This document shows positions 1-55,927 of a stretch of 55,927 bases of DNA, piece after piece. The stretch's first letter is position 1, and each line of letters opens with the position of its first letter. The notes under the pieces were generated by a model that saw nothing but the letters and a program-made list of their open reading frames with translations, made no database searches and was not told the DNA's origin. The position numbers were made by a program, and so were the translations under genes. Origin of the DNA: Melioribacteraceae bacterium. GTDB taxonomy: Bacteria; Bacteroidota; Ignavibacteria; Ignavibacteriales; Melioribacteraceae. The stretch is taken from assembly GCA_024103215.1 (NCBI GenBank), contig JAGFIY010000139.1, positions 1-55,927 of the forward strand, read 5' to 3'.

Positions 1-31
1 AATAAACTAAAAAGATTTGAAGTGAAATATC

Positions 32-61
32 AGTATCAAGTATCGAGATGCGAGTATCAAG
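32..61. repeat. Heptamer tandem repeat (about 4 copies)
   Basis: Four consecutive 7-nt units are readable: AGTATCA, AGTATCG, AGATGCG and AGTATCA, followed by AG. The third unit is degenerate. It lies in the non-coding leader before the exonuclease III gene, about 50 nt upstream of its candidate promoter. The function is unknown; it may be a fragment of a longer genomic tandem repeat family. Confidence 0.6.
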
Positions 62-108
62 GCAAATCTCGTGGAGACCGTATTATTCGACAACTTACTG
101 TCTTCACG

Positions 109-141
109 TTTGTTTTAATTAAATTTATTTTTATATCTTTT
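109..141 (+). promoter_or_regulatory. Candidate Bacteroidota-type promoter of the exonuclease III gene
   Basis: TTTG at 109-112 is followed after 21 nt by TATCTTTT at 134-141. This resembles the Bacteroidota primary sigma factor consensus TTTG-N19-21-TAnnTTTG. The start codon is 26 nt further on. Only the last base of the -7 box departs from consensus. Confidence 0.5.
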
Positions 142-167
142 CGGTCAACAATTAAAGAAAGGGACAA

Positions 168-941
168 ATGAAATCATATACATTTTTATCCTGGAACGTA
201 AACGGAATAAGAGCCGCTGCTAAAAAAGGATTTCTCGAGTGGTTCAAAAGTGAGGATCCGGATATACTTTGTCTGCAGGAAACTAAAGCTTGGGAAGAAC
301 AGCTTGATGAATCGTTGACTAATGTTGAAGGTTATCATGCCTATTTTGCCGAGGCATACAAAAAAGGCTACAGCGGAGTTGTCACTTATACAAAAGAAAA
401 ACCAATAAGTGTTATGAAAGGATTTGGGATTGAAATGTTTGATAGTGAAGGCAGGATTGTAATAACAGAATATGAAAAATTTGTTTTGTTCAATATATAT
501 TTCCCAAACGGTAAAAAGAATGCGGAAAGATTGAAATACAAAATGGATTTTTATGAAGCGTTTCAAAAGCATGCAGTGGAAATGTTGAAAAGTGGGAAAA
601 GGATTATCGTATGCGGTGACGTAAACACAGCCCACAAAGAAATTGATCTCGCCCGGCCGAAAGCAAATGAAACAGTTTCAGGCTTCCTTCCCGAAGAGCG
701 TGCTTGGATGGACAGGTTTTTCGACGCCGGTTTTATTGATACACTAAGAATGTTTAACGACAAACCTGAAGTTTACACATGGTGGGATGTTTTTACACGG
801 TCAAGAGAAAGAAATGTGGGCTGGAGAATCGATTACTTTTTCATCAGTGAAAACTTAAAAAAGAATATTACCGATGCATTCACGATGCCGGAAGTAATGG
901 GTTCCGACCATTGTCCGGTTGGGATCACAATAAAACTGTAG
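168..941 (+). CDS. xth: Exodeoxyribonuclease III / AP endonuclease
   Basis: Base-excision-repair nuclease of the endonuclease/exonuclease/phosphatase superfamily. It cuts the backbone at abasic sites and removes 3'-blocked ends in the cytoplasm. The 257 aa match the usual family length. Visible motifs are the metal-binding Glu in CLQETK (about residue 38), GDVNTAH near 152, the RIDYFF segment and the terminal GSDHCPV with the catalytic His near 248. The ATG has a GA-rich stretch (AAAGAAAGGGA) just upstream and a plausible promoter at 109-141. It appears monocistronic: 225-240 nt of non-coding sequence follow. Confidence 0.95.
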   Translation: MKSYTFLSWNVNGIRAAAKKGFLEWFKSEDPDILCLQETKAWEEQLDESLTNVEGYHAYFAEAYKKGYSGVVTYTKEKPISVMKGFGIEMFDSEGRIVITEYEKFVLFNIYFPNGKKNAERLKYKMDFYEAFQKHAVEMLKSGKRIIVCGDVNTAHKEIDLARPKANETVSGFLPEERAWMDRFFDAGFIDTLRMFNDKPEVYTWWDVFTRSRERNVGWRIDYFFISENLKKNITDAFTMPEVMGSDHCPVGITIKL

Positions 942-959
942 ACACAAAATCCCATTCGA

Positions 960-987
960 TAATCAATCTAAGATATTTAGTTGATTA
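960..987 (+). terminator. Hairpin after exonuclease III, possible terminator
   Basis: Arms TAATCAA (960-966) and TTGATTA (981-987) pair. An inner CTAA/TTAG extension follows after one bulged T. No U-tract follows (AAAACG), so intrinsic termination is uncertain. Confidence 0.3.
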
Positions 988-1027
988 AAACGTCTCAAAC
1001 TTGTACTTTAACACCTAAGCTTTCCGG

Positions 1028-1103
1028 TACTGTAAATTCTTCTTATCCCTTCAAAAATATAGGATTTTTTATTAATAAATTTTTCCTATGCCGGTTTACA
1101 GTA
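1028..1103. repeat. Separated inverted repeat upstream of the kelch gene
   Basis: TACTGTAAA at 1028-1036 and its exact reverse complement TTTACAGTA at 1095-1103 flank an AT-rich spacer of 58 nt. CCGG directly precedes both arms (1024-1027 and 1091-1094). It lies in the 225-nt gap between the exonuclease and kelch genes and could be a paired protein-binding site or a long-loop hairpin. Confidence 0.4.
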
Positions 1104-1181
1104 TTTCATAACTATTTATGAGATAACCTGTTTAACATTTTATTAAGAAGAAATTTAAAACAATTATTGGAGAGCATAGAA

Positions 1182-2417
1182 ATGAACACAATATTTAAAA
1201 GCCCCAGATTGTTAACTTTGTTTGTTGTACTTATTTTATTCTTATCACTAGTACCATTTAATATTACCAAAGCTCAAGGATGGGAACTATTAGACCCACC
1301 GAATACTCCCGAAGCAAGATTCGGAGATTCATTAGTAACTTTACCTGACGGAAGAGTTGTTATGTTCGGTGGACAAGGTGAGAATAATACGCTATTCAAC
1401 GATCTAAATTTCTTCATGGATACTTGGACCCCGGAAATTCCTGAAAACGAATCTCCCCCCGAAAGAAAAAACCATAGTGCTTGGGCTGTAGAGGATAAAA
1501 TGTATATTCATGGCGGAGCTGGTTATTCAATGTTTTATGATGATTTATGGAGTTATGATTTTTCTCAAAATACATGGACAATGCATTCCCCCGCCGGTAT
1601 TATACCTGAAGCACGTGAGTATGCTCCTGCTTTTGTATGGGATGGTGACCTTTATTTGGTCGGAGGGCAAGACGGAACGGGAAGTTTTAGTAATCTTTGG
1701 TCTTATAATATTGCATCGAATACCTGGACTAAACAGGGGCACATCCCAATGGCAGCAGCCGGTTTTGCCATTTCAACCTACGAAGACTATTTATATGTAA
1801 TTGGCTATTATAACTTTACTATTGCACTTGATCTAAGTACAATGCAAGCGCGCGATTTCACTTCTTCGCCTATGCCGTCTCAAAGACAATATTCAGCATT
1901 CGTTCAATTTGACGATATTGCTTACCTGTTTGGCGGTGAAGGAAGTGTCTTACAAGATATGTGGGGTTTTGATATGAGTACCGAAACTTGGTCTCAGCTT
2001 GAAGATTTACCAATCCCGCTTAAATATGCTTGCGCTGCTATTTATGATAACCAAATTTTCCTTACCGGCGGAATTGATGAAAATGATTCAATAAATAATT
2101 TATCATGGGTCTATCAGCTCGCTCCGAATTCAGTTCAAGAAAACACGATGAAGTATAATTTTTATTTGGGTAATAATTATCCCAATCCGTTCAATCCGTC
2201 AACTAAAATAAGCTATTCAATTGTGGAGCATGGTTTAGCAACTTTAACCGTATTCAATTCTATTGGTGAGAAGATTGTTGTTCTTGTTAATGAAATTAAG
2301 CAACCCGGGCTTTATGAAATCACTTTTAATGCTAAGGATTTACCAACTGGGATATATTTTTATTCACTAAAAAGTGGAGGACACAGTCTAACAAAAAAAA
2401 TGGTTCTTTTGCATTGA
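1182..2417 (+). CDS. Secreted kelch-repeat protein with type IX sorting domain
   Basis: About 411 aa. A hydrophobic signal segment (about residues 10-32, ending near ITKAQG) leads into five to six kelch repeats with GG doublets and W-containing strands, e.g. VVMFGGQ, MYIHGGAG, LYLVGGQDG, AYLFGGEG and IFLTGGID. These would form a beta-propeller. The last ~90 residues start with NNYPNPFNPSTKISYS and end in KKMVLLH, typical of the C-terminal sorting domain of type IX secretion cargo, so surface delivery is inferred. ATG at 1182 is preferred over an upstream TTG at 1167 because GGAGAG sits at 1169-1174. The ligand is unknown. Confidence 0.88.
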   Translation: MNTIFKSPRLLTLFVVLILFLSLVPFNITKAQGWELLDPPNTPEARFGDSLVTLPDGRVVMFGGQGENNTLFNDLNFFMDTWTPEIPENESPPERKNHSAWAVEDKMYIHGGAGYSMFYDDLWSYDFSQNTWTMHSPAGIIPEAREYAPAFVWDGDLYLVGGQDGTGSFSNLWSYNIASNTWTKQGHIPMAAAGFAISTYEDYLYVIGYYNFTIALDLSTMQARDFTSSPMPSQRQYSAFVQFDDIAYLFGGEGSVLQDMWGFDMSTETWSQLEDLPIPLKYACAAIYDNQIFLTGGIDENDSINNLSWVYQLAPNSVQENTMKYNFYLGNNYPNPFNPSTKISYSIVEHGLATLTVFNSIGEKIVVLVNEIKQPGLYEITFNAKDLPTGIYFYSLKSGGHSLTKKMVLLH

Positions 2418-2600
2418 TTGACGATTAAGAATATTTCATCAAACTACCAGCAGTGTTTATTTGTCTCTTAATGGAATTTTAATGATGAAAATGCTGCTTT
2501 TACAGAAATTCTAAATCTATTTTTTTCGACTTTATTAGGAATAATTTAGAACAACAATTAAACTTTATAGAATAGTCAGCAGTCGAACAAAATTAATAAA

Positions 2601-4610
2601 TCAAATGGATTTTACCACCAGCATTGTTATATCATCATCCTGAAGTTTACCGTTTAACCATTTTTTTATCTCTTGCTCAAAACTTGATATAATTTCTTTA
2701 GGACTTTTATCATGATTCCTATTCAATACTTCTGCAACTCTTTCATAATCAAACATCTTTTTCTTATCATCAAAAAGCTCAACAATGCCGTCGCTGATTA
2801 TCAAAAGTACATCATCTTGCTTTAGTGAAAATGAGCGGGTTTCATAAGGAAAATTATTATAAGCACCTAACGGCATCCCCTTCAAAACAATTTGTTCTAC
2901 CTTTCTTTTCTCAGAATTATAATGATATAACGGCGGCATTCCCGCAAAGGAAGCGGTTACATTTCCGTTTTTAATCTTCAAAATAGAAAGGGACATGAAT
3001 AAATTACCGAGATTCATTTCCTTAATAACCGCGGTCGATCTGTTAAAGAAATCCGGAATTGAATTTATTGATGATACGGATTTGAGAAGACCTTTCACAA
3101 TTGAAACCATTATTCCGGCTTTCATTCCATGACCTGTCGCATCGCCGACTGCTATTAATAGACTTCCGTCATCGGTTTGCAAAAAGTCATAATAGTCACC
3201 GCCTACTTCCGCAGCAGTTGTTAAATATGTGGCAATATCCAAATTCTCAAATTGAGGAAGCTTTTGAGGCAGCATAGATAGTTGAAGTTCTCTTGCTTCT
3301 TCCAGTTCCTTCGTTTTTCTTTTATTTTCAAGCTCTAAAATCTTTTTCTGATTTTCCAATTCTTTTGCCTCAAGTTCTTGTTCTAAAGTTTTTTGCGATA
3401 ATTCCCTTACTTGAACCAATTGCTTTTCAAGACTCAATTTGTTTTCAACAAATTCTTTTGCTAAAGCAATTGACATTGACAGAAGGAATACAAGAACTCC
3501 GTAAAGAAATACATTGTATGTGCCAAACAACGGTCCTACTAAATCAAAACTTAAAATCATCTGATATATACCCGAAAAGGAAAAGATTAGAAACCCGATT
3601 CTTATAATGTTTGAAACACCTCTGCTTGATGCATCCTTTCTAAACATGATCCTTCCTGCTTCCGCAGAAACTATAGAAATAAATGCGTAAGAAAAATAAT
3701 AGATAATGATTTTACCCGGCATAATAAATCCAGAAATACCAAGAATAAATGCCGCTAAAACATACCACTTTGAATTTTTGCTCTTATGATTAAAAATCGC
3801 AAAGATTGTTAAACTTCCCATAAGCAGAAGAAAGTTAAGTGTGAACGGGGCAAGGCGTCCGAAAAAGACCAAAGAGATCTGCGAAGTTGAGAGATATGAA
3901 TTGAATAAAATATAAATATAGAATGCAAAGAATAATAAAAATCCTACGTAGTAAAGATTTTGTTTTGTTCTTCTGTCAAACAAAAAAATGAGCAGATGAA
4001 TAAGACTTAGTATCAATGCCGGAATTACAAAAATCAATCGTTCGATAATTACCTTATTAATTTGATCCACCGCCAATGATATACCGTACTCAAATTCGGA
4101 AATCACTAATCTGAAACCTGCCCAATGCCCAGCATCATTTAGTGTTATCCAATCCGGGTTTTCAAACTTCACTGCTATTATGTTCATTCCGGATTTTGTA
4201 AAACGCAATAATTTTGGTATTCGATCCATCTTATTGGTTGAAAGATAGAACTCTCCGTTTAGATACATTTTAATCTTTCCGGTGTTATAAATAAACAGAG
4301 CTATGTTTTTATTTACCAAAGAGGAATCGATATCGAAATAAAAACGAAACCAGCCTACACCGTTCCAATCTGCTGAATTTTCGGGAAGAAATCTTGTATC
4401 TAAAATTTCCCATTGAGTATCATTATAATCCTTTAAGGAAAAATCGATATTGTCTTTGTTTGTGAATTTTTGATTACTATTAGGATAGTATACTCTGCCG
4501 CTTATTGAATCAGCACTTAATTTGATCAATTCTTGTGAATAATTCACACTGGAAAACAGAAAGGTCAGGATGAAGAATGAAATAATTATTTTATCTATAA
4601 AATTTTTCAC
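2601..4610 (-). CDS. Membrane SpoIIE/PP2C-type phosphatase with 7TM receptor module
   Basis: 669 aa. In order: a signal peptide (about 1-25), a periplasmic beta-sandwich with carbohydrate-binding-like features (WNGVGWFRFYF, residues about 30-170), seven membrane helices (about 185-385), a charged coiled coil (about 390-445) and a C-terminal RsbU/SpoIIE phosphatase domain. The phosphatase has EVGGDYYDF, GDATGHGMKAG and the final DDDITMLVV metal-binding Asp cluster. The architecture matches 7TMR-DISM receptors fused to PP2C. Such enzymes dephosphorylate anti-sigma antagonists in partner-switching pathways; no antagonist gene is visible nearby. It is transcribed alone. Confidence 0.88.
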   Translation of the reverse strand: MKNFIDKIIISFFILTFLFSSVNYSQELIKLSADSISGRVYYPNSNQKFTNKDNIDFSLKDYNDTQWEILDTRFLPENSADWNGVGWFRFYFDIDSSLVNKNIALFIYNTGKIKMYLNGEFYLSTNKMDRIPKLLRFTKSGMNIIAVKFENPDWITLNDAGHWAGFRLVISEFEYGISLAVDQINKVIIERLIFVIPALILSLIHLLIFLFDRRTKQNLYYVGFLLFFAFYIYILFNSYLSTSQISLVFFGRLAPFTLNFLLLMGSLTIFAIFNHKSKNSKWYVLAAFILGISGFIMPGKIIIYYFSYAFISIVSAEAGRIMFRKDASSRGVSNIIRIGFLIFSFSGIYQMILSFDLVGPLFGTYNVFLYGVLVFLLSMSIALAKEFVENKLSLEKQLVQVRELSQKTLEQELEAKELENQKKILELENKRKTKELEEARELQLSMLPQKLPQFENLDIATYLTTAAEVGGDYYDFLQTDDGSLLIAVGDATGHGMKAGIMVSIVKGLLKSVSSINSIPDFFNRSTAVIKEMNLGNLFMSLSILKIKNGNVTASFAGMPPLYHYNSEKRKVEQIVLKGMPLGAYNNFPYETRSFSLKQDDVLLIISDGIVELFDDKKKMFDYERVAEVLNRNHDKSPKEIISSFEQEIKKWLNGKLQDDDITMLVVKSI

Positions 4611-4679
4611 AATCGCCGGTTCGTAAATATTTATTCAAAATTGGGTTGAAATATTTTATGCAAAGTAATAAATTCGGAA

Positions 4680-4693
4680 TGTCCTTAAGGACA
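4680..4693. repeat. Perfect 14-bp palindrome upstream of the phosphatase gene
   Basis: TGTCCTTAAGGACA is fully self-complementary and lies 70 nt upstream of the minus-strand phosphatase start codon. It could be a dimeric regulator site, or part of a short plus-strand transcript ending at the hairpin at 4742-4764. Confidence 0.4.
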
Positions 4694-4741
4694 CAAACTT
4701 TTTTATCAACAATTTTTTTTCATAACTTTTTCACTACTTGC

Positions 4742-4764
4742 ACCCGGCTTAATGCCGGGTTTTT
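4742..4764 (+). terminator. Intrinsic terminator oriented to the plus strand, with no plus-strand gene before it
   Basis: The stem ACCCGGC (4742-4748), loop TTAAT, GCCGGGT (4754-4760) and following TTTT look like a strong intrinsic terminator. The U-tract is on the plus strand, yet both flanking genes are on the minus strand. In the minus direction the hairpin is followed by TGCAAG, a poor terminator. Confidence 0.55.
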
Positions 4765-4767
4765 ATT

Positions 4768-5349
4768 TTAATAACCAAATCTAAAATTTACACCTACCGA
4801 AAGTCCGGTAATATCAATCTTATAAGGATATCCGGATTTTTCCTCGCTCAAAAACCTATAGCTGATCCCTGTACCGATTGATATTGCTTTCATCACATTT
4901 AGGTAAACATTAATTCCCGGTTCAACAATTATAAAAGTATCGCTCAAGTTCTTTCTTTGTAAATTCAATCCGGTTTTAATTTCAGTAAAGCTAAGCGCAC
5001 CTCCCCCTACTAATGTAATAAGTGAAACACTAAACAGATTGTTTTTAACCACGGCATACTCAATTTCAAATCCAAGATAACCAAAATTAATTTTTGCTTT
5101 AGGGTCATTTGGGTTGATTTCAACATCATTGCTCATTAACAATCCATAACCGCCGCCGCCGATTATAAATTTTTCATCAATTACCCAACCTCCTCTTGCG
5201 CCGATTAAGATTCCAAATTCTTTACTAATTTTTGTAAGTTTAATCACAGGGCTTCCAAAACCGAATGCATTTTTCCCGGTGTCTATTTCCTGTGCGGAAA
5301 TTGATGCAGCAAATAAAAGAGTCAATGAAATTAAAAAAAATTTTTTCAC
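4768..5349 (-). CDS. Small outer-membrane beta-barrel-like protein
   Basis: 193 aa. A clear signal peptide (MKKFFLISLTLLFAASISAQ) is followed by alternating hydrophobic, glycine-rich strands such as GGWVIDEKFIIGGGGYGLL. The chain ends in VGVNFRFGY, with a terminal aromatic residue as in outer-membrane barrels. An eight-strand barrel is plausible from the length. The family and role are not recognised. It stands alone, divergent from the methyltransferase gene. Confidence 0.75.
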   Translation of the reverse strand: MKKFFLISLTLLFAASISAQEIDTGKNAFGFGSPVIKLTKISKEFGILIGARGGWVIDEKFIIGGGGYGLLMSNDVEINPNDPKAKINFGYLGFEIEYAVVKNNLFSVSLITLVGGGALSFTEIKTGLNLQRKNLSDTFIIVEPGINVYLNVMKAISIGTGISYRFLSEEKSGYPYKIDITGLSVGVNFRFGY

Positions 5350-5434
5350 ATCAAACCAGATTTAGTATAATGATATTCTTAAATGAGTTGTAAAAAATAT
5401 GTAATTTATGTGTTATACTAAACAGAGAACCCAA

Positions 5435-6205
5435 ATGAATTCACAAAAAATAGATTATGATAAAATTTCCCAAACTTACGACCGGAGATACGAACACAAC
5501 GCGTTATCGCAAATCGCAGAAGAACTTAAGAAAAAATTGAACATCAAGGAAAATTCTTCCCTGCTTGATGTAGGATGCGGAACGGCGTATTGGTTAAATT
5601 TTTTTGCAAATGAAACATCTTATCTCTTTGGCGCCGATCTTTCTCTTGGAATGCTGCGTAAAGCGTCCGAAAGAAACAAACACATCAAACTTGTTCAGGC
5701 GAGTGCTGGATTTCTTCCTTTCAAGCCAAATAGTATTGATTCAATATTTTGTATAAATGCACTCCATTTTTTTGACACAGATAACTTTATAATCGAATGC
5801 AGTAAATTATTAAAACTAAACGGAAATATCATTTTAGTTGTACTCGATCTTCAAAATCCCGAATCGACCTGGTACGCTTATGATTATTTTGAAGGCATTA
5901 AAGAATTTGATTATAATCGCTTCAATTCTGTTGAAAATATTGTGAGCAAACTTAAGAAAAATAATTTTATAGATATCCGTACTAAAATTGTGCAGGTCGT
6001 TGAAGATATCTTCAACAACGAAGAAGTGTTCAAAGATCCCTTTTTAAGTAAGATGGAATCTTCAACACTTGCCTGGCTGACTGATGAAGAATATGCGGAT
6101 GGACTTAACAAGATTAAACAAACGGTTTCAGAAACCATAAAAAGAAAAGAAAAAATTACATTTACAAAAAAGTTTCATTTTGTTTTAATCTCTGCACAAA
6201 GTTAG
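5435..6205 (+). CDS. Class I SAM-dependent methyltransferase
   Basis: About 256 aa from ATG 5435 (an in-frame ATG at 5408 gives 265). Motif I LLDVGCGTAYWL binds SAM, followed by the acidic motif II in FGADLSLGML and the FCINALHFF segment. This is typical of UbiE/COQ5-like class I methyltransferases. The C-terminal third is variable and probably sets substrate choice, which cannot be told from sequence. The start MNSQKIDYDKIS is preferred because the family normally begins just before the YDKISQTYD segment. Apparently a single gene. Confidence 0.82.
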   Translation: MNSQKIDYDKISQTYDRRYEHNALSQIAEELKKKLNIKENSSLLDVGCGTAYWLNFFANETSYLFGADLSLGMLRKASERNKHIKLVQASAGFLPFKPNSIDSIFCINALHFFDTDNFIIECSKLLKLNGNIILVVLDLQNPESTWYAYDYFEGIKEFDYNRFNSVENIVSKLKKNNFIDIRTKIVQVVEDIFNNEEVFKDPFLSKMESSTLAWLTDEEYADGLNKIKQTVSETIKRKEKITFTKKFHFVLISAQS

Positions 6206-6254
6206 AACAATTACTATACTATTCCGTCTAATAGTGAAATAAACGGAGAAAATA

Positions 6255-6458
6255 ATGGTAGGATTTTTACTTTGGATTTTACTTCTAATTGTCTGTTGGC
6301 CATTAGCAATAATAGCTTTGATCGTTTACCCAATTGTTTGGCTCCTTCTCCTTCCATTCAGGTTAATTGGAATCACCGTAAGTGCGGTCTTCGATCTCTT
6401 AAAAGCAATTATAACACTTCCTGCTAGGATATTGCGCGGACCAAGTGCTGCAAGATAA
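6255..6458 (+). CDS. Small hydrophobic membrane protein
   Basis: 67 aa, almost entirely hydrophobic. It begins MVGFLLWILLLIVCWP, has one or two membrane helices (about 3-40), an amphipathic stretch and a short basic tail with RILRGPSAAR. An AACGGAGAAAATA sequence upstream gives a good ribosome-binding site. Not recognised as a named family. It sits between the methyltransferase and the SirB1-like gene with gaps of 49 and 95 nt. Confidence 0.65.
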   Translation: MVGFLLWILLLIVCWPLAIIALIVYPIVWLLLLPFRLIGITVSAVFDLLKAIITLPARILRGPSAAR

Positions 6459-6553
6459 TTTTCTTAATTAAACAAAATTTACTTAAAAAACCTATCATCT
6501 GTTTCTACTTGATTCTTCCATATTATTAATTAGATTGATACTAGAAATTTTGA

Positions 6554-7384
6554 GTGGCTGAAAGCAAAGTGATGGATAGGGAAAAATTAAAATATCTTGT
6601 CAAATTAATAGATGATGAATCAGAAGAGGTTCGAAATAATGTTTTATTCGAATTGTACCACTATGGACCAAACCTGGAAATTGACTTGTTGGAATTCTCC
6701 GGCTCCCTCTCGAAATCAAACCGTAAACTTTTAGAACCGATTATAAATTCAAACAGAAAAAACTGGCTTCGAGATCAGTGGATTAAAAAGGATGCAATTA
6801 AAGACGATTTCCAAAAGCTCGAATACTGTCTTAATCTTATATCAAAGTTTCAACTAGGACTCACAGTCAGTTTCGAAGTAACTTCAATGCTTGATAAACT
6901 TGCGATGGATTTTAGGAACTATTATCCTTACGGAAACGAGGTGGATCTTTCGGTTTATCTCTTTCAACAGCTTGGTATTGAAGGGGCATCAAAAGATTAT
7001 TATAACCCGATGAACAGCAACGCAGTTTATGCTATCAGAAAACGTAAAGGACTCCCCATTACGCTTGCCTTGATTTATATTCTTGTCGGGAAAAGATGCG
7101 GGTTTCATATCGAAGGCTGCAACTTTCCGGGACATTTTTTGGCAAGAATAAAAATTGATAACGAGCTCGTTCTGGTCGATTGTTTCAACGGCGGAAGATT
7201 GATTTACAAATCGAATATTGCCGAATTTGCCGAGGATATGTACGACTCGGTTATGTTCCTAATCGAACAAGAAGCAAATATAAATCTCATCATAAAACGA
7301 GTTTTGGCAAATCTCATTAACGCCTACAGTAAATCCAAGCAGCCCGAAAATGCGGAATTATTTCAAGAATTTTTGCTTGTATAA
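6554..7384 (+). CDS. SirB1-family transglutaminase-like protein
   Basis: 276 aa. The N-terminal ~100 residues are helical (LDRE..LVKLIDDESEEVR style, HEAT-like). The core contains NAVYAIRKRKGLPITLALIY, GFHIEGCNFPGHFLARI and VDCFNGG, the hallmark of SirB1/transglutaminase-core proteins. The biochemical role of the family is poorly defined; many lack a full catalytic triad. The start is uncertain: GTG at 6554 or ATG at 6572, neither with a strong ribosome-binding site. Confidence 0.8.
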   Translation: MAESKVMDREKLKYLVKLIDDESEEVRNNVLFELYHYGPNLEIDLLEFSGSLSKSNRKLLEPIINSNRKNWLRDQWIKKDAIKDDFQKLEYCLNLISKFQLGLTVSFEVTSMLDKLAMDFRNYYPYGNEVDLSVYLFQQLGIEGASKDYYNPMNSNAVYAIRKRKGLPITLALIYILVGKRCGFHIEGCNFPGHFLARIKIDNELVLVDCFNGGRLIYKSNIAEFAEDMYDSVMFLIEQEANINLIIKRVLANLINAYSKSKQPENAELFQEFLLV

Positions 7385-7484
7385 ACTGGTATTATAAATC
7401 ACATCTTACTTGATAATTGATTGATAAATTCAATATATTCAATCAAGATCTTGTGTCAAACTACATTTATAAGGAGGGAATAAG

Positions 7485-8297
7485 ATGAGAAAATATTTAA
7501 ATCTAATTATTACTATGTTTATAATCTTTGCAACAGCAAGTTCGATCTTAGGCGGAGGGGTTGTGAAGATTACTGAAACCGACAGCGATGGAATTTCCAT
7601 AACAAGTCAATTATTCGTTCAAGACGGTATGCTGAAAATAGTAAGTGATCAAACAGATGAAAACACGATAATGATCTTCGATTCCAAAAATCAAATTATG
7701 AAAATCGCAGATCTGAATAAGAAGTCCTATATGGAAATCACAAAAGATGATGTTAAAAAATTTTCGCAGCAGATGTCCGGCATAAGTAAGCAGATGGAAG
7801 AAGCGCTAAAAAATGTTCCCCCAGAACAAAGAGAAATGATGGAAAAGATGATGAAGGATAAAATGCCGGGAATGCAAGAACAAGAAATGCCTTCTAAACC
7901 CGAGTACAAAAAAGTTGCGAGCGGAATTCAGATTGGGAATTGGATTACAGATAAATACGAAGGCTATAAAAACGGATCAAAAATCGAATCAGTTTGGATT
8001 GCGGCTTGGCAGGCTACCTCTCTTAAAGAAGAATACATGGACGTGTTTAAAGGAATGATGAGTATGTTCGAAGAATTCGCAAAAAGTATGGGACCCATGG
8101 CTGCAAGTATGGAACAATCATTTGATGCTGAACTTTTTGAACATGGATTTCCTATTAAAACCGAAGAATATGAAGACGGTAAACTTGTGAGCACAAGTTT
8201 GGTCGAGGAAATGATGGAACAGAATTTAAGTTCTGATGTTTTCACACTTCCCGCCGGATTAACAAAAGAAACGCCTTTTGCAAATTTAGAAAATTAA
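7485..8297 (+). CDS. DUF4412-type secreted protein
   Basis: 270 aa with a signal peptide (about 1-23, ending near ASSILGG). The following beta-rich segment (ITSQLFVQDGMLKI, IMIFDSKNQIMKIAD, KKSYMEIT) resembles DUF4412. A methionine/glutamate-rich middle region carries several M-rich stretches (MEKMMKDKMPGMQ). The second half repeats the theme of a conversion or fit-like domain ending in VFTLPAGLTKETPF. A strong AAGGAGG ribosome-binding site precedes the ATG. The role is unknown; an exported, probably periplasmic, protein is inferred. Confidence 0.75.
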   Translation: MRKYLNLIITMFIIFATASSILGGGVVKITETDSDGISITSQLFVQDGMLKIVSDQTDENTIMIFDSKNQIMKIADLNKKSYMEITKDDVKKFSQQMSGISKQMEEALKNVPPEQREMMEKMMKDKMPGMQEQEMPSKPEYKKVASGIQIGNWITDKYEGYKNGSKIESVWIAAWQATSLKEEYMDVFKGMMSMFEEFAKSMGPMAASMEQSFDAELFEHGFPIKTEEYEDGKLVSTSLVEEMMEQNLSSDVFTLPAGLTKETPFANLEN

Positions 8298-8302
8298 ACA
8301 GA

Positions 8303-8368
8303 GGCTGTCTAAAAAGCCGCAGAATGTCATTACTTAATCTTTTTGACAAATGGTATTTTTAGACAGCT
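8303..8368. repeat. Long hairpin after the DUF4412 gene
   Basis: GGCTGTCTAAAAA (8303-8315) pairs with TTTTTAGACAGCT (8356-8368), with one terminal G-T pair and a 40-nt loop. The loop contains a second small stem, TGTCA (8325-8329) with TGACA (8344-8348). It may act as a terminator, or be a relic of a small mobile element. The start GAGGCTGT is shared with the terminator at 35801. Confidence 0.5.
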
Positions 8369-8404
8369 ATTTGTATTCAACAACTATTTAAGGGATAATT
8401 TTAT

Positions 8405-9478
8405 ATGAAAATAAGATACTATATCCTATATTCAATTCTGTTATCAATTTGTTCAACTCTGTATGGACAGATTAACAATCCTAAAGCTTTTCTCGGAACT
8501 TGGGAAGGAACCTGGATAAACAGTACATTCGGTTCAACAGGGGATGTGTCGGTCGTAATTACTACAGATGCCGAATTCTCAAAATTTATCTCCGAATGGG
8601 AAGTTACAGGGAATGTTCTTGGTACACCCGGAATCGGTCCATTTACCGCAGATGGAATTTTCGCCGATAGTAAAATCGTCGTGGATTTCGTTCACCCAAC
8701 TTGGGGAAACATAAAGGGCGAATTGCTTTATGAAGGGACTTTTACAGGGATGGCAACAGATTCACCAGTTGGTGTAGATTCAATCTTCTGCGATGGTGAA
8801 TTTAATTCTTACGTTTGTACAGGTTTTTTCGAAATGAATTTTTTCAACACAGATGTACAAGGATTTATGATTATTACTAAAGTTGATCCCATCTTAATCC
8901 CGGAATTGTTTACGGCAGAAACTCAAGAAAATGGTACAATATTGCTCGAATGGTTTCACGAAGGCGGAAACACTACAGGATATAGAATTGAACGTGCTCT
9001 GAATGCAAGATCGGAATTTGTAAATATTGCAGAAATTCCTGCCGGAGAATCTTCTTATCACGATACCGATATTTTAAGCAGTACTGATTATGTTTATCGA
9101 ATTGTAGCGTTCAACGAAAACTTTGAATCCGATTATTCTGAAGAAGCATCGGCAACTTCGGGAGTCGTAAGCGTTGATAATCAAGCCGGAATTCCATTGA
9201 GATATGCTCTAAAACAAAATTATCCTAATCCTTTTAATCCATCAACAAATATCTTAATAAATCTGCCGGAAAGAAGTGAAGTTAATATTTCAGTTTTCAA
9301 TTCTTTAGGACAACTGGTTTCGGTGATTGAAAATTCATCTCTTAATCCGGGAAGTCACAATTTTGTTTTTAATGCAAAAAATTTACCGAGCGGAGTTTAT
9401 ATCATAAATATGAAAGCTGTGTCAAAAACCATTAACAAAACTTTCAATTTTTCAATTAAATCACTCTTAATGAAATAG
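8405..9478 (+). CDS. Secreted protein with fibronectin III-like domain and type IX sorting domain
   Basis: 357 aa. Signal peptide (about 1-21, ending at LYGQ), then a beta-rich N-terminal domain (about 25-160). A fibronectin III-like domain follows (about 165-252; ILLEWFHEGGNTTGYRIER, YVYRIVAFNENFESD). A C-terminal sorting domain begins at LKQNYPNPFNPSTN (about 267) and includes SGVYIINMKA. Export by a type IX system is inferred; no secretion component is in the window. The function of the N-terminal domain is not recognised. Confidence 0.82.
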   Translation: MKIRYYILYSILLSICSTLYGQINNPKAFLGTWEGTWINSTFGSTGDVSVVITTDAEFSKFISEWEVTGNVLGTPGIGPFTADGIFADSKIVVDFVHPTWGNIKGELLYEGTFTGMATDSPVGVDSIFCDGEFNSYVCTGFFEMNFFNTDVQGFMIITKVDPILIPELFTAETQENGTILLEWFHEGGNTTGYRIERALNARSEFVNIAEIPAGESSYHDTDILSSTDYVYRIVAFNENFESDYSEEASATSGVVSVDNQAGIPLRYALKQNYPNPFNPSTNILINLPERSEVNISVFNSLGQLVSVIENSSLNPGSHNFVFNAKNLPSGVYIINMKAVSKTINKTFNFSIKSLLMK

Positions 9479-9489
9479 TATTTTAAAAT

Positions 9490-9541
9490 GAAATCGGGAC
9501 GCCCTTTCTCACTCCCCAGCGATGAGAGACGTCCCAATTTC
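9490..9541. repeat. Imperfect palindromic element
   Basis: GAAATCGGGACG (9490-9501) pairs with CGTCCCAATTTC (9530-9541) with one mismatch, and an inner TCTC/GAGA stem follows. It is more GC-rich than its surroundings and lies in a 213-nt gap between two plus-strand genes. Short open frames that read through it are not credible genes. It is a candidate REP-like or miniature element. Confidence 0.6.
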
Positions 9542-9691
9542 TCATTTTCCCAGAATAGGATTCTATCTCTTTTTTTCAAATCCAATGCCAAGTTTTTATA
9601 TTCATTTCAAGACATATTTCAAACTTTTTATATCTTCGTGTTGCATAATTGCAAACAACCAATTAAAAAATGTAGTTTATAGGAAACTTAT

Positions 9692-11740
9692 ATGGAAAAG
9701 CAAAATAGACTAATTAACGAAAAGTCACCCTATCTTTTGCAGCACTCGCGCAATCCGGTTAATTGGTTTCCTTGGAGTGAAGAAGCATTTAATCTGGCTG
9801 TAAGAGAAGATAAACCTATTTTTCTTTCAATCGGTTACTCTACCTGTCATTGGTGCCACGTAATGGAAAGAGAATCGTTCGAGGATGAACAAGCTGCAAA
9901 ATTGATGAACGATGTTTTTATAAATATTAAGGTCGATCGTGAAGAACGACCTGATGTTGATGGTATCTACATGAAAGTCTGTCAAATAATGACCGGACAC
10001 GGAGGCTGGCCACTTACAATTATAATGACTCCTGACAAAAAACCATTTTACGCAGCTACTTACATTCCTCGTGATTCAAAAATGGGTAGAATCGGAATGA
10101 CCGAACTCATCCCAAAAATCGATAAAGTTTGGAAGGAACAAAAGGAAAAGATTTTTACAAATGTCGAGCAAATATTAAAATATCTTGAAGAAGAGGAAAC
10201 TCTCTCTACTGAAATTGATCCAACAATAATCGAGAAAATAGTTGCCGAATTCAGGGAGAGATTTGATGAAGAATACGGCGGATTTGGAAGCCGGCCAAAA
10301 TTTCCGACTCCGCACAATTTGCTTTTTCTTTTAGCTGCATCAGAATATTCAAATGATAATACCGCATCGGAAATGGTTGAAAAAACTTTAATGATGATGC
10401 GTATGGGCGGGATTTATGACCACATCGGTTTCGGCTTTCATAGATATTCAACTGATTCAAAATGGCTTCTTCCTCATTTTGAAAAAATGCTTTATGATCA
10501 GAGTTTGATGCTGATAGCATACAGTCAAGCATTTCACAAAACTAAGAATGAGTTGTTTAAGAACACTGCAATTGAAATTGTTGAATATCTAAAGCGGGAA
10601 ATGCTTTCACCGGAAGGCGGATTTTTTTCCGCCGAAGATGCAGACAGCGAGGGTGAAGAAGGTAAGTTTTATGTATGGGAATTTGAAGAGCTAAAAAATA
10701 TTTTGAATAATTCTGAAATTAAATTTTTTGAAAGAAATTTTAATGTCTCGGAAATCGGAAATTTTAATGATGAAGCAACCGGACTGCCATCCGGGAAAAA
10801 TATCCCGCATAAAAAATATCTGCTCACAAATTTAGAAGAAGAAAAATTTGAAAGGATAAGAAAAAAACTTTTTATCGAACGTGAAAAAAGAGTTCATCCT
10901 CACAAGGATGATAAAATACTAACAGATTGGAATGGGCTCACAATAGCAGCACTTGCAATTGCAGGAAGATTATTAAATATAAATGAGTTAATAATCTTAT
11001 CCGAAAATGCGGTTAAATTTATTTACAAAAATATGTTTATCCATGATAGATTAATGCACAGATTTAGAGACGGTGAAACTGCTTTTTCGGCAAACCTTGA
11101 TGATTATGCATATCTATGCTGGGGCTTGCTTGAGCTCTTTAAAACAACTCACAAGCCCATCTATCTTGGAAAAGTTATTAGTCTTGATAAAATTTTAACG
11201 AACGAATTTTGGGATGAGAAAAACAGTGGTTACTTCTTTTCAGGCAAAAATTCTGAAAAATTAATTATAAGGAACAAAGATTTTTATGACGGAGCAATTC
11301 CCTCGGGAAATTCGGTTCATTTTTCGAATTTACTTTTTCTTTACAAAGTTACATCAAATACCGAGTTCTTAAAAAGAGCTGAGAAGATGGTCAGCAATTA
11401 CGGTGGAAAATTAAAAGCTGCTCCCATAGCCTATGCACATTTTCTGTCAGGCTTGATAAGTTACTTTTCAAAAAGTGTTGAGATAATAATTGTTGAAGGT
11501 GAACAAGGAAATAGCATCGAAGAGATTACAAATTATTTAGAGAGCGAGAAGAACTTCAATTCAACATTAATTGTTTTGACTCGAGAAAACCGTGAAGAAA
11601 TGATAAGCTTAGCTGAATACTTGAAAAAATATTCTTCGATAGGTGGAGAGACAACAATTTATTTATGTGAAAATTACGAGTGTAAATTACCCGTAACCTC
11701 GTTGTCGGAATTAAAAAAATTACTGAGGGAAATTTACTAG
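9692..11740 (+). CDS. YyaL/SSP411-family thioredoxin-fold (DUF255) protein
   Basis: 682 aa, the usual length. The N-terminal thioredoxin-like domain (about 1-165) starts [19 protein letters not shown] and has the CHWC pair (Cys52, Cys55) in [15 protein letters not shown]. The rest is an alpha/alpha-barrel with the family signatures [45 protein letters not shown] and [11 protein letters not shown]. Some relatives act on sugars or as epimerases, but the physiological substrate is unknown. It ends 11 nt from the convergent DUF4340 gene. The sequence TATCTTCG at 9631-9638 resembles a -7 promoter element. Confidence 0.92.
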
Positions 11741-11751
11741 AGGGTTTTGAG

Positions 11752-12684
11752 TTAGTCTTCCTTCTGTAAAAACTCACCGATACCTTTATATATCTTCTTA
11801 TAAAAATCATTCTTTTTACCGTCAAAGTATGATTCGGTATTCAGTGAAGAAGAAATAACATAGTTTGAAGTATCCCCAAATGCTTGAACCGTAAATAGAG
11901 AATTATCAGTTCTTGAAACCGTCAATTTCATTGTCGGATTATTTACCGGAATTTCCGGTTGATCAATATAATTGTTGTTTGTTAATCTGCTTAACTGCCG
12001 CAGGTAATTTTCAACTTTAGCCGAATCCAACTCTATATCGCTTGAGTACCATTTATTGTTTAATTTTATCATCTGGAAACTGCTGTCGGCGGGATAATCA
12101 AATGCAAGTCTATTCCAATCGTTATAATTGCCCGAGATTAAATTGCTGTTTCTGAAGGCTTCTGCTTTTTGGTTAAAAGTCATATCAAGAAAACCTTCAA
12201 CAAGATAAACGTTTGTTTCATCTGCTAAACGAACATTTGTAAACATGCTTCTCGGCTGTTGAAATGAAAATTTCCCGATCACTAAATCCAAAGTGCAATC
12301 CGAATCCTCATAAACTTCTACACGGGTTGCGGATTCGCCAACCTGAAGTTCTTCCCACTTATCTTTACTTTTTGCCGTCAAACGAATCGGCTTAAGTGAA
12401 ATTAATTGTTGAATTAAATTATCTATTTTAGTTTTAGGAACGTTTACAACTTTGCCGCTTTCAAGTCTAACTTTCCAATCACCTTCTTCTTTGAAAAGTG
12501 TGACATCAGTTCCCGGCTGAGATTTTGGATAGATTACAATTTGCGATACCGCAGCGGTATCAATCTCAACCAACTTATCACGGAAAGTTCTATCTTGCCC
12601 GGAATCAAAAATGAAAATCAGAAGTACAACAATTGCTAATACAGAAAAAATCAATGCAAGTTTTTTAGTTGATATATTACTCAT
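11752..12684 (-). CDS. DUF4340 protein of a GldG-type ABC system
   Basis: 310 aa with one N-terminal membrane anchor (about 9-27, LALIFSVLAIVVLLIFIF) and a large extracytoplasmic part of repeated beta-alpha units. It contains LDLVIGKFSFQQPRSMFTNVR and VYLVEGFLDMTFN, matching DUF4340. It overlaps the GldG-like gene by 8 nt. This is a familiar gene pair in which DUF4340 is presumed to work with the GldG-like auxiliary subunit at the membrane. The molecular role is unproven. Confidence 0.85.
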   Translation of the reverse strand: MSNISTKKLALIFSVLAIVVLLIFIFDSGQDRTFRDKLVEIDTAAVSQIVIYPKSQPGTDVTLFKEEGDWKVRLESGKVVNVPKTKIDNLIQQLISLKPIRLTAKSKDKWEELQVGESATRVEVYEDSDCTLDLVIGKFSFQQPRSMFTNVRLADETNVYLVEGFLDMTFNQKAEAFRNSNLISGNYNDWNRLAFDYPADSSFQMIKLNNKWYSSDIELDSAKVENYLRQLSRLTNNNYIDQPEIPVNNPTMKLTVSRTDNSLFTVQAFGDTSNYVISSSLNTESYFDGKKNDFYKKIYKGIGEFLQKED

Positions 12685-14203
12685 AAGAAATCGATGAAAG
12701 TTTGTTTCTAAATTTTCTTCTCATTTGGAAACGAATAATTCCATAAATAATAATTATTAATATCGGAATTAAAAAGTTAAGATATTTGATCACGGTTTTC
12801 GTGCCGTCTTCCAATTGAGCACTAAGCGGACGAGCCGTAACACCTTTTGTTCTAAGACTGTTGAGACCTGTATCATCGGCAAGCCAATCAATTGAGTTTA
12901 CCATAAGATTTACGTTATCGGGTTGTAGCTGCTGTGCTTGATCTCCTTCCCCGTTAACCGCAAAATCACCGTCGCTGAATATGATCATCTTTGATTGAAC
13001 ACCATTACTTAGTTCACCGTCCAGTGCAACTGCAATTGGAAGACTCGATTCAGGAAAGTCGGAGGATTTCCAATCCTTTCCGACATCAAAGAATAACGGA
13101 AGATTTTCAATACCAGATTTTTCGGAAGTAAATGCAAGCGGAGTAACTTTAATTTTTGATGTATCTACATTGGAATAATCTATTGAACTTACGAACGGCA
13201 TCATTACAGATTCAAGTCCGGTAACAGCCGGATGATCTGCAAAGTTTGAGATAATCGGTAAATAAGGAAAACTTACAGGTGTATTAAAGGTAAACATGCC
13301 CTGCTGCTGACGAACCATAACACTGCTGCAATTTGCATCAACAATAAAATTCTTTCCAATTTCAATGCCTAAATTCATCAACCAATCTTCTAAGCCGGTT
13401 GATATTTCTTCTCCCTGACCGGTTTGAAAATTTCCGTCAACTCTATTTAATGCAAGCAGAAGTCTTCCGCCTCTTTCTAAAAATTCGTTAAGATAATTTA
13501 TATCTCTTTCACCAAGACTATCCGAAGGAGCAATAATCATTGCTGTAGAATAATCCAGTGGAATTCCGCTTGTATCCGTGAACTCAACCGGAGTTAAATT
13601 ATGTGTTACTGTCAACAGCGTACTTAACTGCTGGAGCGCTCCGAGTGACGGCTCACCGTGTCCTTGCAAAAGTGCGATACTCGGTTTATCGGTAACTGCA
13701 ATTTTTTTAATCGTGGAAGAAAGTTCATACTCCATTGCAGCTCCCGGTTGAATAAAAGGAATTGTTTCCTTCATCTCACCGAGTTGAATAACCGCACCAA
13801 GATATGCGCGCTGCTGTTTTACTTGATCACGTTCCCGGACGTTTATCATAACCGGTCGTATTCCGTTCTGTTGAGCGTTTGCCTCAGTTTCTTGACTTTC
13901 GTTCGGGTTAATAAATTCATAAACGACCATATCGTCTGAACGATTTGCATATTCAATCAACAGATCTCTAAAATCCTGTTTGGTTTTTGCAATATCCGGC
14001 GGCAGATCTTCTGAAAAATATGCAGTAACTGTCACAGGTTCCGTTAATTCATCCAGTATATTCAAAGTTGCATCACTTAAACTATATCTTTGATCTTCAG
14101 TAAAATCAAGTCGTGCAAAAAACTTTTCGCTGATGATATTTGCGAATAAAATAATTCCTATCAAAAGTATGACCGAGACAAAAAGTTTATTTTTAGTAAG
14201 CAT
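12677..14203 (-). CDS. GldG-like ABC transporter auxiliary protein
   Basis: 508 aa. N-terminal membrane helix (about 8-25), a large extracytoplasmic region with the ABC_transp_aux signatures (YSLSDATLNILDELTEPVTVTAYFS, SIALLQGHGEPSL, GRLLLALNRVDG) and a C-terminal helix (about 475-492, IPILIIIIYGIIRF) with a basic tail. Related to gliding-motility GldG, but the same family occurs in non-gliding bacteria. It sits 9 nt after the permease, with the ATPase upstream, so a four-part membrane complex is inferred. Motility cannot be claimed from these genes alone. Confidence 0.88.
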   Translation of the reverse strand: MLTKNKLFVSVILLIGIILFANIISEKFFARLDFTEDQRYSLSDATLNILDELTEPVTVTAYFSEDLPPDIAKTKQDFRDLLIEYANRSDDMVVYEFINPNESQETEANAQQNGIRPVMINVRERDQVKQQRAYLGAVIQLGEMKETIPFIQPGAAMEYELSSTIKKIAVTDKPSIALLQGHGEPSLGALQQLSTLLTVTHNLTPVEFTDTSGIPLDYSTAMIIAPSDSLGERDINYLNEFLERGGRLLLALNRVDGNFQTGQGEEISTGLEDWLMNLGIEIGKNFIVDANCSSVMVRQQQGMFTFNTPVSFPYLPIISNFADHPAVTGLESVMMPFVSSIDYSNVDTSKIKVTPLAFTSEKSGIENLPLFFDVGKDWKSSDFPESSLPIAVALDGELSNGVQSKMIIFSDGDFAVNGEGDQAQQLQPDNVNLMVNSIDWLADDTGLNSLRTKGVTARPLSAQLEDGTKTVIKYLNFLIPILIIIIYGIIRFQMRRKFRNKLSSISYE

Positions 14204-14212
14204 AATAGTTTC

Positions 14213-14938
14213 TTATTCCACCACGTTTCTTTTTGAAAGTACAATTGTTGCTAAGAATAATCCTAAATAAGAAATCGATCCGAAATAGATTAAATCGCGC
14301 GAATCAATAACACCGCGGGAAATCGAATCATAATGAGTTGAAAGACTCAGATAGTGAAAAACCTGTCCTATAAACCCGGTAAAATTTCCTGCGAGCACAT
14401 CAAAAATTATTATAAAAAACAATCCGATAAAAAGTGATAGAAGGAAAGCAACAATCTGATTGTTGGTAATGCTGCTCGCAAAAAATCCAATCCCTAAAAG
14501 TGCGCTGCTGAAAAGAATCATGCCCAAATAACCGCACCAAACGGCCCCATGATCAACCGGACCTAAAAACGAAATTGTTATATAATATGGAATTGTTAGA
14601 GCGAGTGTAATTGCAATCAGAAGAAGACTTGCAACAAACTTTCCGGCAACCATCTGCCAATCAGATACGGCTTTTGTCAACAGCAATTCAAGAGTTCCGC
14701 TTCTTTTTTCTTCCGCAATCATTTTCATTGTTATCGCAGGAATAAAAAAGAAGAGCGTCCAATATGCAACCGAAAAGAAAGGTTGAAGTGTTGCTTGATT
14801 GATAAAGAAAATATCGGAACCGAAAAGCCATGTAAAAAATCCGCTCAATCCTAAAAATACCGTTATCAGAATGTATGCTGATAACGAGTCAAAAAAAGTT
14901 TTTAATTCTCTTGAGGCAATAATCCAGGTTGTACTCAT
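14213..14938 (-). CDS. ABC-2 type permease (GldF-like)
   Basis: 241 aa with six predicted membrane helices. It contains the EEKRSGTLELLLTKAVSDW loop, typical of the ABC-2 permease family (as in GldF and NosY). It is the membrane channel partner of the ATPase encoded just upstream (6-nt gap). The substrate is unknown. The N-terminal STTWIIASRELKTFFDSLSA is the usual cytoplasmic elbow of this family. Confidence 0.92.
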   Translation of the reverse strand: MSTTWIIASRELKTFFDSLSAYILITVFLGLSGFFTWLFGSDIFFINQATLQPFFSVAYWTLFFFIPAITMKMIAEEKRSGTLELLLTKAVSDWQMVAGKFVASLLLIAITLALTIPYYITISFLGPVDHGAVWCGYLGMILFSSALLGIGFFASSITNNQIVAFLLSLFIGLFFIIIFDVLAGNFTGFIGQVFHYLSLSTHYDSISRGVIDSRDLIYFGSISYLGLFLATIVLSKRNVVE

Positions 14939-14944
14939 ATCTCT

Positions 14945-15877
14945 TTAGTTTGTTGTTAAATCTCTGAAAATATCTTCAAGTTTTGTTTCAATTGGGGTCA
15001 TTTCAGTCAACACCCAATTATTTTTAACCACTGTTTCAAAAACTTCTCTTTTCGATGATTGATTCTCTTTGCTGTTAATGTAATATGAAAACTGTTTATC
15101 TTTTACAGGATCAACCATAGCGACAGAAGGAATACTGGATAATGCGGTGATTACATCATCACTGTTAGCTGCATCCGAGACTTCCACTTTTATGATTTCC
15201 TGACCCTGAGCTTGCTTTCTTAATGTTTCGGGAGTGCCGTCTGCAACAATTTTGCCTTCATTAATTATTAGAATCCTATCGCACGTAGCTTCAACTTCGG
15301 GAAGAATATGAGTGCTAAGAATAACTGTTTTTTCCCTTCCAAGCTCACGGATAAGTTTTCGTATTTCCACAATTTGATTCGGGTCAAGTCCGGTAGTAGG
15401 CTCGTCCAAAATTAAAATTTCGGGATCATGAATCATTGCTTGAGCCAATCCGACTCTTTGCCTGTAACCCTTTGAAAGCTCCCCGATTTTTTTATGTTTC
15501 TCAATATTTAATCCACAGACATGAACCATCTCGGCGATTCTTTTCTCAATCTTTGAAGAAGGAACGCCCTGAAGTTTTGCAACAAATTCCAAATATTCCA
15601 AAACCTGCATATCGGTGTACAACGGATTGCTTTCGGGAAGATAACCAATCTTCTTTTTGATTTGATCTTGATTGTTTAATACTGAATACTGTCCTACTTT
15701 TACATCTCCGCTCGATGGAGCCATATAACATGTAATTATTTTCATCGTTGTGGTTTTTCCGGCACCGTTTGGCCCAAGGAATCCGAGAATCTCGCCGGTT
15801 TTAACTTCGAAGGAAATGTCATTTACTGCTAGCTGCGGACCGTATTTCTTAGAAAGATTTTGAACAGTGATACTCAT
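14945..15877 (-). CDS. ABC transporter ATP-binding protein (GldA-like)
   Basis: 310 aa cytoplasmic ATPase. Walker A GPNGAGKTT (about 35-43), signature LSKGYRQRVGLAQAM, Walker B ILILDEPTTGLD and the switch His in ILSTHIL are all intact. The C-terminal ~90 residues form the DUF4162-type tail of GldA/CcmA relatives. First gene of the transporter set, but a 106-nt gap separates it from rpiA upstream, so a separate promoter is possible there. Confidence 0.95.
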   Translation of the reverse strand: MSITVQNLSKKYGPQLAVNDISFEVKTGEILGFLGPNGAGKTTTMKIITCYMAPSSGDVKVGQYSVLNNQDQIKKKIGYLPESNPLYTDMQVLEYLEFVAKLQGVPSSKIEKRIAEMVHVCGLNIEKHKKIGELSKGYRQRVGLAQAMIHDPEILILDEPTTGLDPNQIVEIRKLIRELGREKTVILSTHILPEVEATCDRILIINEGKIVADGTPETLRKQAQGQEIIKVEVSDAANSDDVITALSSIPSVAMVDPVKDKQFSYYINSKENQSSKREVFETVVKNNWVLTEMTPIETKLEDIFRDLTTN

Positions 15878-15983
15878 AAATAGATGAAATAAGTTTGTTT
15901 AAGAAATGACAAAATTAAGATTACCAATAAATATATTCAACAAAACGGCTTATTATACAAATAATTTTTTGCGAGGTTCCCCT

Positions 15984-16670
15984 TTAATGATCTAAAATTT
16001 TTATTCCGCTTTTCCCAGCAACAATTACTTGTGAGGCTATGTTTAGAAACAAACCATGCTCAACTATTCCGGCTCTCTCATGCAATTTAGATGCAAGATT
16101 TTCCGGGTCTTTTATAACTCCAAATGATGCATCGATAATGTAATTCCCTTCATCGGTCACAAAATATCCGCCGCGTCTTTCCCTCACCATTGGGGAACCG
16201 CCAATCGTTTTCAAGAATCTTTTTTCGACTTCTAGTGCCATTGGAACTACTTCAACAGGCAGTGCCCATTTTTCCCCAAGTTGATTAGAAAGTTTTGATT
16301 CGTCAACAACAATTATTACTCTTTCGGATGCTTGAGCTATTATTTTTTCTTTTAAAAGCGCTCCACCACCGCCTTTTATCAGATACAAATTTCCGTCAAC
16401 CTCATCAGCACCATCAATTGTTATGTCGATCTCGGGAAACTCATCCAAGAGCCCAACTCGAATTCCTGCTTTTAACGCTTCATCCTCAGTTGCAAGCGAA
16501 GTTGGGATTCCAACTATATTATTCAGCTTCCCGCTTTCCAGAAGCTCCGCAATTCTTTTAATCGCAAAAAGTGCAGTAGATCCGGTTCCTAATCCGACAA
16601 TCATTCCTGATTCGATTTGCTCAACTGCTTTTTCGGCAGCAATTTTTTTCTGTTTATCTGTTTGATTCAT
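15984..16670 (-). CDS. rpiA: Ribose-5-phosphate isomerase A
   Basis: 228 aa enzyme interconverting ribose 5-phosphate and ribulose 5-phosphate in the pentose phosphate pathway. Signatures: GLGTGSTALFAI (phosphate loop), ITIDGADEVD (catalytic Asp pair), LIKGGGGALLKEKI and GNYIIDASFG. The start overlaps the end of the upstream SDR gene by 4 nt, so the two are translationally coupled. No sign of damage. Confidence 0.97.
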   Translation of the reverse strand: MNQTDKQKKIAAEKAVEQIESGMIVGLGTGSTALFAIKRIAELLESGKLNNIVGIPTSLATEDEALKAGIRVGLLDEFPEIDITIDGADEVDGNLYLIKGGGGALLKEKIIAQASERVIIVVDESKLSNQLGEKWALPVEVVPMALEVEKRFLKTIGGSPMVRERRGGYFVTDEGNYIIDASFGVIKDPENLASKLHERAGIVEHGLFLNIASQVIVAGKSGIKILDH

Positions 16671-17368
16671 ACCTGTTTGGGATTAGTTGCAAAAACCGTT
16701 AACTCCGGGATAAACCCAACATCGTCCATCTCTAAGGCAGCAACAATTGAATGGGCAATGTGACCTGGAAGTAATTTTGTCGGATTTATTTCCGCCTTTC
16801 TACTTTTGAAAAACGGGGTTTGAACCTCGCTTGGATTTATCAGAATAACCCTTACGTTAAAAGGTCTTAATTCGGCTCTCCAACATTCTGTCATTCCTCT
16901 TAAAGCAAATTTTGATGCTGCGTACGCCGTACCGCCTGCAAAACCTTTTAGCCCCGCCGTAGAAGAAATATTAACTATACTTCCGGCTTTCTTTTCGCAG
17001 AAAATTTTTGCTGCTTCTCGACCAACTAGCATCGCCCCGAAAACATTTGTTTCAAAAACACTTAGCATACTTTCAAGTGATTGATCGAGCAAATTCGAAT
17101 AATCACCGAATCCGGCATTATTAATTAAGACATCGAGAGTTCCGAAATCCTTTTTAATTTTTTCGAACAATGAGAGCACTTCACTTTCAATAGAAACATC
17201 ACATTTGATAGAATGCAAGTTAAATGCTTCAGCAGCCTCTGCAAGTTTCGCCTCATTTCTGCCGCAAATTATTACCTTTGCTCCCTTTTGAGATATGTAA
17301 TTAGCGGTCTCGAGCCCTATTCCAGACCCGCCCCCAGTAACTAAAACAATTTTATTATCGAGATTCAT
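16667..17368 (-). CDS. Short-chain dehydrogenase/reductase
   Basis: 233 aa Rossmann-fold oxidoreductase. Cofactor motif TGGGSGIG (about 11-18), NNAG near 87, catalytic Ser in IVNISSTAGL and YxxxK in TAYAASKFAL. R at CGRN after beta 2 hints at NADPH use. It looks like the classical 3-oxoacyl-ACP-reductase-like group, but its substrate cannot be assigned. First gene of the group leading to rpiA (4-nt overlap). Confidence 0.92.
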   Translation of the reverse strand: MNLDNKIVLVTGGGSGIGLETANYISQKGAKVIICGRNEAKLAEAAEAFNLHSIKCDVSIESEVLSLFEKIKKDFGTLDVLINNAGFGDYSNLLDQSLESMLSVFETNVFGAMLVGREAAKIFCEKKAGSIVNISSTAGLKGFAGGTAYAASKFALRGMTECWRAELRPFNVRVILINPSEVQTPFFKSRKAEINPTKLLPGHIAHSIVAALEMDDVGFIPELTVFATNPKQV

Positions 17369-17574
17369 AAATTCCTTTCACTTTTATTAACAATTATATT
17401 ATTGATCGATCCAACTTTCTAATTCATTGTTTTTCAATAATTTAGCTAATCGAAAACAAATCACAAAGGACTCAATTCCCCACAAAATGCCTTGTTATTA
17501 GAATCCTTTCTTTTTAACTTTTGTGGCTAAATTTAACAATAATAAAGTATTTGAAACAAACTTTTGGAATAAAT

Positions 17575-17718
17575 ATGTTCAGACGAAATGGCGATGATAG
17601 TTTCGAATCAGATCTAAAAAAAGACCAGAAAAAGCGTAACTTACTGTTTATCACTGCTTTCGCAATTATTTTTCTGGTTGTGATCAATCTAATTATGTAT
17701 TTTCTAACGAAATTGTAA
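17575..17718 (+). CDS. Small single-span membrane protein at the head of the miaB operon
   Basis: 47 aa from ATG 17575. A TTG at 17521 would add 18 residues but lacks a ribosome-binding site. The N-terminus is charged (MFRRNGDDSFESDLKKDQKKR), followed by one membrane helix (NLLFITAFAIIFLVVINLIMYFL). The orientation is probably N-in. It lies 10 nt before miaB and 206 nt from the divergent SDR gene. A TAACTTTT sequence at 17515-17522 could be a -7 box. No family is recognised. Confidence 0.6.
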   Translation: MFRRNGDDSFESDLKKDQKKRNLLFITAFAIIFLVVINLIMYFLTKL

Positions 17719-17728
17719 GAACAATTTA

Positions 17729-19078
17729 ATGAAAAAAACCAGCGTATATATAGAAACTTACGGCTGCCAGATGAATCTTGCCGATACAGAAGTTGTTCTC
17801 GGTGTTCTCAACTCAAAAGGGTACAAAGTTGCTGATAATATCGAAGATGCGGGAATTGTGCTGCTTAATACTTGTAGTATCAGAGAAAATGCCGAGCAGC
17901 GAATTTACGGCAGATTGGGCAACTTAAAAAAACTTAAGGATAAAAATCCCGAAACCGTTATCGGAATACTTGGATGTATGGCTGAAAGACTTAGAGATGA
18001 TCTTGTAGACAAGAGGAAGATGGTCGACCTAGTCGTAGGTCCAGACGAATACAGAAGAATTCCCGAATATATTGACGAAGCCTTTGGAGGCGGAAAAGGC
18101 ATTGGTGTAAAACTTTCAAGAACAGAAACGTATGACGATATTATCCCTTACCGTGAAGAAGGACTTTCTGCATGGATTTCAGTTATGCGCGGCTGCGATA
18201 AATTTTGCACTTTTTGTGTTGTCCCTTTTACAAGAGGAAGGGAACGCAGTCGTAACTTGGAATCAGTTGTAGAGGAAATCAAACAACTATCCGAACGGGG
18301 ATTTAAGGAAGTGACGCTCCTTGGTCAAAACGTAAATTCATATAATGATAACAATAGAGATTTTGCCGATCTGCTAGCAGCAGCGGCTTCTGTTGACGGA
18401 TCAATAAGAGTCAGGTTTACTACATCGCATCCACAGGATCTTTCGGATAAACTTCTATACACAATCGCTGAATATCCGAATCTTTGTAATTATATCCATC
18501 TCCCTGTTCAATCCGGATCAAACAGAATTTTAGAACTTATGAATAGAACTTATACGATAGAACATTATCTTAATTTGATTGGTAAAGCAAAAAAGATAAT
18601 TCCTGGTGTAAGTTTTTCGACTGATATAATTTCGGGATTTCCGACTGAGACATTTGAAGATCATTTGATGACTCTCGATGTAATGGAAAAAGTACGTTAC
18701 GATGGAGCTTATATGTTCAAATACTCCGCTCGCGAAGGAACTAAAGCATATAAAATGGAAGATGATGTTGATGACACAACAAAAACTAAACGTCTCAATG
18801 AAATTATCGATCTCCAGCAGCGAATTTCTTATGAAGTAAACCAAGAACTAATTGGGAAAGAAGAGATTGTTCTGGTTGAGGGTTTCAGCAAAAAATCAGA
18901 TTTATTTTATTCCGGAAGAACAGACAGCAACAAGGTTGTTGTTTTCCCGATTAATAAGGAAATAAATGTTGGGGACTATGTGAGAACCAAGATAACGAGA
19001 GCAACATCGGGAACATTGTTTGCCGATGATTCAAACTTGGTGCAAGTGCGTTCGGTGAGAGAATCTATAACTGCGTAA
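17729..19078 (+). CDS. miaB: tRNA-2-methylthio-N6-dimethylallyladenosine synthase MiaB
   Basis: 449 aa radical-SAM methylthiotransferase that adds a methylthio group to i6A37 of tRNAs reading UNN codons. The N-terminal UPF0004 domain has three cluster cysteines (ETYGCQMN, LLNTCSIREN, LGCMAER). The radical SAM CxxxCxxC is in GCDKFCTFCVVPFTRGRE. A C-terminal TRAM domain (about 375-440) binds RNA. The sequence is more MiaB-like than MtaB/RimO-like (GCQMN, RENAEQR). It sits 8 nt before the SPOR gene, near the front of a long operon. Confidence 0.95.
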   Translation: MKKTSVYIETYGCQMNLADTEVVLGVLNSKGYKVADNIEDAGIVLLNTCSIRENAEQRIYGRLGNLKKLKDKNPETVIGILGCMAERLRDDLVDKRKMVDLVVGPDEYRRIPEYIDEAFGGGKGIGVKLSRTETYDDIIPYREEGLSAWISVMRGCDKFCTFCVVPFTRGRERSRNLESVVEEIKQLSERGFKEVTLLGQNVNSYNDNNRDFADLLAAAASVDGSIRVRFTTSHPQDLSDKLLYTIAEYPNLCNYIHLPVQSGSNRILELMNRTYTIEHYLNLIGKAKKIIPGVSFSTDIISGFPTETFEDHLMTLDVMEKVRYDGAYMFKYSAREGTKAYKMEDDVDDTTKTKRLNEIIDLQQRISYEVNQELIGKEEIVLVEGFSKKSDLFYSGRTDSNKVVVFPINKEINVGDYVRTKITRATSGTLFADDSNLVQVRSVRESITA

Positions 19079-19086
19079 ATTTATAA

Positions 19087-19785
19087 ATGAACCCCATAAA
19101 ATATTTTTTGATTCTGCTTTTTCTATCGACCGTAATAATAACCGGACAGGAAATTGATATTGTTCCCGAACTTAAAATGATAGAAGAAGGCAAGATAGAT
19201 GAAGCACAGGAATCACTCGCATCTTTGCTTTCCTCAAGTCCGAATGACCCATCTGTAATTTTTCTTGACGGTGTTTTAACCGAAGAAGGCGAATCAGCTC
19301 TGGAAAAATTCGAAGCTGTTTATAATAATTTTCCATCAAGCCGCTATGCCGATGCCGCTCTTTATCGTATTTTTTCGTTTTACTATGCATTGGGAATTTA
19401 TAATCGAGCTGAAGATTATCTCGACAAGCTAAAATCCGAATATCCTAAATCTCCTTACATAAAAGCCGCAGATAGAACAATTCCCGACGAAGATGCCTCA
19501 ATAATTACTGATACAAAACCAACTATTGAACAAACAGTAAAACAGAGTGGGAACTTCACAGTTCAAGCAGGAGCATTTTTAAACATGAACAACGCACAAA
19601 AGCTGCAAGAAAATCTTCAAAGCTCCGGTTATCTTGTTGAAATTTTCCCGAAGGAGGTCGGCGGTTCAATCCTAAATGTTGTTACCGTCGGAAGATTTGA
19701 AAACCCCGAAGAAGCACAAAGTTTGATTCAATATTTAAAATCAACATACGATCTCAACGGAAGAATTATCGCACTGCCCGAGTAA
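19087..19785 (+). CDS. SPOR-domain envelope protein with TPR-like repeats
   Basis: 232 aa. Signal peptide (about 1-20). TPR-like helices (about 25-130; RYADAALYRIFSFYYALGIYNRAEDYLDKL), a short acidic linker and a C-terminal SPOR domain (about 152-230; GNFTVQAGAFLNMNNAQKLQENL). SPOR domains bind septal peptidoglycan stripped of stem peptides, so a place at the division site is inferred from the family. 5 nt before the next gene. Confidence 0.85.
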   Translation: MNPIKYFLILLFLSTVIITGQEIDIVPELKMIEEGKIDEAQESLASLLSSSPNDPSVIFLDGVLTEEGESALEKFEAVYNNFPSSRYADAALYRIFSFYYALGIYNRAEDYLDKLKSEYPKSPYIKAADRTIPDEDASIITDTKPTIEQTVKQSGNFTVQAGAFLNMNNAQKLQENLQSSGYLVEIFPKEVGGSILNVVTVGRFENPEEAQSLIQYLKSTYDLNGRIIALPE

Positions 19786-19790
19786 TCCGG

Positions 19791-20552
19791 ATGAAAATAA
19801 AATTTATAGGAACAAGCTCCGGTAAAACAAGCTTAAGGAGATTTCATTCTTCGATATTAATTTCATCATCGGGAAAAAATATACTAATTGATGCAGGGGA
19901 TTCCGTTGCCAGGGCTCTTTTAAACTGCTCTGTGAATATCCTATCCATAGATTCAATTTTTATCACTCATTTGCATTCTGATCACATTGCAGGACTCCCC
20001 TCGCTTATAACACAAATGAAATTATCCGGCAGAGAAGAAGAATTGCGGATTTTTACGGTTCCAAATTCAACTAATCATATAAAAAATATCCTCAATACTT
20101 GCTATCTTTTCGAGGAAGGTTTGAATTTTTCGATCATTTACAGTGAATTCAAACTTTCCGACTGGAATCATCTTAATGATGAGATTGAATTTTATCCGAT
20201 ACAAAATTCTCATATTTCTAATAAACTTAATGTATCTTATGATCAGCAATTTATTTCAGTTAGTTTGGTTTTCTCGGTTGAGACTAAAGTGATTTTGTAT
20301 TCATCTGATATCGGCGGAAAAAATGATTTAAATCTTTTTACCGGTTTTAATTCTGATATAATGATTTTGGAATGTACGCATGTAACTACTGACGAAATAT
20401 CAAGTTATATAAAACTGAGCGGGTGCAAAAATATAATTCTTACACATATCCCTGACGAAACCGAAGAGAAGCTTGAAAAATTTGTGAACAAATTCGATGT
20501 TAAAGATGTAAAATTATCTCTTGCCAAAGATGGGTTAAGTTTAAATATTTGA
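19791..20552 (+). CDS. Metallo-beta-lactamase-fold hydrolase (RNase Z-like)
   Basis: 253 aa. The metal motif HxHxDH is seen in FITHLHSDHIAGL (about 61-66), with further ligands in SSDIGG and the LTHIPD segment. The N-terminal MKIKFIGTSSGKTSLRRFHSS is like RNase Z / cyclic-phosphodiesterase relatives. The long flexible exosite arm of true tRNase Z is not obvious, so a tRNA 3'-processing role is uncertain. The stop codon lies 2 nt before the ATG of the sigma-54 activator. Confidence 0.82.
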   Translation: MKIKFIGTSSGKTSLRRFHSSILISSSGKNILIDAGDSVARALLNCSVNILSIDSIFITHLHSDHIAGLPSLITQMKLSGREEELRIFTVPNSTNHIKNILNTCYLFEEGLNFSIIYSEFKLSDWNHLNDEIEFYPIQNSHISNKLNVSYDQQFISVSLVFSVETKVILYSSDIGGKNDLNLFTGFNSDIMILECTHVTTDEISSYIKLSGCKNIILTHIPDETEEKLEKFVNKFDVKDVKLSLAKDGLSLNI

Positions 20553-20554
20553 CA

Positions 20555-21664
20555 ATGACAGGTAAAGAATTCCAAAAGAAATACGGCATTATTGGCAGAT
20601 CGAAAGAAATTAAAGATCTTGTCGATATAATTATGCAGGTTGCCGAATCAGATATCTCTGTTCTTATTACAGGCAGCAGCGGGGTTGGAAAAGAAGTTTT
20701 CGCGCGTGCAATCCATGGTTATAGCAAAAGGAAGAACAAGGATCTAGTAAGCGTAAATTGTGGTGCTATCCCCGAGGGAATTTTAGAAAGTGAACTCTTC
20801 GGTCATAAAAAGGGTTCATTTACGGGTGCCGTTGAAAATAGGAAAGGTTATTTCGAAATTGCAGACGGAGGGACTCTCTTTCTTGATGAACTTGCCGAAA
20901 TGCCTCTTACAACGCAAGTTAAACTTCTGCGTGTTCTCGAAACCGGAGAAATAATGCCTCTCGGAAGTGAAAAGGTAACGAAAGTAAATGTAAGAATAAT
21001 TGCTGCAACAAATAAAAACCTTCAAACCGAAGTCGATTCAAAAAGATTCAGAAGCGATTTGTACTTTAGACTAAAAGCCGTCTCGCTTCACATTCCAGAA
21101 CTAAGAAAAAGACCTGAAGACATTCCCATACTTGCAAATCATTTTCTGCTTCAATATGCCGAAAACAATAAGCTTGGAACTTTGGAAATCTCCCATGACG
21201 CATTGGATTTTTTAACAAACTATTCCTGGCCCGGAAACGTGCGTGAGCTTAAGAACGTGATTGAATCAGCAGCAGCATTGACAAAATCGGGCATTTTGGG
21301 CGTTAACGATTTTGCCTATTTAACCGAACCTCAAAGTTTTGAGGAATCAAGATTCCTTCCGATTCACTCGAATAAATCTCCGGAAACCATCGATAGAGAA
21401 ATTATACTAAAAGCGTTGATCGAGATAAAAAATGATCTTAACCAATTGAAATCGATGGCTGCAAAAGCTGTTGTTTCCGAAGATGTTAATTATTCGAGAG
21501 TAGAAAATTTCAGCGAAGTAAAATCGCTTGCTCAGCTAGAAAAAGAAGCCATCAGAAATGCGCTGGAATTTACAAAGTGGAACAAAAGAAAAGCGGCTAA
21601 AATACTTGGAATAAGCGAAAGAACTCTTCACCGTAAGATTAAGGAATATGAGATTTATGATTAA
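20555..21664 (+). CDS. Sigma-54-dependent activator lacking a sensor domain
   Basis: About 369 aa. The AAA+ domain begins almost at the N-terminus: Walker A GSSGVGKE (about 40-47), the sigma-54 contact loop GSFTGA, Walker B GGTLFLDELAEM and a sensor II region with SWPGNVRELKN. A Fis-type helix-turn-helix ends the protein (RKAAKILGISERTLHRKIKEYE). There is no receiver, GAF or PAS domain, as in PspF, so control would be by a partner protein or by amount. ATG at 20555 is preferred to a TTG at 20549 that overlaps the previous stop. Confidence 0.93.
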   Translation: MTGKEFQKKYGIIGRSKEIKDLVDIIMQVAESDISVLITGSSGVGKEVFARAIHGYSKRKNKDLVSVNCGAIPEGILESELFGHKKGSFTGAVENRKGYFEIADGGTLFLDELAEMPLTTQVKLLRVLETGEIMPLGSEKVTKVNVRIIAATNKNLQTEVDSKRFRSDLYFRLKAVSLHIPELRKRPEDIPILANHFLLQYAENNKLGTLEISHDALDFLTNYSWPGNVRELKNVIESAAALTKSGILGVNDFAYLTEPQSFEESRFLPIHSNKSPETIDREIILKALIEIKNDLNQLKSMAAKAVVSEDVNYSRVENFSEVKSLAQLEKEAIRNALEFTKWNKRKAAKILGISERTLHRKIKEYEIYD

Positions 21665-22163
21665 GAAATATCGAATATTTACACTATTTTTCTTAATGTC
21701 TTTTGTCGCGGCTTGTTCTTACTCGTTCACGGGAGCCTCGGTTCCGGCACATTTAAAAACAATTGCGATTCCAATGTTTAAAGATAACTCCGGTTCCGGT
21801 GAGCCTGACTTGAACAGCAAATTTACTTTTGAGACAACTCAACGATTTATTGAGGATAATACTTTACAAGTTTCCGATAAAATTAATGCGGATGCAATTA
21901 TTGAGTGTACAATTTCGAGATTTTCTGATACACAAGCTGCGATAACTGGAAACGAAACCGTATCGCTAAGAAGAGTTGAGCTGCAAGTAAGAGTCGTTTA
22001 TAAAGATTTAGTAATGAAAAAAACAGTGTTTGATCAAACGTTTAAAAATTTCTCTGATTATCAGAATGAGGGCGATATTACCACTAACCGCCAAAACGCA
22101 ATTGAGGAAACGATTAAAAAAATAAGTGAAGACATTCTTTTGGGGGTTGTATCAAATTGGTAA
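21648..22163 (+). CDS. lptE: LptE-family outer-membrane lipoprotein
   Basis: 171 aa. A basic start, a hydrophobic signal and a lipobox ending in FVAACSYSF (Cys near 23) mark a lipoprotein. The mature part (FTGASVPAHLKTIAIPMFKD, TIECTISRFSDTQAA) matches the LptE family, which with LptD places lipopolysaccharide in the outer leaflet. lptD is not in the window. The start overlaps the activator gene by 17 nt, or 8 nt if the second Met at 21657 is used. Confidence 0.82.
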   Translation: MRFMIKKYRIFTLFFLMSFVAACSYSFTGASVPAHLKTIAIPMFKDNSGSGEPDLNSKFTFETTQRFIEDNTLQVSDKINADAIIECTISRFSDTQAAITGNETVSLRRVELQVRVVYKDLVMKKTVFDQTFKNFSDYQNEGDITTNRQNAIEETIKKISEDILLGVVSNW

Positions 22164-22180
22164 TAACTTTAGGTGAATAA

Positions 22181-23647
22181 ATGTTACTCGATGAAATTGT
22201 ATTAGTCTCGTATATTATATCTTTGACCGTCTTGCTTGTCTTCGCAAGCCACGGGTTTATAATGATTTACTATCATAATAAGTATCAGAAAAATATCCCA
22301 ACAGAGATTGAGGAAATAATAGAAAACAAGTATGTAACAATTCAACTTCCGCTTTACAACGAAATGTACGTTGCGGAAAGATTGATTAATGCTGTTTGCG
22401 AAATTGAGTTTCCGAAAGACCAGCTCGAAATTCAAGTGCTTGACGATTCAACCGACGAAACAGTAGATGTTGTAAGAAAAGTAGTTGAAGAAAAACAAAA
22501 ACAAGGTTTTGACATTGTTCACATCCATAGAACCAATAGACAAGGTTTTAAAGCGGGCGCATTGAAAGAAGGTCTGCAAAAAGCAAAGGGTGATTACATT
22601 GCAATTTTCGATGCGGATTTTATTCCACAGAAAGATTTTCTTAAAAGAACTTTACGATATTTTGTCAACGATAAAATTGGAATGGTTCAAACAAGATGGG
22701 AACACCTTAACGAGAATTATTCAATTCTAACAAAGATTCAAGCCCTCGCTCTTGACGGACATTTTGTTATCGAACAGTCGGTAAGAAATAAAGCCGGATT
22801 CTTTATTAACTTCAACGGAACCGGTGGTATGTGGCGGAAAGAATGTATTATCGATGCCGGCAATTGGCATGCTGATACAATTACCGAAGATCTTGATTTA
22901 AGTTATAGGGCACAATTGCGCGGATGGAAATTTGTATATCTCCGCGATTTTACAACCCCTGCCGAACTTCCCAGCGAAATGAATGCATTGAAAGCTCAGC
23001 AGTTCAGATGGACAAAAGGTGCTATCGAAACCGCCAAAAAAATTCTTCCTCTCGTTTGGAAGGCAAACATCCCGCTTCGAATTAAACTTCAATCGACGTT
23101 TCATCTCACAAACAATATTGTTTTCCCGTTCATACTTCTTGCGGGAATTTTGAATGTGCCTCTGATATTTATAAAAAACAGCGGACCTTATGAAAACTTT
23201 TTTAATTTCATGTCGATTTTCGTGATTGCATTCATAAGTTCTTTCTTGATGTATCTTTTTGCACAAAAAGATATACACAAAGATTGGAGAAAGAAAATAG
23301 CTCTCTTTCCGCTATTTATGGCAGGCAGTATGGGGTTTGCGGTAAATAACTCCCGTGCCGTTTTCGAAGGGTTTATGAACAGAAAAAGTGAGTTTGTAAG
23401 AACCCCAAAATTTAAAGTTACCGGAAAGGACGATAAATTAACAACCAACAAATATTTTAAGTCAACCAAGATCGATAATTCAGCATTCATCGAATTAATT
23501 CTTGCCGTTTATTGTTTTATCGGTGTGGGAGCATCAATTTATTTTGCGGAAATAGCAGCAATTCCATTTCAACTTATGTTCTTTATTGGTTTTGCCTGCG
23601 TTTCTATTTTGTCATTTAAACATTCATTAATTAAAAACACAGAATGA
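22181..23647 (+). CDS. Membrane-bound family 2 glycosyltransferase
   Basis: 488 aa processive-type GT2. An N-terminal helix (about 8-30) precedes the catalytic domain with VQLPLYNE, VLDDSTDET, the DxD-like FDADFIP, TEDLDLSYRAQLRGW and QQFRWTKGA (Q/RxxRW). Four C-terminal membrane helices follow. The nearest relatives by motif are cellulose synthase/CsgA-like and beta-glucan synthases. The product is probably an envelope glycan or glycolipid, but donor and acceptor cannot be read from the sequence. Confidence 0.92.
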   Translation: MLLDEIVLVSYIISLTVLLVFASHGFIMIYYHNKYQKNIPTEIEEIIENKYVTIQLPLYNEMYVAERLINAVCEIEFPKDQLEIQVLDDSTDETVDVVRKVVEEKQKQGFDIVHIHRTNRQGFKAGALKEGLQKAKGDYIAIFDADFIPQKDFLKRTLRYFVNDKIGMVQTRWEHLNENYSILTKIQALALDGHFVIEQSVRNKAGFFINFNGTGGMWRKECIIDAGNWHADTITEDLDLSYRAQLRGWKFVYLRDFTTPAELPSEMNALKAQQFRWTKGAIETAKKILPLVWKANIPLRIKLQSTFHLTNNIVFPFILLAGILNVPLIFIKNSGPYENFFNFMSIFVIAFISSFLMYLFAQKDIHKDWRKKIALFPLFMAGSMGFAVNNSRAVFEGFMNRKSEFVRTPKFKVTGKDDKLTTNKYFKSTKIDNSAFIELILAVYCFIGVGASIYFAEIAAIPFQLMFFIGFACVSILSFKHSLIKNTE

Positions 23648-24384
23648 TGAATAAAGTATCCACGGATAAATTTGCATTAATATATCAATTTAACAAAAGT
23701 TCACCGCTGTTTGCTCGCGTTGCAGCTGAAGCACTAAATAAAAATTTTCCGGAAAAAGCAATTCAAATAATTGAAGAAGGATTGAAAATTCATCCGGATT
23801 ATCCAACAGCGTATTTAGTCTACTCCAAAGCACTCGCAGAAAAGGGAGAATTTGATAACGCACGTGAGGCTTTGAAACGTGTTTTGGAACTTCTTGAAGA
23901 TGAAAAAACTTACAATTATTATATTAGTGAAATTGAAAGAATTGAGAGAGAAAAAGATATTGATCCGAAACAGACATCGTTTGTTGGTGGGAATTTGGTT
24001 GAAGATCAATCTTTTTCAGTATTCAGTGCAGATAATTATACCGACAGAATCCAGGAGGAAAATTTTAATGTTTCCTCCAAATCGATTGAAGAGAATCTCG
24101 ATAGTCTTATAGATGAGCTGAACGAAGCAAAACTCTCAATCCAAGAATCGGACAGCGATGAGATAGAAAAGAAAGATCAAGATGATGATATCCTTTCAGA
24201 CGAAATCATTGAAGAAAGATCATCAAAATTTATATCCGAGACTTTAGCTGACATTTATCTCTCACAAGGTAGTTTAACGCAAGCCAAAAATATTTATCTT
24301 AAACTGATGGAGATCGAACCGGAAAAAAAGGAAAGATTCCTGAATAAGATTAAGATGATCGACGGTCAGTTGAAAAATGAATAA
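23644..24384 (+). CDS. TPR-repeat protein
   Basis: 246 aa, no signal peptide. TPR-like units lie at the N-terminus (about 20-90; AIQIIEEGLKIHPDYPTAYLVYSKALAEKGEFDNAREALKRV split over two repeats) and C-terminus (about 190-235). A long acidic, low-complexity linker joins them (ESDSDEIEKKDQDDD). It overlaps the glycosyltransferase by 4 nt (ATGA), so the two are translationally coupled. An adaptor for the glycosyltransferase is an inference from position only. Confidence 0.85.
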   Translation: MMNKVSTDKFALIYQFNKSSPLFARVAAEALNKNFPEKAIQIIEEGLKIHPDYPTAYLVYSKALAEKGEFDNAREALKRVLELLEDEKTYNYYISEIERIEREKDIDPKQTSFVGGNLVEDQSFSVFSADNYTDRIQEENFNVSSKSIEENLDSLIDELNEAKLSIQESDSDEIEKKDQDDDILSDEIIEERSSKFISETLADIYLSQGSLTQAKNIYLKLMEIEPEKKERFLNKIKMIDGQLKNE

Positions 24385-24401
24385 AAATACTTCGTCAATT
24401 G

Positions 24402-25016
24402 ATGGAACATTCTTTCCAAAAAAATATCCTCCCAAAAAGTTTTTACACTCAGTCTGTTCTAACGGTAGCTGAAAATTTGCTCGGAAAAATTTTCGTTAGA
24501 AAAATTACCAACAGTATTATTTCAGCAAAGATCGTCGAAGTAGAAGCTTATGACGGAAGCATCGACGAAGCTGCCCATACATACAGAGGAAAAACCCAAC
24601 GCAATAAACTTATGTTCGAAGAGGGCGGAATTTTATACGTATATTTCATATATGGAAATCACTATTGTGCAAATGTTGTTACCGGAAACAAAAATGAAGG
24701 AAAAGCCGTTTTGATTAGAGCCGCAGAACCAATTGAAGGAATTGATAGAATGGCTATAAACCGTTTTGGAAGAAAATGCTTGAATAGAAAAGAGTATATA
24801 AACTTGACTAACGGTCCCGGTAAGTTTTGTAAATCATTCGGAATCAATAAATCACATGGTGGAGTCGACTTGTTGTCAGAAAACATTTTTATTCTGAATA
24901 ATGATAAGTTGCCAAAAGATAAGATTATTAAAACCACCAGAATAGGAATTACCAGATCAAAAGAATTTAACTGGCGGTTTTACATTAAGGACAATCCATT
25001 CGTCTCCAAACCATGA
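24402..25016 (+). CDS. mpg: 3-methyladenine DNA glycosylase (AAG/Mpg family)
   Basis: About 204 aa. It removes alkylated purines in base excision repair. Diagnostic segments: KIVEVEAYDGSIDEAAHTYRGKT with the catalytic Glu, RNKLMFEEGGILYVYFIYG, CANVV and LTNGPGKFCKSFGI. The length is normal for bacterial members. It sits within an envelope operon and overlaps the GT9 gene by 4 nt, so co-transcription looks accidental or conserved by position. TTG at 24399 is an alternative start. Confidence 0.93.
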   Translation: MEHSFQKNILPKSFYTQSVLTVAENLLGKIFVRKITNSIISAKIVEVEAYDGSIDEAAHTYRGKTQRNKLMFEEGGILYVYFIYGNHYCANVVTGNKNEGKAVLIRAAEPIEGIDRMAINRFGRKCLNRKEYINLTNGPGKFCKSFGINKSHGGVDLLSENIFILNNDKLPKDKIIKTTRIGITRSKEFNWRFYIKDNPFVSKP

Positions 25017-26029
25017 GAACCCCCAAAAATATTCTAATCGTAAGAACTGACCGTATCGGGGATGTCATTCTTACATTACCTATAGCCGGAATAATCAAGA
25101 AGAAATATCCCGAATCGAAAATTACGTTCATGATAAAAGAATATACATCCGAGCTTGTTAAGGTAAATTCGTTCATTGATGATATAATTGTTTTTGATAA
25201 TTATAATTTTAAAGGTCTTCTTAAAGAATTAAGAACAAAAAATTTTGATACAGCTATCACAGTTTATCCACGTTTCGAAATTGCTTTATTGCTTTTTTTA
25301 GCAGGGATCAAATTAAGGGTGGGAACAGGATATAGATGGTACTCTTTTTTGTTCAACAGAAAAACTTATGATCACAGAAAAACCGGTGAAAGACACGAAC
25401 TTGAATACAATGTAAGACTGCTTAAACATATCGATATTGAATATACTCCAAAAAGAGGAAGCGTTGATTTCAATTTTATTGTTGATAAAGCAAGCAGAAA
25501 ATACATTGATGATTTGCTTTCAAAAAACAATTTTAATTCTAAAAAGAAAATTATAATTATTCATCCCGGAAGCAAAGGAAGTGCGGTTGATCTTCCCATA
25601 GAAAAATTTAATCGAATCATAAACGTACTTTCGGCTCAAGTTAACATCCAAATTATATTAACAGGTAGCAAAGAGGAAACCGAAACATGTAATTCCTTGA
25701 CGAAACGAGGTGTCATAAATCTTGCGGGAAAATTAACATTGATGCAGCTTGCCGCGTTAATTGATTCATCTCACATTTTAATAGCAAATTCAACTGGACC
25801 AATCCACATTGCTGCGGCATTAAACAAAAATATAGTTGGATTTTATCCCAAAATTGCATCAATGTCACCGACAAGATGGGGACCATTTTCAGCAAAAGCA
25901 AAATTTTATCAACCAAAATTAGACTGTAACAACTGCACTAGGAAACAATGTGAAGAACTCAATTGTATGAACAGCATCGAGGTGGAGGAAGTGACTAATT
26001 ATATTCTTTCATTGGTAAAGGAGAATTAA
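25013..26029 (+). CDS. Family 9 glycosyltransferase (heptosyltransferase-like)
   Basis: 338 aa, GT-B fold. The N-terminal NILIVRTDRIGDVILTLPI and C-terminal NSTGPIHIAAALNKNIVGFYP are classic for LPS core heptosyltransferases (GT9). A cysteine cluster, CNNCTRKQCEELNC, near the C-terminus is typical of one GT9 subgroup. It probably adds a sugar to an LPS core or lipid-linked glycan at the inner membrane, in keeping with lptE in the same operon. Confidence 0.93.
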   Translation: MRTPKNILIVRTDRIGDVILTLPIAGIIKKKYPESKITFMIKEYTSELVKVNSFIDDIIVFDNYNFKGLLKELRTKNFDTAITVYPRFEIALLLFLAGIKLRVGTGYRWYSFLFNRKTYDHRKTGERHELEYNVRLLKHIDIEYTPKRGSVDFNFIVDKASRKYIDDLLSKNNFNSKKKIIIIHPGSKGSAVDLPIEKFNRIINVLSAQVNIQIILTGSKEETETCNSLTKRGVINLAGKLTLMQLAALIDSSHILIANSTGPIHIAAALNKNIVGFYPKIASMSPTRWGPFSAKAKFYQPKLDCNNCTRKQCEELNCMNSIEVEEVTNYILSLVKEN

Positions 26030-26818
26030 ATGAGACATTTTATTTTCGGAGCTGCGGTGTTTTTCCTCACCTCATCTGTTCAATTATTTGGGCAGGGATC
26101 TGTTTCGGAATTTCGTATAATAAAAAATAATGCTTTCGATGTGGGTGAAAAACTTACGTTTGATGTCAACTATGGTTTTGTTACCGCCGGAGAAGCTGTT
26201 ATGGAAGTTTCGGAAAAGAAAACAATTTCCGGACGCGAGGCATACAAAATAAATTTCAGTGTTAATTCCGTTGGTACATTCGACCCAATCTACAAAGTAC
26301 GCGATAGATATGTAACGTATCTCGATGTTGAGGGCTTGTTTCCTTGGCGGTTTGAACAACATATCCGTGAAGGCGGATACACGAGAGATTTTTCTGCATA
26401 CTTTGATCAACGAAGAGGTTTCGCAAAAACCTCCGAGGGAACTTATGATATTCCTCCTTACGTTAACGATATAGTTTCTGCCTTTTACCTTGCAAGAACT
26501 TTTAACTTCAGCGACCTAAACCCCGGTGATAAGTTTAATTTAGAAAACTTCTATAAAGATAAAGTCTATCCATTGGATGTTGTTTTTCTTGGGCGCGAAA
26601 CAATTAAAGTTGAAGCCGGAACTTTTGACTGCATAATTGTTGAACCTCTAGTTCAAGAAGGTGGCTTGTTCAAAAGTGAGGGAAACATAATCGTTTGGCT
26701 TAGCGATGATGATCTTCGTATTCCAGTTAAAGTAAAAAGTAAAATTGTGATCGGGGCCATTGATGCAGAACTGACCGCCTATGAAGGCTTGATTGGAGAA
26801 CTCACTTCTAAGAAATAA
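26030..26818 (+). CDS. DUF3108 secreted protein
   Basis: 262 aa with a signal peptide (about 1-21, ending at LFGQGS). The mature part is beta-rich: FDVGEKLTFDVNYGFVTAGEAVMEV and WLSDDDLRIPVKVKSKIVIGAIDAEL are the ends of a DUF3108 domain. The family is periplasmic and of unproven role, often next to LPS or envelope genes. The ATG directly follows the previous stop, with AAAGGAG as ribosome-binding site. Confidence 0.87.
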   Translation: MRHFIFGAAVFFLTSSVQLFGQGSVSEFRIIKNNAFDVGEKLTFDVNYGFVTAGEAVMEVSEKKTISGREAYKINFSVNSVGTFDPIYKVRDRYVTYLDVEGLFPWRFEQHIREGGYTRDFSAYFDQRRGFAKTSEGTYDIPPYVNDIVSAFYLARTFNFSDLNPGDKFNLENFYKDKVYPLDVVFLGRETIKVEAGTFDCIIVEPLVQEGGLFKSEGNIIVWLSDDDLRIPVKVKSKIVIGAIDAELTAYEGLIGELTSKK

Positions 26819-26862
26819 CTTTTAGGAATTTCATCCGGCTTTTCATTATTTTTTGCCTCAAT

Positions 26863-27822
26863 ATGAACGAATTCCATGAGATAGAGCCGGAAGAAACTAA
26901 AAGCTTAAGCAATAATCCCGAATTTCCGGAACCATTGGTTTCTCCGGTCAAAGCAGCCTTTGCAAGTTTAATCGGGATTTTCTTTCTCTACCAATTACTC
27001 GGTGCGATAATTACACTTCTGATTTTCGGGATGGACTTCGAAAATGCAGACGTTAACGCAATGCGTCTTCTCACCGCAGGAAGTCAAATACTTTTTATTT
27101 TGCTGCCTGCATTGTTTCTTTCAAAATGGATTTATATTGATGTCACTCCAATTATAAGATACAAGATTCCTAAAGCAGGCGAGGTAGGTTTATTTCTGCT
27201 TGGGATGATTATTCTTGTTCCGCTTATGCAGAGTTATTTGTTTATCCAAAATTATTTTATTGAACTGCTTGCCGAGAAGTCATCCTTTATATACAACATT
27301 AAATCGATTGTTGATGAGTTAGATAAATTTGTGGAAGAAACGTATGGTAATCTCTTAACCGTTAACAACGGTTTTGAGGCTATTCTTGTAATCTTTGTGG
27401 TAGCAGTTGTACCGGCTGCTGCAGAGGAAACTTTTTTCCGCGGATTCGTGCAAAAAAGTTTTGAATATAAATTTAAACCGCTTATTGCTGCTTTAATAAC
27501 AGCGTTGTTTTTCGGCATATACCATTTTAATCCATACGGATTTATTGCCTTAACTTGTTTGGGACTTTACTTTGGTTTTTCTGCCTACATTTCAAAGTCT
27601 ATTTTTATTCCGGTCATTCTGCATTTTGCAAACAATTTTTTCAGCATCCTAGCTTATTTGATTATTGAAGACGATGAAATGCTTAAAAATTCGGCAGTCC
27701 CGGTGGATAACATTCTTCCCTATTTTGGAGGATTTTTGATGCTTCTGATACTGTTTATTCTTCTGGTAATTGGCATCAAAAAATATTATAATAAAGTCAA
27801 CTTAACAATCGAGGGAGGTTAA
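26863..27822 (+). CDS. CPBP-family intramembrane protease
   Basis: 319 aa polytopic membrane protein with about eight helices. The ABI/CPBP catalytic motifs are seen: EETFFRG (EExxxR, about 186-192), FGIYHFNPYGF with His in the next helix, and HFANNFFS. Such enzymes are Rce1-like glutamate proteases within the membrane. The N-terminal ~30 residues are acidic and cytosolic. The substrate is unknown. It is 1 nt from the DUF2007 gene. Confidence 0.9.
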   Translation: MNEFHEIEPEETKSLSNNPEFPEPLVSPVKAAFASLIGIFFLYQLLGAIITLLIFGMDFENADVNAMRLLTAGSQILFILLPALFLSKWIYIDVTPIIRYKIPKAGEVGLFLLGMIILVPLMQSYLFIQNYFIELLAEKSSFIYNIKSIVDELDKFVEETYGNLLTVNNGFEAILVIFVVAVVPAAAEETFFRGFVQKSFEYKFKPLIAALITALFFGIYHFNPYGFIALTCLGLYFGFSAYISKSIFIPVILHFANNFFSILAYLIIEDDEMLKNSAVPVDNILPYFGGFLMLLILFILLVIGIKKYYNKVNLTIEGG

Positions 27823-27823
27823 A

Positions 27824-28171
27824 ATGATATGTCCGAAGTGCGAATCAGAATATATTGACGGAATAACTGAGTGTCCCGATTGTAAAACCGAGCTTGTTAC
27901 AAAGGAAGAATTTGAGGGAAATTTAGTGCATCCCGAAGATTGGATAATTATTCACACAACCGATCACAACTATCTTGCCGAAATGTACAGAGCGAATCTT
28001 AAAGGAGCTGAAATAGAATCTTTAATTTGGGGACAAAAAGATTCGAGCTTTCCCGCTCCCGGTGATTTATCTATTATTAAGATACTCGTAAAAAAAGAAG
28101 ATGCCGAACGTGCCTTGGAAATTATTGAGGAAATCAATAAAACTGAAGTCGGCGAAGATGATGAAGAATAA
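27824..28171 (+). CDS. Zinc-ribbon DUF2007 protein
   Basis: 115 aa. The N-terminal zinc ribbon has two CxxC pairs (CPKC and CPDC, residues about 3-20). A DUF2007-like alpha/beta domain follows (about 40-108; DWIIIHTTDHNYLAEMYRANL, IKILVKKEDAERALEII), with an acidic tail. The family is annotated as putative signal-transducing, but no function is known. A GAGGGAGG ribosome-binding site sits at the end of the upstream gene. Confidence 0.85.
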   Translation: MICPKCESEYIDGITECPDCKTELVTKEEFEGNLVHPEDWIIIHTTDHNYLAEMYRANLKGAEIESLIWGQKDSSFPAPGDLSIIKILVKKEDAERALEIIEEINKTEVGEDDEE

Positions 28172-28183
28172 CGGATTCAATTA

Positions 28184-29011
28184 ATGAAGTTCAACAACGC
28201 AGCAGTAAGAATTATTGTTTCGATTATTGCAATTCCTTTAATCATTGGCATTTGTTATTTGGGTGGGTATTATTTCCTTGCTTTCACTCTCGGAATCGGG
28301 CTTATATCATTTTACGAATTCTCGCTACTGGCAAAAAACAAAGACGCTTATGTGAATTCAATTGTTGGATTCGTAATGACGGCGTTCTTAATCATCAACT
28401 CGTACTTCGTTTTTATTTCATTCCATTATTCAATTTTGATTGGAATTTTAATTTTGCTGATTTATGAACTGTTCAGAGATAAATCATCGGCAATAATAAA
28501 TCTCGGCACAACATTGCTTGGAATATTTTACATCGGATTATTCTCTTCAACTTTGATTGGAATCCGTGAGATTTACTCCGGTTTTAGTTATGAATATCAA
28601 AACGGTGGTTTGTTAATAATCTCTATGATGATTACAATTTGGATGTGTGATTCAGCTGCTTATTTCCTTGGAACTGCATTCGGCAAACATAGACTTTTCC
28701 CGCGCGTAAGTCCTAAAAAAAGCTGGGAAGGCGCCGTTGCCGGATTTATTTTTTCTATTGCCACAATGATTTTTATGAAATCAGTTCTCATAGATTTTCT
28801 TACAATGAATCAGGCAATTACTATTGGGATAATTATTGGTTCGTTTGGACAGATAGGCGATCTAATTGAAAGCTTAATCAAGCGAGATGCAAATGTAAAA
28901 GATTCATCAGATATAATTCCCGGACATGGAGGAATACTCGATCGATTTGATTCTTTGCTTTATTCTGCACCAATTGTGTTCTTATATTTTTCCTTGTTTG
29001 TAATCCACTAA
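28184..29011 (+). CDS. cdsA: Phosphatidate cytidylyltransferase
   Basis: 275 aa membrane enzyme making CDP-diacylglycerol from phosphatidic acid and CTP, the branch point for phospholipid head groups. About seven helices. Signature CDSAAYFLGTAFGKHRL, then SPKKSWEGAVAGF, and the metal-binding KDSSDIIPGHGGILDRFDS. The length is normal. It is the last gene of the tight operon starting at 17575; 52 nt separate it from the next gene. Confidence 0.95.
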   Translation: MKFNNAAVRIIVSIIAIPLIIGICYLGGYYFLAFTLGIGLISFYEFSLLAKNKDAYVNSIVGFVMTAFLIINSYFVFISFHYSILIGILILLIYELFRDKSSAIINLGTTLLGIFYIGLFSSTLIGIREIYSGFSYEYQNGGLLIISMMITIWMCDSAAYFLGTAFGKHRLFPRVSPKKSWEGAVAGFIFSIATMIFMKSVLIDFLTMNQAITIGIIIGSFGQIGDLIESLIKRDANVKDSSDIIPGHGGILDRFDSLLYSAPIVFLYFSLFVIH

Positions 29012-29063
29012 TTTTAATTCTCCGTTAGTATAATTTACCATTACAATAAAACGAGGTTTTGTT

Positions 29064-29642
29064 ATGTTACCGATAATTAAACTAATAATGAGTCCTGTGC
29101 TAATAATTTTATTATTTACTCCACCACAAGAAGATAAGTTATCAAAAGAAGCAAAAGAATTGGCGCAGGAATTCGGAAAAACTTTAAAATCCGAACTTGT
29201 AAAAGGAATGAGTGAGGGAGGCGCGTTGAATGCAATTTCTGTCTGTTACGAAAAAGCACCAAAGATTGCCGAACATCTTTCTCAAGAATCGGGATGGAAA
29301 ATTTCACGCACATCATTAAAAGCCAGAAACGAAAACAACACTCCTGATGAGTGGGAAAAATCTATTCTTTTTGAATTTGAAAAACTTAATGAATCGGGAG
29401 AAGATCAAAACATTTTAGTGCATTCGGAAGTTGTAGAGAAGAACGGTATAAAAATCTTTAGATTTATGAAAGCCATTCCAACAGATGCAGTATGCCTTAC
29501 TTGTCATGGTTCAAATTTAAAAGATGAGGTCGCATCGAAGATAGAAGAACTGTATCCGGGCGATACTGCAACGGGTTTCAAACAAGGCGATATTAGAGGT
29601 GCATTTTCGTTATCAAAAATTATTGTTGATAAAACAGAATAG
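29064..29642 (+). CDS. DUF3365/Tll0287-like monohaem protein
   Basis: 192 aa. N-terminal signal or anchor (about 1-18), a helical sensor-like domain and a single c-type haem site CLTCH (about 150-154) in AVCLTCHGSNLKDEV. The C-terminal GDIRGAFSLSKII is typical of DUF3365 (Tll0287-like) domains, which act as periplasmic haem/PAS-like sensors. No kinase domain is attached, so it may be a free periplasmic redox protein. It has its own ribosome-binding site (CGAGG) and is possibly co-transcribed with cdsA. Confidence 0.85.
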   Translation: MLPIIKLIMSPVLIILLFTPPQEDKLSKEAKELAQEFGKTLKSELVKGMSEGGALNAISVCYEKAPKIAEHLSQESGWKISRTSLKARNENNTPDEWEKSILFEFEKLNESGEDQNILVHSEVVEKNGIKIFRFMKAIPTDAVCLTCHGSNLKDEVASKIEELYPGDTATGFKQGDIRGAFSLSKIIVDKTE

Positions 29643-29665
29643 ATAATTACTTATTTTGTTTTGAT
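29629..29665. terminator. Possible bidirectional terminator between convergent genes
   Basis: The arm at 29629-29641 (ATAAAACAGAATA) pairs with 29652-29665 with one bulged G and one G-T pair. It overlaps both stop codons. A- and T-rich arms could serve either strand. Weak and AT-rich. Confidence 0.3.
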
Positions 29666-30421
29666 AAGTCGCTTGTAACCAAGTTCGGAAACCCTGTCAT
29701 AAATTTTTGCAGGAAGCATTCCGATTAAACTGCTAAGAAAAGCAATAGTTTTCGGAAATCTTATATAAGCTTTGTTCTTTTCTATCCCGCGCACAATTAT
29801 TTTTACTGCTTTTTTTACCGGCATCAGCATCGGCATATTGAATTCGTTTTTATCGGTCATGCTGGTTTTGACGAACCCCGGCTTCACTGTTTGAACTAAT
29901 ACTCCGAATCTTCTCAGTTCAGTTCTCAATCCATCCAAATATATTGTAAGTGCTGCTTTGCTTGAGCAATAAGCGCCGCTTTTTGAAAAACCTCTGCTGT
30001 CGGAGAGACTTGAAATTCCCACAATTCTCCCGTTTTTGTTCTCTATCATTTTGGGAATTAAATTTTCAACACAATAAACAACCCCGAACACATTTATATT
30101 AAAAATCTCAACAAATTCACTCGAATTCATTTTTTCGATATCAACTCTTTTGGAAATTCCGGCATTCAAAATTGCAAGGTCAATACTTCTGCATTTCGAA
30201 TAAATCTCACCGAATATTTCATCAACCTCTTCCTTTTTCGATACATCGCATTTGAAGGTAAAAATCTCCGCACGACTTTCTGAGAGTGACGATTTCAACT
30301 CATTTAGTAATTCTATTCGTCTTGCCGCGAGAAAAAGTCTTTCAGAAGTTTTGGAATACTCAATTGCCAGACCTTTCCCGATGCCCTCAGAAGCTCCGGT
30401 TATTAAGACATTTCGGAACAT
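29651..30421 (-). CDS. Short-chain dehydrogenase/reductase
   Basis: 256 aa. Cofactor loop TGASEGIGKG (about 8-17), ARR after beta 2 (NADP preference), NAGIS near 90, catalytic Ser in GISSLSDSRGF and YxxxK in GAYCSSKAAL. Membership in the classical SDR family is clear; the substrate is not. The C-terminal RFPKTIAFLSSLIGMLPAKIYD, with a hydrophobic patch, is typical of the DltE/YqjQ-like group. A single gene, convergent with the DUF3365 gene. Confidence 0.92.
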   Translation of the reverse strand: MFRNVLITGASEGIGKGLAIEYSKTSERLFLAARRIELLNELKSSLSESRAEIFTFKCDVSKKEEVDEIFGEIYSKCRSIDLAILNAGISKRVDIEKMNSSEFVEIFNINVFGVVYCVENLIPKMIENKNGRIVGISSLSDSRGFSKSGAYCSSKAALTIYLDGLRTELRRFGVLVQTVKPGFVKTSMTDKNEFNMPMLMPVKKAVKIIVRGIEKNKAYIRFPKTIAFLSSLIGMLPAKIYDRVSELGYKRLIKTK

Positions 30422-30457
30422 ACTTTCTCGGTTTTTATTTTGAAATCTAAGAAAAGA

Positions 30458-30488
30458 TTTGCTATAACACTCAAAATTCGTATCTTAG
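30458..30488 (+). promoter_or_regulatory. Candidate Bacteroidota-type promoter of the rpoN-hslVU unit
   Basis: TTTG at 30458-30461 and TATCTTAG at 30481-30488 are separated by exactly 19 nt, matching TTTG-N19-TAnnTTTG with one inner mismatch. The ATG of the DUF3109 gene is 21 nt downstream. Confidence 0.6.
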
Positions 30489-30509
30489 CAAAAATTATTC
30501 CAAGATTTA

Positions 30510-31082
30510 ATGAACAAAAAAATTATTGAAATTAACGGTGTCTCGGTTCCCAAAGAAATTGAAAAAATAAATTTCGTATGCGATCTTGAAAAATGCAAAG
30601 GGGCTTGTTGTACTATGGAAAGTGAGTATGGAGCTCCGATAACAGAAGAAGAGATCGAGATTATTGAACAATATCTTCCGGTAATTTCAAAGTATTTACC
30701 GGAAACAAGCAAAAAACAAATTGCGAAATCTGGATTTTGGTACAAGAAAAGCGGGACTTTTATGACCGCAAGCATCGAAAATAAAGATTGTGTTTTTGTT
30801 TATTTCGATAAGCAAATTGCAAAATGCGCGATTGAGAGAGCTTATCACAATGGTGAAATCGATTTCATTAAACCGATTTCATGTCATCTTTTTCCTATTC
30901 GTGTTTCGGATTTTGGAGGTCCTGTTCTCCGATTTGAGGAATATGAAGAATGCAGACCTGCAATCGAAAAAGGTGAAATGGTCGGAACGTCTGTAATCGA
31001 TTTCTGCAGTGAATCACTTTCCCGCGCTTACGGAAACGATTGGTATAAAAATCTTAAATCAAAACTTGACGGAGAAGAATAA
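30510..31082 (+). CDS. DUF3109 cysteine-rich protein
   Basis: 190 aa cytoplasmic protein. Conserved cysteines in CDLEKCKGACC (about 26-36) and later CVFVYFD, KCAIERAY and CHLFPIRV match DUF3109, related to the YkgJ zinc/iron-chelating proteins. The metal and role are unknown. First gene of the unit leading to rpoN, which starts at the base after its stop codon. Confidence 0.88.
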   Translation: MNKKIIEINGVSVPKEIEKINFVCDLEKCKGACCTMESEYGAPITEEEIEIIEQYLPVISKYLPETSKKQIAKSGFWYKKSGTFMTASIENKDCVFVYFDKQIAKCAIERAYHNGEIDFIKPISCHLFPIRVSDFGGPVLRFEEYEECRPAIEKGEMVGTSVIDFCSESLSRAYGNDWYKNLKSKLDGEE

Positions 31083-32537
31083 ATGCTATCGCTGCATCAG
31101 AAACTTTCACAAACTCAAAAACTTTCACCGCAGCAAATCCAATATCAAAAACTGCTCCAGTTAAATACAATGGCCCTCGAACAAAGAATCAAAACCGAAC
31201 TGGAGTTAAACCCAATTCTCGAAGAAACTCTGCTCGATGAAATGGAAATGACTCAGGAACAGAAAGAAGAATCTCCAGAAGAAAATCCGACCGATGACGA
31301 CTTTGAATCCAACGATGATGAATTTGATGTTGAAGATTTGATGAACGACTCTGAAATTGAAGATAATAAAATTAACTACAGTCCCGACGAAGAAAAAAGT
31401 GAACCTGTTGCTCCTTCCAGTGAAACATTAACCGATTATTTATTCGAACAGCTTCACATGCTGGATTGGAGTGAGGAATATATGATCCTCGGTGAAACGA
31501 TAATCGAAAGTTTGGAGGATGACGGCTATCTTAAGCAGGATCTTCAAAGAATTGTAGAAAATCTTAATCTCTTCGATCACGTTAAAGTTACATTAGAAGA
31601 TGCTGAAAAAGTGCTTCAACGAATACAACTTTTCGAACCCGTCGGAATTGCAGCAAGAAATCTTCAAGAGTGTCTATTAATTCAAATAAGAAATTCAACA
31701 TTCGATCCTTACTATTCTTATTTAGCTGATCAAGTGCTTACCGACCATTTTACGGATTTTATAAACAAGCGTTACGATTCAATACAAAAAGAATTAAATC
31801 TTACCCGCGATACACTAAGAGCAGTTTTGGATATTATTCAAAAGCTGAACCCAAAACCCGGTGAAGGAAATATTCAGTCTGCAGAGGCAAATCAAATAAC
31901 ACCAGATTTTATAGTAGAAAAAGTTGAAGATAATTTAATCGTAACGTTGAACGATAAAACACTTCCTTCAGTAACGTTGAGTAGGACATATCTTGAAATG
32001 ATAAATTCAAATAAACGTAAACGAAATATATCAAAGCGCGATAAGGAAGCACATAAATTCCTCCGTGAAAAATTCGAATCTGCAAAATGGTTTATTGCAT
32101 CCATTCAGCAGCGCCGAGAAACATTGATGAAAATTATGAGAGCCATTGTTGAAAAGCAATATCTCTTCTTCGAACAAGGTCCGCGAGCTTTGAAACCGAT
32201 GATCTACAAAGATATTGCAGATGAAATTCAAATGGATATATCAACAATAAGCAGGGTAGTAAACGGGAAATATGTCCAAAGTCCCGTTGGAATACATGAA
32301 CTGAAATATTTTTTCAGCGAAGGGCTTTCAACAGATTCCGGCGATGAAATATCAAACAAACATATTAAGGAACTAATAAAAGAGATCTGCGACAACGAAT
32401 CTAAAAAATCTCCCTACAGTGATGATAAAATTGCAAAACTTCTTAAAGAACAAGGAATTCAAATTGCACGTAGAACCGTTGCAAAATATAGAGAACAGTT
32501 AAAGATTCCGGTTGCGCGTCTTCGTAAGGAATTTTGA
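31083..32537 (+). CDS. rpoN: RNA polymerase sigma-54 factor
   Basis: 484 aa. Region I is Gln/Leu-rich (LHQKLSQTQKLSPQQIQYQKL), which holds polymerase inactive until an AAA+ activator acts. Region II is very acidic. The core-binding domain follows, then the C-terminal RpoN box ARRTVAKYREQLKIP that recognises the -24 element. All parts look intact. Two activators are in the window (20555 and 50243). Confidence 0.97.
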   Translation: MLSLHQKLSQTQKLSPQQIQYQKLLQLNTMALEQRIKTELELNPILEETLLDEMEMTQEQKEESPEENPTDDDFESNDDEFDVEDLMNDSEIEDNKINYSPDEEKSEPVAPSSETLTDYLFEQLHMLDWSEEYMILGETIIESLEDDGYLKQDLQRIVENLNLFDHVKVTLEDAEKVLQRIQLFEPVGIAARNLQECLLIQIRNSTFDPYYSYLADQVLTDHFTDFINKRYDSIQKELNLTRDTLRAVLDIIQKLNPKPGEGNIQSAEANQITPDFIVEKVEDNLIVTLNDKTLPSVTLSRTYLEMINSNKRKRNISKRDKEAHKFLREKFESAKWFIASIQQRRETLMKIMRAIVEKQYLFFEQGPRALKPMIYKDIADEIQMDISTISRVVNGKYVQSPVGIHELKYFFSEGLSTDSGDEISNKHIKELIKEICDNESKKSPYSDDKIAKLLKEQGIQIARRTVAKYREQLKIPVARLRKEF

Positions 32538-32538
32538 T

Positions 32539-33159
32539 TTGCTTTTTGATTTATTAATTATTGTTCTTCTCTTTCTTCTTTTCGGAATTACTCATACAAT
32601 AACAGCATCAAGTGAATTAAAGAAAAGGCTTGTCGAAAAAATCGGGGACAAAATTGCTTTCTACAGATTATTCTTCAATTTCTCTTCATTAATTATTTTT
32701 GTCGCAATTTATGAACTCTCTCCTAAACCAGATGATGTTATTTACGATTTAATATTTCCATATGATATTGTTATGTTTGTTATTCAAATATTTTGTGTCT
32801 TCGGTTTATTGTGGACGTTGAAATACATCGACGGGAAAGAGTTTCTCGGCATATCTCAAATTCAAAGATATGTCAATGGATCGTACGATACGACCGAACT
32901 TGACGAACATAAAACTCTTGTAATAAAAGGACCTTATAAATTCAGCAGACATCCGGTTTATCTCTTTTCAATAGTCTTCCTGCTGGCAAGACCAACGATG
33001 GATATTTTTTATGCTGTATTTTTAAGTTGTATAATTATTTATTTTTATATCGGTTCAATTTATGAGGAACGAAAATTAATAGAACAATTCGGCGAAACCT
33101 ACGTCAATTATAGAAACAATGTTTCGAGAATTTTTCCAATTAAAACTTTTTTAAAGTGA
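32539..33159 (+). CDS. Isoprenylcysteine methyltransferase/NnrU-like membrane protein
   Basis: 206 aa from TTG 32539, which has AAGGA at 32526-32530 inside the rpoN tail. A longer in-frame start at 32512 would overlap rpoN by 26 nt and has no such site. About five membrane helices. The C-terminal [15 protein letters not shown], then [17 protein letters not shown] is the SAM-binding pattern of ICMT/PEMT-like methyltransferases. The acceptor is unknown; lipids or small molecules are possible. Confidence 0.82.
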
Positions 33160-33166
33160 GGAAACA

Positions 33167-33709
33167 GTGAACAATAAAATTAGATCTACAACAATTTTAG
33201 GAATGATTCATAACGGTAAAGCAGCTATCGGAGGGGACGGACAGGTAACAATAGGCAACACAGTCGCAAAACACAACTCAGTTAAAATAAGAAGCTTGTT
33301 TAACGGAAAGGTTCTTTGCGGATTTGCCGGTTCTGCCGCAGATGCATTTGCACTTCTATCAAGATTTGAAGAAAAACTTGAACAGTATGGCGGAAACGTA
33401 TACCGCGCAATTGTTGAACTGGCAAAGGATTGGAGAACTGATAAATATTTAAGAAGGCTTGAAGCGATGCTTGCAGTAATCTCAAAGGATAAAACGTTTA
33501 TTGTCTCCGGAACAGGCGATATTATTGAACCGGAAGATCAAGTAGTAGCAATAGGCTCCGGCGGAATGTATGCTCTTGCAGCGGCAAAAATGCTTAAGGA
33601 ATACAGTGATTTATCCGCAAAAGAAATTGTCGAGAAAAGTTTAAAAACCGCCGCTGAAATCTGCATATATACAAACGATAACATAACAGTAGAAGAATTA
33701 GCAGAATAG
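33167..33709 (+). CDS. hslV: ATP-dependent protease subunit HslV
   Basis: 180 aa proteasome-like peptidase that pairs with HslU. GTG start with GAGGAAACA upstream. After a short propeptide (MNNKIRS) the mature chain would begin with Thr8 of [10 protein letters not shown], the active nucleophile; [19 protein letters not shown] and the conserved [13 protein letters not shown] follow. 12 nt before hslU. Confidence 0.96.
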
Positions 33710-33721
33710 GAAAAAGTAATA

Positions 33722-35104
33722 ATGACTTCAGAAAATAAGAAAAACACAAACGGTAATTTAACACCGTCACAAATTGTTAATGAATTAAATAGATATATAA
33801 TAGGGCAGGACGACGCAAAACGTGCAGTCGCTATCGCATTAAGAAACAGATGGCGCAGACAAAATGTGGACTCGGATATTCGTGACGAGATTATGCCCAA
33901 CAATATAATTTTGATTGGTCCCACAGGAGTAGGTAAAACTGAAATAGCCAGACGTCTGGCGCGTCTTGCAGCAGCACCTTTCCTTAAAGTTGAAGCATCA
34001 AAGTTTACCGAAGTCGGATATGTAGGGCGCGATGTTGAATCAATGATTCGTGACCTAACAGAAATATCAGTAAACATGGTAAAAGCTGAGAAAACAGAAT
34101 CGGTAAAGGAAAAAGCAGAAAAAATTGCGGAAGAGAGAATCCTCGATCTTTTAATTCCTCCGGTAAAAAAACCAACCGGAGCTGCTGTAAGTGAATCCGC
34201 CGAACAAGAACACTATCAGAACGAAAAGACAAGAGAATGGATGCGTGAAAAACTTAATAAAGGAGAAATGGATGATAAACTTATAGAGTTTGACATAACA
34301 ACTTCTCCTGTAGGAATGCAAGTTATGGGTCCGATCGGCTTGGATGATATGGGAATCAACATTCAGGAAATTATGAGCAGCATGATCCCCAAAAAGAAGA
34401 AGAAACGAAAAACAACTATTAAAGAAGCTCGCAGAATTATTACGCAGGAAGAAGCACAAAAATTGATTGATATGGATGCAGTACAAAGCGAAGCGGTTAA
34501 ACGTGTGCAGGAATCAGGAATTGTTTTTATTGATGAAATAGATAAGATTGCCGGCGGTTCAAACAAATCCCAAGGTCCGGATGTTTCAAGAGAAGGTGTT
34601 CAGAGAGATCTTCTTCCGATTGTTGAAGGTTCGTCAGTAAACACAAAGTACGGAGTAGTTAAGACAGATCACATTTTATTTATCGCATCCGGTGCATTTC
34701 ACGTTGCAAAACCCAGTGATTTAATCCCGGAACTCCAGGGTAGATTTCCAATCCGTGTTGAACTTCAAAGCCTAACCGAGGAAGATTTCGTAAAAATTCT
34801 AACTGTTCCTCATAACGCATTGCTTAAACAGTATTGTGCTTTACTCGGGACAGAAGGTGTCGAACTTGAATTTAACGATGACTCAATCAAGGAAGTTGCT
34901 TCCACTGCAGCTCATGTAAACGCTGAAGTTGAAAATATTGGGGCACGAAGACTTCATACAATATTAACAACACTCCTCGAGGATATATTATTTGAAGTGC
35001 CTGATAAAGTTCCCGAAGAAAAACTAATAATCACAGGCGAAATGGTAAAACAAAAGCTTGACTCAATAGTTAAGAACAGAGATTTAAGCAAATATATCTT
35101 ATAA
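33722..35104 (+). CDS. hslU: HslU, ATPase subunit of the HslVU protease
   Basis: 460 aa AAA+ unfoldase. [21 protein letters not shown] opens the domain. Walker [10 protein letters not shown], the GYVGRDVE pore loop, an inserted I-domain (about 115-235), Walker [11 protein letters not shown], an arginine-finger region [11 protein letters not shown] and sensor [12 protein letters not shown] are visible. The C-terminus ends KYIL, needed to dock into HslV. Confidence 0.97.
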
Positions 35105-35121
35105 CGAAGAAAGCATATACC

Positions 35122-35757
35122 ATGAATAAATTACTATTAGCAATTTTTGCATTGATATTTGTCGGTTGTTCCTCAACCCCCAAAAATTTGGATCAATATA
35201 AAAGGGAAGTGGAACAGTATTATGACGAAGGACATTACGGAATAGAAACTTATGAAGTAATTCAAGACGCAATCAGCGAGCTTGACAAAATGAGTTTTGG
35301 CCCAAAAGCAGCGGCAATATTCGATGTCGATGAAACTGCTCTTTCAAACTACGAACACATAAAAGTAATCGACTTCGGTTGGGAAAGAGAAATTTGGGAT
35401 GAGTGGCTTAAAGAGGCAAATGCCGAAAACATTCCTCAAGTAAAAAAACTTTATGAATACCTTGTGGAGCGTAAGGTTAAAATAATATTCTTAACAAGCC
35501 GTTACGAAAACACTTGCGATGCTACACATAAAAACTTGGTAGATGAAGGATATAAAGATTTCGACACATTAATATGCAGAGATGCTTCAACAAAAGGAAT
35601 GACTTCCCGGGAATTCAAAGAGCAAGAGCGAATAAGACTTGTAGAAAAAGAAGGTTACAATATAGTTGCAACCGTCGGTGATCAGTGGAGCGACTTAGAA
35701 GGAAAGTATTCCGGATATAGAGTAAAAATTCCAAATTATTTGTACATCGTAGACTAA
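35122..35757 (+). CDS. HAD-superfamily acid phosphatase-like lipoprotein
   Basis: 211 aa. A lipobox ends at FVGC (Cys16). The HAD motif DVDETALSN holds the catalytic Asp pair; motif II is FLTSR and motif III/IV is VGDQWSDLEG. This matches class B/C acid phosphatases (lipoprotein e(P4)-like), which act on nucleotides or small phosphates in the periplasm. Last gene before the terminator at 35799. Confidence 0.85.
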   Translation: MNKLLLAIFALIFVGCSSTPKNLDQYKREVEQYYDEGHYGIETYEVIQDAISELDKMSFGPKAAAIFDVDETALSNYEHIKVIDFGWEREIWDEWLKEANAENIPQVKKLYEYLVERKVKIIFLTSRYENTCDATHKNLVDEGYKDFDTLICRDASTKGMTSREFKEQERIRLVEKEGYNIVATVGDQWSDLEGKYSGYRVKIPNYLYIVD

Positions 35758-35798
35758 GTACTAAACTATATTATCTCACATCAATAAATTGTCTATTA

Positions 35799-35834
35799 AA
35801 GAGGCTGTTAAATAAAGTTAACAGCTTCTTTTTT
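35799..35834 (+). terminator. Intrinsic terminator of the rpoN-hslVU unit
   Basis: A 13-bp stem, AAGAGGCTGTTAA (35799-35811) with TTAACAGCTTCTT (35818-35830), has one G-T pair, a 6-nt loop and then TTTT. It lies 42 nt after the lipoprotein stop codon. Confidence 0.85.
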
Positions 35835-35876
35835 ATCTACAGTTCAAACAGACCTTCAATGCAAGTCAAATTTATT

Positions 35877-35884
35877 TATATTTG
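35877..35884 (+). promoter_or_regulatory. Candidate -7 promoter box of valS
   Basis: TATATTTG matches the Bacteroidota TAnnTTTG box exactly, 30 nt before the preferred valS ATG. No good TTTG lies 19-21 nt upstream, so this rests on one box. Confidence 0.4.
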
Positions 35885-35914
35885 TCACTTACATTTTCAA
35901 AAATAAGGCAGCAG

Positions 35915-38560
35915 ATGAACGAAAGGAACTTATCAAATATTCCTAAAACATATAGTCCGAGCGAGGTTGAGGATAAGTGGTACAAGTACTGGGAAGAGAA
36001 CAAAATTTTCAAATCGGAAGTTGATGATTCGAAAGAACCATATACAATTGTAATTCCTCCTCCTAATGTGACAGGTATGCTTCATCTGGGTCATATTCTG
36101 AACAATACTATTCAGGATGTATTTATTCGATATAAAAGAATGAAAGGATTTAATGCATGCTGGGTTCCCGGTGTTGATCATGCGTCAATTGCTACAGAAA
36201 CAAAAGTAATAAAATATCTAGCCGATCAAGGAATTGATAAATACGATATCGGAAGAGAAGAATTTCTAAAACACTGCTGGGAATGGACTGAAAAATATGG
36301 CGGAATTATTTTTTCGCAGCTCCGAAAGCTCGGCGTAAGTTTGGATTGGGACCGAAAACGTTTTACGATGGACGAGGATTATTATAAAAAAGTTATCGAA
36401 GCATTCGTTAAACTTTATAAGAGTGGACTTATTTACAAAGGCTACCGAATGGTAAACTGGTGCCCGGCTTCAAAATCTGCAATATCCGACGAAGAAGTTA
36501 TTTACAAAGAAGTAAACGGAAATCTTTGGTATTTTCGTTATCCCCTGCTCGAAGATAAATCACAATACCTCGTTGTTGCGACTACTCGACCCGAAACAAT
36601 GCTTGGAGATACCGCTGTTGCTGTTAATCCTAATGACGAACGCTACAAGAATTTTATAGGAAGAAAAGTATTACTTCCGATAGCGGATAGAGAAATCCCG
36701 GTGATCGCAGATGAATATGTCGATATGGAATTCGGAACCGGTGCTGTAAAAATTACTCCTGCCCATGACATTAATGATTATGAAATGGGTAAACGTCATA
36801 ACCTTCAGTTTATAAATATCTTTAACGATGATGCAACAACAAACGAAAACGTTCCTAATGAATTTCAAAATCTTGATAGATTTGAAGCTCGCAAAAAAGT
36901 AGTGCGGCGTTTTGAAGAACTCAAATTGCTTGAAAAAATAGAAGATTACACCAACAACGTCGGTTACTCAGACAGAGGAAACGTTCCGATTGAACCATAT
37001 ATGTCGGAACAATGGTTTATGAAAATGGACGAACTTGCTCCTCCGGCATTGAAAGTTGTTAAGAACGGACTAATTAACTTTCACCCAAATCATTGGATAA
37101 AAACCTACGAACACTGGATGTCCAACATTCAAGATTGGTGTATATCACGACAGTTGTGGTGGGGACATCAAATTCCGGTGTGGTATCATAAAACGACAGG
37201 CGAAATATACTGCGAAGTTGATCCACCATCCGATATCGAAAATTGGAGGCAGGAGGAAGATGTTCTTGACACTTGGGCTTCAAGCTGGCTTTGGGCTCAG
37301 GATGTTTTCTTAACCGAAGAGGAAAAGAAATATTATTATCCGACAAATCTTCTTGTTACAGCTCCGGATATTATTTTCTTCTGGGTTGCACGAATGATTA
37401 TCGCAGGAATGTATTTTATGAACGACCGTAAAACAGATGCCGAAAAAATTCCGTTTCGGGATGTTTATTTTACAAGTGTTGTTCGTGACGATCTGGGCAG
37501 AAAAATGAGTAAATCACTCGGCAATTCCCCCGATCCGTTGGATGTTATTGAAGAATACGGTGCGGATGCACTGAGGTTTACCATATTGTATATCGCTCCA
37601 TTAGGACAGGATGTTCTTTTTAGTCCGGAAAAGTGTGAGATCGGGAGAAACTTTGCAAACAAAATATGGAATGCCGGAAGATTTCTTTTAATGAATGCAG
37701 AAAATATAAAAATTGATCAATCTCTTGTTGATGAACATATAGATTTCACTGATGAATGGATAATTTCGCGATTTAATAGAACTATCAAACTTGTAGATGA
37801 TGCGCTCGATAAGTTTGATATTAATAGCGCAACAAAACTTATTTACTCCTACGTATGGCATGACTTCTGCGACTGGTATGTTGAGCTTTCTAAAAACAGA
37901 CTTTATTCAAATAATGAAGAGGTTAAATCTTCGGTTCTTACTCGGGCATTAAACCTTTTTGAAGATATGCTTAAAATTATTCACCCGTTTATGCCCTACA
38001 TTTCAGAGGAAATATGGCATTTACTGAAGGAGAGAACTGATGGCGAAAGCATTTCCATCTCAGATTATCCAAAGTTTGATGAATCGAAATTTAATTCCGA
38101 AGCGGAAAGCAAATTCTCTTTTGTTGAGAGTGTTGTAACATCTCTCAGAAACATCCGGGGAGAAATGAACATTGCGCCGTCAAAACAGATTAATGTTCTG
38201 CTAAAAACTAACTTACTTTCAAGTGAACAGAAAAATTATATTAAATCACTCGCAAGAATAAACAAACTTACGGCTGATGTAAACGCTGATAAACCTAAAG
38301 CATCAGCTAGTTCTGTGATTAAAGATTGTGAGATTTACGTACCGCTTGAAGGAGTGATTGATCTTGATGTAGAAAAATCAAGATTGAGCAAAGAAATTTC
38401 CAGACTCGAAGGGGCTTTAAAAAGTGTTAACGAAAAACTAGCAAACGAGAAATTTGTTAACAACGCTCCGAAAGATGTAGTTGAAAAAGAAAAAACAAAA
38501 CAGGATGATTGGAATGCATCTTTAATTAAGTTAAAAGCTATTCTAAATGAGCTGAGTTGA
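35915..38560 (+). CDS. valS: Valyl-tRNA synthetase
   Basis: 881 aa from ATG 35915 (AAGG at 35905-35908); an in-frame TTG at 35882 lies inside the likely promoter. Class I synthetase: the HIGH-type motif HLGH in PPNVTGMLHLGHIL, KMSKSLGNSPDP, the inserted editing domain (about 190-350; TTRPETMLGDTAV) and an anticodon-binding domain. The C-terminal coiled-coil arm (about 820-881) binds the tRNA elbow. Ends in a hairpin at 38577-38598. Confidence 0.97.
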   Translation: MNERNLSNIPKTYSPSEVEDKWYKYWEENKIFKSEVDDSKEPYTIVIPPPNVTGMLHLGHILNNTIQDVFIRYKRMKGFNACWVPGVDHASIATETKVIKYLADQGIDKYDIGREEFLKHCWEWTEKYGGIIFSQLRKLGVSLDWDRKRFTMDEDYYKKVIEAFVKLYKSGLIYKGYRMVNWCPASKSAISDEEVIYKEVNGNLWYFRYPLLEDKSQYLVVATTRPETMLGDTAVAVNPNDERYKNFIGRKVLLPIADREIPVIADEYVDMEFGTGAVKITPAHDINDYEMGKRHNLQFINIFNDDATTNENVPNEFQNLDRFEARKKVVRRFEELKLLEKIEDYTNNVGYSDRGNVPIEPYMSEQWFMKMDELAPPALKVVKNGLINFHPNHWIKTYEHWMSNIQDWCISRQLWWGHQIPVWYHKTTGEIYCEVDPPSDIENWRQEEDVLDTWASSWLWAQDVFLTEEEKKYYYPTNLLVTAPDIIFFWVARMIIAGMYFMNDRKTDAEKIPFRDVYFTSVVRDDLGRKMSKSLGNSPDPLDVIEEYGADALRFTILYIAPLGQDVLFSPEKCEIGRNFANKIWNAGRFLLMNAENIKIDQSLVDEHIDFTDEWIISRFNRTIKLVDDALDKFDINSATKLIYSYVWHDFCDWYVELSKNRLYSNNEEVKSSVLTRALNLFEDMLKIIHPFMPYISEEIWHLLKERTDGESISISDYPKFDESKFNSEAESKFSFVESVVTSLRNIRGEMNIAPSKQINVLLKTNLLSSEQKNYIKSLARINKLTADVNADKPKASASSVIKDCEIYVPLEGVIDLDVEKSRLSKEISRLEGALKSVNEKLANEKFVNNAPKDVVEKEKTKQDDWNASLIKLKAILNELS

Positions 38561-38576
38561 CTTAGTTGGTTATTTA

Positions 38577-38598
38577 GAGACTTGATTTATCAAGTCTC
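38577..38598. terminator. Hairpin after valS
   Basis: GAGACTTGA (38577-38585), loop TTTA and TCAAGTCTC (38590-38598) form a perfect 9-bp stem. It is followed by ATTTGCC, so the U-tract is short. It could also end minus-strand transcription from the remnant at 38658. Confidence 0.5.
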
Positions 38599-38657
38599 AT
38601 TTGCCCCCATCTAAAAACCATTTCTTATATAGATTTAATGAATCAATTCTCTACATG

Positions 38658-39035
38658 TCACTTTATGATTCTTGATTCCAAACTATCTTTAAAATATCTC
38701 AATATTTTGAACTGGATACCGATTTTCCATAAGATTGTATTAAGATTAATAGTATCAGATTTTACTTCACCATTCTTACCACTCTCATCAATAAAATAGT
38801 ATGAAACTTGTGGGTTCCTAACCTGATAGACCAACTCAAATACTAATCCGAAAGTTGGGTAGGGAGTAAATAATAGTCCGGGTCCAAGACTGAAGACAAA
38901 ATCGTTTTTCAATTTCTCTATTCTCGAATCAGACCAATGAGACGGGCTACTTGGGTTATTAAATCTAAACTCTGCCCCAAAAATATTTACAAGACGCGAA
39001 GAGTTTTGAGGTAAAACCAAGTAGAATACAAGAAT
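38658..39035 (-). pseudogene. Probable outer-membrane protein remnant
   Basis: About 120-125 codons reading LVLPQNSSRLVNIFGAEFRF... The frame is open upstream only to a stop at about 39038, with no ATG; TTG at 39020 is the only possible start. The upstream residues ILVFYLVLP look like the end of a signal peptide or inner hydrophobic strand. GPGLLFTPYPTFGLVFELVYQ resembles beta-barrel strands. The beginning of the gene is probably lost, so I treat it as a broken gene. A real short gene with TTG start cannot be excluded. Confidence 0.4.
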
Positions 39036-39063
39036 TCAGTTGTAATAAAACGACAAATATTAT

Positions 39064-39615
39064 CTATTTTATTCTCACATAAGTTTTAACCAACTCTTCT
39101 ACTAACTTTTCGGTGTATGTTTCGAATCCTTTGTCTTCCATTATTTTAATTAACGGTGCGGGAACAAAAGGTGTGATTAACAGGTAATTTTCATTTTCTT
39201 TTAACTCAAGAATATCTTTTGTTACTTTTGCCGCTGGATGATTGCCGTTTTCTAAATCTTCGCGGGCATCGTATTCCTTAACAATTTGATTTTCCTTGAC
39301 CCAAACCGGTTTTGGTTTAATGCTTTCAAATAAATCCTCCTTCTCGTAAAAATATGGTGGAGACACAGCATGCTGTGTCTCTACCGAAGCACGCAGCTCA
39401 TTAATCATCCTCGACAAGGAAACTCCGCCGACAACCGCTGCTTGTTTTAATGTTGTTACTTTCGCAATCGTTCTTCGCAGAACCGGATTTTTTAATTTCT
39501 TAAATACCGGAGCAATCTCAATAAGTTTTTCTTCAAGGTGCGGAAAATTATTAAGTAAATCACCGACTAAAGTTTTTGGTGTTATATCCAATTTAATATC
39601 TTCCTTAATTGTCAT
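39064..39615 (-). CDS. DUF1858-DUF2249 protein with repeat-derived linker
   Basis: 183 aa from ATG 39615 (AAGGAG upstream, overlapping the previous gene by 11 nt). The N-terminal DUF1858 domain (about 7-72; DITPKTLVGDLLNNFPHLEEKL) is a short helical sensor-like domain. The C-terminal DUF2249-like domain (about 105-183) has DAREDLENG, ENYLLITPFVPAPLIKIMEDKGF. The two are joined by a linker whose codons 78-87 (VETQHAVSP) are encoded by a 30-nt palindrome (39356-39385). Found mainly in metal/NO-related contexts in other bacteria. Co-transcribed with the DUF438 gene. Confidence 0.82.
   Translation of the reverse strand: MTIKEDIKLDITPKTLVGDLLNNFPHLEEKLIEIAPVFKKLKNPVLRRTIAKVTTLKQAAVVGGVSLSRMINELRASVETQHAVSPPYFYEKEDLFESIKPKPVWVKENQIVKEYDAREDLENGNHPAAKVTKDILELKENENYLLITPFVPAPLIKIMEDKGFETYTEKLVEELVKTYVRIK
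39356..39385. repeat. Palindromic repeat in frame inside the DUF1858-DUF2249 gene
   Basis: Perfect inverted repeat GAGACACAGCA/TGCTGTGTCTC centred between 39370 and 39371, extended to GGT...ACC with one G-T mismatch. It contributes ten codons without a stop. The GTAGAGACNC.../...GTCTCTAC form is that of a repeat family I know from several bacterial phyla (established in general terms; not searched here). Confidence 0.8.
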
Positions 39616-40831
39616 ACTGCAAGATTCTCCTTTCGCCTTCCAATTCTCTGAACTCGTCAATGCCCTGTGTTAACTCAACTGTTCCAAGATAATTCCCTTC
39701 TATATCTCGAACTGCGTAATAAGAAATGTGTACGTATTTGCCATGAAAATTTATCCAGAACTTTGCTGCATTTTGTTTGCCGGATTTGAAATCATCTAAA
39801 ATTTGATTAACAATATGAACACTCGATGGAGGATGGCAATATTGTACTTCCCTTCCGAGGATTGCCTTGCTGCGTTGAAATATTCTGTCAATTCCGTGCG
39901 AGAAATAACGTACTTTATCTTCTTTATCTACAAAGGTTAAGTCGAGCGGCAATGAATTGAAAATCCCTTCTAATTCTTCGGGTGAAAGACTTCCTGTTGA
40001 AAGCTTGAATTTCGATTTTTCTTTTTCTATATGGTCATTGTTCATGTCGAATTCTGGATTCCATCTTTGTTCGGGATAGTAAATACAGAAACCTATCTCA
40101 TCACTTTGCCGATCTATTTCATACCATTCGACATCAGTAAAAGTATCAATACACATCGGGAAGAGAATATTTTCTTCTTTAAAAATCATCTCATCTATCG
40201 ATTTCAATGCTGGTTCAAACAATAATTCAATAAATCCGTTTAATGTTTCAAGATCAGCATTTTCTTTTTCAACAAAAGCTGAAAATGCAGATCTAAGCAT
40301 GCCTCTGGTTTCGTCGTGTTTACCCCACATAACCATTGGCGGACCGGTAATATTGTGTTTTTCCAAAAAAGGGAAGATTAAGTTTTCTTTTCTCGAATAA
40401 TGTTTTTCAATGTCCATCAATAAGTTAAACTCTTTATTGATATCATTTAAGATTTCTTTCACTGAATTTTCATTTTTGTTACCAGGATAAAGTTTGCGGA
40501 TATTCTCAATTACTTTTTCAATCTCGCGGTTCTCATTTATCATAACATCAACCGGATGACTTTCGGGAATTGCTTTAGAGAATTTACTCATTAAGTTACC
40601 TTTAAGTGCATCGGAATGAAGATCACAGAACTTTAGCACTTCTTCTTGTTGAACTAATCCATCTCTTATTAATTCTTCTTCTGCTTGAATCACTTCTCCG
40701 TAGGGAATTTCACCAAGAGCTTTTTTTAATTCTTTCTGTGTGTCCTCGACCGATTCTCCTTTATGCATTTTCAAAATCAATTCTTTTAAGTTTTTAACTC
40801 TCTTCTGACTGTTGTTAATAAATTCACTCAT
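39605..40831 (-). CDS. DUF438/hemerythrin/PAS protein
   Basis: 408 aa soluble protein. DUF438 (about 10-80; KNLKELILKMHKGESVEDTQKEL), a hemerythrin-like HHE four-helix domain (about 95-240; EKHYSRKENLIFPFLEKH, WGKHDETRGML and the EENILFPM helix provide His/Glu iron ligands) and a PAS-like domain (about 285-400; LDLTFVDKEDKVRYFSHG). Such proteins are thought to sense oxygen, NO or iron. Its stop overlaps the start of the DUF1858-DUF2249 gene. AAGGAAT ribosome-binding site. Confidence 0.9.
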   Translation of the reverse strand: MSEFINNSQKRVKNLKELILKMHKGESVEDTQKELKKALGEIPYGEVIQAEEELIRDGLVQQEEVLKFCDLHSDALKGNLMSKFSKAIPESHPVDVMINENREIEKVIENIRKLYPGNKNENSVKEILNDINKEFNLLMDIEKHYSRKENLIFPFLEKHNITGPPMVMWGKHDETRGMLRSAFSAFVEKENADLETLNGFIELLFEPALKSIDEMIFKEENILFPMCIDTFTDVEWYEIDRQSDEIGFCIYYPEQRWNPEFDMNNDHIEKEKSKFKLSTGSLSPEELEGIFNSLPLDLTFVDKEDKVRYFSHGIDRIFQRSKAILGREVQYCHPPSSVHIVNQILDDFKSGKQNAAKFWINFHGKYVHISYYAVRDIEGNYLGTVELTQGIDEFRELEGERRILQYDN

Positions 40832-40958
40832 CTTTATTCCTTCAAGATTTATTATTATTTATAAATAAGAATATTTATTCCGATTATAAAATACTGAACT
40901 TCTATTCCCCTATCAAGAACAATCGGATTTAAAATTTGAAATTGTTCAGAATTTGCAA

Positions 40959-42383
40959 TTAACTGCTGCTTTTTTTCTCCCGGGTTGAACGCAGATAAAG
41001 CAATGATAACATTACAAGTGCCGCAAGCAGGAACAAGATAATATAGTAGAGCAGATTTTGTGAACTTTCAACTTCATGAAGTTTTGAATCGATTTCGTTT
41101 TGCTGCGACTTATGCTCTTTTTCAAGTGCAAGTATTTCCTTCTTTTTTTCCTCGCTAAAGAGACTATCCTTCATTGCATTATATTTTGTTTCGTATTCCA
41201 ACGCCAGTTTATAATTTCCTCTTGCGGTGTAAAGCTCAGAAAATGTTTTAAGCAAGTGCATTTTTTCACGCGGCAGATTCAACTTATCGACATAAACTGA
41301 TGCTGAGTCCAGATTTTGCAAAGCTTTATCAAACTCTTTCAAATCGATATAAATACCGGCAATACTCAAATAATTGAGCATCTTGCCGTAGTCAATCCCA
41401 GCAATTATACAGCGCGCTAAAGAAAAATTGAAATAATCCAAAGCTTTCTGCTTATCTCCTTTTTCAGAATATATATTTGCCATGTTTAGGTAGTTCTGAG
41501 CCATTCTTTCTGAATTCCCCAAATTGCGTGAAATATCAACAGATTTTTGGTAATAGCTTAATGCAGTATCAAGTTCACCCATCTCTTTGTAGACGATGCC
41601 TATGTTAGCATAATTCATAGAGAGATTTTCCAGATTATCCATTTTTTTGTTGATCTCAATTGCTTCGAAAAAGTAGTTAATCGCTGTTTCGAATTCATCA
41701 AAATTCTGAAGTTCCATTGCGAGATTATTATAGATCACCGCAAGATTTTTTTCTTTACCCGACTTCTTAAATATTTGAACACATTTAAGATATTCTTCAA
41801 CAGCTTCTGAAAACAATCCCTGTCTGCTGTAAATATTTGCTCGGCTGTTAATTAGGCGTGCGATTTTTGTAGAATCAATTTTTGAATCTATTATAGCCTC
41901 GGCATTATCAAGCGCAATCATCGCAGAATCGTACTTATCCATTTCATAGTATAGTGTTCCGAGAGTGATGTATGCATCAAATCGGTTAATCGATTCCTTA
42001 AAGCCTTGTTTTTCATTTAGGCTTCGCATTATCATATTGAATGAAGAATCATTTTTAGTTTCTATCATATAAACATCAGCAAGTTGGATGTAGGCTGTGT
42101 TTTCACCTTCGGAGTAAGAAATATTCTTTGCAATGTCCGCTATTATCAGCAATATTTCTTTGACTTTCTTCGGTTCGGACAAATATGACTTTTCGGTCAA
42201 TTCCAATGCCTTATCCACCCACTCTTCAGTTATATTCTTACTCTTCATATGTCTCTGTAATATTTCCATATTGGTTTGTGCAAACGAAAAAGAATAAGAT
42301 AATACAGTCAAAAGAAATATGATTATCGATAAATTAACTCTACGCATTTTTTTATGTGCATTTGTTATAAAATACAAATCCAT
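40959..42383 (-). CDS. TPR-repeat membrane protein lacking an output domain
   Basis: 474 aa. A signal peptide or N-terminal helix (MRRVNLSIIIFLLTVLSYSF; ATG 42347 gives a better signal than 42383), about eight tetratricopeptide repeats (AVIYNNLAMELQNFDEFETAI, MNYANIGIVYKEMGELDTAL), a coiled-coil stretch and a C-terminal membrane helix (LLYYIILFLLAALVMLSLLYL) with a short charged tail. This is the input half of Bacteroidota TPR sensor kinases, but no kinase or HTH domain follows before the next gene. Confidence 0.85.
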   Translation of the reverse strand: MDLYFITNAHKKMRRVNLSIIIFLLTVLSYSFSFAQTNMEILQRHMKSKNITEEWVDKALELTEKSYLSEPKKVKEILLIIADIAKNISYSEGENTAYIQLADVYMIETKNDSSFNMIMRSLNEKQGFKESINRFDAYITLGTLYYEMDKYDSAMIALDNAEAIIDSKIDSTKIARLINSRANIYSRQGLFSEAVEEYLKCVQIFKKSGKEKNLAVIYNNLAMELQNFDEFETAINYFFEAIEINKKMDNLENLSMNYANIGIVYKEMGELDTALSYYQKSVDISRNLGNSERMAQNYLNMANIYSEKGDKQKALDYFNFSLARCIIAGIDYGKMLNYLSIAGIYIDLKEFDKALQNLDSASVYVDKLNLPREKMHLLKTFSELYTARGNYKLALEYETKYNAMKDSLFSEEKKKEILALEKEHKSQQNEIDSKLHEVESSQNLLYYIILFLLAALVMLSLLYLRSTREKKSSS

Positions 42384-42445
42384 TATCGAATTATTTGTAA
42401 AACAATTTAGTGGATTGGAATATAATTATTTTCTATATTATTAAC

Positions 42446-42453
42446 GAACGTTC
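42446..42453. promoter_or_regulatory. Candidate TetR operator
   Basis: Palindrome GAACGTTC within TTAACGAACGTTCAT, 9 nt before the TetR start codon. The position and symmetry suggest autoregulation; short TetR-family operators of this kind are common. Not tested. Confidence 0.45.
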
Positions 42454-42462
42454 ATATGAAAA

Positions 42463-43053
42463 ATGTCGACAAAAGAAAAAATATTAACAACCGCACTAAA
42501 GATGATTTCCGAAAACGGATATTCCGGGACTTCAATTAGAAAAATTGCCTTTGAAGTGGGTGTAAGAGAAAGTGCGATTTATAATCATTTCGATTCGAAG
42601 GAAGAAATTCTTCAGAGCATTTTAGCAAAGCATTCAAAAAGTATAAACGCATCCGAAATTATAACAGAAGAACTAATAGATTTACTTGGAACCCCAAAAA
42701 TATTTTTGGAACGGCTCGCTGACAAAATAATTGAACAATGGACTTCTGATAACGAGCAGATGTTATGGAAAATCCTGCTGAAAGAAGAAATATCAGTTTC
42801 GCTTGATCCAAATTATAATTTGGGAACTTACTTAAAAAATCTGCTCGGTCTCTTTGAATTACTCTTTCAAAAGATGAGCGAACATGGTTTCATCAAAAAA
42901 ATCCCTCCGAAAATTTTAGCTATACAATTTATTTCTCCTTTCATAATATCACGAATGACGGTTTCGAATTCGGATAACAAAAAAGAAATCTTGGATGCTA
43001 AAAATAATATAAAACAACACGTAGATATATTTTGGGAATCAATAAAAAGATGA
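42463..43053 (+). CDS. TetR-family transcriptional regulator
   Basis: 196 aa. The N-terminal helix-turn-helix (about 5-50; ILTTALKMISENGYSGTSIRKIA, VRESAIYNHFDSKEEIL) is typical TetR. The ligand domain is variable, so the effector is unknown. ATG at 42463 follows the palindrome at 42446-42453. The stop overlaps the dehydratase start (ATGA at 43050-43053), which suggests it controls that gene. Confidence 0.92.
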   Translation: MSTKEKILTTALKMISENGYSGTSIRKIAFEVGVRESAIYNHFDSKEEILQSILAKHSKSINASEIITEELIDLLGTPKIFLERLADKIIEQWTSDNEQMLWKILLKEEISVSLDPNYNLGTYLKNLLGLFELLFQKMSEHGFIKKIPPKILAIQFISPFIISRMTVSNSDNKKEILDAKNNIKQHVDIFWESIKR

Positions 43054-44009
43054 GAATTGATATCCCCAGTGTAAATGAGCTTATCGAAGCTCAACACAGA
43101 ATTGAAGGAAAAATAAAACGGACTCCGATTTTAACATCGCTTACTCTCAACAATATTTTTCAATGCGAACTTCTCTTTAAATGCGAAAACTTTCAAAAGG
43201 TAGGTGCATTCAAATTCCGCGGGGCAACAAATGCTGTGCTGAACCTACCCAAAGACAGACTTAAAAACGGAGTAGCGACTCATTCATCAGGTAATCACGC
43301 AGCAGCATTATCATTAGCAGCCCAAAATGCCCGAACCAAAGCTTATATTGTAATGCCCAAAACTGCACCTAAAATTAAACAGGAAGCAGTAAGAAATTAC
43401 GGCGGTGAAATTACTTTCTGCGAACCGAATCAAAAAGCACGGGAAGAAAAACTTAAAGAGATTGTAAAAGAAACAAATGCGGAATTTATACATCCTTACG
43501 ATAATCACGATATAATTTGCGGGCAGTCGACTTGCGCGAAAGAAATATTTGAAGAATATAAAGAGCTCGATTACATAATCACGCCTATCGGAGGCGGAGG
43601 TTTACTTAGCGGAACATGCCTTTCCGCAAAATATTTTAGCGGCAAAACGAAAGTAGTAGCCGCTGAACCTAAAGGTGCCGATGATGCATATCGTTCCATT
43701 AGAGATGATAAAATTTATCCTTCTGTTAATCCACAAACTATAGCCGATGGTTTGTTAACTTCTCTTTCCGAAAGAACTTTTACAATTATTAAAGAGAACA
43801 TAGATGAGATTATTACAGTATCTGAAGAAAATATTATCACAGCGATGAAAATGATTTATGAGCGGATGAAAATTGTTGTTGAGCCTTCCTCGGCTGTTGC
43901 ACTTTCGGCAATCATTACAAAACCGGAAAAGTTCAAAGGGAAGAAAATAGCTCTTATATTAACAGGTGGAAACGTAGACCTTACAAATCTTCCTTGGCTT
44001 GATGATTAG
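43050..44009 (+). CDS. PLP-dependent threonine/serine dehydratase
   Basis: 319 aa from ATG 43050. A TTG start at 43032 adds 6 residues but overlaps the TetR gene further. Fold-type II PLP enzyme: Lys of GAFKFRGATNAVL forms the Schiff base, SSGNHAAALSLA is the substrate loop, GGGGLLSG binds the cofactor phosphate, and EPSSAVAL follows. The short length (no ACT domain) matches catabolic threonine dehydratase or serine racemase/dehydratase. It would yield 2-oxobutyrate or pyruvate plus ammonia. It ends in a 4-nt tail overlap with glycerate kinase. Confidence 0.9.
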   Translation: MRIDIPSVNELIEAQHRIEGKIKRTPILTSLTLNNIFQCELLFKCENFQKVGAFKFRGATNAVLNLPKDRLKNGVATHSSGNHAAALSLAAQNARTKAYIVMPKTAPKIKQEAVRNYGGEITFCEPNQKAREEKLKEIVKETNAEFIHPYDNHDIICGQSTCAKEIFEEYKELDYIITPIGGGGLLSGTCLSAKYFSGKTKVVAAEPKGADDAYRSIRDDKIYPSVNPQTIADGLLTSLSERTFTIIKENIDEIITVSEENIITAMKMIYERMKIVVEPSSAVALSAIITKPEKFKGKKIALILTGGNVDLTNLPWLDD

Positions 44010-45307
44010 TTTATTAGCATTATTCCTATATCCATTAGATTTGTTCCTGTATTACCAAATTTTAACTCACAATTGATTCTTTCGAAAAACTTGTTTGAAT
44101 TATTTTCGTTCAGATAATCTTCCGGAATTAGATTTTCTTTCTTTACCAATTCCCATGTTTGAATATCAACAACTGCACCGGCTACATCACTGTTTCCGTC
44201 TTTACCGTCAGTTCCGAAACATGTCAAAACAAATTCCCTTTCAAAATTTTGAAGTTCGATAAGCATAGATATTACCATCTCTTGACATCTGCCTCCTTTG
44301 CCGTTTCCTTTCACAGTAACAATAGTTTCTCCGCCCCAAATAAAGCAATGCGGTTTTGTCAAAGTTTTTGTTAACTCGATTATTTTTTTGATCAACTTTT
44401 TACCGGCAACTCTTGCTTCACCCTTAATCGAACTTGAAATAATAGTCGCATCGATTCCGATTGTGGATAAGTAGTTCTTAATTGATTCTAGCGCTAAATA
44501 ATTATTTCCTATCAAGATATTATTTGTTTTATCGAATTTACTTTCATCAAGCTTATGAGTACTTGCTTTGTTCAACAAATCATAAATTAGAAGGAACTGA
44601 TTCTTTTTAACACCATATTTATCAAGGATATTAACAGGTAAAATATCGCTATGAAAAACGGGTTTAACAGTAGGCCCTGAAGCAACAAATTCAATCTTAT
44701 CACCGATAACATCCGACAAAATTAGAGTTATTACATCAGCCGGATAAAGTGCTTCGGCAAGTTTTCCGCCTTTAATCAATGATAGATTTTGTCTAATAAG
44801 ATTTATTTCATCAATCGATGCACCGTTTAGCATCAATTTTTGAATTAGTGTCACATAAAGATTAAGTGATAATTTTTCGGGAAGAAGTTCCATCAATGCT
44901 GATCCTCCTCCAGATATTAGAACAACTGCCAAATCATTTTCAGCAAGTGATTTGGCCATATCGAAAATTCTTCTGCCGTTTATTAAACTATTTTGATTTG
45001 GGAAGGGATGTTTACCATAAACAAGATTTATTCTCTTCAATACTGTTTTATCGTCTTCAGTTACAGCAACCAGTCCCCTTGAAATACAATCACCGAAAAT
45101 TGATTCAACAGCTAATGCCATTCTTGCGCTTGCCTTTCCTGCTCCTATTACTACTACTCTATCATAGCTTGTCAAATTATAACTTTTCCCGGCTGCGGTA
45201 AACTCATTGTTTTTTACCTGAATAGTTTTCTTAACAAGTTTTACCGGATCAATACTTTCAAAAAGCTCAATTAATATTTTATCAAGAGTTAGCCGTAATG
45301 TTTGCAT
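44006..45307 (-). CDS. Glycerate kinase, type 2 (DUF4147/MOFRL)
   Basis: 433 aa. An N-terminal DUF4147 domain with VIGAGKASARMA and VVLISGGGSALMELLP, and a C-terminal MOFRL domain with GGETIVTVKGNGKGGRCQEMV and TDGKDGNSDVAGAVVD. It phosphorylates D-glycerate to 2-phosphoglycerate, feeding serine or glyoxylate carbon into glycolysis. Its stop codon overlaps the convergent dehydratase stop by 4 nt. 3 nt after the epimerase-like gene, so co-transcribed with it. Confidence 0.93.
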   Translation of the reverse strand: MQTLRLTLDKILIELFESIDPVKLVKKTIQVKNNEFTAAGKSYNLTSYDRVVVIGAGKASARMALAVESIFGDCISRGLVAVTEDDKTVLKRINLVYGKHPFPNQNSLINGRRIFDMAKSLAENDLAVVLISGGGSALMELLPEKLSLNLYVTLIQKLMLNGASIDEINLIRQNLSLIKGGKLAEALYPADVITLILSDVIGDKIEFVASGPTVKPVFHSDILPVNILDKYGVKKNQFLLIYDLLNKASTHKLDESKFDKTNNILIGNNYLALESIKNYLSTIGIDATIISSSIKGEARVAGKKLIKKIIELTKTLTKPHCFIWGGETIVTVKGNGKGGRCQEMVISMLIELQNFEREFVLTCFGTDGKDGNSDVAGAVVDIQTWELVKKENLIPEDYLNENNSNKFFERINCELKFGNTGTNLMDIGIMLIN

Positions 45308-45310
45308 TAT

Positions 45311-46246
45311 TTATTTTCCCGAATAGTCTGCTTCAATAATTTTCTCGATACCTTTTTCGTAACTAATCGGCTTGTAGTTGAATTTCTTTTCAAATTTATC
45401 ACTGTTAAAAACATAAGGTCGGTCGAATTGATAATTCATCTCGACAAGTTCCCGCATTAGTGGTGAAAATATCCCGGCAAATTTAAGCATACTCGTAGTT
45501 GCGATTCTGTATTTAGGTTCTTTATTCATTTTTTCTGCAATCATTTGAATCCATTCTTTTCCTGTCGGCGGATGTTTTTGTGTCGGCAGGTGCCAAACCT
45601 CTCCGTACGCATCGTTTGTGTTACCAAGCAGGGCAGTTGCTTCAGCCGCATCCTTGGTAAAAGTAAAACTATGTGGAAAACTATCCGAACCAAGCCAAGT
45701 TGCTTTCTTATTTTCCGATAACGGTTTGAAAACTGTACTTGAAAGTACACTTGTGTTCTCAACCCCCTGGCCGTAATAATCCGCACATCTTGCTACAAGT
45801 CCTTCAATTTTGTTTGCTTCAACAGCCAACATAAACTGATTAAAAATCTCAGCGCGAATTATTCCCTTCTTACTAGGAGGATTTATGGGAGTGTTTTCAT
45901 CCATGTTAGTCAAATGATCTTTATCATACATATATATGTTATCAAAAAACACAAACTTCGCTGAATACTTCTCACAAGCTTCGAGAACATTTGACATAAC
46001 TTTCGGCCAAACTTCCCGCCACACTTTAACTCTATATTGGAAACCTGCCATCAAGTAAACAATTTCCGAACCTTCTACAGCTTTATCAACATCCTCGCTT
46101 TTTGTTAAATCACCAGGCATCAAGATGTCATCTTTATTTACCTTTTTAGGGTTTCTGCTGAAAAGTTTAATCTTTTCTGTATATATTGTAAGGGATTTTG
46201 CAAGTAAAGTACCTACTCCTCCTCCGGATCCTAAAATTGTCTGCAT
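45311..46246 (-). CDS. NAD(P)-binding epimerase/dehydratase-like protein
   Basis: 311 aa extended SDR. The N-terminal TILGSGGGVGTLLAKSL is a modified GxxGxxG cofactor loop; the middle holds IYLMAGFQYRV and FVFFDNIYMYDKDH, with Y-and-K spacing unlike the standard YxxxK, and GLVARCADYYG. The fold is clear, but the reaction is not; the changed active site leaves room for an atypical reductase. AGGAGG ribosome-binding site. A divergent 293-nt gap lies before fhs. Confidence 0.85.
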   Translation of the reverse strand: MQTILGSGGGVGTLLAKSLTIYTEKIKLFSRNPKKVNKDDILMPGDLTKSEDVDKAVEGSEIVYLMAGFQYRVKVWREVWPKVMSNVLEACEKYSAKFVFFDNIYMYDKDHLTNMDENTPINPPSKKGIIRAEIFNQFMLAVEANKIEGLVARCADYYGQGVENTSVLSSTVFKPLSENKKATWLGSDSFPHSFTFTKDAAEATALLGNTNDAYGEVWHLPTQKHPPTGKEWIQMIAEKMNKEPKYRIATTSMLKFAGIFSPLMRELVEMNYQFDRPYVFNSDKFEKKFNYKPISYEKGIEKIIEADYSGK

Positions 46247-46539
46247 GTAATCCTCCTTTCTTTATCATTCGAAAATACGATCAAAAATACCGGAAATGAC
46301 AATAAAATGGAAATTGTAATCAAAATAAATATTGTTTTTTTTATTAAATATATATTATTAAATTTTATATATCTATTTTATCGTCTATCTATTGATTTAA
46401 TTAAATTCCACAAAGTATTCTAGAAGATAAAATTAAGCAAAACCGTTTCGTCGTTTTATCATTTCGATTTGCATATCTTTCTAATTGTAAACTTCTTAAA
46501 TTTGCGATAGACTGCGAGTAAAATTGAAGAGGTAATCAA
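46247..46539. other. AT-rich divergent intergenic region
   Basis: 293 nt between the epimerase and fhs genes. The stretch from about 46320 to 46410 is almost pure A+T (TATATATTATTAAATTTTATATATC-type runs). It carries a candidate fhs promoter box near its right end. No riboswitch or small RNA was recognised. Confidence 0.5.
46497..46504 (+). promoter_or_regulatory. Candidate -7 promoter box of fhs
   Basis: TAAATTTG matches TAnnTTTG exactly, 35 nt before the fhs ATG. A second weaker box, TATCTTTC, sits at 46474-46481. Neither has a clear TTTG at the right distance. Confidence 0.35.
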
Positions 46540-48222
46540 ATGAAATCAGATCAAGAAATTGCCCGCCAAGTAAAATTAAAAAATATCGGTGAACTATTAG
46601 ATCAATTAGGAATTGCTGAGGATCATTTTGAATATTATGGAAAGTACACAGGCAAAATTAAACTAAACATCCTCAATAAACTTTCCGATAAACCCAATGG
46701 AAAGTTGATTCTGGTAACTGCAATGAGTCCCACATCTTTCGGAGAGGGCAAAACTTTAACTTCAATTGGACTTGGGCAGGCGCTTAACAAAATTGGTAAG
46801 AAAGCAATTATTGCTCTCCGCGAGCCATCTGTTGGACCGGTTTTTGGGATCAAGGGAGGCGCTGCAGGCGGAGGTTATTCGCAAGTGCTGCCGATGGAGA
46901 TGATCAACTTGCATTTTAACGGTGACCTTAGTGCAATAACGGCTGCCCATAATCTATTGGCTGCGATGCTCGATAATCACATTTTCAAAGGAAACGATCT
47001 AAAAATTGACGTAACAAATATCCTTTGGAACCGCGCTATGGATATGAATGACCGATCGCTCAGACAAATCGTTGTTGGTTTGGGAGGAAGAATAAACGGA
47101 GTGCCCCGCGAATCCGGATTTGTTATAACTGCGGCTTCAGAAGTGATGGCTATACTTGCTTTATCTGATTCGCGCAAGGATCTTAAAGAACGTCTCGGAT
47201 CCATCGCTGTTGGATATACACACGATAGAAAATTGGTTTATGCTCGCGATCTTCATGCAAACAATGCTATGGCTGTTCTTCTTAATGACGCAATAATGCC
47301 CAATCTTGTTCAGACCACGGAGCATACCCCGGCGTTGATTCATGCCGGTCCGTTTGCAAACATTGCTCACGGAACAAACAGTATAATAGCTGATAAAATT
47401 GCATTAAAGTTGGCTGATTATGTCGTAACTGAATGCGGATTTGGAGCAGATTTAGGAGCAGAAAAATTTTTTGATATCGTATGCAGAAATACATCTTTCT
47501 GGCCTTCAACCGTGGTTGTTGTTGCAACTTGCAGAGCAATAAAATTTCACGGCGGTGTTAATCCGAAACCCGAATCAAATTTATACGAAGAAAATACTGA
47601 AGCATTCAAGAAGGGATTGGGAAATCTTGAAGTTCATATAAAGAATATGAAAAAATTTAGCGCGTCTGTTCTTGTTGCAGTAAACAAATTCCCGACAGAC
47701 ACTCAAAAAGAAATTAATATGATATATGATCTTTGCGAAAAACTTGAAGTTGAATGCACGACTCATGAAGCTTTTCTAAAAGGTGGTGAAGGAGCGATTG
47801 AATTAGCAGAGAAATCTGTAAAACTTGCCGATGGTAATCCAAATCCTCAAAAGAAATTTTTGTATGATTTAAATCTTCCGGTTGAAGAAAAAATTCGAGC
47901 AATTGCCGAAAATATTTATGGGGCAAAGGATATATATCTTGAAAAAAGAGCAAGAGTAAAAATTGAAAAATTTGTAGAACTTGGTTACGGTAATCTTCCA
48001 ATCTGCATAGCTAAAACACAAATGTCACTATCGGATAATAAAAGAGAAATTGGTGTTCCGCATGACTGGGTGCTGACTGTTACAGACGCTAATCTTTCTG
48101 CGGGAGCCGGGTTTATCGTTATTGTTTGCGGTGATATGATGCTGATGCCAGGGCTACCAAAGTTCCCAGCTGCGGTTAACATGGATGTTGATGAGGATGG
48201 CTTGATTACTGGTTTATTTTAA
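46540..48222 (+). CDS. fhs: Formate--tetrahydrofolate ligase
   Basis: 560 aa. It makes 10-formyl-THF from formate, THF and ATP, supplying one-carbon units. The P-loop is SPTSFGEGKTLTSIGLGQ, followed by GPVFGIKGGAAGGGYSQVLPM, DMNDRSLRQIVVGLGG, FGADLGAEKFFDI and the C-terminal GFIVIVCGDMMLMPGLP. The length is normal. The AGAGG ribosome-binding site is good. A single gene with serine/glycerate metabolism genes as neighbours. Confidence 0.97.
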   Translation: MKSDQEIARQVKLKNIGELLDQLGIAEDHFEYYGKYTGKIKLNILNKLSDKPNGKLILVTAMSPTSFGEGKTLTSIGLGQALNKIGKKAIIALREPSVGPVFGIKGGAAGGGYSQVLPMEMINLHFNGDLSAITAAHNLLAAMLDNHIFKGNDLKIDVTNILWNRAMDMNDRSLRQIVVGLGGRINGVPRESGFVITAASEVMAILALSDSRKDLKERLGSIAVGYTHDRKLVYARDLHANNAMAVLLNDAIMPNLVQTTEHTPALIHAGPFANIAHGTNSIIADKIALKLADYVVTECGFGADLGAEKFFDIVCRNTSFWPSTVVVVATCRAIKFHGGVNPKPESNLYEENTEAFKKGLGNLEVHIKNMKKFSASVLVAVNKFPTDTQKEINMIYDLCEKLEVECTTHEAFLKGGEGAIELAEKSVKLADGNPNPQKKFLYDLNLPVEEKIRAIAENIYGAKDIYLEKRARVKIEKFVELGYGNLPICIAKTQMSLSDNKREIGVPHDWVLTVTDANLSAGAGFIVIVCGDMMLMPGLPKFPAAVNMDVDEDGLITGLF

Positions 48223-48250
48223 AATATAACTGATCGCTAAAAATCTATAA

Positions 48251-49039
48251 TCAAAGCTCCGGATTTTCGGCTTTCTGCTTTTCTGAGTAAGAAGCTTCGA
48301 TTGGAACCAGTACTTCTTCTTCGGGGAAAATTTCGTTCATCATTTCCAAAGTTTTTTTCTTCTCATGTTTGTATAAGAAATAAAATAGTAAGGAAATGAT
48401 AAATGCTCCAACAGTATCACAAATAAGATCGGTCATTGTATCGCGGAGACCTGAACCTTGGTAATCATTACCCAATTCAAAAACAGGGTTTGTATATCCC
48501 CATGATTGATGCCTTGTGCCGAAAACAACGTCCAAAAAAAATTCATAAATCTCAAATAGTACGCTTAGTGAAATCGAAAAACCGAATGCAAAAGCTGCTG
48601 CAAGAAAAGAACTTAAATCCATACTTCGCGATCTATTGATTTTATAAATTCCAAGAAATCCAATAAAAGCAAGAAGCATACCCGAAAATGTATGAAGGAA
48701 CATATCCCACCAAACATAACGAGTAAAAAGGTCCAAGCTGGTTGTTAAAAATATTGCCGCAAAAATGTATATCGTAACAATTGATTCTAAAATTACCGGG
48801 ATATGTATGTTTTTGTTTTCAAAATAATCCAAGAGATAGGTTATAGCAAGGGTTAACAATGCCCAGAAAATAAGTTCGGCTTTTTCGCTTACATCTGCCA
48901 TCACTTCACTTTCGGAAGTAAATCCGCTGTCAGTAAACAGAAGCACGATTCTTATCAAGTTTATGGAAGCCGATACTATCAATAGTATTCTTATCGTCCA
49001 TAAAATATAATGATGCTTTTTACTTTTAACTATTTTCAT
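48251..49039 (-). CDS. DUF2238-like (YjdF-type) membrane protein
   Basis: 262 aa with about six membrane helices. The middle carries VWWDMFLHTFSGMLLAF and the later SVLFEIYEFFLDVVFG and DTMTDLICDTVGAFI motifs, in which His, Glu and Asp lie in helices as in DUF2238/YjdF proteins. These are polar residues in membrane helices and suggest a catalytic or metal-binding site, but no activity is known. Convergent with fhs. Confidence 0.7.
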   Translation of the reverse strand: MKIVKSKKHHYILWTIRILLIVSASINLIRIVLLFTDSGFTSESEVMADVSEKAELIFWALLTLAITYLLDYFENKNIHIPVILESIVTIYIFAAIFLTTSLDLFTRYVWWDMFLHTFSGMLLAFIGFLGIYKINRSRSMDLSSFLAAAFAFGFSISLSVLFEIYEFFLDVVFGTRHQSWGYTNPVFELGNDYQGSGLRDTMTDLICDTVGAFIISLLFYFLYKHEKKKTLEMMNEIFPEEEVLVPIEASYSEKQKAENPEL

Positions 49040-49423
49040 GACAGCATCTTCTCGATTTGAGCATATAAAATGAAAATATATTTATAAACATACCAAAAAT
49101 ACATGATTGATAAATTCTTTTGAAAAGTCTTTTTCCTCGAACATAAAATATGGTAAGCGAAATTGGATTTTTGAATTAAATATTTGAAAGGATTTTAGCT
49201 GAAGCAATTTCATAATTTTTGTATTAGTTCAGTAGAAAAAGAAACTTCAGATTTGGACTGATAATAATTATTTTTTCATTGATTATTCCTCTGAGAAGAT
49301 CACGAAAATTGGGGTTATATCAACTTTTATAATTTACTTCATATGATGGACATTTTTGTTTGAACATAAGTAAAGCATATAATTCATTTAAATATTTCTC
49401 CACCCCTAATTTTTCTTTAAACT
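49040..49423. other. Long non-coding stretch
   Basis: About 384 nt, AT-rich, between the DUF2238-like gene and the tRNA-Lys terminator. No open frame with a convincing start, no tRNA and no clear repeat was seen. It may hold the promoter of the DUF2238-like gene. Confidence 0.4.
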
Positions 49424-49458
49424 AAAAAAGCCTTATAACTTGTTGTGTTATAAGGCTT
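49424..49458 (-). terminator. Terminator of tRNA-Lys
   Basis: A perfect 12-bp stem pairs 49428-49439 (AAGCCTTATAAC) with 49447-49458 (GTTATAAGGCTT) around a 7-nt loop. In the minus direction it ends in a run of T (49424-49429 on the complementary strand). It lies 7 nt downstream of the tRNA. Confidence 0.88.
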
Positions 49459-49465
49459 TAATCTG

Positions 49466-49537
49466 TGAGCGTGCCTGGGCTCGAACCAGGGACCCTCTGC
49501 TTAAAAGGCAGATGCTCTACCACTGAGCTACACGCCC
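49466..49537 (-). tRNA. tRNA-Lys (anticodon TTT)
   Basis: 72 nt on the minus strand. Acceptor GGGCGTG pairs with CACGCTC (one G-T), D arm GCTC...GAGC, anticodon stem TCTGC/GCAGA with loop CTTTTAA (anticodon TTT) and T arm CCTGG TTCGAGC CCAGG. The discriminator is A and no CCA is encoded, so CCA must be added by the nucleotidyltransferase. Confidence 0.95.
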
Positions 49538-49654
49538 CAAAACGAAGACTCTAAATATAAAACGATTCTGCTTTTATTGCAATCTTCGAACGGGATTGAA
49601 TTGAAATTTCACCGAAACGGCAATTATTTTACCTTCTGATCGAATATTAGAATT

Positions 49655-50050
49655 TTAGCTGCCTGTAATTCCGGGCTTTAATTCTTCAAAAATTTCTTTG
49701 ATTTTGTTATAAGAGGATTCGTACATAAGCGGTTTAACTAAATACGAATGAACGCCAAGTTCTGTAACTCTATCAATTACTGATCTTTCGCTTACTGCTG
49801 TAAGCATAATTACCGGGATGTTCTTAATTGTTTCGGATTCCTTCATTATTCTCAAAGTTTCGATTCCGTCCATAACAGGCATAGTAACATCCAGGAAAAC
49901 GACATCAATACCAGCTTCACTTTCAAGCATTTCGAGTGCTTCTTTTCCGTTAAGCGAACTTTCGACCTCGCAGTTAAACTTCTTCTTTAAGAGACGGCTG
50001 ATAAATAAATTTATATTCGGGTCGTCGTCAACAACTAAAACTTTGAACAT
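49655..50050 (-). CDS. Single-domain response regulator (CheY-like)
   Basis: 131 aa, one receiver domain. Acidic pocket VVDDD (about 6-10), phospho-acceptor Asp54 in VVFLDVTMPVMDG, switch Thr in MLTAVS and Lys in YLVKP. No output domain. It probably acts by protein contact. First of the signalling genes and divergent from the NtrC-type regulator. Confidence 0.92.
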   Translation of the reverse strand: MFKVLVVDDDPNINLFISRLLKKKFNCEVESSLNGKEALEMLESEAGIDVVFLDVTMPVMDGIETLRIMKESETIKNIPVIMLTAVSERSVIDRVTELGVHSYLVKPLMYESSYNKIKEIFEELKPGITGS

Positions 50051-50242
50051 TATGTCCCCAACTTGGTTTCTTTTCCGTATCGGAAAATAATAAAAACAGT
50101 CTTCTATTAAAACGTGATTCTACTCTTTCTTTTAGTATTAACAGGAATGTTCTTACATCAATGATTTATACTTTAGCGGTTCTTTCAAAAGATAGTATAA
50201 TAGATTATTTTTACATCAAATTAGAAAATTTTATAATCGTAT

Positions 50243-51592
50243 ATGAATAAAAATGTTAAAATATTAATTGCGGATGACGATGAAACCTTGTGTTATCTTT
50301 TAAAGGAAGAATTGGTAACAGAAGGATTTTCGGTTGATATAGTGCACGATGGAAGCACCGCTATCGAGAAAATAAAAATGATTCCCTACGATCTGCTTCT
50401 GCTTGATCTCGAAATGAGGGAAGTAACAGGTGAAGACGTTCTGAAATTCGTACAAGAAAACAACCCGGGACTGCAGGTAATTGTTCTCACAGCAAAGTCG
50501 GAAATGAGAACTGCGATAGAGTGCATAAAACTTGGTGCATATGATTTCATAACAAAGCCATATGAGTTTGAACAGCTTCTTGTGGTGATAAACCGTGCTC
50601 TTGAACACAAAGAACTTCTAGTTAGGAATAAAATTTTAACATCAAAGATATCACAATCAATTCCAAACGAAATAATAGGTGAAAGCAAAAGAATAAAATC
50701 TGTAACCGATCTTGCACGAAAAGCCGCGGTATCAGAATCCAATATACTGCTCGAAGGAGAAACCGGAACAGGAAAAGAATTATTCGCTGAGTACATTCAC
50801 AAAAATTCAAATAGACGCGAGAAACCTTTCGTCGCGATAAACTGTGCTTCCCTTCCGGATCAATTGATCGAAAGCGAATTATTCGGTTACGAAAGAGGAG
50901 CATTTACGGATGCTAAAAGTTCGAAACAAGGACTGGTGGAAATTGCAAACGGCGGAACTCTCTTCTTGGATGAGATTGGAGAGTTGAGCTTAACTCTTCA
51001 GCCAAAACTATTAAGATTTCTTGAAAAGGGAGAATACCGAAGAATTGGCGGAGTAACCAGTTTGACATCAAACGTAAGAGTTATCGGCGCAACAAATAAA
51101 AACCTTATGGAAGAAGCCGAGAATAAAAACTTTCGCCGGGATTTACTTTTTAGATTAAACGTAATTACCTTAACCATCCCTCCATTAAGAGAACGCGATC
51201 GTGATATTTTGATTCTTGCCGAGTATTTTCTGAAGAAAAAGTCACCTATCAGAACTCCAAAATACTTATCGAGAGATGCTGAGAAAGCTTTGTTGAATTA
51301 TAATTTCCCGGGTAACGTGCGTGAACTTGAACACACAATTGAACGAGCTCTTATTTTTTCGGAAGGAGACGAAATTCAACCCAAAGATTTAAATCTTCCT
51401 CATGATAACATAGAGTACACGAAAGTTGATGAAAGCGGAATAGAAAATATTATTTCACTAGAGGAAATGGAAAAAATACACATTAAAAAAGTTTTGAATC
51501 ATCACGGTTGGAATCGTGAAAACACGTCGAGGGCATTGGGGATCAGCCAAAAGACTTTGTACAGCAAAATATTAAAGTATAAACTGAAATAA
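50243..51592 (+). CDS. NtrC-type sigma-54 response regulator
   Basis: 449 aa. Receiver (about 1-120, ADDDE and Asp55 in LLLLDLEMREVTG), AAA+ domain (about 145-380) with Walker A GETGTGKE, the sigma-54 loop as GAFTDA instead of GAFTGA, Walker B GGTLFLDEIGEL and a Fis-like helix-turn-helix (ENTSRALGISQKTLYSKI). Its stop codon overlaps the start of the kinase at 51592 by one base, so the two are coupled and probably paired. Confidence 0.94.
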   Translation: MNKNVKILIADDDETLCYLLKEELVTEGFSVDIVHDGSTAIEKIKMIPYDLLLLDLEMREVTGEDVLKFVQENNPGLQVIVLTAKSEMRTAIECIKLGAYDFITKPYEFEQLLVVINRALEHKELLVRNKILTSKISQSIPNEIIGESKRIKSVTDLARKAAVSESNILLEGETGTGKELFAEYIHKNSNRREKPFVAINCASLPDQLIESELFGYERGAFTDAKSSKQGLVEIANGGTLFLDEIGELSLTLQPKLLRFLEKGEYRRIGGVTSLTSNVRVIGATNKNLMEEAENKNFRRDLLFRLNVITLTIPPLRERDRDILILAEYFLKKKSPIRTPKYLSRDAEKALLNYNFPGNVRELEHTIERALIFSEGDEIQPKDLNLPHDNIEYTKVDESGIENIISLEEMEKIHIKKVLNHHGWNRENTSRALGISQKTLYSKILKYKLK

Positions 51593-52908
51593 TGAACAGC
51601 GTAGATGAACAACCAAAAGTTCCTCAGAATTTAATAAGAAAGATCATCAATTCTTTCCCCTTCCCCATTATCTTTTTCAGCGACAATTCTGTTACAAATA
51701 TTTCAAATGATTCTGCAGACAAACTTTTTAGAGAAGATAATCTTGAAGAAATAAAAAAAATATCCCTCGATAAAAATGAAACAACAAAGTTCAAAGGATA
51801 TAAGTTACTTCCTATCACGCTTGATGAATTCGATTACACGGGATTAATATTTATTGAAGATATTCCCTCAAGAGAAAAAGAGTTAAAAAGATCAGCACAT
51901 GATCTTAATAATATTCTCACGAGCATTAATAATTCCATTGACCTTTTGCAGCGTAAAACACAAGAGCAGGAAGATTTAACAATAATGCTTAATACATTAA
52001 AGACGAATGTTGTTAGGGCTTCCGAATTGATTGAAATTATGCTTTCAAAAGATCATTCACATTCAACAAAATTTAATAGAATAAAAATTGAAGACTTATT
52101 TACAGCTGTTTCGGATACAGTAAAGCAGATAATTCCAGACCAAATTAACTACAAAGTTCAGATAGAAAACGATCTGGATTATATTTACGGAAACTTTACT
52201 CTTTTATACAGAGCATTGCTTAATTTAATTGTAAATGCAAAGGAATCGATCGCAGGAATAGGTTCTATCGAAGTGGAAGCGAAAAGCAGTGACAATAAAA
52301 GCACAAGAATTCATATAGTTATTCGAGATACAGGAATTGGTATAGATAAAGAAAATTTATCAAAGATTTTTGAAAGTGATTTTTCCACTAAGATTAAATC
52401 AACGGAAAGCGGGTTCGGGTTAAGCACGGTGAAGAAAATAATTGAAAGACATATGGGTGCTATAACTGTATCAAGCAATATAAATGAAGGAACAACGTTT
52501 AACATACACCTGCCGGCCGCGGTTGAAAATGAAAGAAATTCGAAAGGACGTGAATGTAAAATTCTTATTGCAGAAGACAACCAAGTTATTTTGGAAGAAC
52601 TATGCGAACTTTTTAGATTCGAGAATTATGATACAGTTAGAGCATCTAACGGGATAGAAGTGTTAGATAAACTTGAAAAGGATGAGTTAATCAATTTGGT
52701 TATTATAGATAAAAAAATGCCGTTGATGGATGGTATCGAATGCATTGCAAAAATCCGCGAAAAGAATAATGAAATTAAAATTATACTAGCATCCGGTTCA
52801 ACTTCTCCGGATTATCAAAAGGATTATGAACATCTTAGTATAGATAGGTTTGTTATGAAACCTTATAACATTGATGAGTTATTAAAGATCGTACAAGAAT
52901 TATTCTAA
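51592..52908 (+). CDS. Soluble histidine kinase with C-terminal receiver
   Basis: 438 aa, no membrane helix. A PAS-like N-terminal region (about 12-90), HisKA-type box AHDLNNILTSI with His103, HATPase boxes LLNLIVNAKESI, DTGIGIDKENLSKIFE and GFGLSTVKKII, then a C-terminal receiver (ILIAEDN, Asp373 in IIDKKMP). The N-terminal sensor gives no hint of the signal. It overlaps the convergent REC-HisKA gene by 9 nt. Confidence 0.92.
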   Translation: MNSVDEQPKVPQNLIRKIINSFPFPIIFFSDNSVTNISNDSADKLFREDNLEEIKKISLDKNETTKFKGYKLLPITLDEFDYTGLIFIEDIPSREKELKRSAHDLNNILTSINNSIDLLQRKTQEQEDLTIMLNTLKTNVVRASELIEIMLSKDHSHSTKFNRIKIEDLFTAVSDTVKQIIPDQINYKVQIENDLDYIYGNFTLLYRALLNLIVNAKESIAGIGSIEVEAKSSDNKSTRIHIVIRDTGIGIDKENLSKIFESDFSTKIKSTESGFGLSTVKKIIERHMGAITVSSNINEGTTFNIHLPAAVENERNSKGRECKILIAEDNQVILEELCELFRFENYDTVRASNGIEVLDKLEKDELINLVIIDKKMPLMDGIECIAKIREKNNEIKIILASGSTSPDYQKDYEHLSIDRFVMKPYNIDELLKIVQELF

Positions 52909-53604
52909 TTTGCGCTGATCCTTGGACTCATTCTCATTGACCTTCATTTTCCCCAAATCAATCATACTGAGATTATTGAGATATTCAGTGAAAGTCGGTT
53001 TCTTAATTGCACTTAATTTATCTAGAACATTTATTATTTCTAAGGCAGCACTTTCAATATATTTGATGCGTTTCTCAATTGCTTCTTTTACAACTTCCTC
53101 TTTCGTTAACTCTCTTTTAATTGCAGAAAGTGAAAGGTTTATCAAAGTCAACGGCTGCTTTATTTCATGATTCGCAGTTAAAACTGTTGCCGCAAATGTT
53201 TTAATTTTTTCTATCTCAATAAGAATTTGTTTTGATTCTCTAAACTTTAATGCTGAGTTAATTCTTGCAATTAATTCATTTTTGTTAAATGGTTTTTTAA
53301 TATAATCAAATGCTCCGACTTCAAATCCTTCAGAAATATCTTCAGTCGATGTCAGTGCTGTAAGCAGAATCACGGGAATATCTTTAGTGCTTTCTTCTTC
53401 AGAGAGGAATTTACACACTTCAAATCCGGACATTCCGGGCATCATAATATCCAGCAATACTAAATCGGGCAGAACTTCAAGTGCTTTTTTTATGCCGGAT
53501 TTTCCGTCATAAGCCGTATGAATTTCAAAGCCTACATTTTCAAGTCTATCCTGAAGTATAAAAACATTATCCGGTTGATCGTCTACAACTAAAATTTTTT
53601 TCAT
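52900..53604 (-). CDS. Receiver-HisKA protein without ATPase domain
   Basis: 234 aa. An intact receiver (about 1-120; VVDDQPDN, Asp52 in LVLLDIMMPGMSG, Lys104 in YIKKP) is fused to a histidine-kinase dimerisation helix pair with the H-box ANHEIKQPLTLIN (His146). No HATPase follows; the downstream DNA codes for a plus-strand gene. It might transfer phosphate between receivers as a histidine phosphotransfer protein, or only dimerise. ATGA overlap with the upstream hybrid kinase gene. Confidence 0.88.
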   Translation of the reverse strand: MKKILVVDDQPDNVFILQDRLENVGFEIHTAYDGKSGIKKALEVLPDLVLLDIMMPGMSGFEVCKFLSEEESTKDIPVILLTALTSTEDISEGFEVGAFDYIKKPFNKNELIARINSALKFRESKQILIEIEKIKTFAATVLTANHEIKQPLTLINLSLSAIKRELTKEEVVKEAIEKRIKYIESAALEIINVLDKLSAIKKPTFTEYLNNLSMIDLGKMKVNENESKDQRKLE

Positions 53605-55927
53605 ATTGTTTCTACTTTTAGATATTTCTTTATTCTTTCAATAAGTTCTTTTCTATGGATTGGTTTGGTAATTAATCCCGTAAAACCGTTGCGCTCAATT
53701 ATTTTACTTTCGTTAATCATTGCATAAGCTGTCAGAGCAACAACCGGAATATTTTTATATTCTTTTATTGACTTAATTCGTTTTATAGTTTCGAAACCGT
53801 CCATCACCGGCATCATTATATCAAGCAATACTAAGTCCGGAATCTGTTTCTTCAATTGGTTAAGACATTCATTCCCGTTCGAGGCAAAAAGAGTGTTGTA
53901 ACCCAACTCGGATATTATTTCGCCAACGGTATAAAGAGTATCCGGATCATCATCAACGAGCATAATAGTTTGTTTGTCAGTCTCATTTAATTCCGGGATA
54001 TCGTTTTTAACCGCTGTTTCAGTATCGGTTTCCGGCTCAAGCAGTTTATCACGCAACCGTTCGCTGGTCGTAATGTTTAATCTGTCCTTCAATACTTTTA
54101 GAACATCAAATTTATGATGCTGTCTTTCAATAGTATTTTTTTTGAGTGCATTCTTGAATTCGATTTCAAATTCATTTGTGAAATTCTCATCAATCAAAAG
54201 CGAAATAGGAATTTTACGCATCTTCTTTGACGCATTCATATTCGCAATAATTTCAATTCCCTTCTTCGCTTCCGACAGATGTATAAGTATCAAACCTGGT
54301 TCTGATTTTTCGAAATCGTCTGCAAATGAATAAAAATCCGAAAAAGTTTTAATTTCAACTTGTTTTGCCCAATCATACTCCGTTTCATTTATTTCATAGT
54401 CAAATACAGCAACAACAGGTCTATTATTTTTTAGTTTCAATCTTGATATCATCTTGGATATTTCATTCAATCGACTTGGTGTGAATATTATATCGTGAAC
54501 AAGTAGACCGTAACCGATATTCTGTTCGGGAATAAATGAAGTGATTATTACAGGAATTTTATTGTATTCTGGAAATGATTTTATTTTCTTAATTAAATTT
54601 AAGAAACCTATTTCGTTAACTTCCGAATTGATAATTACCGCTTTGGGGTTTACTTCATTAAGTTTCTGCAGACCTTGATTTGAATCTTTACAGTAACTCA
54701 AATAATATTTTTTTTCGGTAAGATAATTTTTAAAAAGATTTCTGTTTTCTTCCACCGGATCTATTACAAGGATTGATTTTATTTCTTCTTTTTGCTCGTT
54801 AACTATTGATTCTGTTATATCCATGCTTATTTCTTTTTCAATAATTCTAGGGATAACAACCATAAATGTTGTCCCCTTTCCTTCTCTGCTTTCATAAGTT
54901 AATGAACCGTTTAGCATGTTTACATATTTTGAACATATACTCAATCCCAAACCTGTTCCACCGAATTTTCTTGCCATCGTTTCATCGGATTGTCTGAATG
55001 CATCGAAGACAAATTTTTTATCGTTTTCAGAAATACCCATTCCTGTATCCGTAACCGAAAACGATAAACCACCATTTATAGATTCGGAAATATCCAGTCT
55101 TACGTAGCCAATATTTGTAAACTTAACGGCATTGCCGAGAAGGTTTATCATTATCTGTTCAAGCTTAAACTTATCTGTTTTCAGGACAAAATCCTTGCCC
55201 GGAATTTCCTCAACTAAAAATTCAAGATTCTTTTCTTCTGTTAATGGTTCAATAGACGAAACAATATCACCTATGAAGTCGCTCAGCAGAAATTCTCGTG
55301 TGTTTACTTCTACACGACCGGAATCAATTTTTGAAAACTCCAGAATATTATTTATAAGAGAAAGCAATTTGTGACCATTCCTTAGAACAACAGCTACTCT
55401 TTCTTTTGCTTTTTCGGAAAGTAATTGTTCCGAAGCGACTAACTCTGTAAGACCTATGATCGAGTTCAGCGGGGTTCTTAGTTCATGGGACATATTCGCA
55501 AGAAATTGAGATTTCACAAGTGCAAGTTCTTCCGCTCTATTCTTTTGTTCCTCAAGTTCTGATGCTTTTATCTTTAGCTGCTGATGAAGTTCCAGTAATT
55601 CGCGGTTTTTAGATTTTATCCTTTCGTTCTGCTTTAGATACTCTTCGTTTAATTCTCGTAATTGATTTACAAAATTTTCAAGTTTCTCAAGCGAGAGTGC
55701 GTTCGTAATTCCCACCGCAAGTTCTTTATTAATCCTAGTGATATAATTAGTGATATTTGTTCTTGGAATTTCCTGTGAAGCCAATTCTATAATTGCGATG
55801 ACTTCGTCATTAAAAAGAATTGGCATAATAAGTAAGTATTTTATTTGTAAGTCAGCTATTCCGGTTCTGACAACAGGAAAATTTTTATCAAATTTAAATT
55901 CTAATGCCTCTTTGTTTTTAATTACTT
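53601..55927 (-). CDS. Hybrid sensor histidine kinase (5' end outside the window)
   Basis: Partial; the frame is open to the window edge (at least 774 codons). A GAF-like domain covers the visible start, then a coiled coil, HisKA (NMSHELRTPLNSIIG), HATPase (NLLGNAVKFTN, DTGMGISENDKKFVFD, GGTGLGLSICSKYV), two degenerate receiver-like domains and a canonical C-terminal receiver (LVDDDPD, LVLLDIMMPVMDG, KPIHRKE). In the first degenerate domain the phospho-acceptor position reads VIINSEV instead of a usable Asp; the second reads ILIHLSEA. The ATG of the REC-HisKA gene overlaps the stop. Confidence 0.92.
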   Translation of the reverse strand, partial: VIKNKEALEFKFDKNFPVVRTGIADLQIKYLLIMPILFNDEVIAIIELASQEIPRTNITNYITRINKELAVGITNALSLEKLENFVNQLRELNEEYLKQNERIKSKNRELLELHQQLKIKASELEEQKNRAEELALVKSQFLANMSHELRTPLNSIIGLTELVASEQLLSEKAKERVAVVLRNGHKLLSLINNILEFSKIDSGRVEVNTREFLLSDFIGDIVSSIEPLTEEKNLEFLVEEIPGKDFVLKTDKFKLEQIMINLLGNAVKFTNIGYVRLDISESINGGLSFSVTDTGMGISENDKKFVFDAFRQSDETMARKFGGTGLGLSICSKYVNMLNGSLTYESREGKGTTFMVVIPRIIEKEISMDITESIVNEQKEEIKSILVIDPVEENRNLFKNYLTEKKYYLSYCKDSNQGLQKLNEVNPKAVIINSEVNEIGFLNLIKKIKSFPEYNKIPVIITSFIPEQNIGYGLLVHDIIFTPSRLNEISKMISRLKLKNNRPVVAVFDYEINETEYDWAKQVEIKTFSDFYSFADDFEKSEPGLILIHLSEAKKGIEIIANMNASKKMRKIPISLLIDENFTNEFEIEFKNALKKNTIERQHHKFDVLKVLKDRLNITTSERLRDKLLEPETDTETAVKNDIPELNETDKQTIMLVDDDPDTLYTVGEIISELGYNTLFASNGNECLNQLKKQIPDLVLLDIMMPVMDGFETIKRIKSIKEYKNIPVVALTAYAMINESKIIERNGFTGLITKPIHRKELIERIKKYLKVETI

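Follow-up and report, generated by a model that had tools for sequence, protein, structure and literature searches.

Genes and palindrome at the locus

The window, the whole stretch of DNA analysed here (contig C141, 55,927 nt), belongs to a 3.2-Mb genome in 186 contigs with a completeness of 99.88%. Within it, a short palindrome interrupts the linker of a gene for a DUF1858–DUF2249 protein, and the features of this locus are as follows.

38577–38598, no strand: degenerate member of the palindrome family, AGAGACTTGATTTATCAAGTCT, between genes, 16 nt past the stop codon of valS
39064–39615, minus strand: host gene, 183 aa, DUF1858–linker–DUF2249, ATG start; 39064–39066 is the stop codon
39109–39273, minus strand: DUF2249-like domain, residues ~115–169; E 7e-4, under the Pfam curated cut-off
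39355–39384, minus strand: translated element, codons GTA GAG ACA CAG CAT GCT GTG TCT CCA CCA, V78–P87
39356–39385, no strand: 30-nt palindrome as first noted, the 28-nt element plus one flanking pair
39357–39384, no strand: double-foot REP-like element, 28 nt, GTAGAGACACAGCATGCTGTGTCTCCAC on the coding (minus) strand, one base off a perfect palindrome
39406–39585, minus strand: DUF1858 domain (Pfam), residues 26–85 of the 198-aa open reading frame, 11–70 of the 183-aa protein
39605–40831, minus strand: upstream gene, DUF438–hemerythrin–PAS, the last 11 nt of which are shared with the start of the host gene

The open reading frame of the host gene (39064–39660, minus strand, 198 aa) reads through the palindrome and is stop-free there. 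The ATG at 39615 is probably its start codon, since in both of the nearest orthologues the frame is closed by stops before this point. Aligned with PDB 2fi0, the DUF1858 domain covers residues 15–77 of the 183-aa protein; as this alignment stops at residue 77 and the DUF2249 match begins near residue 115, V78–P87 falls in the linker, bearing out the sequence-only reading, which had placed the palindrome in frame between the two domains. Judged from the intact frame, the DUF1858–DUF2249 protein may still be functional. An AlphaFold model from a three-sequence input has a mean pLDDT of 41, too low to be of use; the tryptic peptide ASVETQHAVSPPYFYEK would report translation of the insert.

The palindrome itself is near-perfect, as first described, with two 15-nt arms (39356–39370 and 39371–39385) that are 93% complementary and abut without a gap. 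Its extent needed correction: the palindrome is real, but the repeat unit of the family to which it belongs is 28 nt (39357–39384), not 30. Its 22-nt core is unique within the window, and no shuffle out of 100 contained it. On the coding strand, the ends of the element read GTAG...CCAC. The element scores 39.9 bits against a covariance model of the family that includes the window copy itself among its 35 sequences.

Homologues without the insert

We compared the locus with an alignment of 26 homologous stretches, the window's included, and with the orthologue SURF_28, giving 26 others to scan. None of the 26 contains a family palindrome at up to five mismatches in the outer arms, two of these stretches being cut by contig ends. 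In place of the window's NELRASVETQHAVSPPYFYEKED, the two nearest orthologues (82% identity) have NELRKAAGMDDPEFEKD and NELRNATGLDDIEAEED and so lack the residues of the element. The orthologue comparison proposed along with the original observation therefore came out in its favour.

The same comparison revises the size of the gain. The sequence-only reading had counted ten added stop-free codons; the stretch is stop-free, but the peptide quoted for it, VETQHAVSP, has nine residues, and the linker is longer than those of the two nearest orthologues by a net 18 nt, or six codons, not ten. A clean insertion of 28 nt or 28+2 nt was rejected, and part of the old linker was therefore replaced or lost. 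The homologues, at best 82% identical, include no exact empty site. Since the insert is only one base from a perfect palindrome, the insertion is probably young.

A widespread family of 28-nt palindromes

The window element is a member of a family with the form GTAGAGAC-N12-GTCTCTAC, 28 nt in all, in which the inner arms differ between copies yet remain complementary. Among 395 genomes sampled from the phylum, 73 contain the exact pattern and only 1 has control matches; by genus, the pattern is present in 42 of 170. The window's genome, whose element carries one mismatch, is outside the 73. When one mismatch was allowed, all 12 chosen relatives had the pattern and the controls gave zero.

The pairing of the inner arms was assessed on 61 copies picked by their outer 8-nt arms only. 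This set comprises all listed copies with at most one mismatch in five genomes chosen for high copy number, and is thus non-random. All six inner pairs form in 46 copies, five in 13 and four in 2, with 30 distinct inner arms among them. The stem accordingly sits directly on the feet and carries compensated changes, as in a double-foot REP. A second alignment of 35 copies is 96.5% paired, columns 1–3 pairing with 26–28 in 34 or 35 of the 35, with the fourth foot position unpaired in 7; its pairing figures are inflated, as its sequences were drawn from a 125-copy set chosen partly for pairing, and the 61-copy figure is the unselected one. The 125-copy set (14 genomes) required inner pairing, dropped copies with identical 12-nt flanks and took its loci in one genome (G042) for their RAYT gene.

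Could the palindrome instead have formed in place, by chance or by a palindrome-making mutation, with no repeat family involved? In favour of such an origin, only two copies found in the window's genome share its core. However, the element agrees with the family of 42 genera in its outer arms, in its length and in the complementarity of its inner arms, every one of the 61 copies picked by outer arms has at least four of six inner pairs, and the exact window core occurs as a perfect palindrome in a relative (G030:C459), inside a sorting domain, where it is read as VETQHAVSLQ. Already contradicted by these observations, an in-place origin is extremely improbable.

The family is also found on plasmids, those of Nostoc, Calothrix, Anabaena, Planktothrix, Halotia, Persicobacter and others. 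Small dispersed repeats (SDR) of cyanobacteria are tiny mobile repeats as well. They are cited in the available part of PMC3116915, and we liken them to the present family, which shares their occurrence in cyanobacteria, by description alone. Family palindromes are also found in viral contigs among the matches listed, several of which (L081, L082, L089, L105 and L117) contain two family palindromes exactly 1857 nt apart; such pairs may represent a single locus common to these contigs or a segment that the palindromes delimit. A search of a phage collection with one family consensus returned no match. Matches in Staphylococcus, 17-nt pieces with an E value of 5, were taken as chance. L324:930–957, L407–L410 and other loci carry a sister family, likewise of 28 nt, whose arms are GTAGGGAC; in G024 and G172 it ranks with the top matches to the covariance model.

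Copies in the genome of the window

A search of the window's genome had been suggested with the first observation, and it uncovered further members of the family. No other place matches the window core within three mismatches. A looser pattern found a copy at C146:1381–1409 with the same ACACAGCA core as the window element, so that two copies in this genome have that core, along with further copies on C36 and C148. The 35-copy covariance model adds two weak places, C172:30433 (E 0.02) and window positions 38577–38598 (E 0.04), bringing the family places that it detects at E ≤ 0.04 to six, including these two. The element is thus repeated in its own genome, as a double-foot REP should be.

The C172 copy reads in frame as VGTNHDLSLQ within a sorting domain, and a decayed copy on C148 (VEDAKFAST) lies in another. 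By open reading frames, the copies on C146, C36 and C148 (C148:15302) and at window position 38577 are intergenic. The last of these, 780 nt from the main element, has an E value of 0.036 for the genome and 6e-4 for the window. Lying behind valS, it is positioned like a terminator hairpin. The six or seven copies in this genome look like relics.

A different role for the element would be that of an RNA hairpin in the coding region, acting on translation pausing or mRNA stability, with the peptide incidental. On the mRNA strand, the window element does form a 9 plus 3 bp hairpin, with a folding energy of −22.1 kcal/mol and a z of −2.84, and the copies on C146, on C148 and at window position 38577 sit just behind genes. 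Yet stable folding is expected of every such palindrome, nothing indicates a selected position within the gene and the homologues manage without the element. We regard an RNA function at this site as very unlikely.

Association with RAYT genes

We looked for a candidate mover with an alignment of six RAYT-like Y1 proteins (A1; invariant motifs NHxH, WQ and YI..NP), which was seeded from palindrome loci and so favours finding proteins of similar kind. It replaced the Pfam family PF01797 (Y1_Tnp), which was rejected as a marker; although PF01797 matches occur in 53 of 58 genomes, a family palindrome lies near only 1 of 25 such loci. A1 has matches in 42 of the same 58 genomes, which include the window's own. 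Three RAYT-like proteins match NCBIfam REP_Tyr_transpos with E values of 2e-14 to 5e-16, below its cut-off.

Several observations tie the family to these genes. First, 7 of the 61 copies in the five copy-rich relatives lie inside RAYT-like matches, where 0.03 are expected, and 5 more lie within 300 nt of one, where 0.05 are expected. One of the seven (G001 C35) is an A1 seed, and leaving it out gives 6 of 60. Second, palindromes both flank and enter the genes. In G013 (C20), a RAYT gene is flanked by palindromes and also contains one in frame; in G049 (C1), a palindrome separates two RAYT-like pieces and another follows at either outer side, with no intact frame seen. Among 30 RAYT loci, 19 loops were readable, 10 with a family palindrome and one with a GTAGGGGC variant, these palindromes lying between the HUH motif and the tyrosine. 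The genes concerned are of the subclass 2.4 type (NH[IFV]H, WQ, YIxNNP). Third, copy number correlates with RAYT matches across the 58 genomes (rho 0.41, p 0.001, without correction for kinship), though 10 of the 16 genomes without a RAYT match have pattern matches and 12 of the 42 genomes with one have none. We know of no direct demonstration of RAYT transposition.

The window's genome itself gave no match in the search with A1. Its single Y1_Tnp gene has the motif YIHNQEEHH, a type assigned to class 1 in the available part of PMC6006769.

Relation to known palindromic repeats

The sequence-only reading had compared the element with palindromic elements inserted into proteins in Rickettsia. 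The comparison holds as an analogy. According to the accessible portion of PMC2229807, Rickettsia palindromic elements (RPE) are translated in frame inside conserved proteins, with no mover named there; the window element is likewise a palindromic repeat in frame in a conserved protein and absent in relatives. By that source, however, RPE are 105–146 bp long, as against 28 nt for the present RAYT-linked family.

A more specific fit is the double-foot REP of RAYT/TnpA_REP subclass 2.4. In the part available to us, Quentin et al. (2018; PMC6006769) describe such REPs as a single hairpin with GT[AG]G at its 5′ end and C[TC]AC at its 3′ end, report in-frame REP copies inside subclass 2.4 transposase genes and find these transposases frequent in Bacteroidetes and Cyanobacteria. 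The window element resembles them in having feet at both ends of one hairpin. Unlike the case described there, the host gene is not a transposase gene and the genome lacks such a transposase. GTAG palindromes linked to RAYT genes, sometimes inside open reading frames, were described by Di Nocera et al. (2013; PMC3733652), who, as far as the available text goes, propose linkers or loops as tolerant sites, note that recB carries REPs at nearly the same position in two Xanthomonas species and stress genes of DNA synthesis and repair in their intragenic list. The tag of those GTAG REPs, as described in that text, is unpaired and at one end, whereas in the window family both ends pair, which places the family outside that definition. 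In-frame REPs, also inside RAYT genes, are therefore already in print, the in-frame palindromes of Rickettsia having been reported earlier than the GTAG REPs, and the window element adds a case.

Origin and retention of the window insert

In our view, the window element is very probably a non-autonomous double-foot REP of the RAYT/TnpA_REP subclass 2.4 kind that landed in the DUF1858–DUF2249 linker and was retained as a stop-free, in-frame insert. Membership of the family, complementary but variable arms, the frame, absence in homologues and the RAYT tie in relatives support this reading directly. A double-foot REP (GTAG...CTAC, 28 nt) would have been mobilised by a Y1 HUH transposase of the RAYT/TnpA_REP subclass 2.4 type, and a copy would have entered the linker, replacing part of it. 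It would have persisted there because it is stop-free and in frame. As the window's genome has no RAYT match, we can only infer the mover: a putative RAYT-type transposase, presumably acting through a single-stranded intermediate. The insertion itself was probably neutral for the DUF1858–DUF2249 protein. As a clear case, with homologues for comparison, the element illustrates how repeat DNA can become (predicted) protein in an ordinary gene.

In-frame copies in sorting domains and other proteins

Of the 61 copies in the five copy-rich relatives, 26 are genic and 35 lie in no confident gene, a call made from a simple codon score and motifs, not from annotation. The initial statement that such repeats usually lie between genes thus fits the 35 of 61 but passes over the other 26. 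All but one of the genic copies (25/26) are read in the V-E-T frame, although the R-D frame is about equally stop-free; the remaining one uses a second open frame. Nineteen of the 61 are in type IX sorting domains, 15 at one loop (loop 1: YPNPFNP..IP[VETGHAPSLQ]..VTLKIYD) and 4 at another (loop 2: FN[VETRHASSLP]SGVYF), all in the V-E-T frame, as in the window. Their share varies by genome, from 10 of 11 copies in G030 to 0 of 13 in G010. Seven of the 61 are in RAYT genes, 6 in the V-E-T frame and 1 in the other open frame; these seven, identified by protein motif, differ from the seven placed by match coordinates, C29:14075 being found by coordinates only and C14:48165 by motif only.

The effect on loop 1 can be read from its spacing. 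In the set regarded as uninserted, which includes a few degenerate copies (L334, L068/L199), 51 of 64 domains have 22 residues here. Across 28 inserted domains, the spacing is 30 residues in 12, 29 in nine and 25 in four, with 27, 31 and 42 once each, so that net gains are mostly 8, 7 or 3 codons, compared with 6 for the window insert; these gains, too, speak against a clean insertion of the unit. A search of 10 genomes with one protein, a GH16–malectin protein of G001 with a Por_Secre_tail domain, gave full-length matches in 8. At loop 1, the homologues of G001 and G031 are 8 codons longer, and that of G089 is 7 codons longer, than the five uninserted ones of G417, G131, G362, G387 and G172, and the three carry different palindromes. 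G417 and G131 belong to the genus of G001, and neither has a loop 1 palindrome; the G131 homologue has a decayed copy at loop 2. Repeated entry into loop 1 would be the simplest reading, with loss as a possible alternative.

Copies in the cyanobacterial plasmids are also found in frame. All four of these are in the V-E-T frame: one in a Nostoc NRPS gene, two in a single Halotia NRPS gene and one in a Planktothrix PKS gene. Eight of the 43 plasmid matches that cover most of the query bear a gene label; most listed copies lie outside labelled genes. Of these eight, in gene tables that are incomplete, four are in frame inside the gene and two merely touch a gene end, H20 and H51 being outside the six that were read.

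These patterns raise the question of whether the encoded loops have been put to use. REPs would then repeatedly provide proteins with new surface loops, in the window a longer linker, which selection on the protein retains. The recurrence of inserts at just two sorting-domain loops across many genes (15 and 4 of the 61) would agree with this, as would the different palindromes at one loop in G001, G031 and G089 next to none in G417 and G131. However, loops and linkers are also sites where neutral inserts survive, and part of the spread seems to come from sorting domains that were duplicated whole, such as the near-identical L359 and L360, which carry the same palindrome. Selection of the family for translatability is likewise unsupported; stops in the V-E-T frame occur in 6 of 52 distinct non-genic copies, near the ~10% expected from composition. 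Selected use of the loops therefore seems unlikely to us. Under the preferred reading, that of a neutral insertion retained where tolerated, a RAYT-type enzyme would insert copies at many places and selection would remove all except the tolerated events; in-frame copies would survive in loops, linkers and numerous sorting domains, with whole-domain duplication adding more.

A broader proposal, which we hold only tentatively and would not bet on, is that REPs are a recurrent source of loops across phyla and that RAYT-driven insertion is directed to a small number of permissive loops, namely those of type IX sorting domains, RAYT proteins, NRPS/PKS linkers and the DUF1858–DUF2249 linker, in one preferred frame (V-E-T...S-L). 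If true, a mobile element would repeatedly remodel secreted and modular proteins. The sorting domains of Ignavibacteria, with many inserts at the same two loops and uninserted homologues in sister species, make the process countable and would permit tests of target choice, frame bias and the fitness cost of RAYT-linked insertions.

The concentration of copies in sorting-domain loops is possibly unreported. We did not find such inserts in the searchable literature, outside which lie most subscription papers and supplements; the available main texts of PMC6006769 and PMC3733652 contain no 'sorting' and no 'sorting domain', respectively, no polyketide and no Ignavibacteri-, and secretion only in one reference title. 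The window's genome has 107 sorting-domain matches. In G030, three sorting domains (L344, L390 and L396) carry a different in-frame insert at loop 1, IPSGVEGLSTLK or similar, possibly another repeat family using the same loop.
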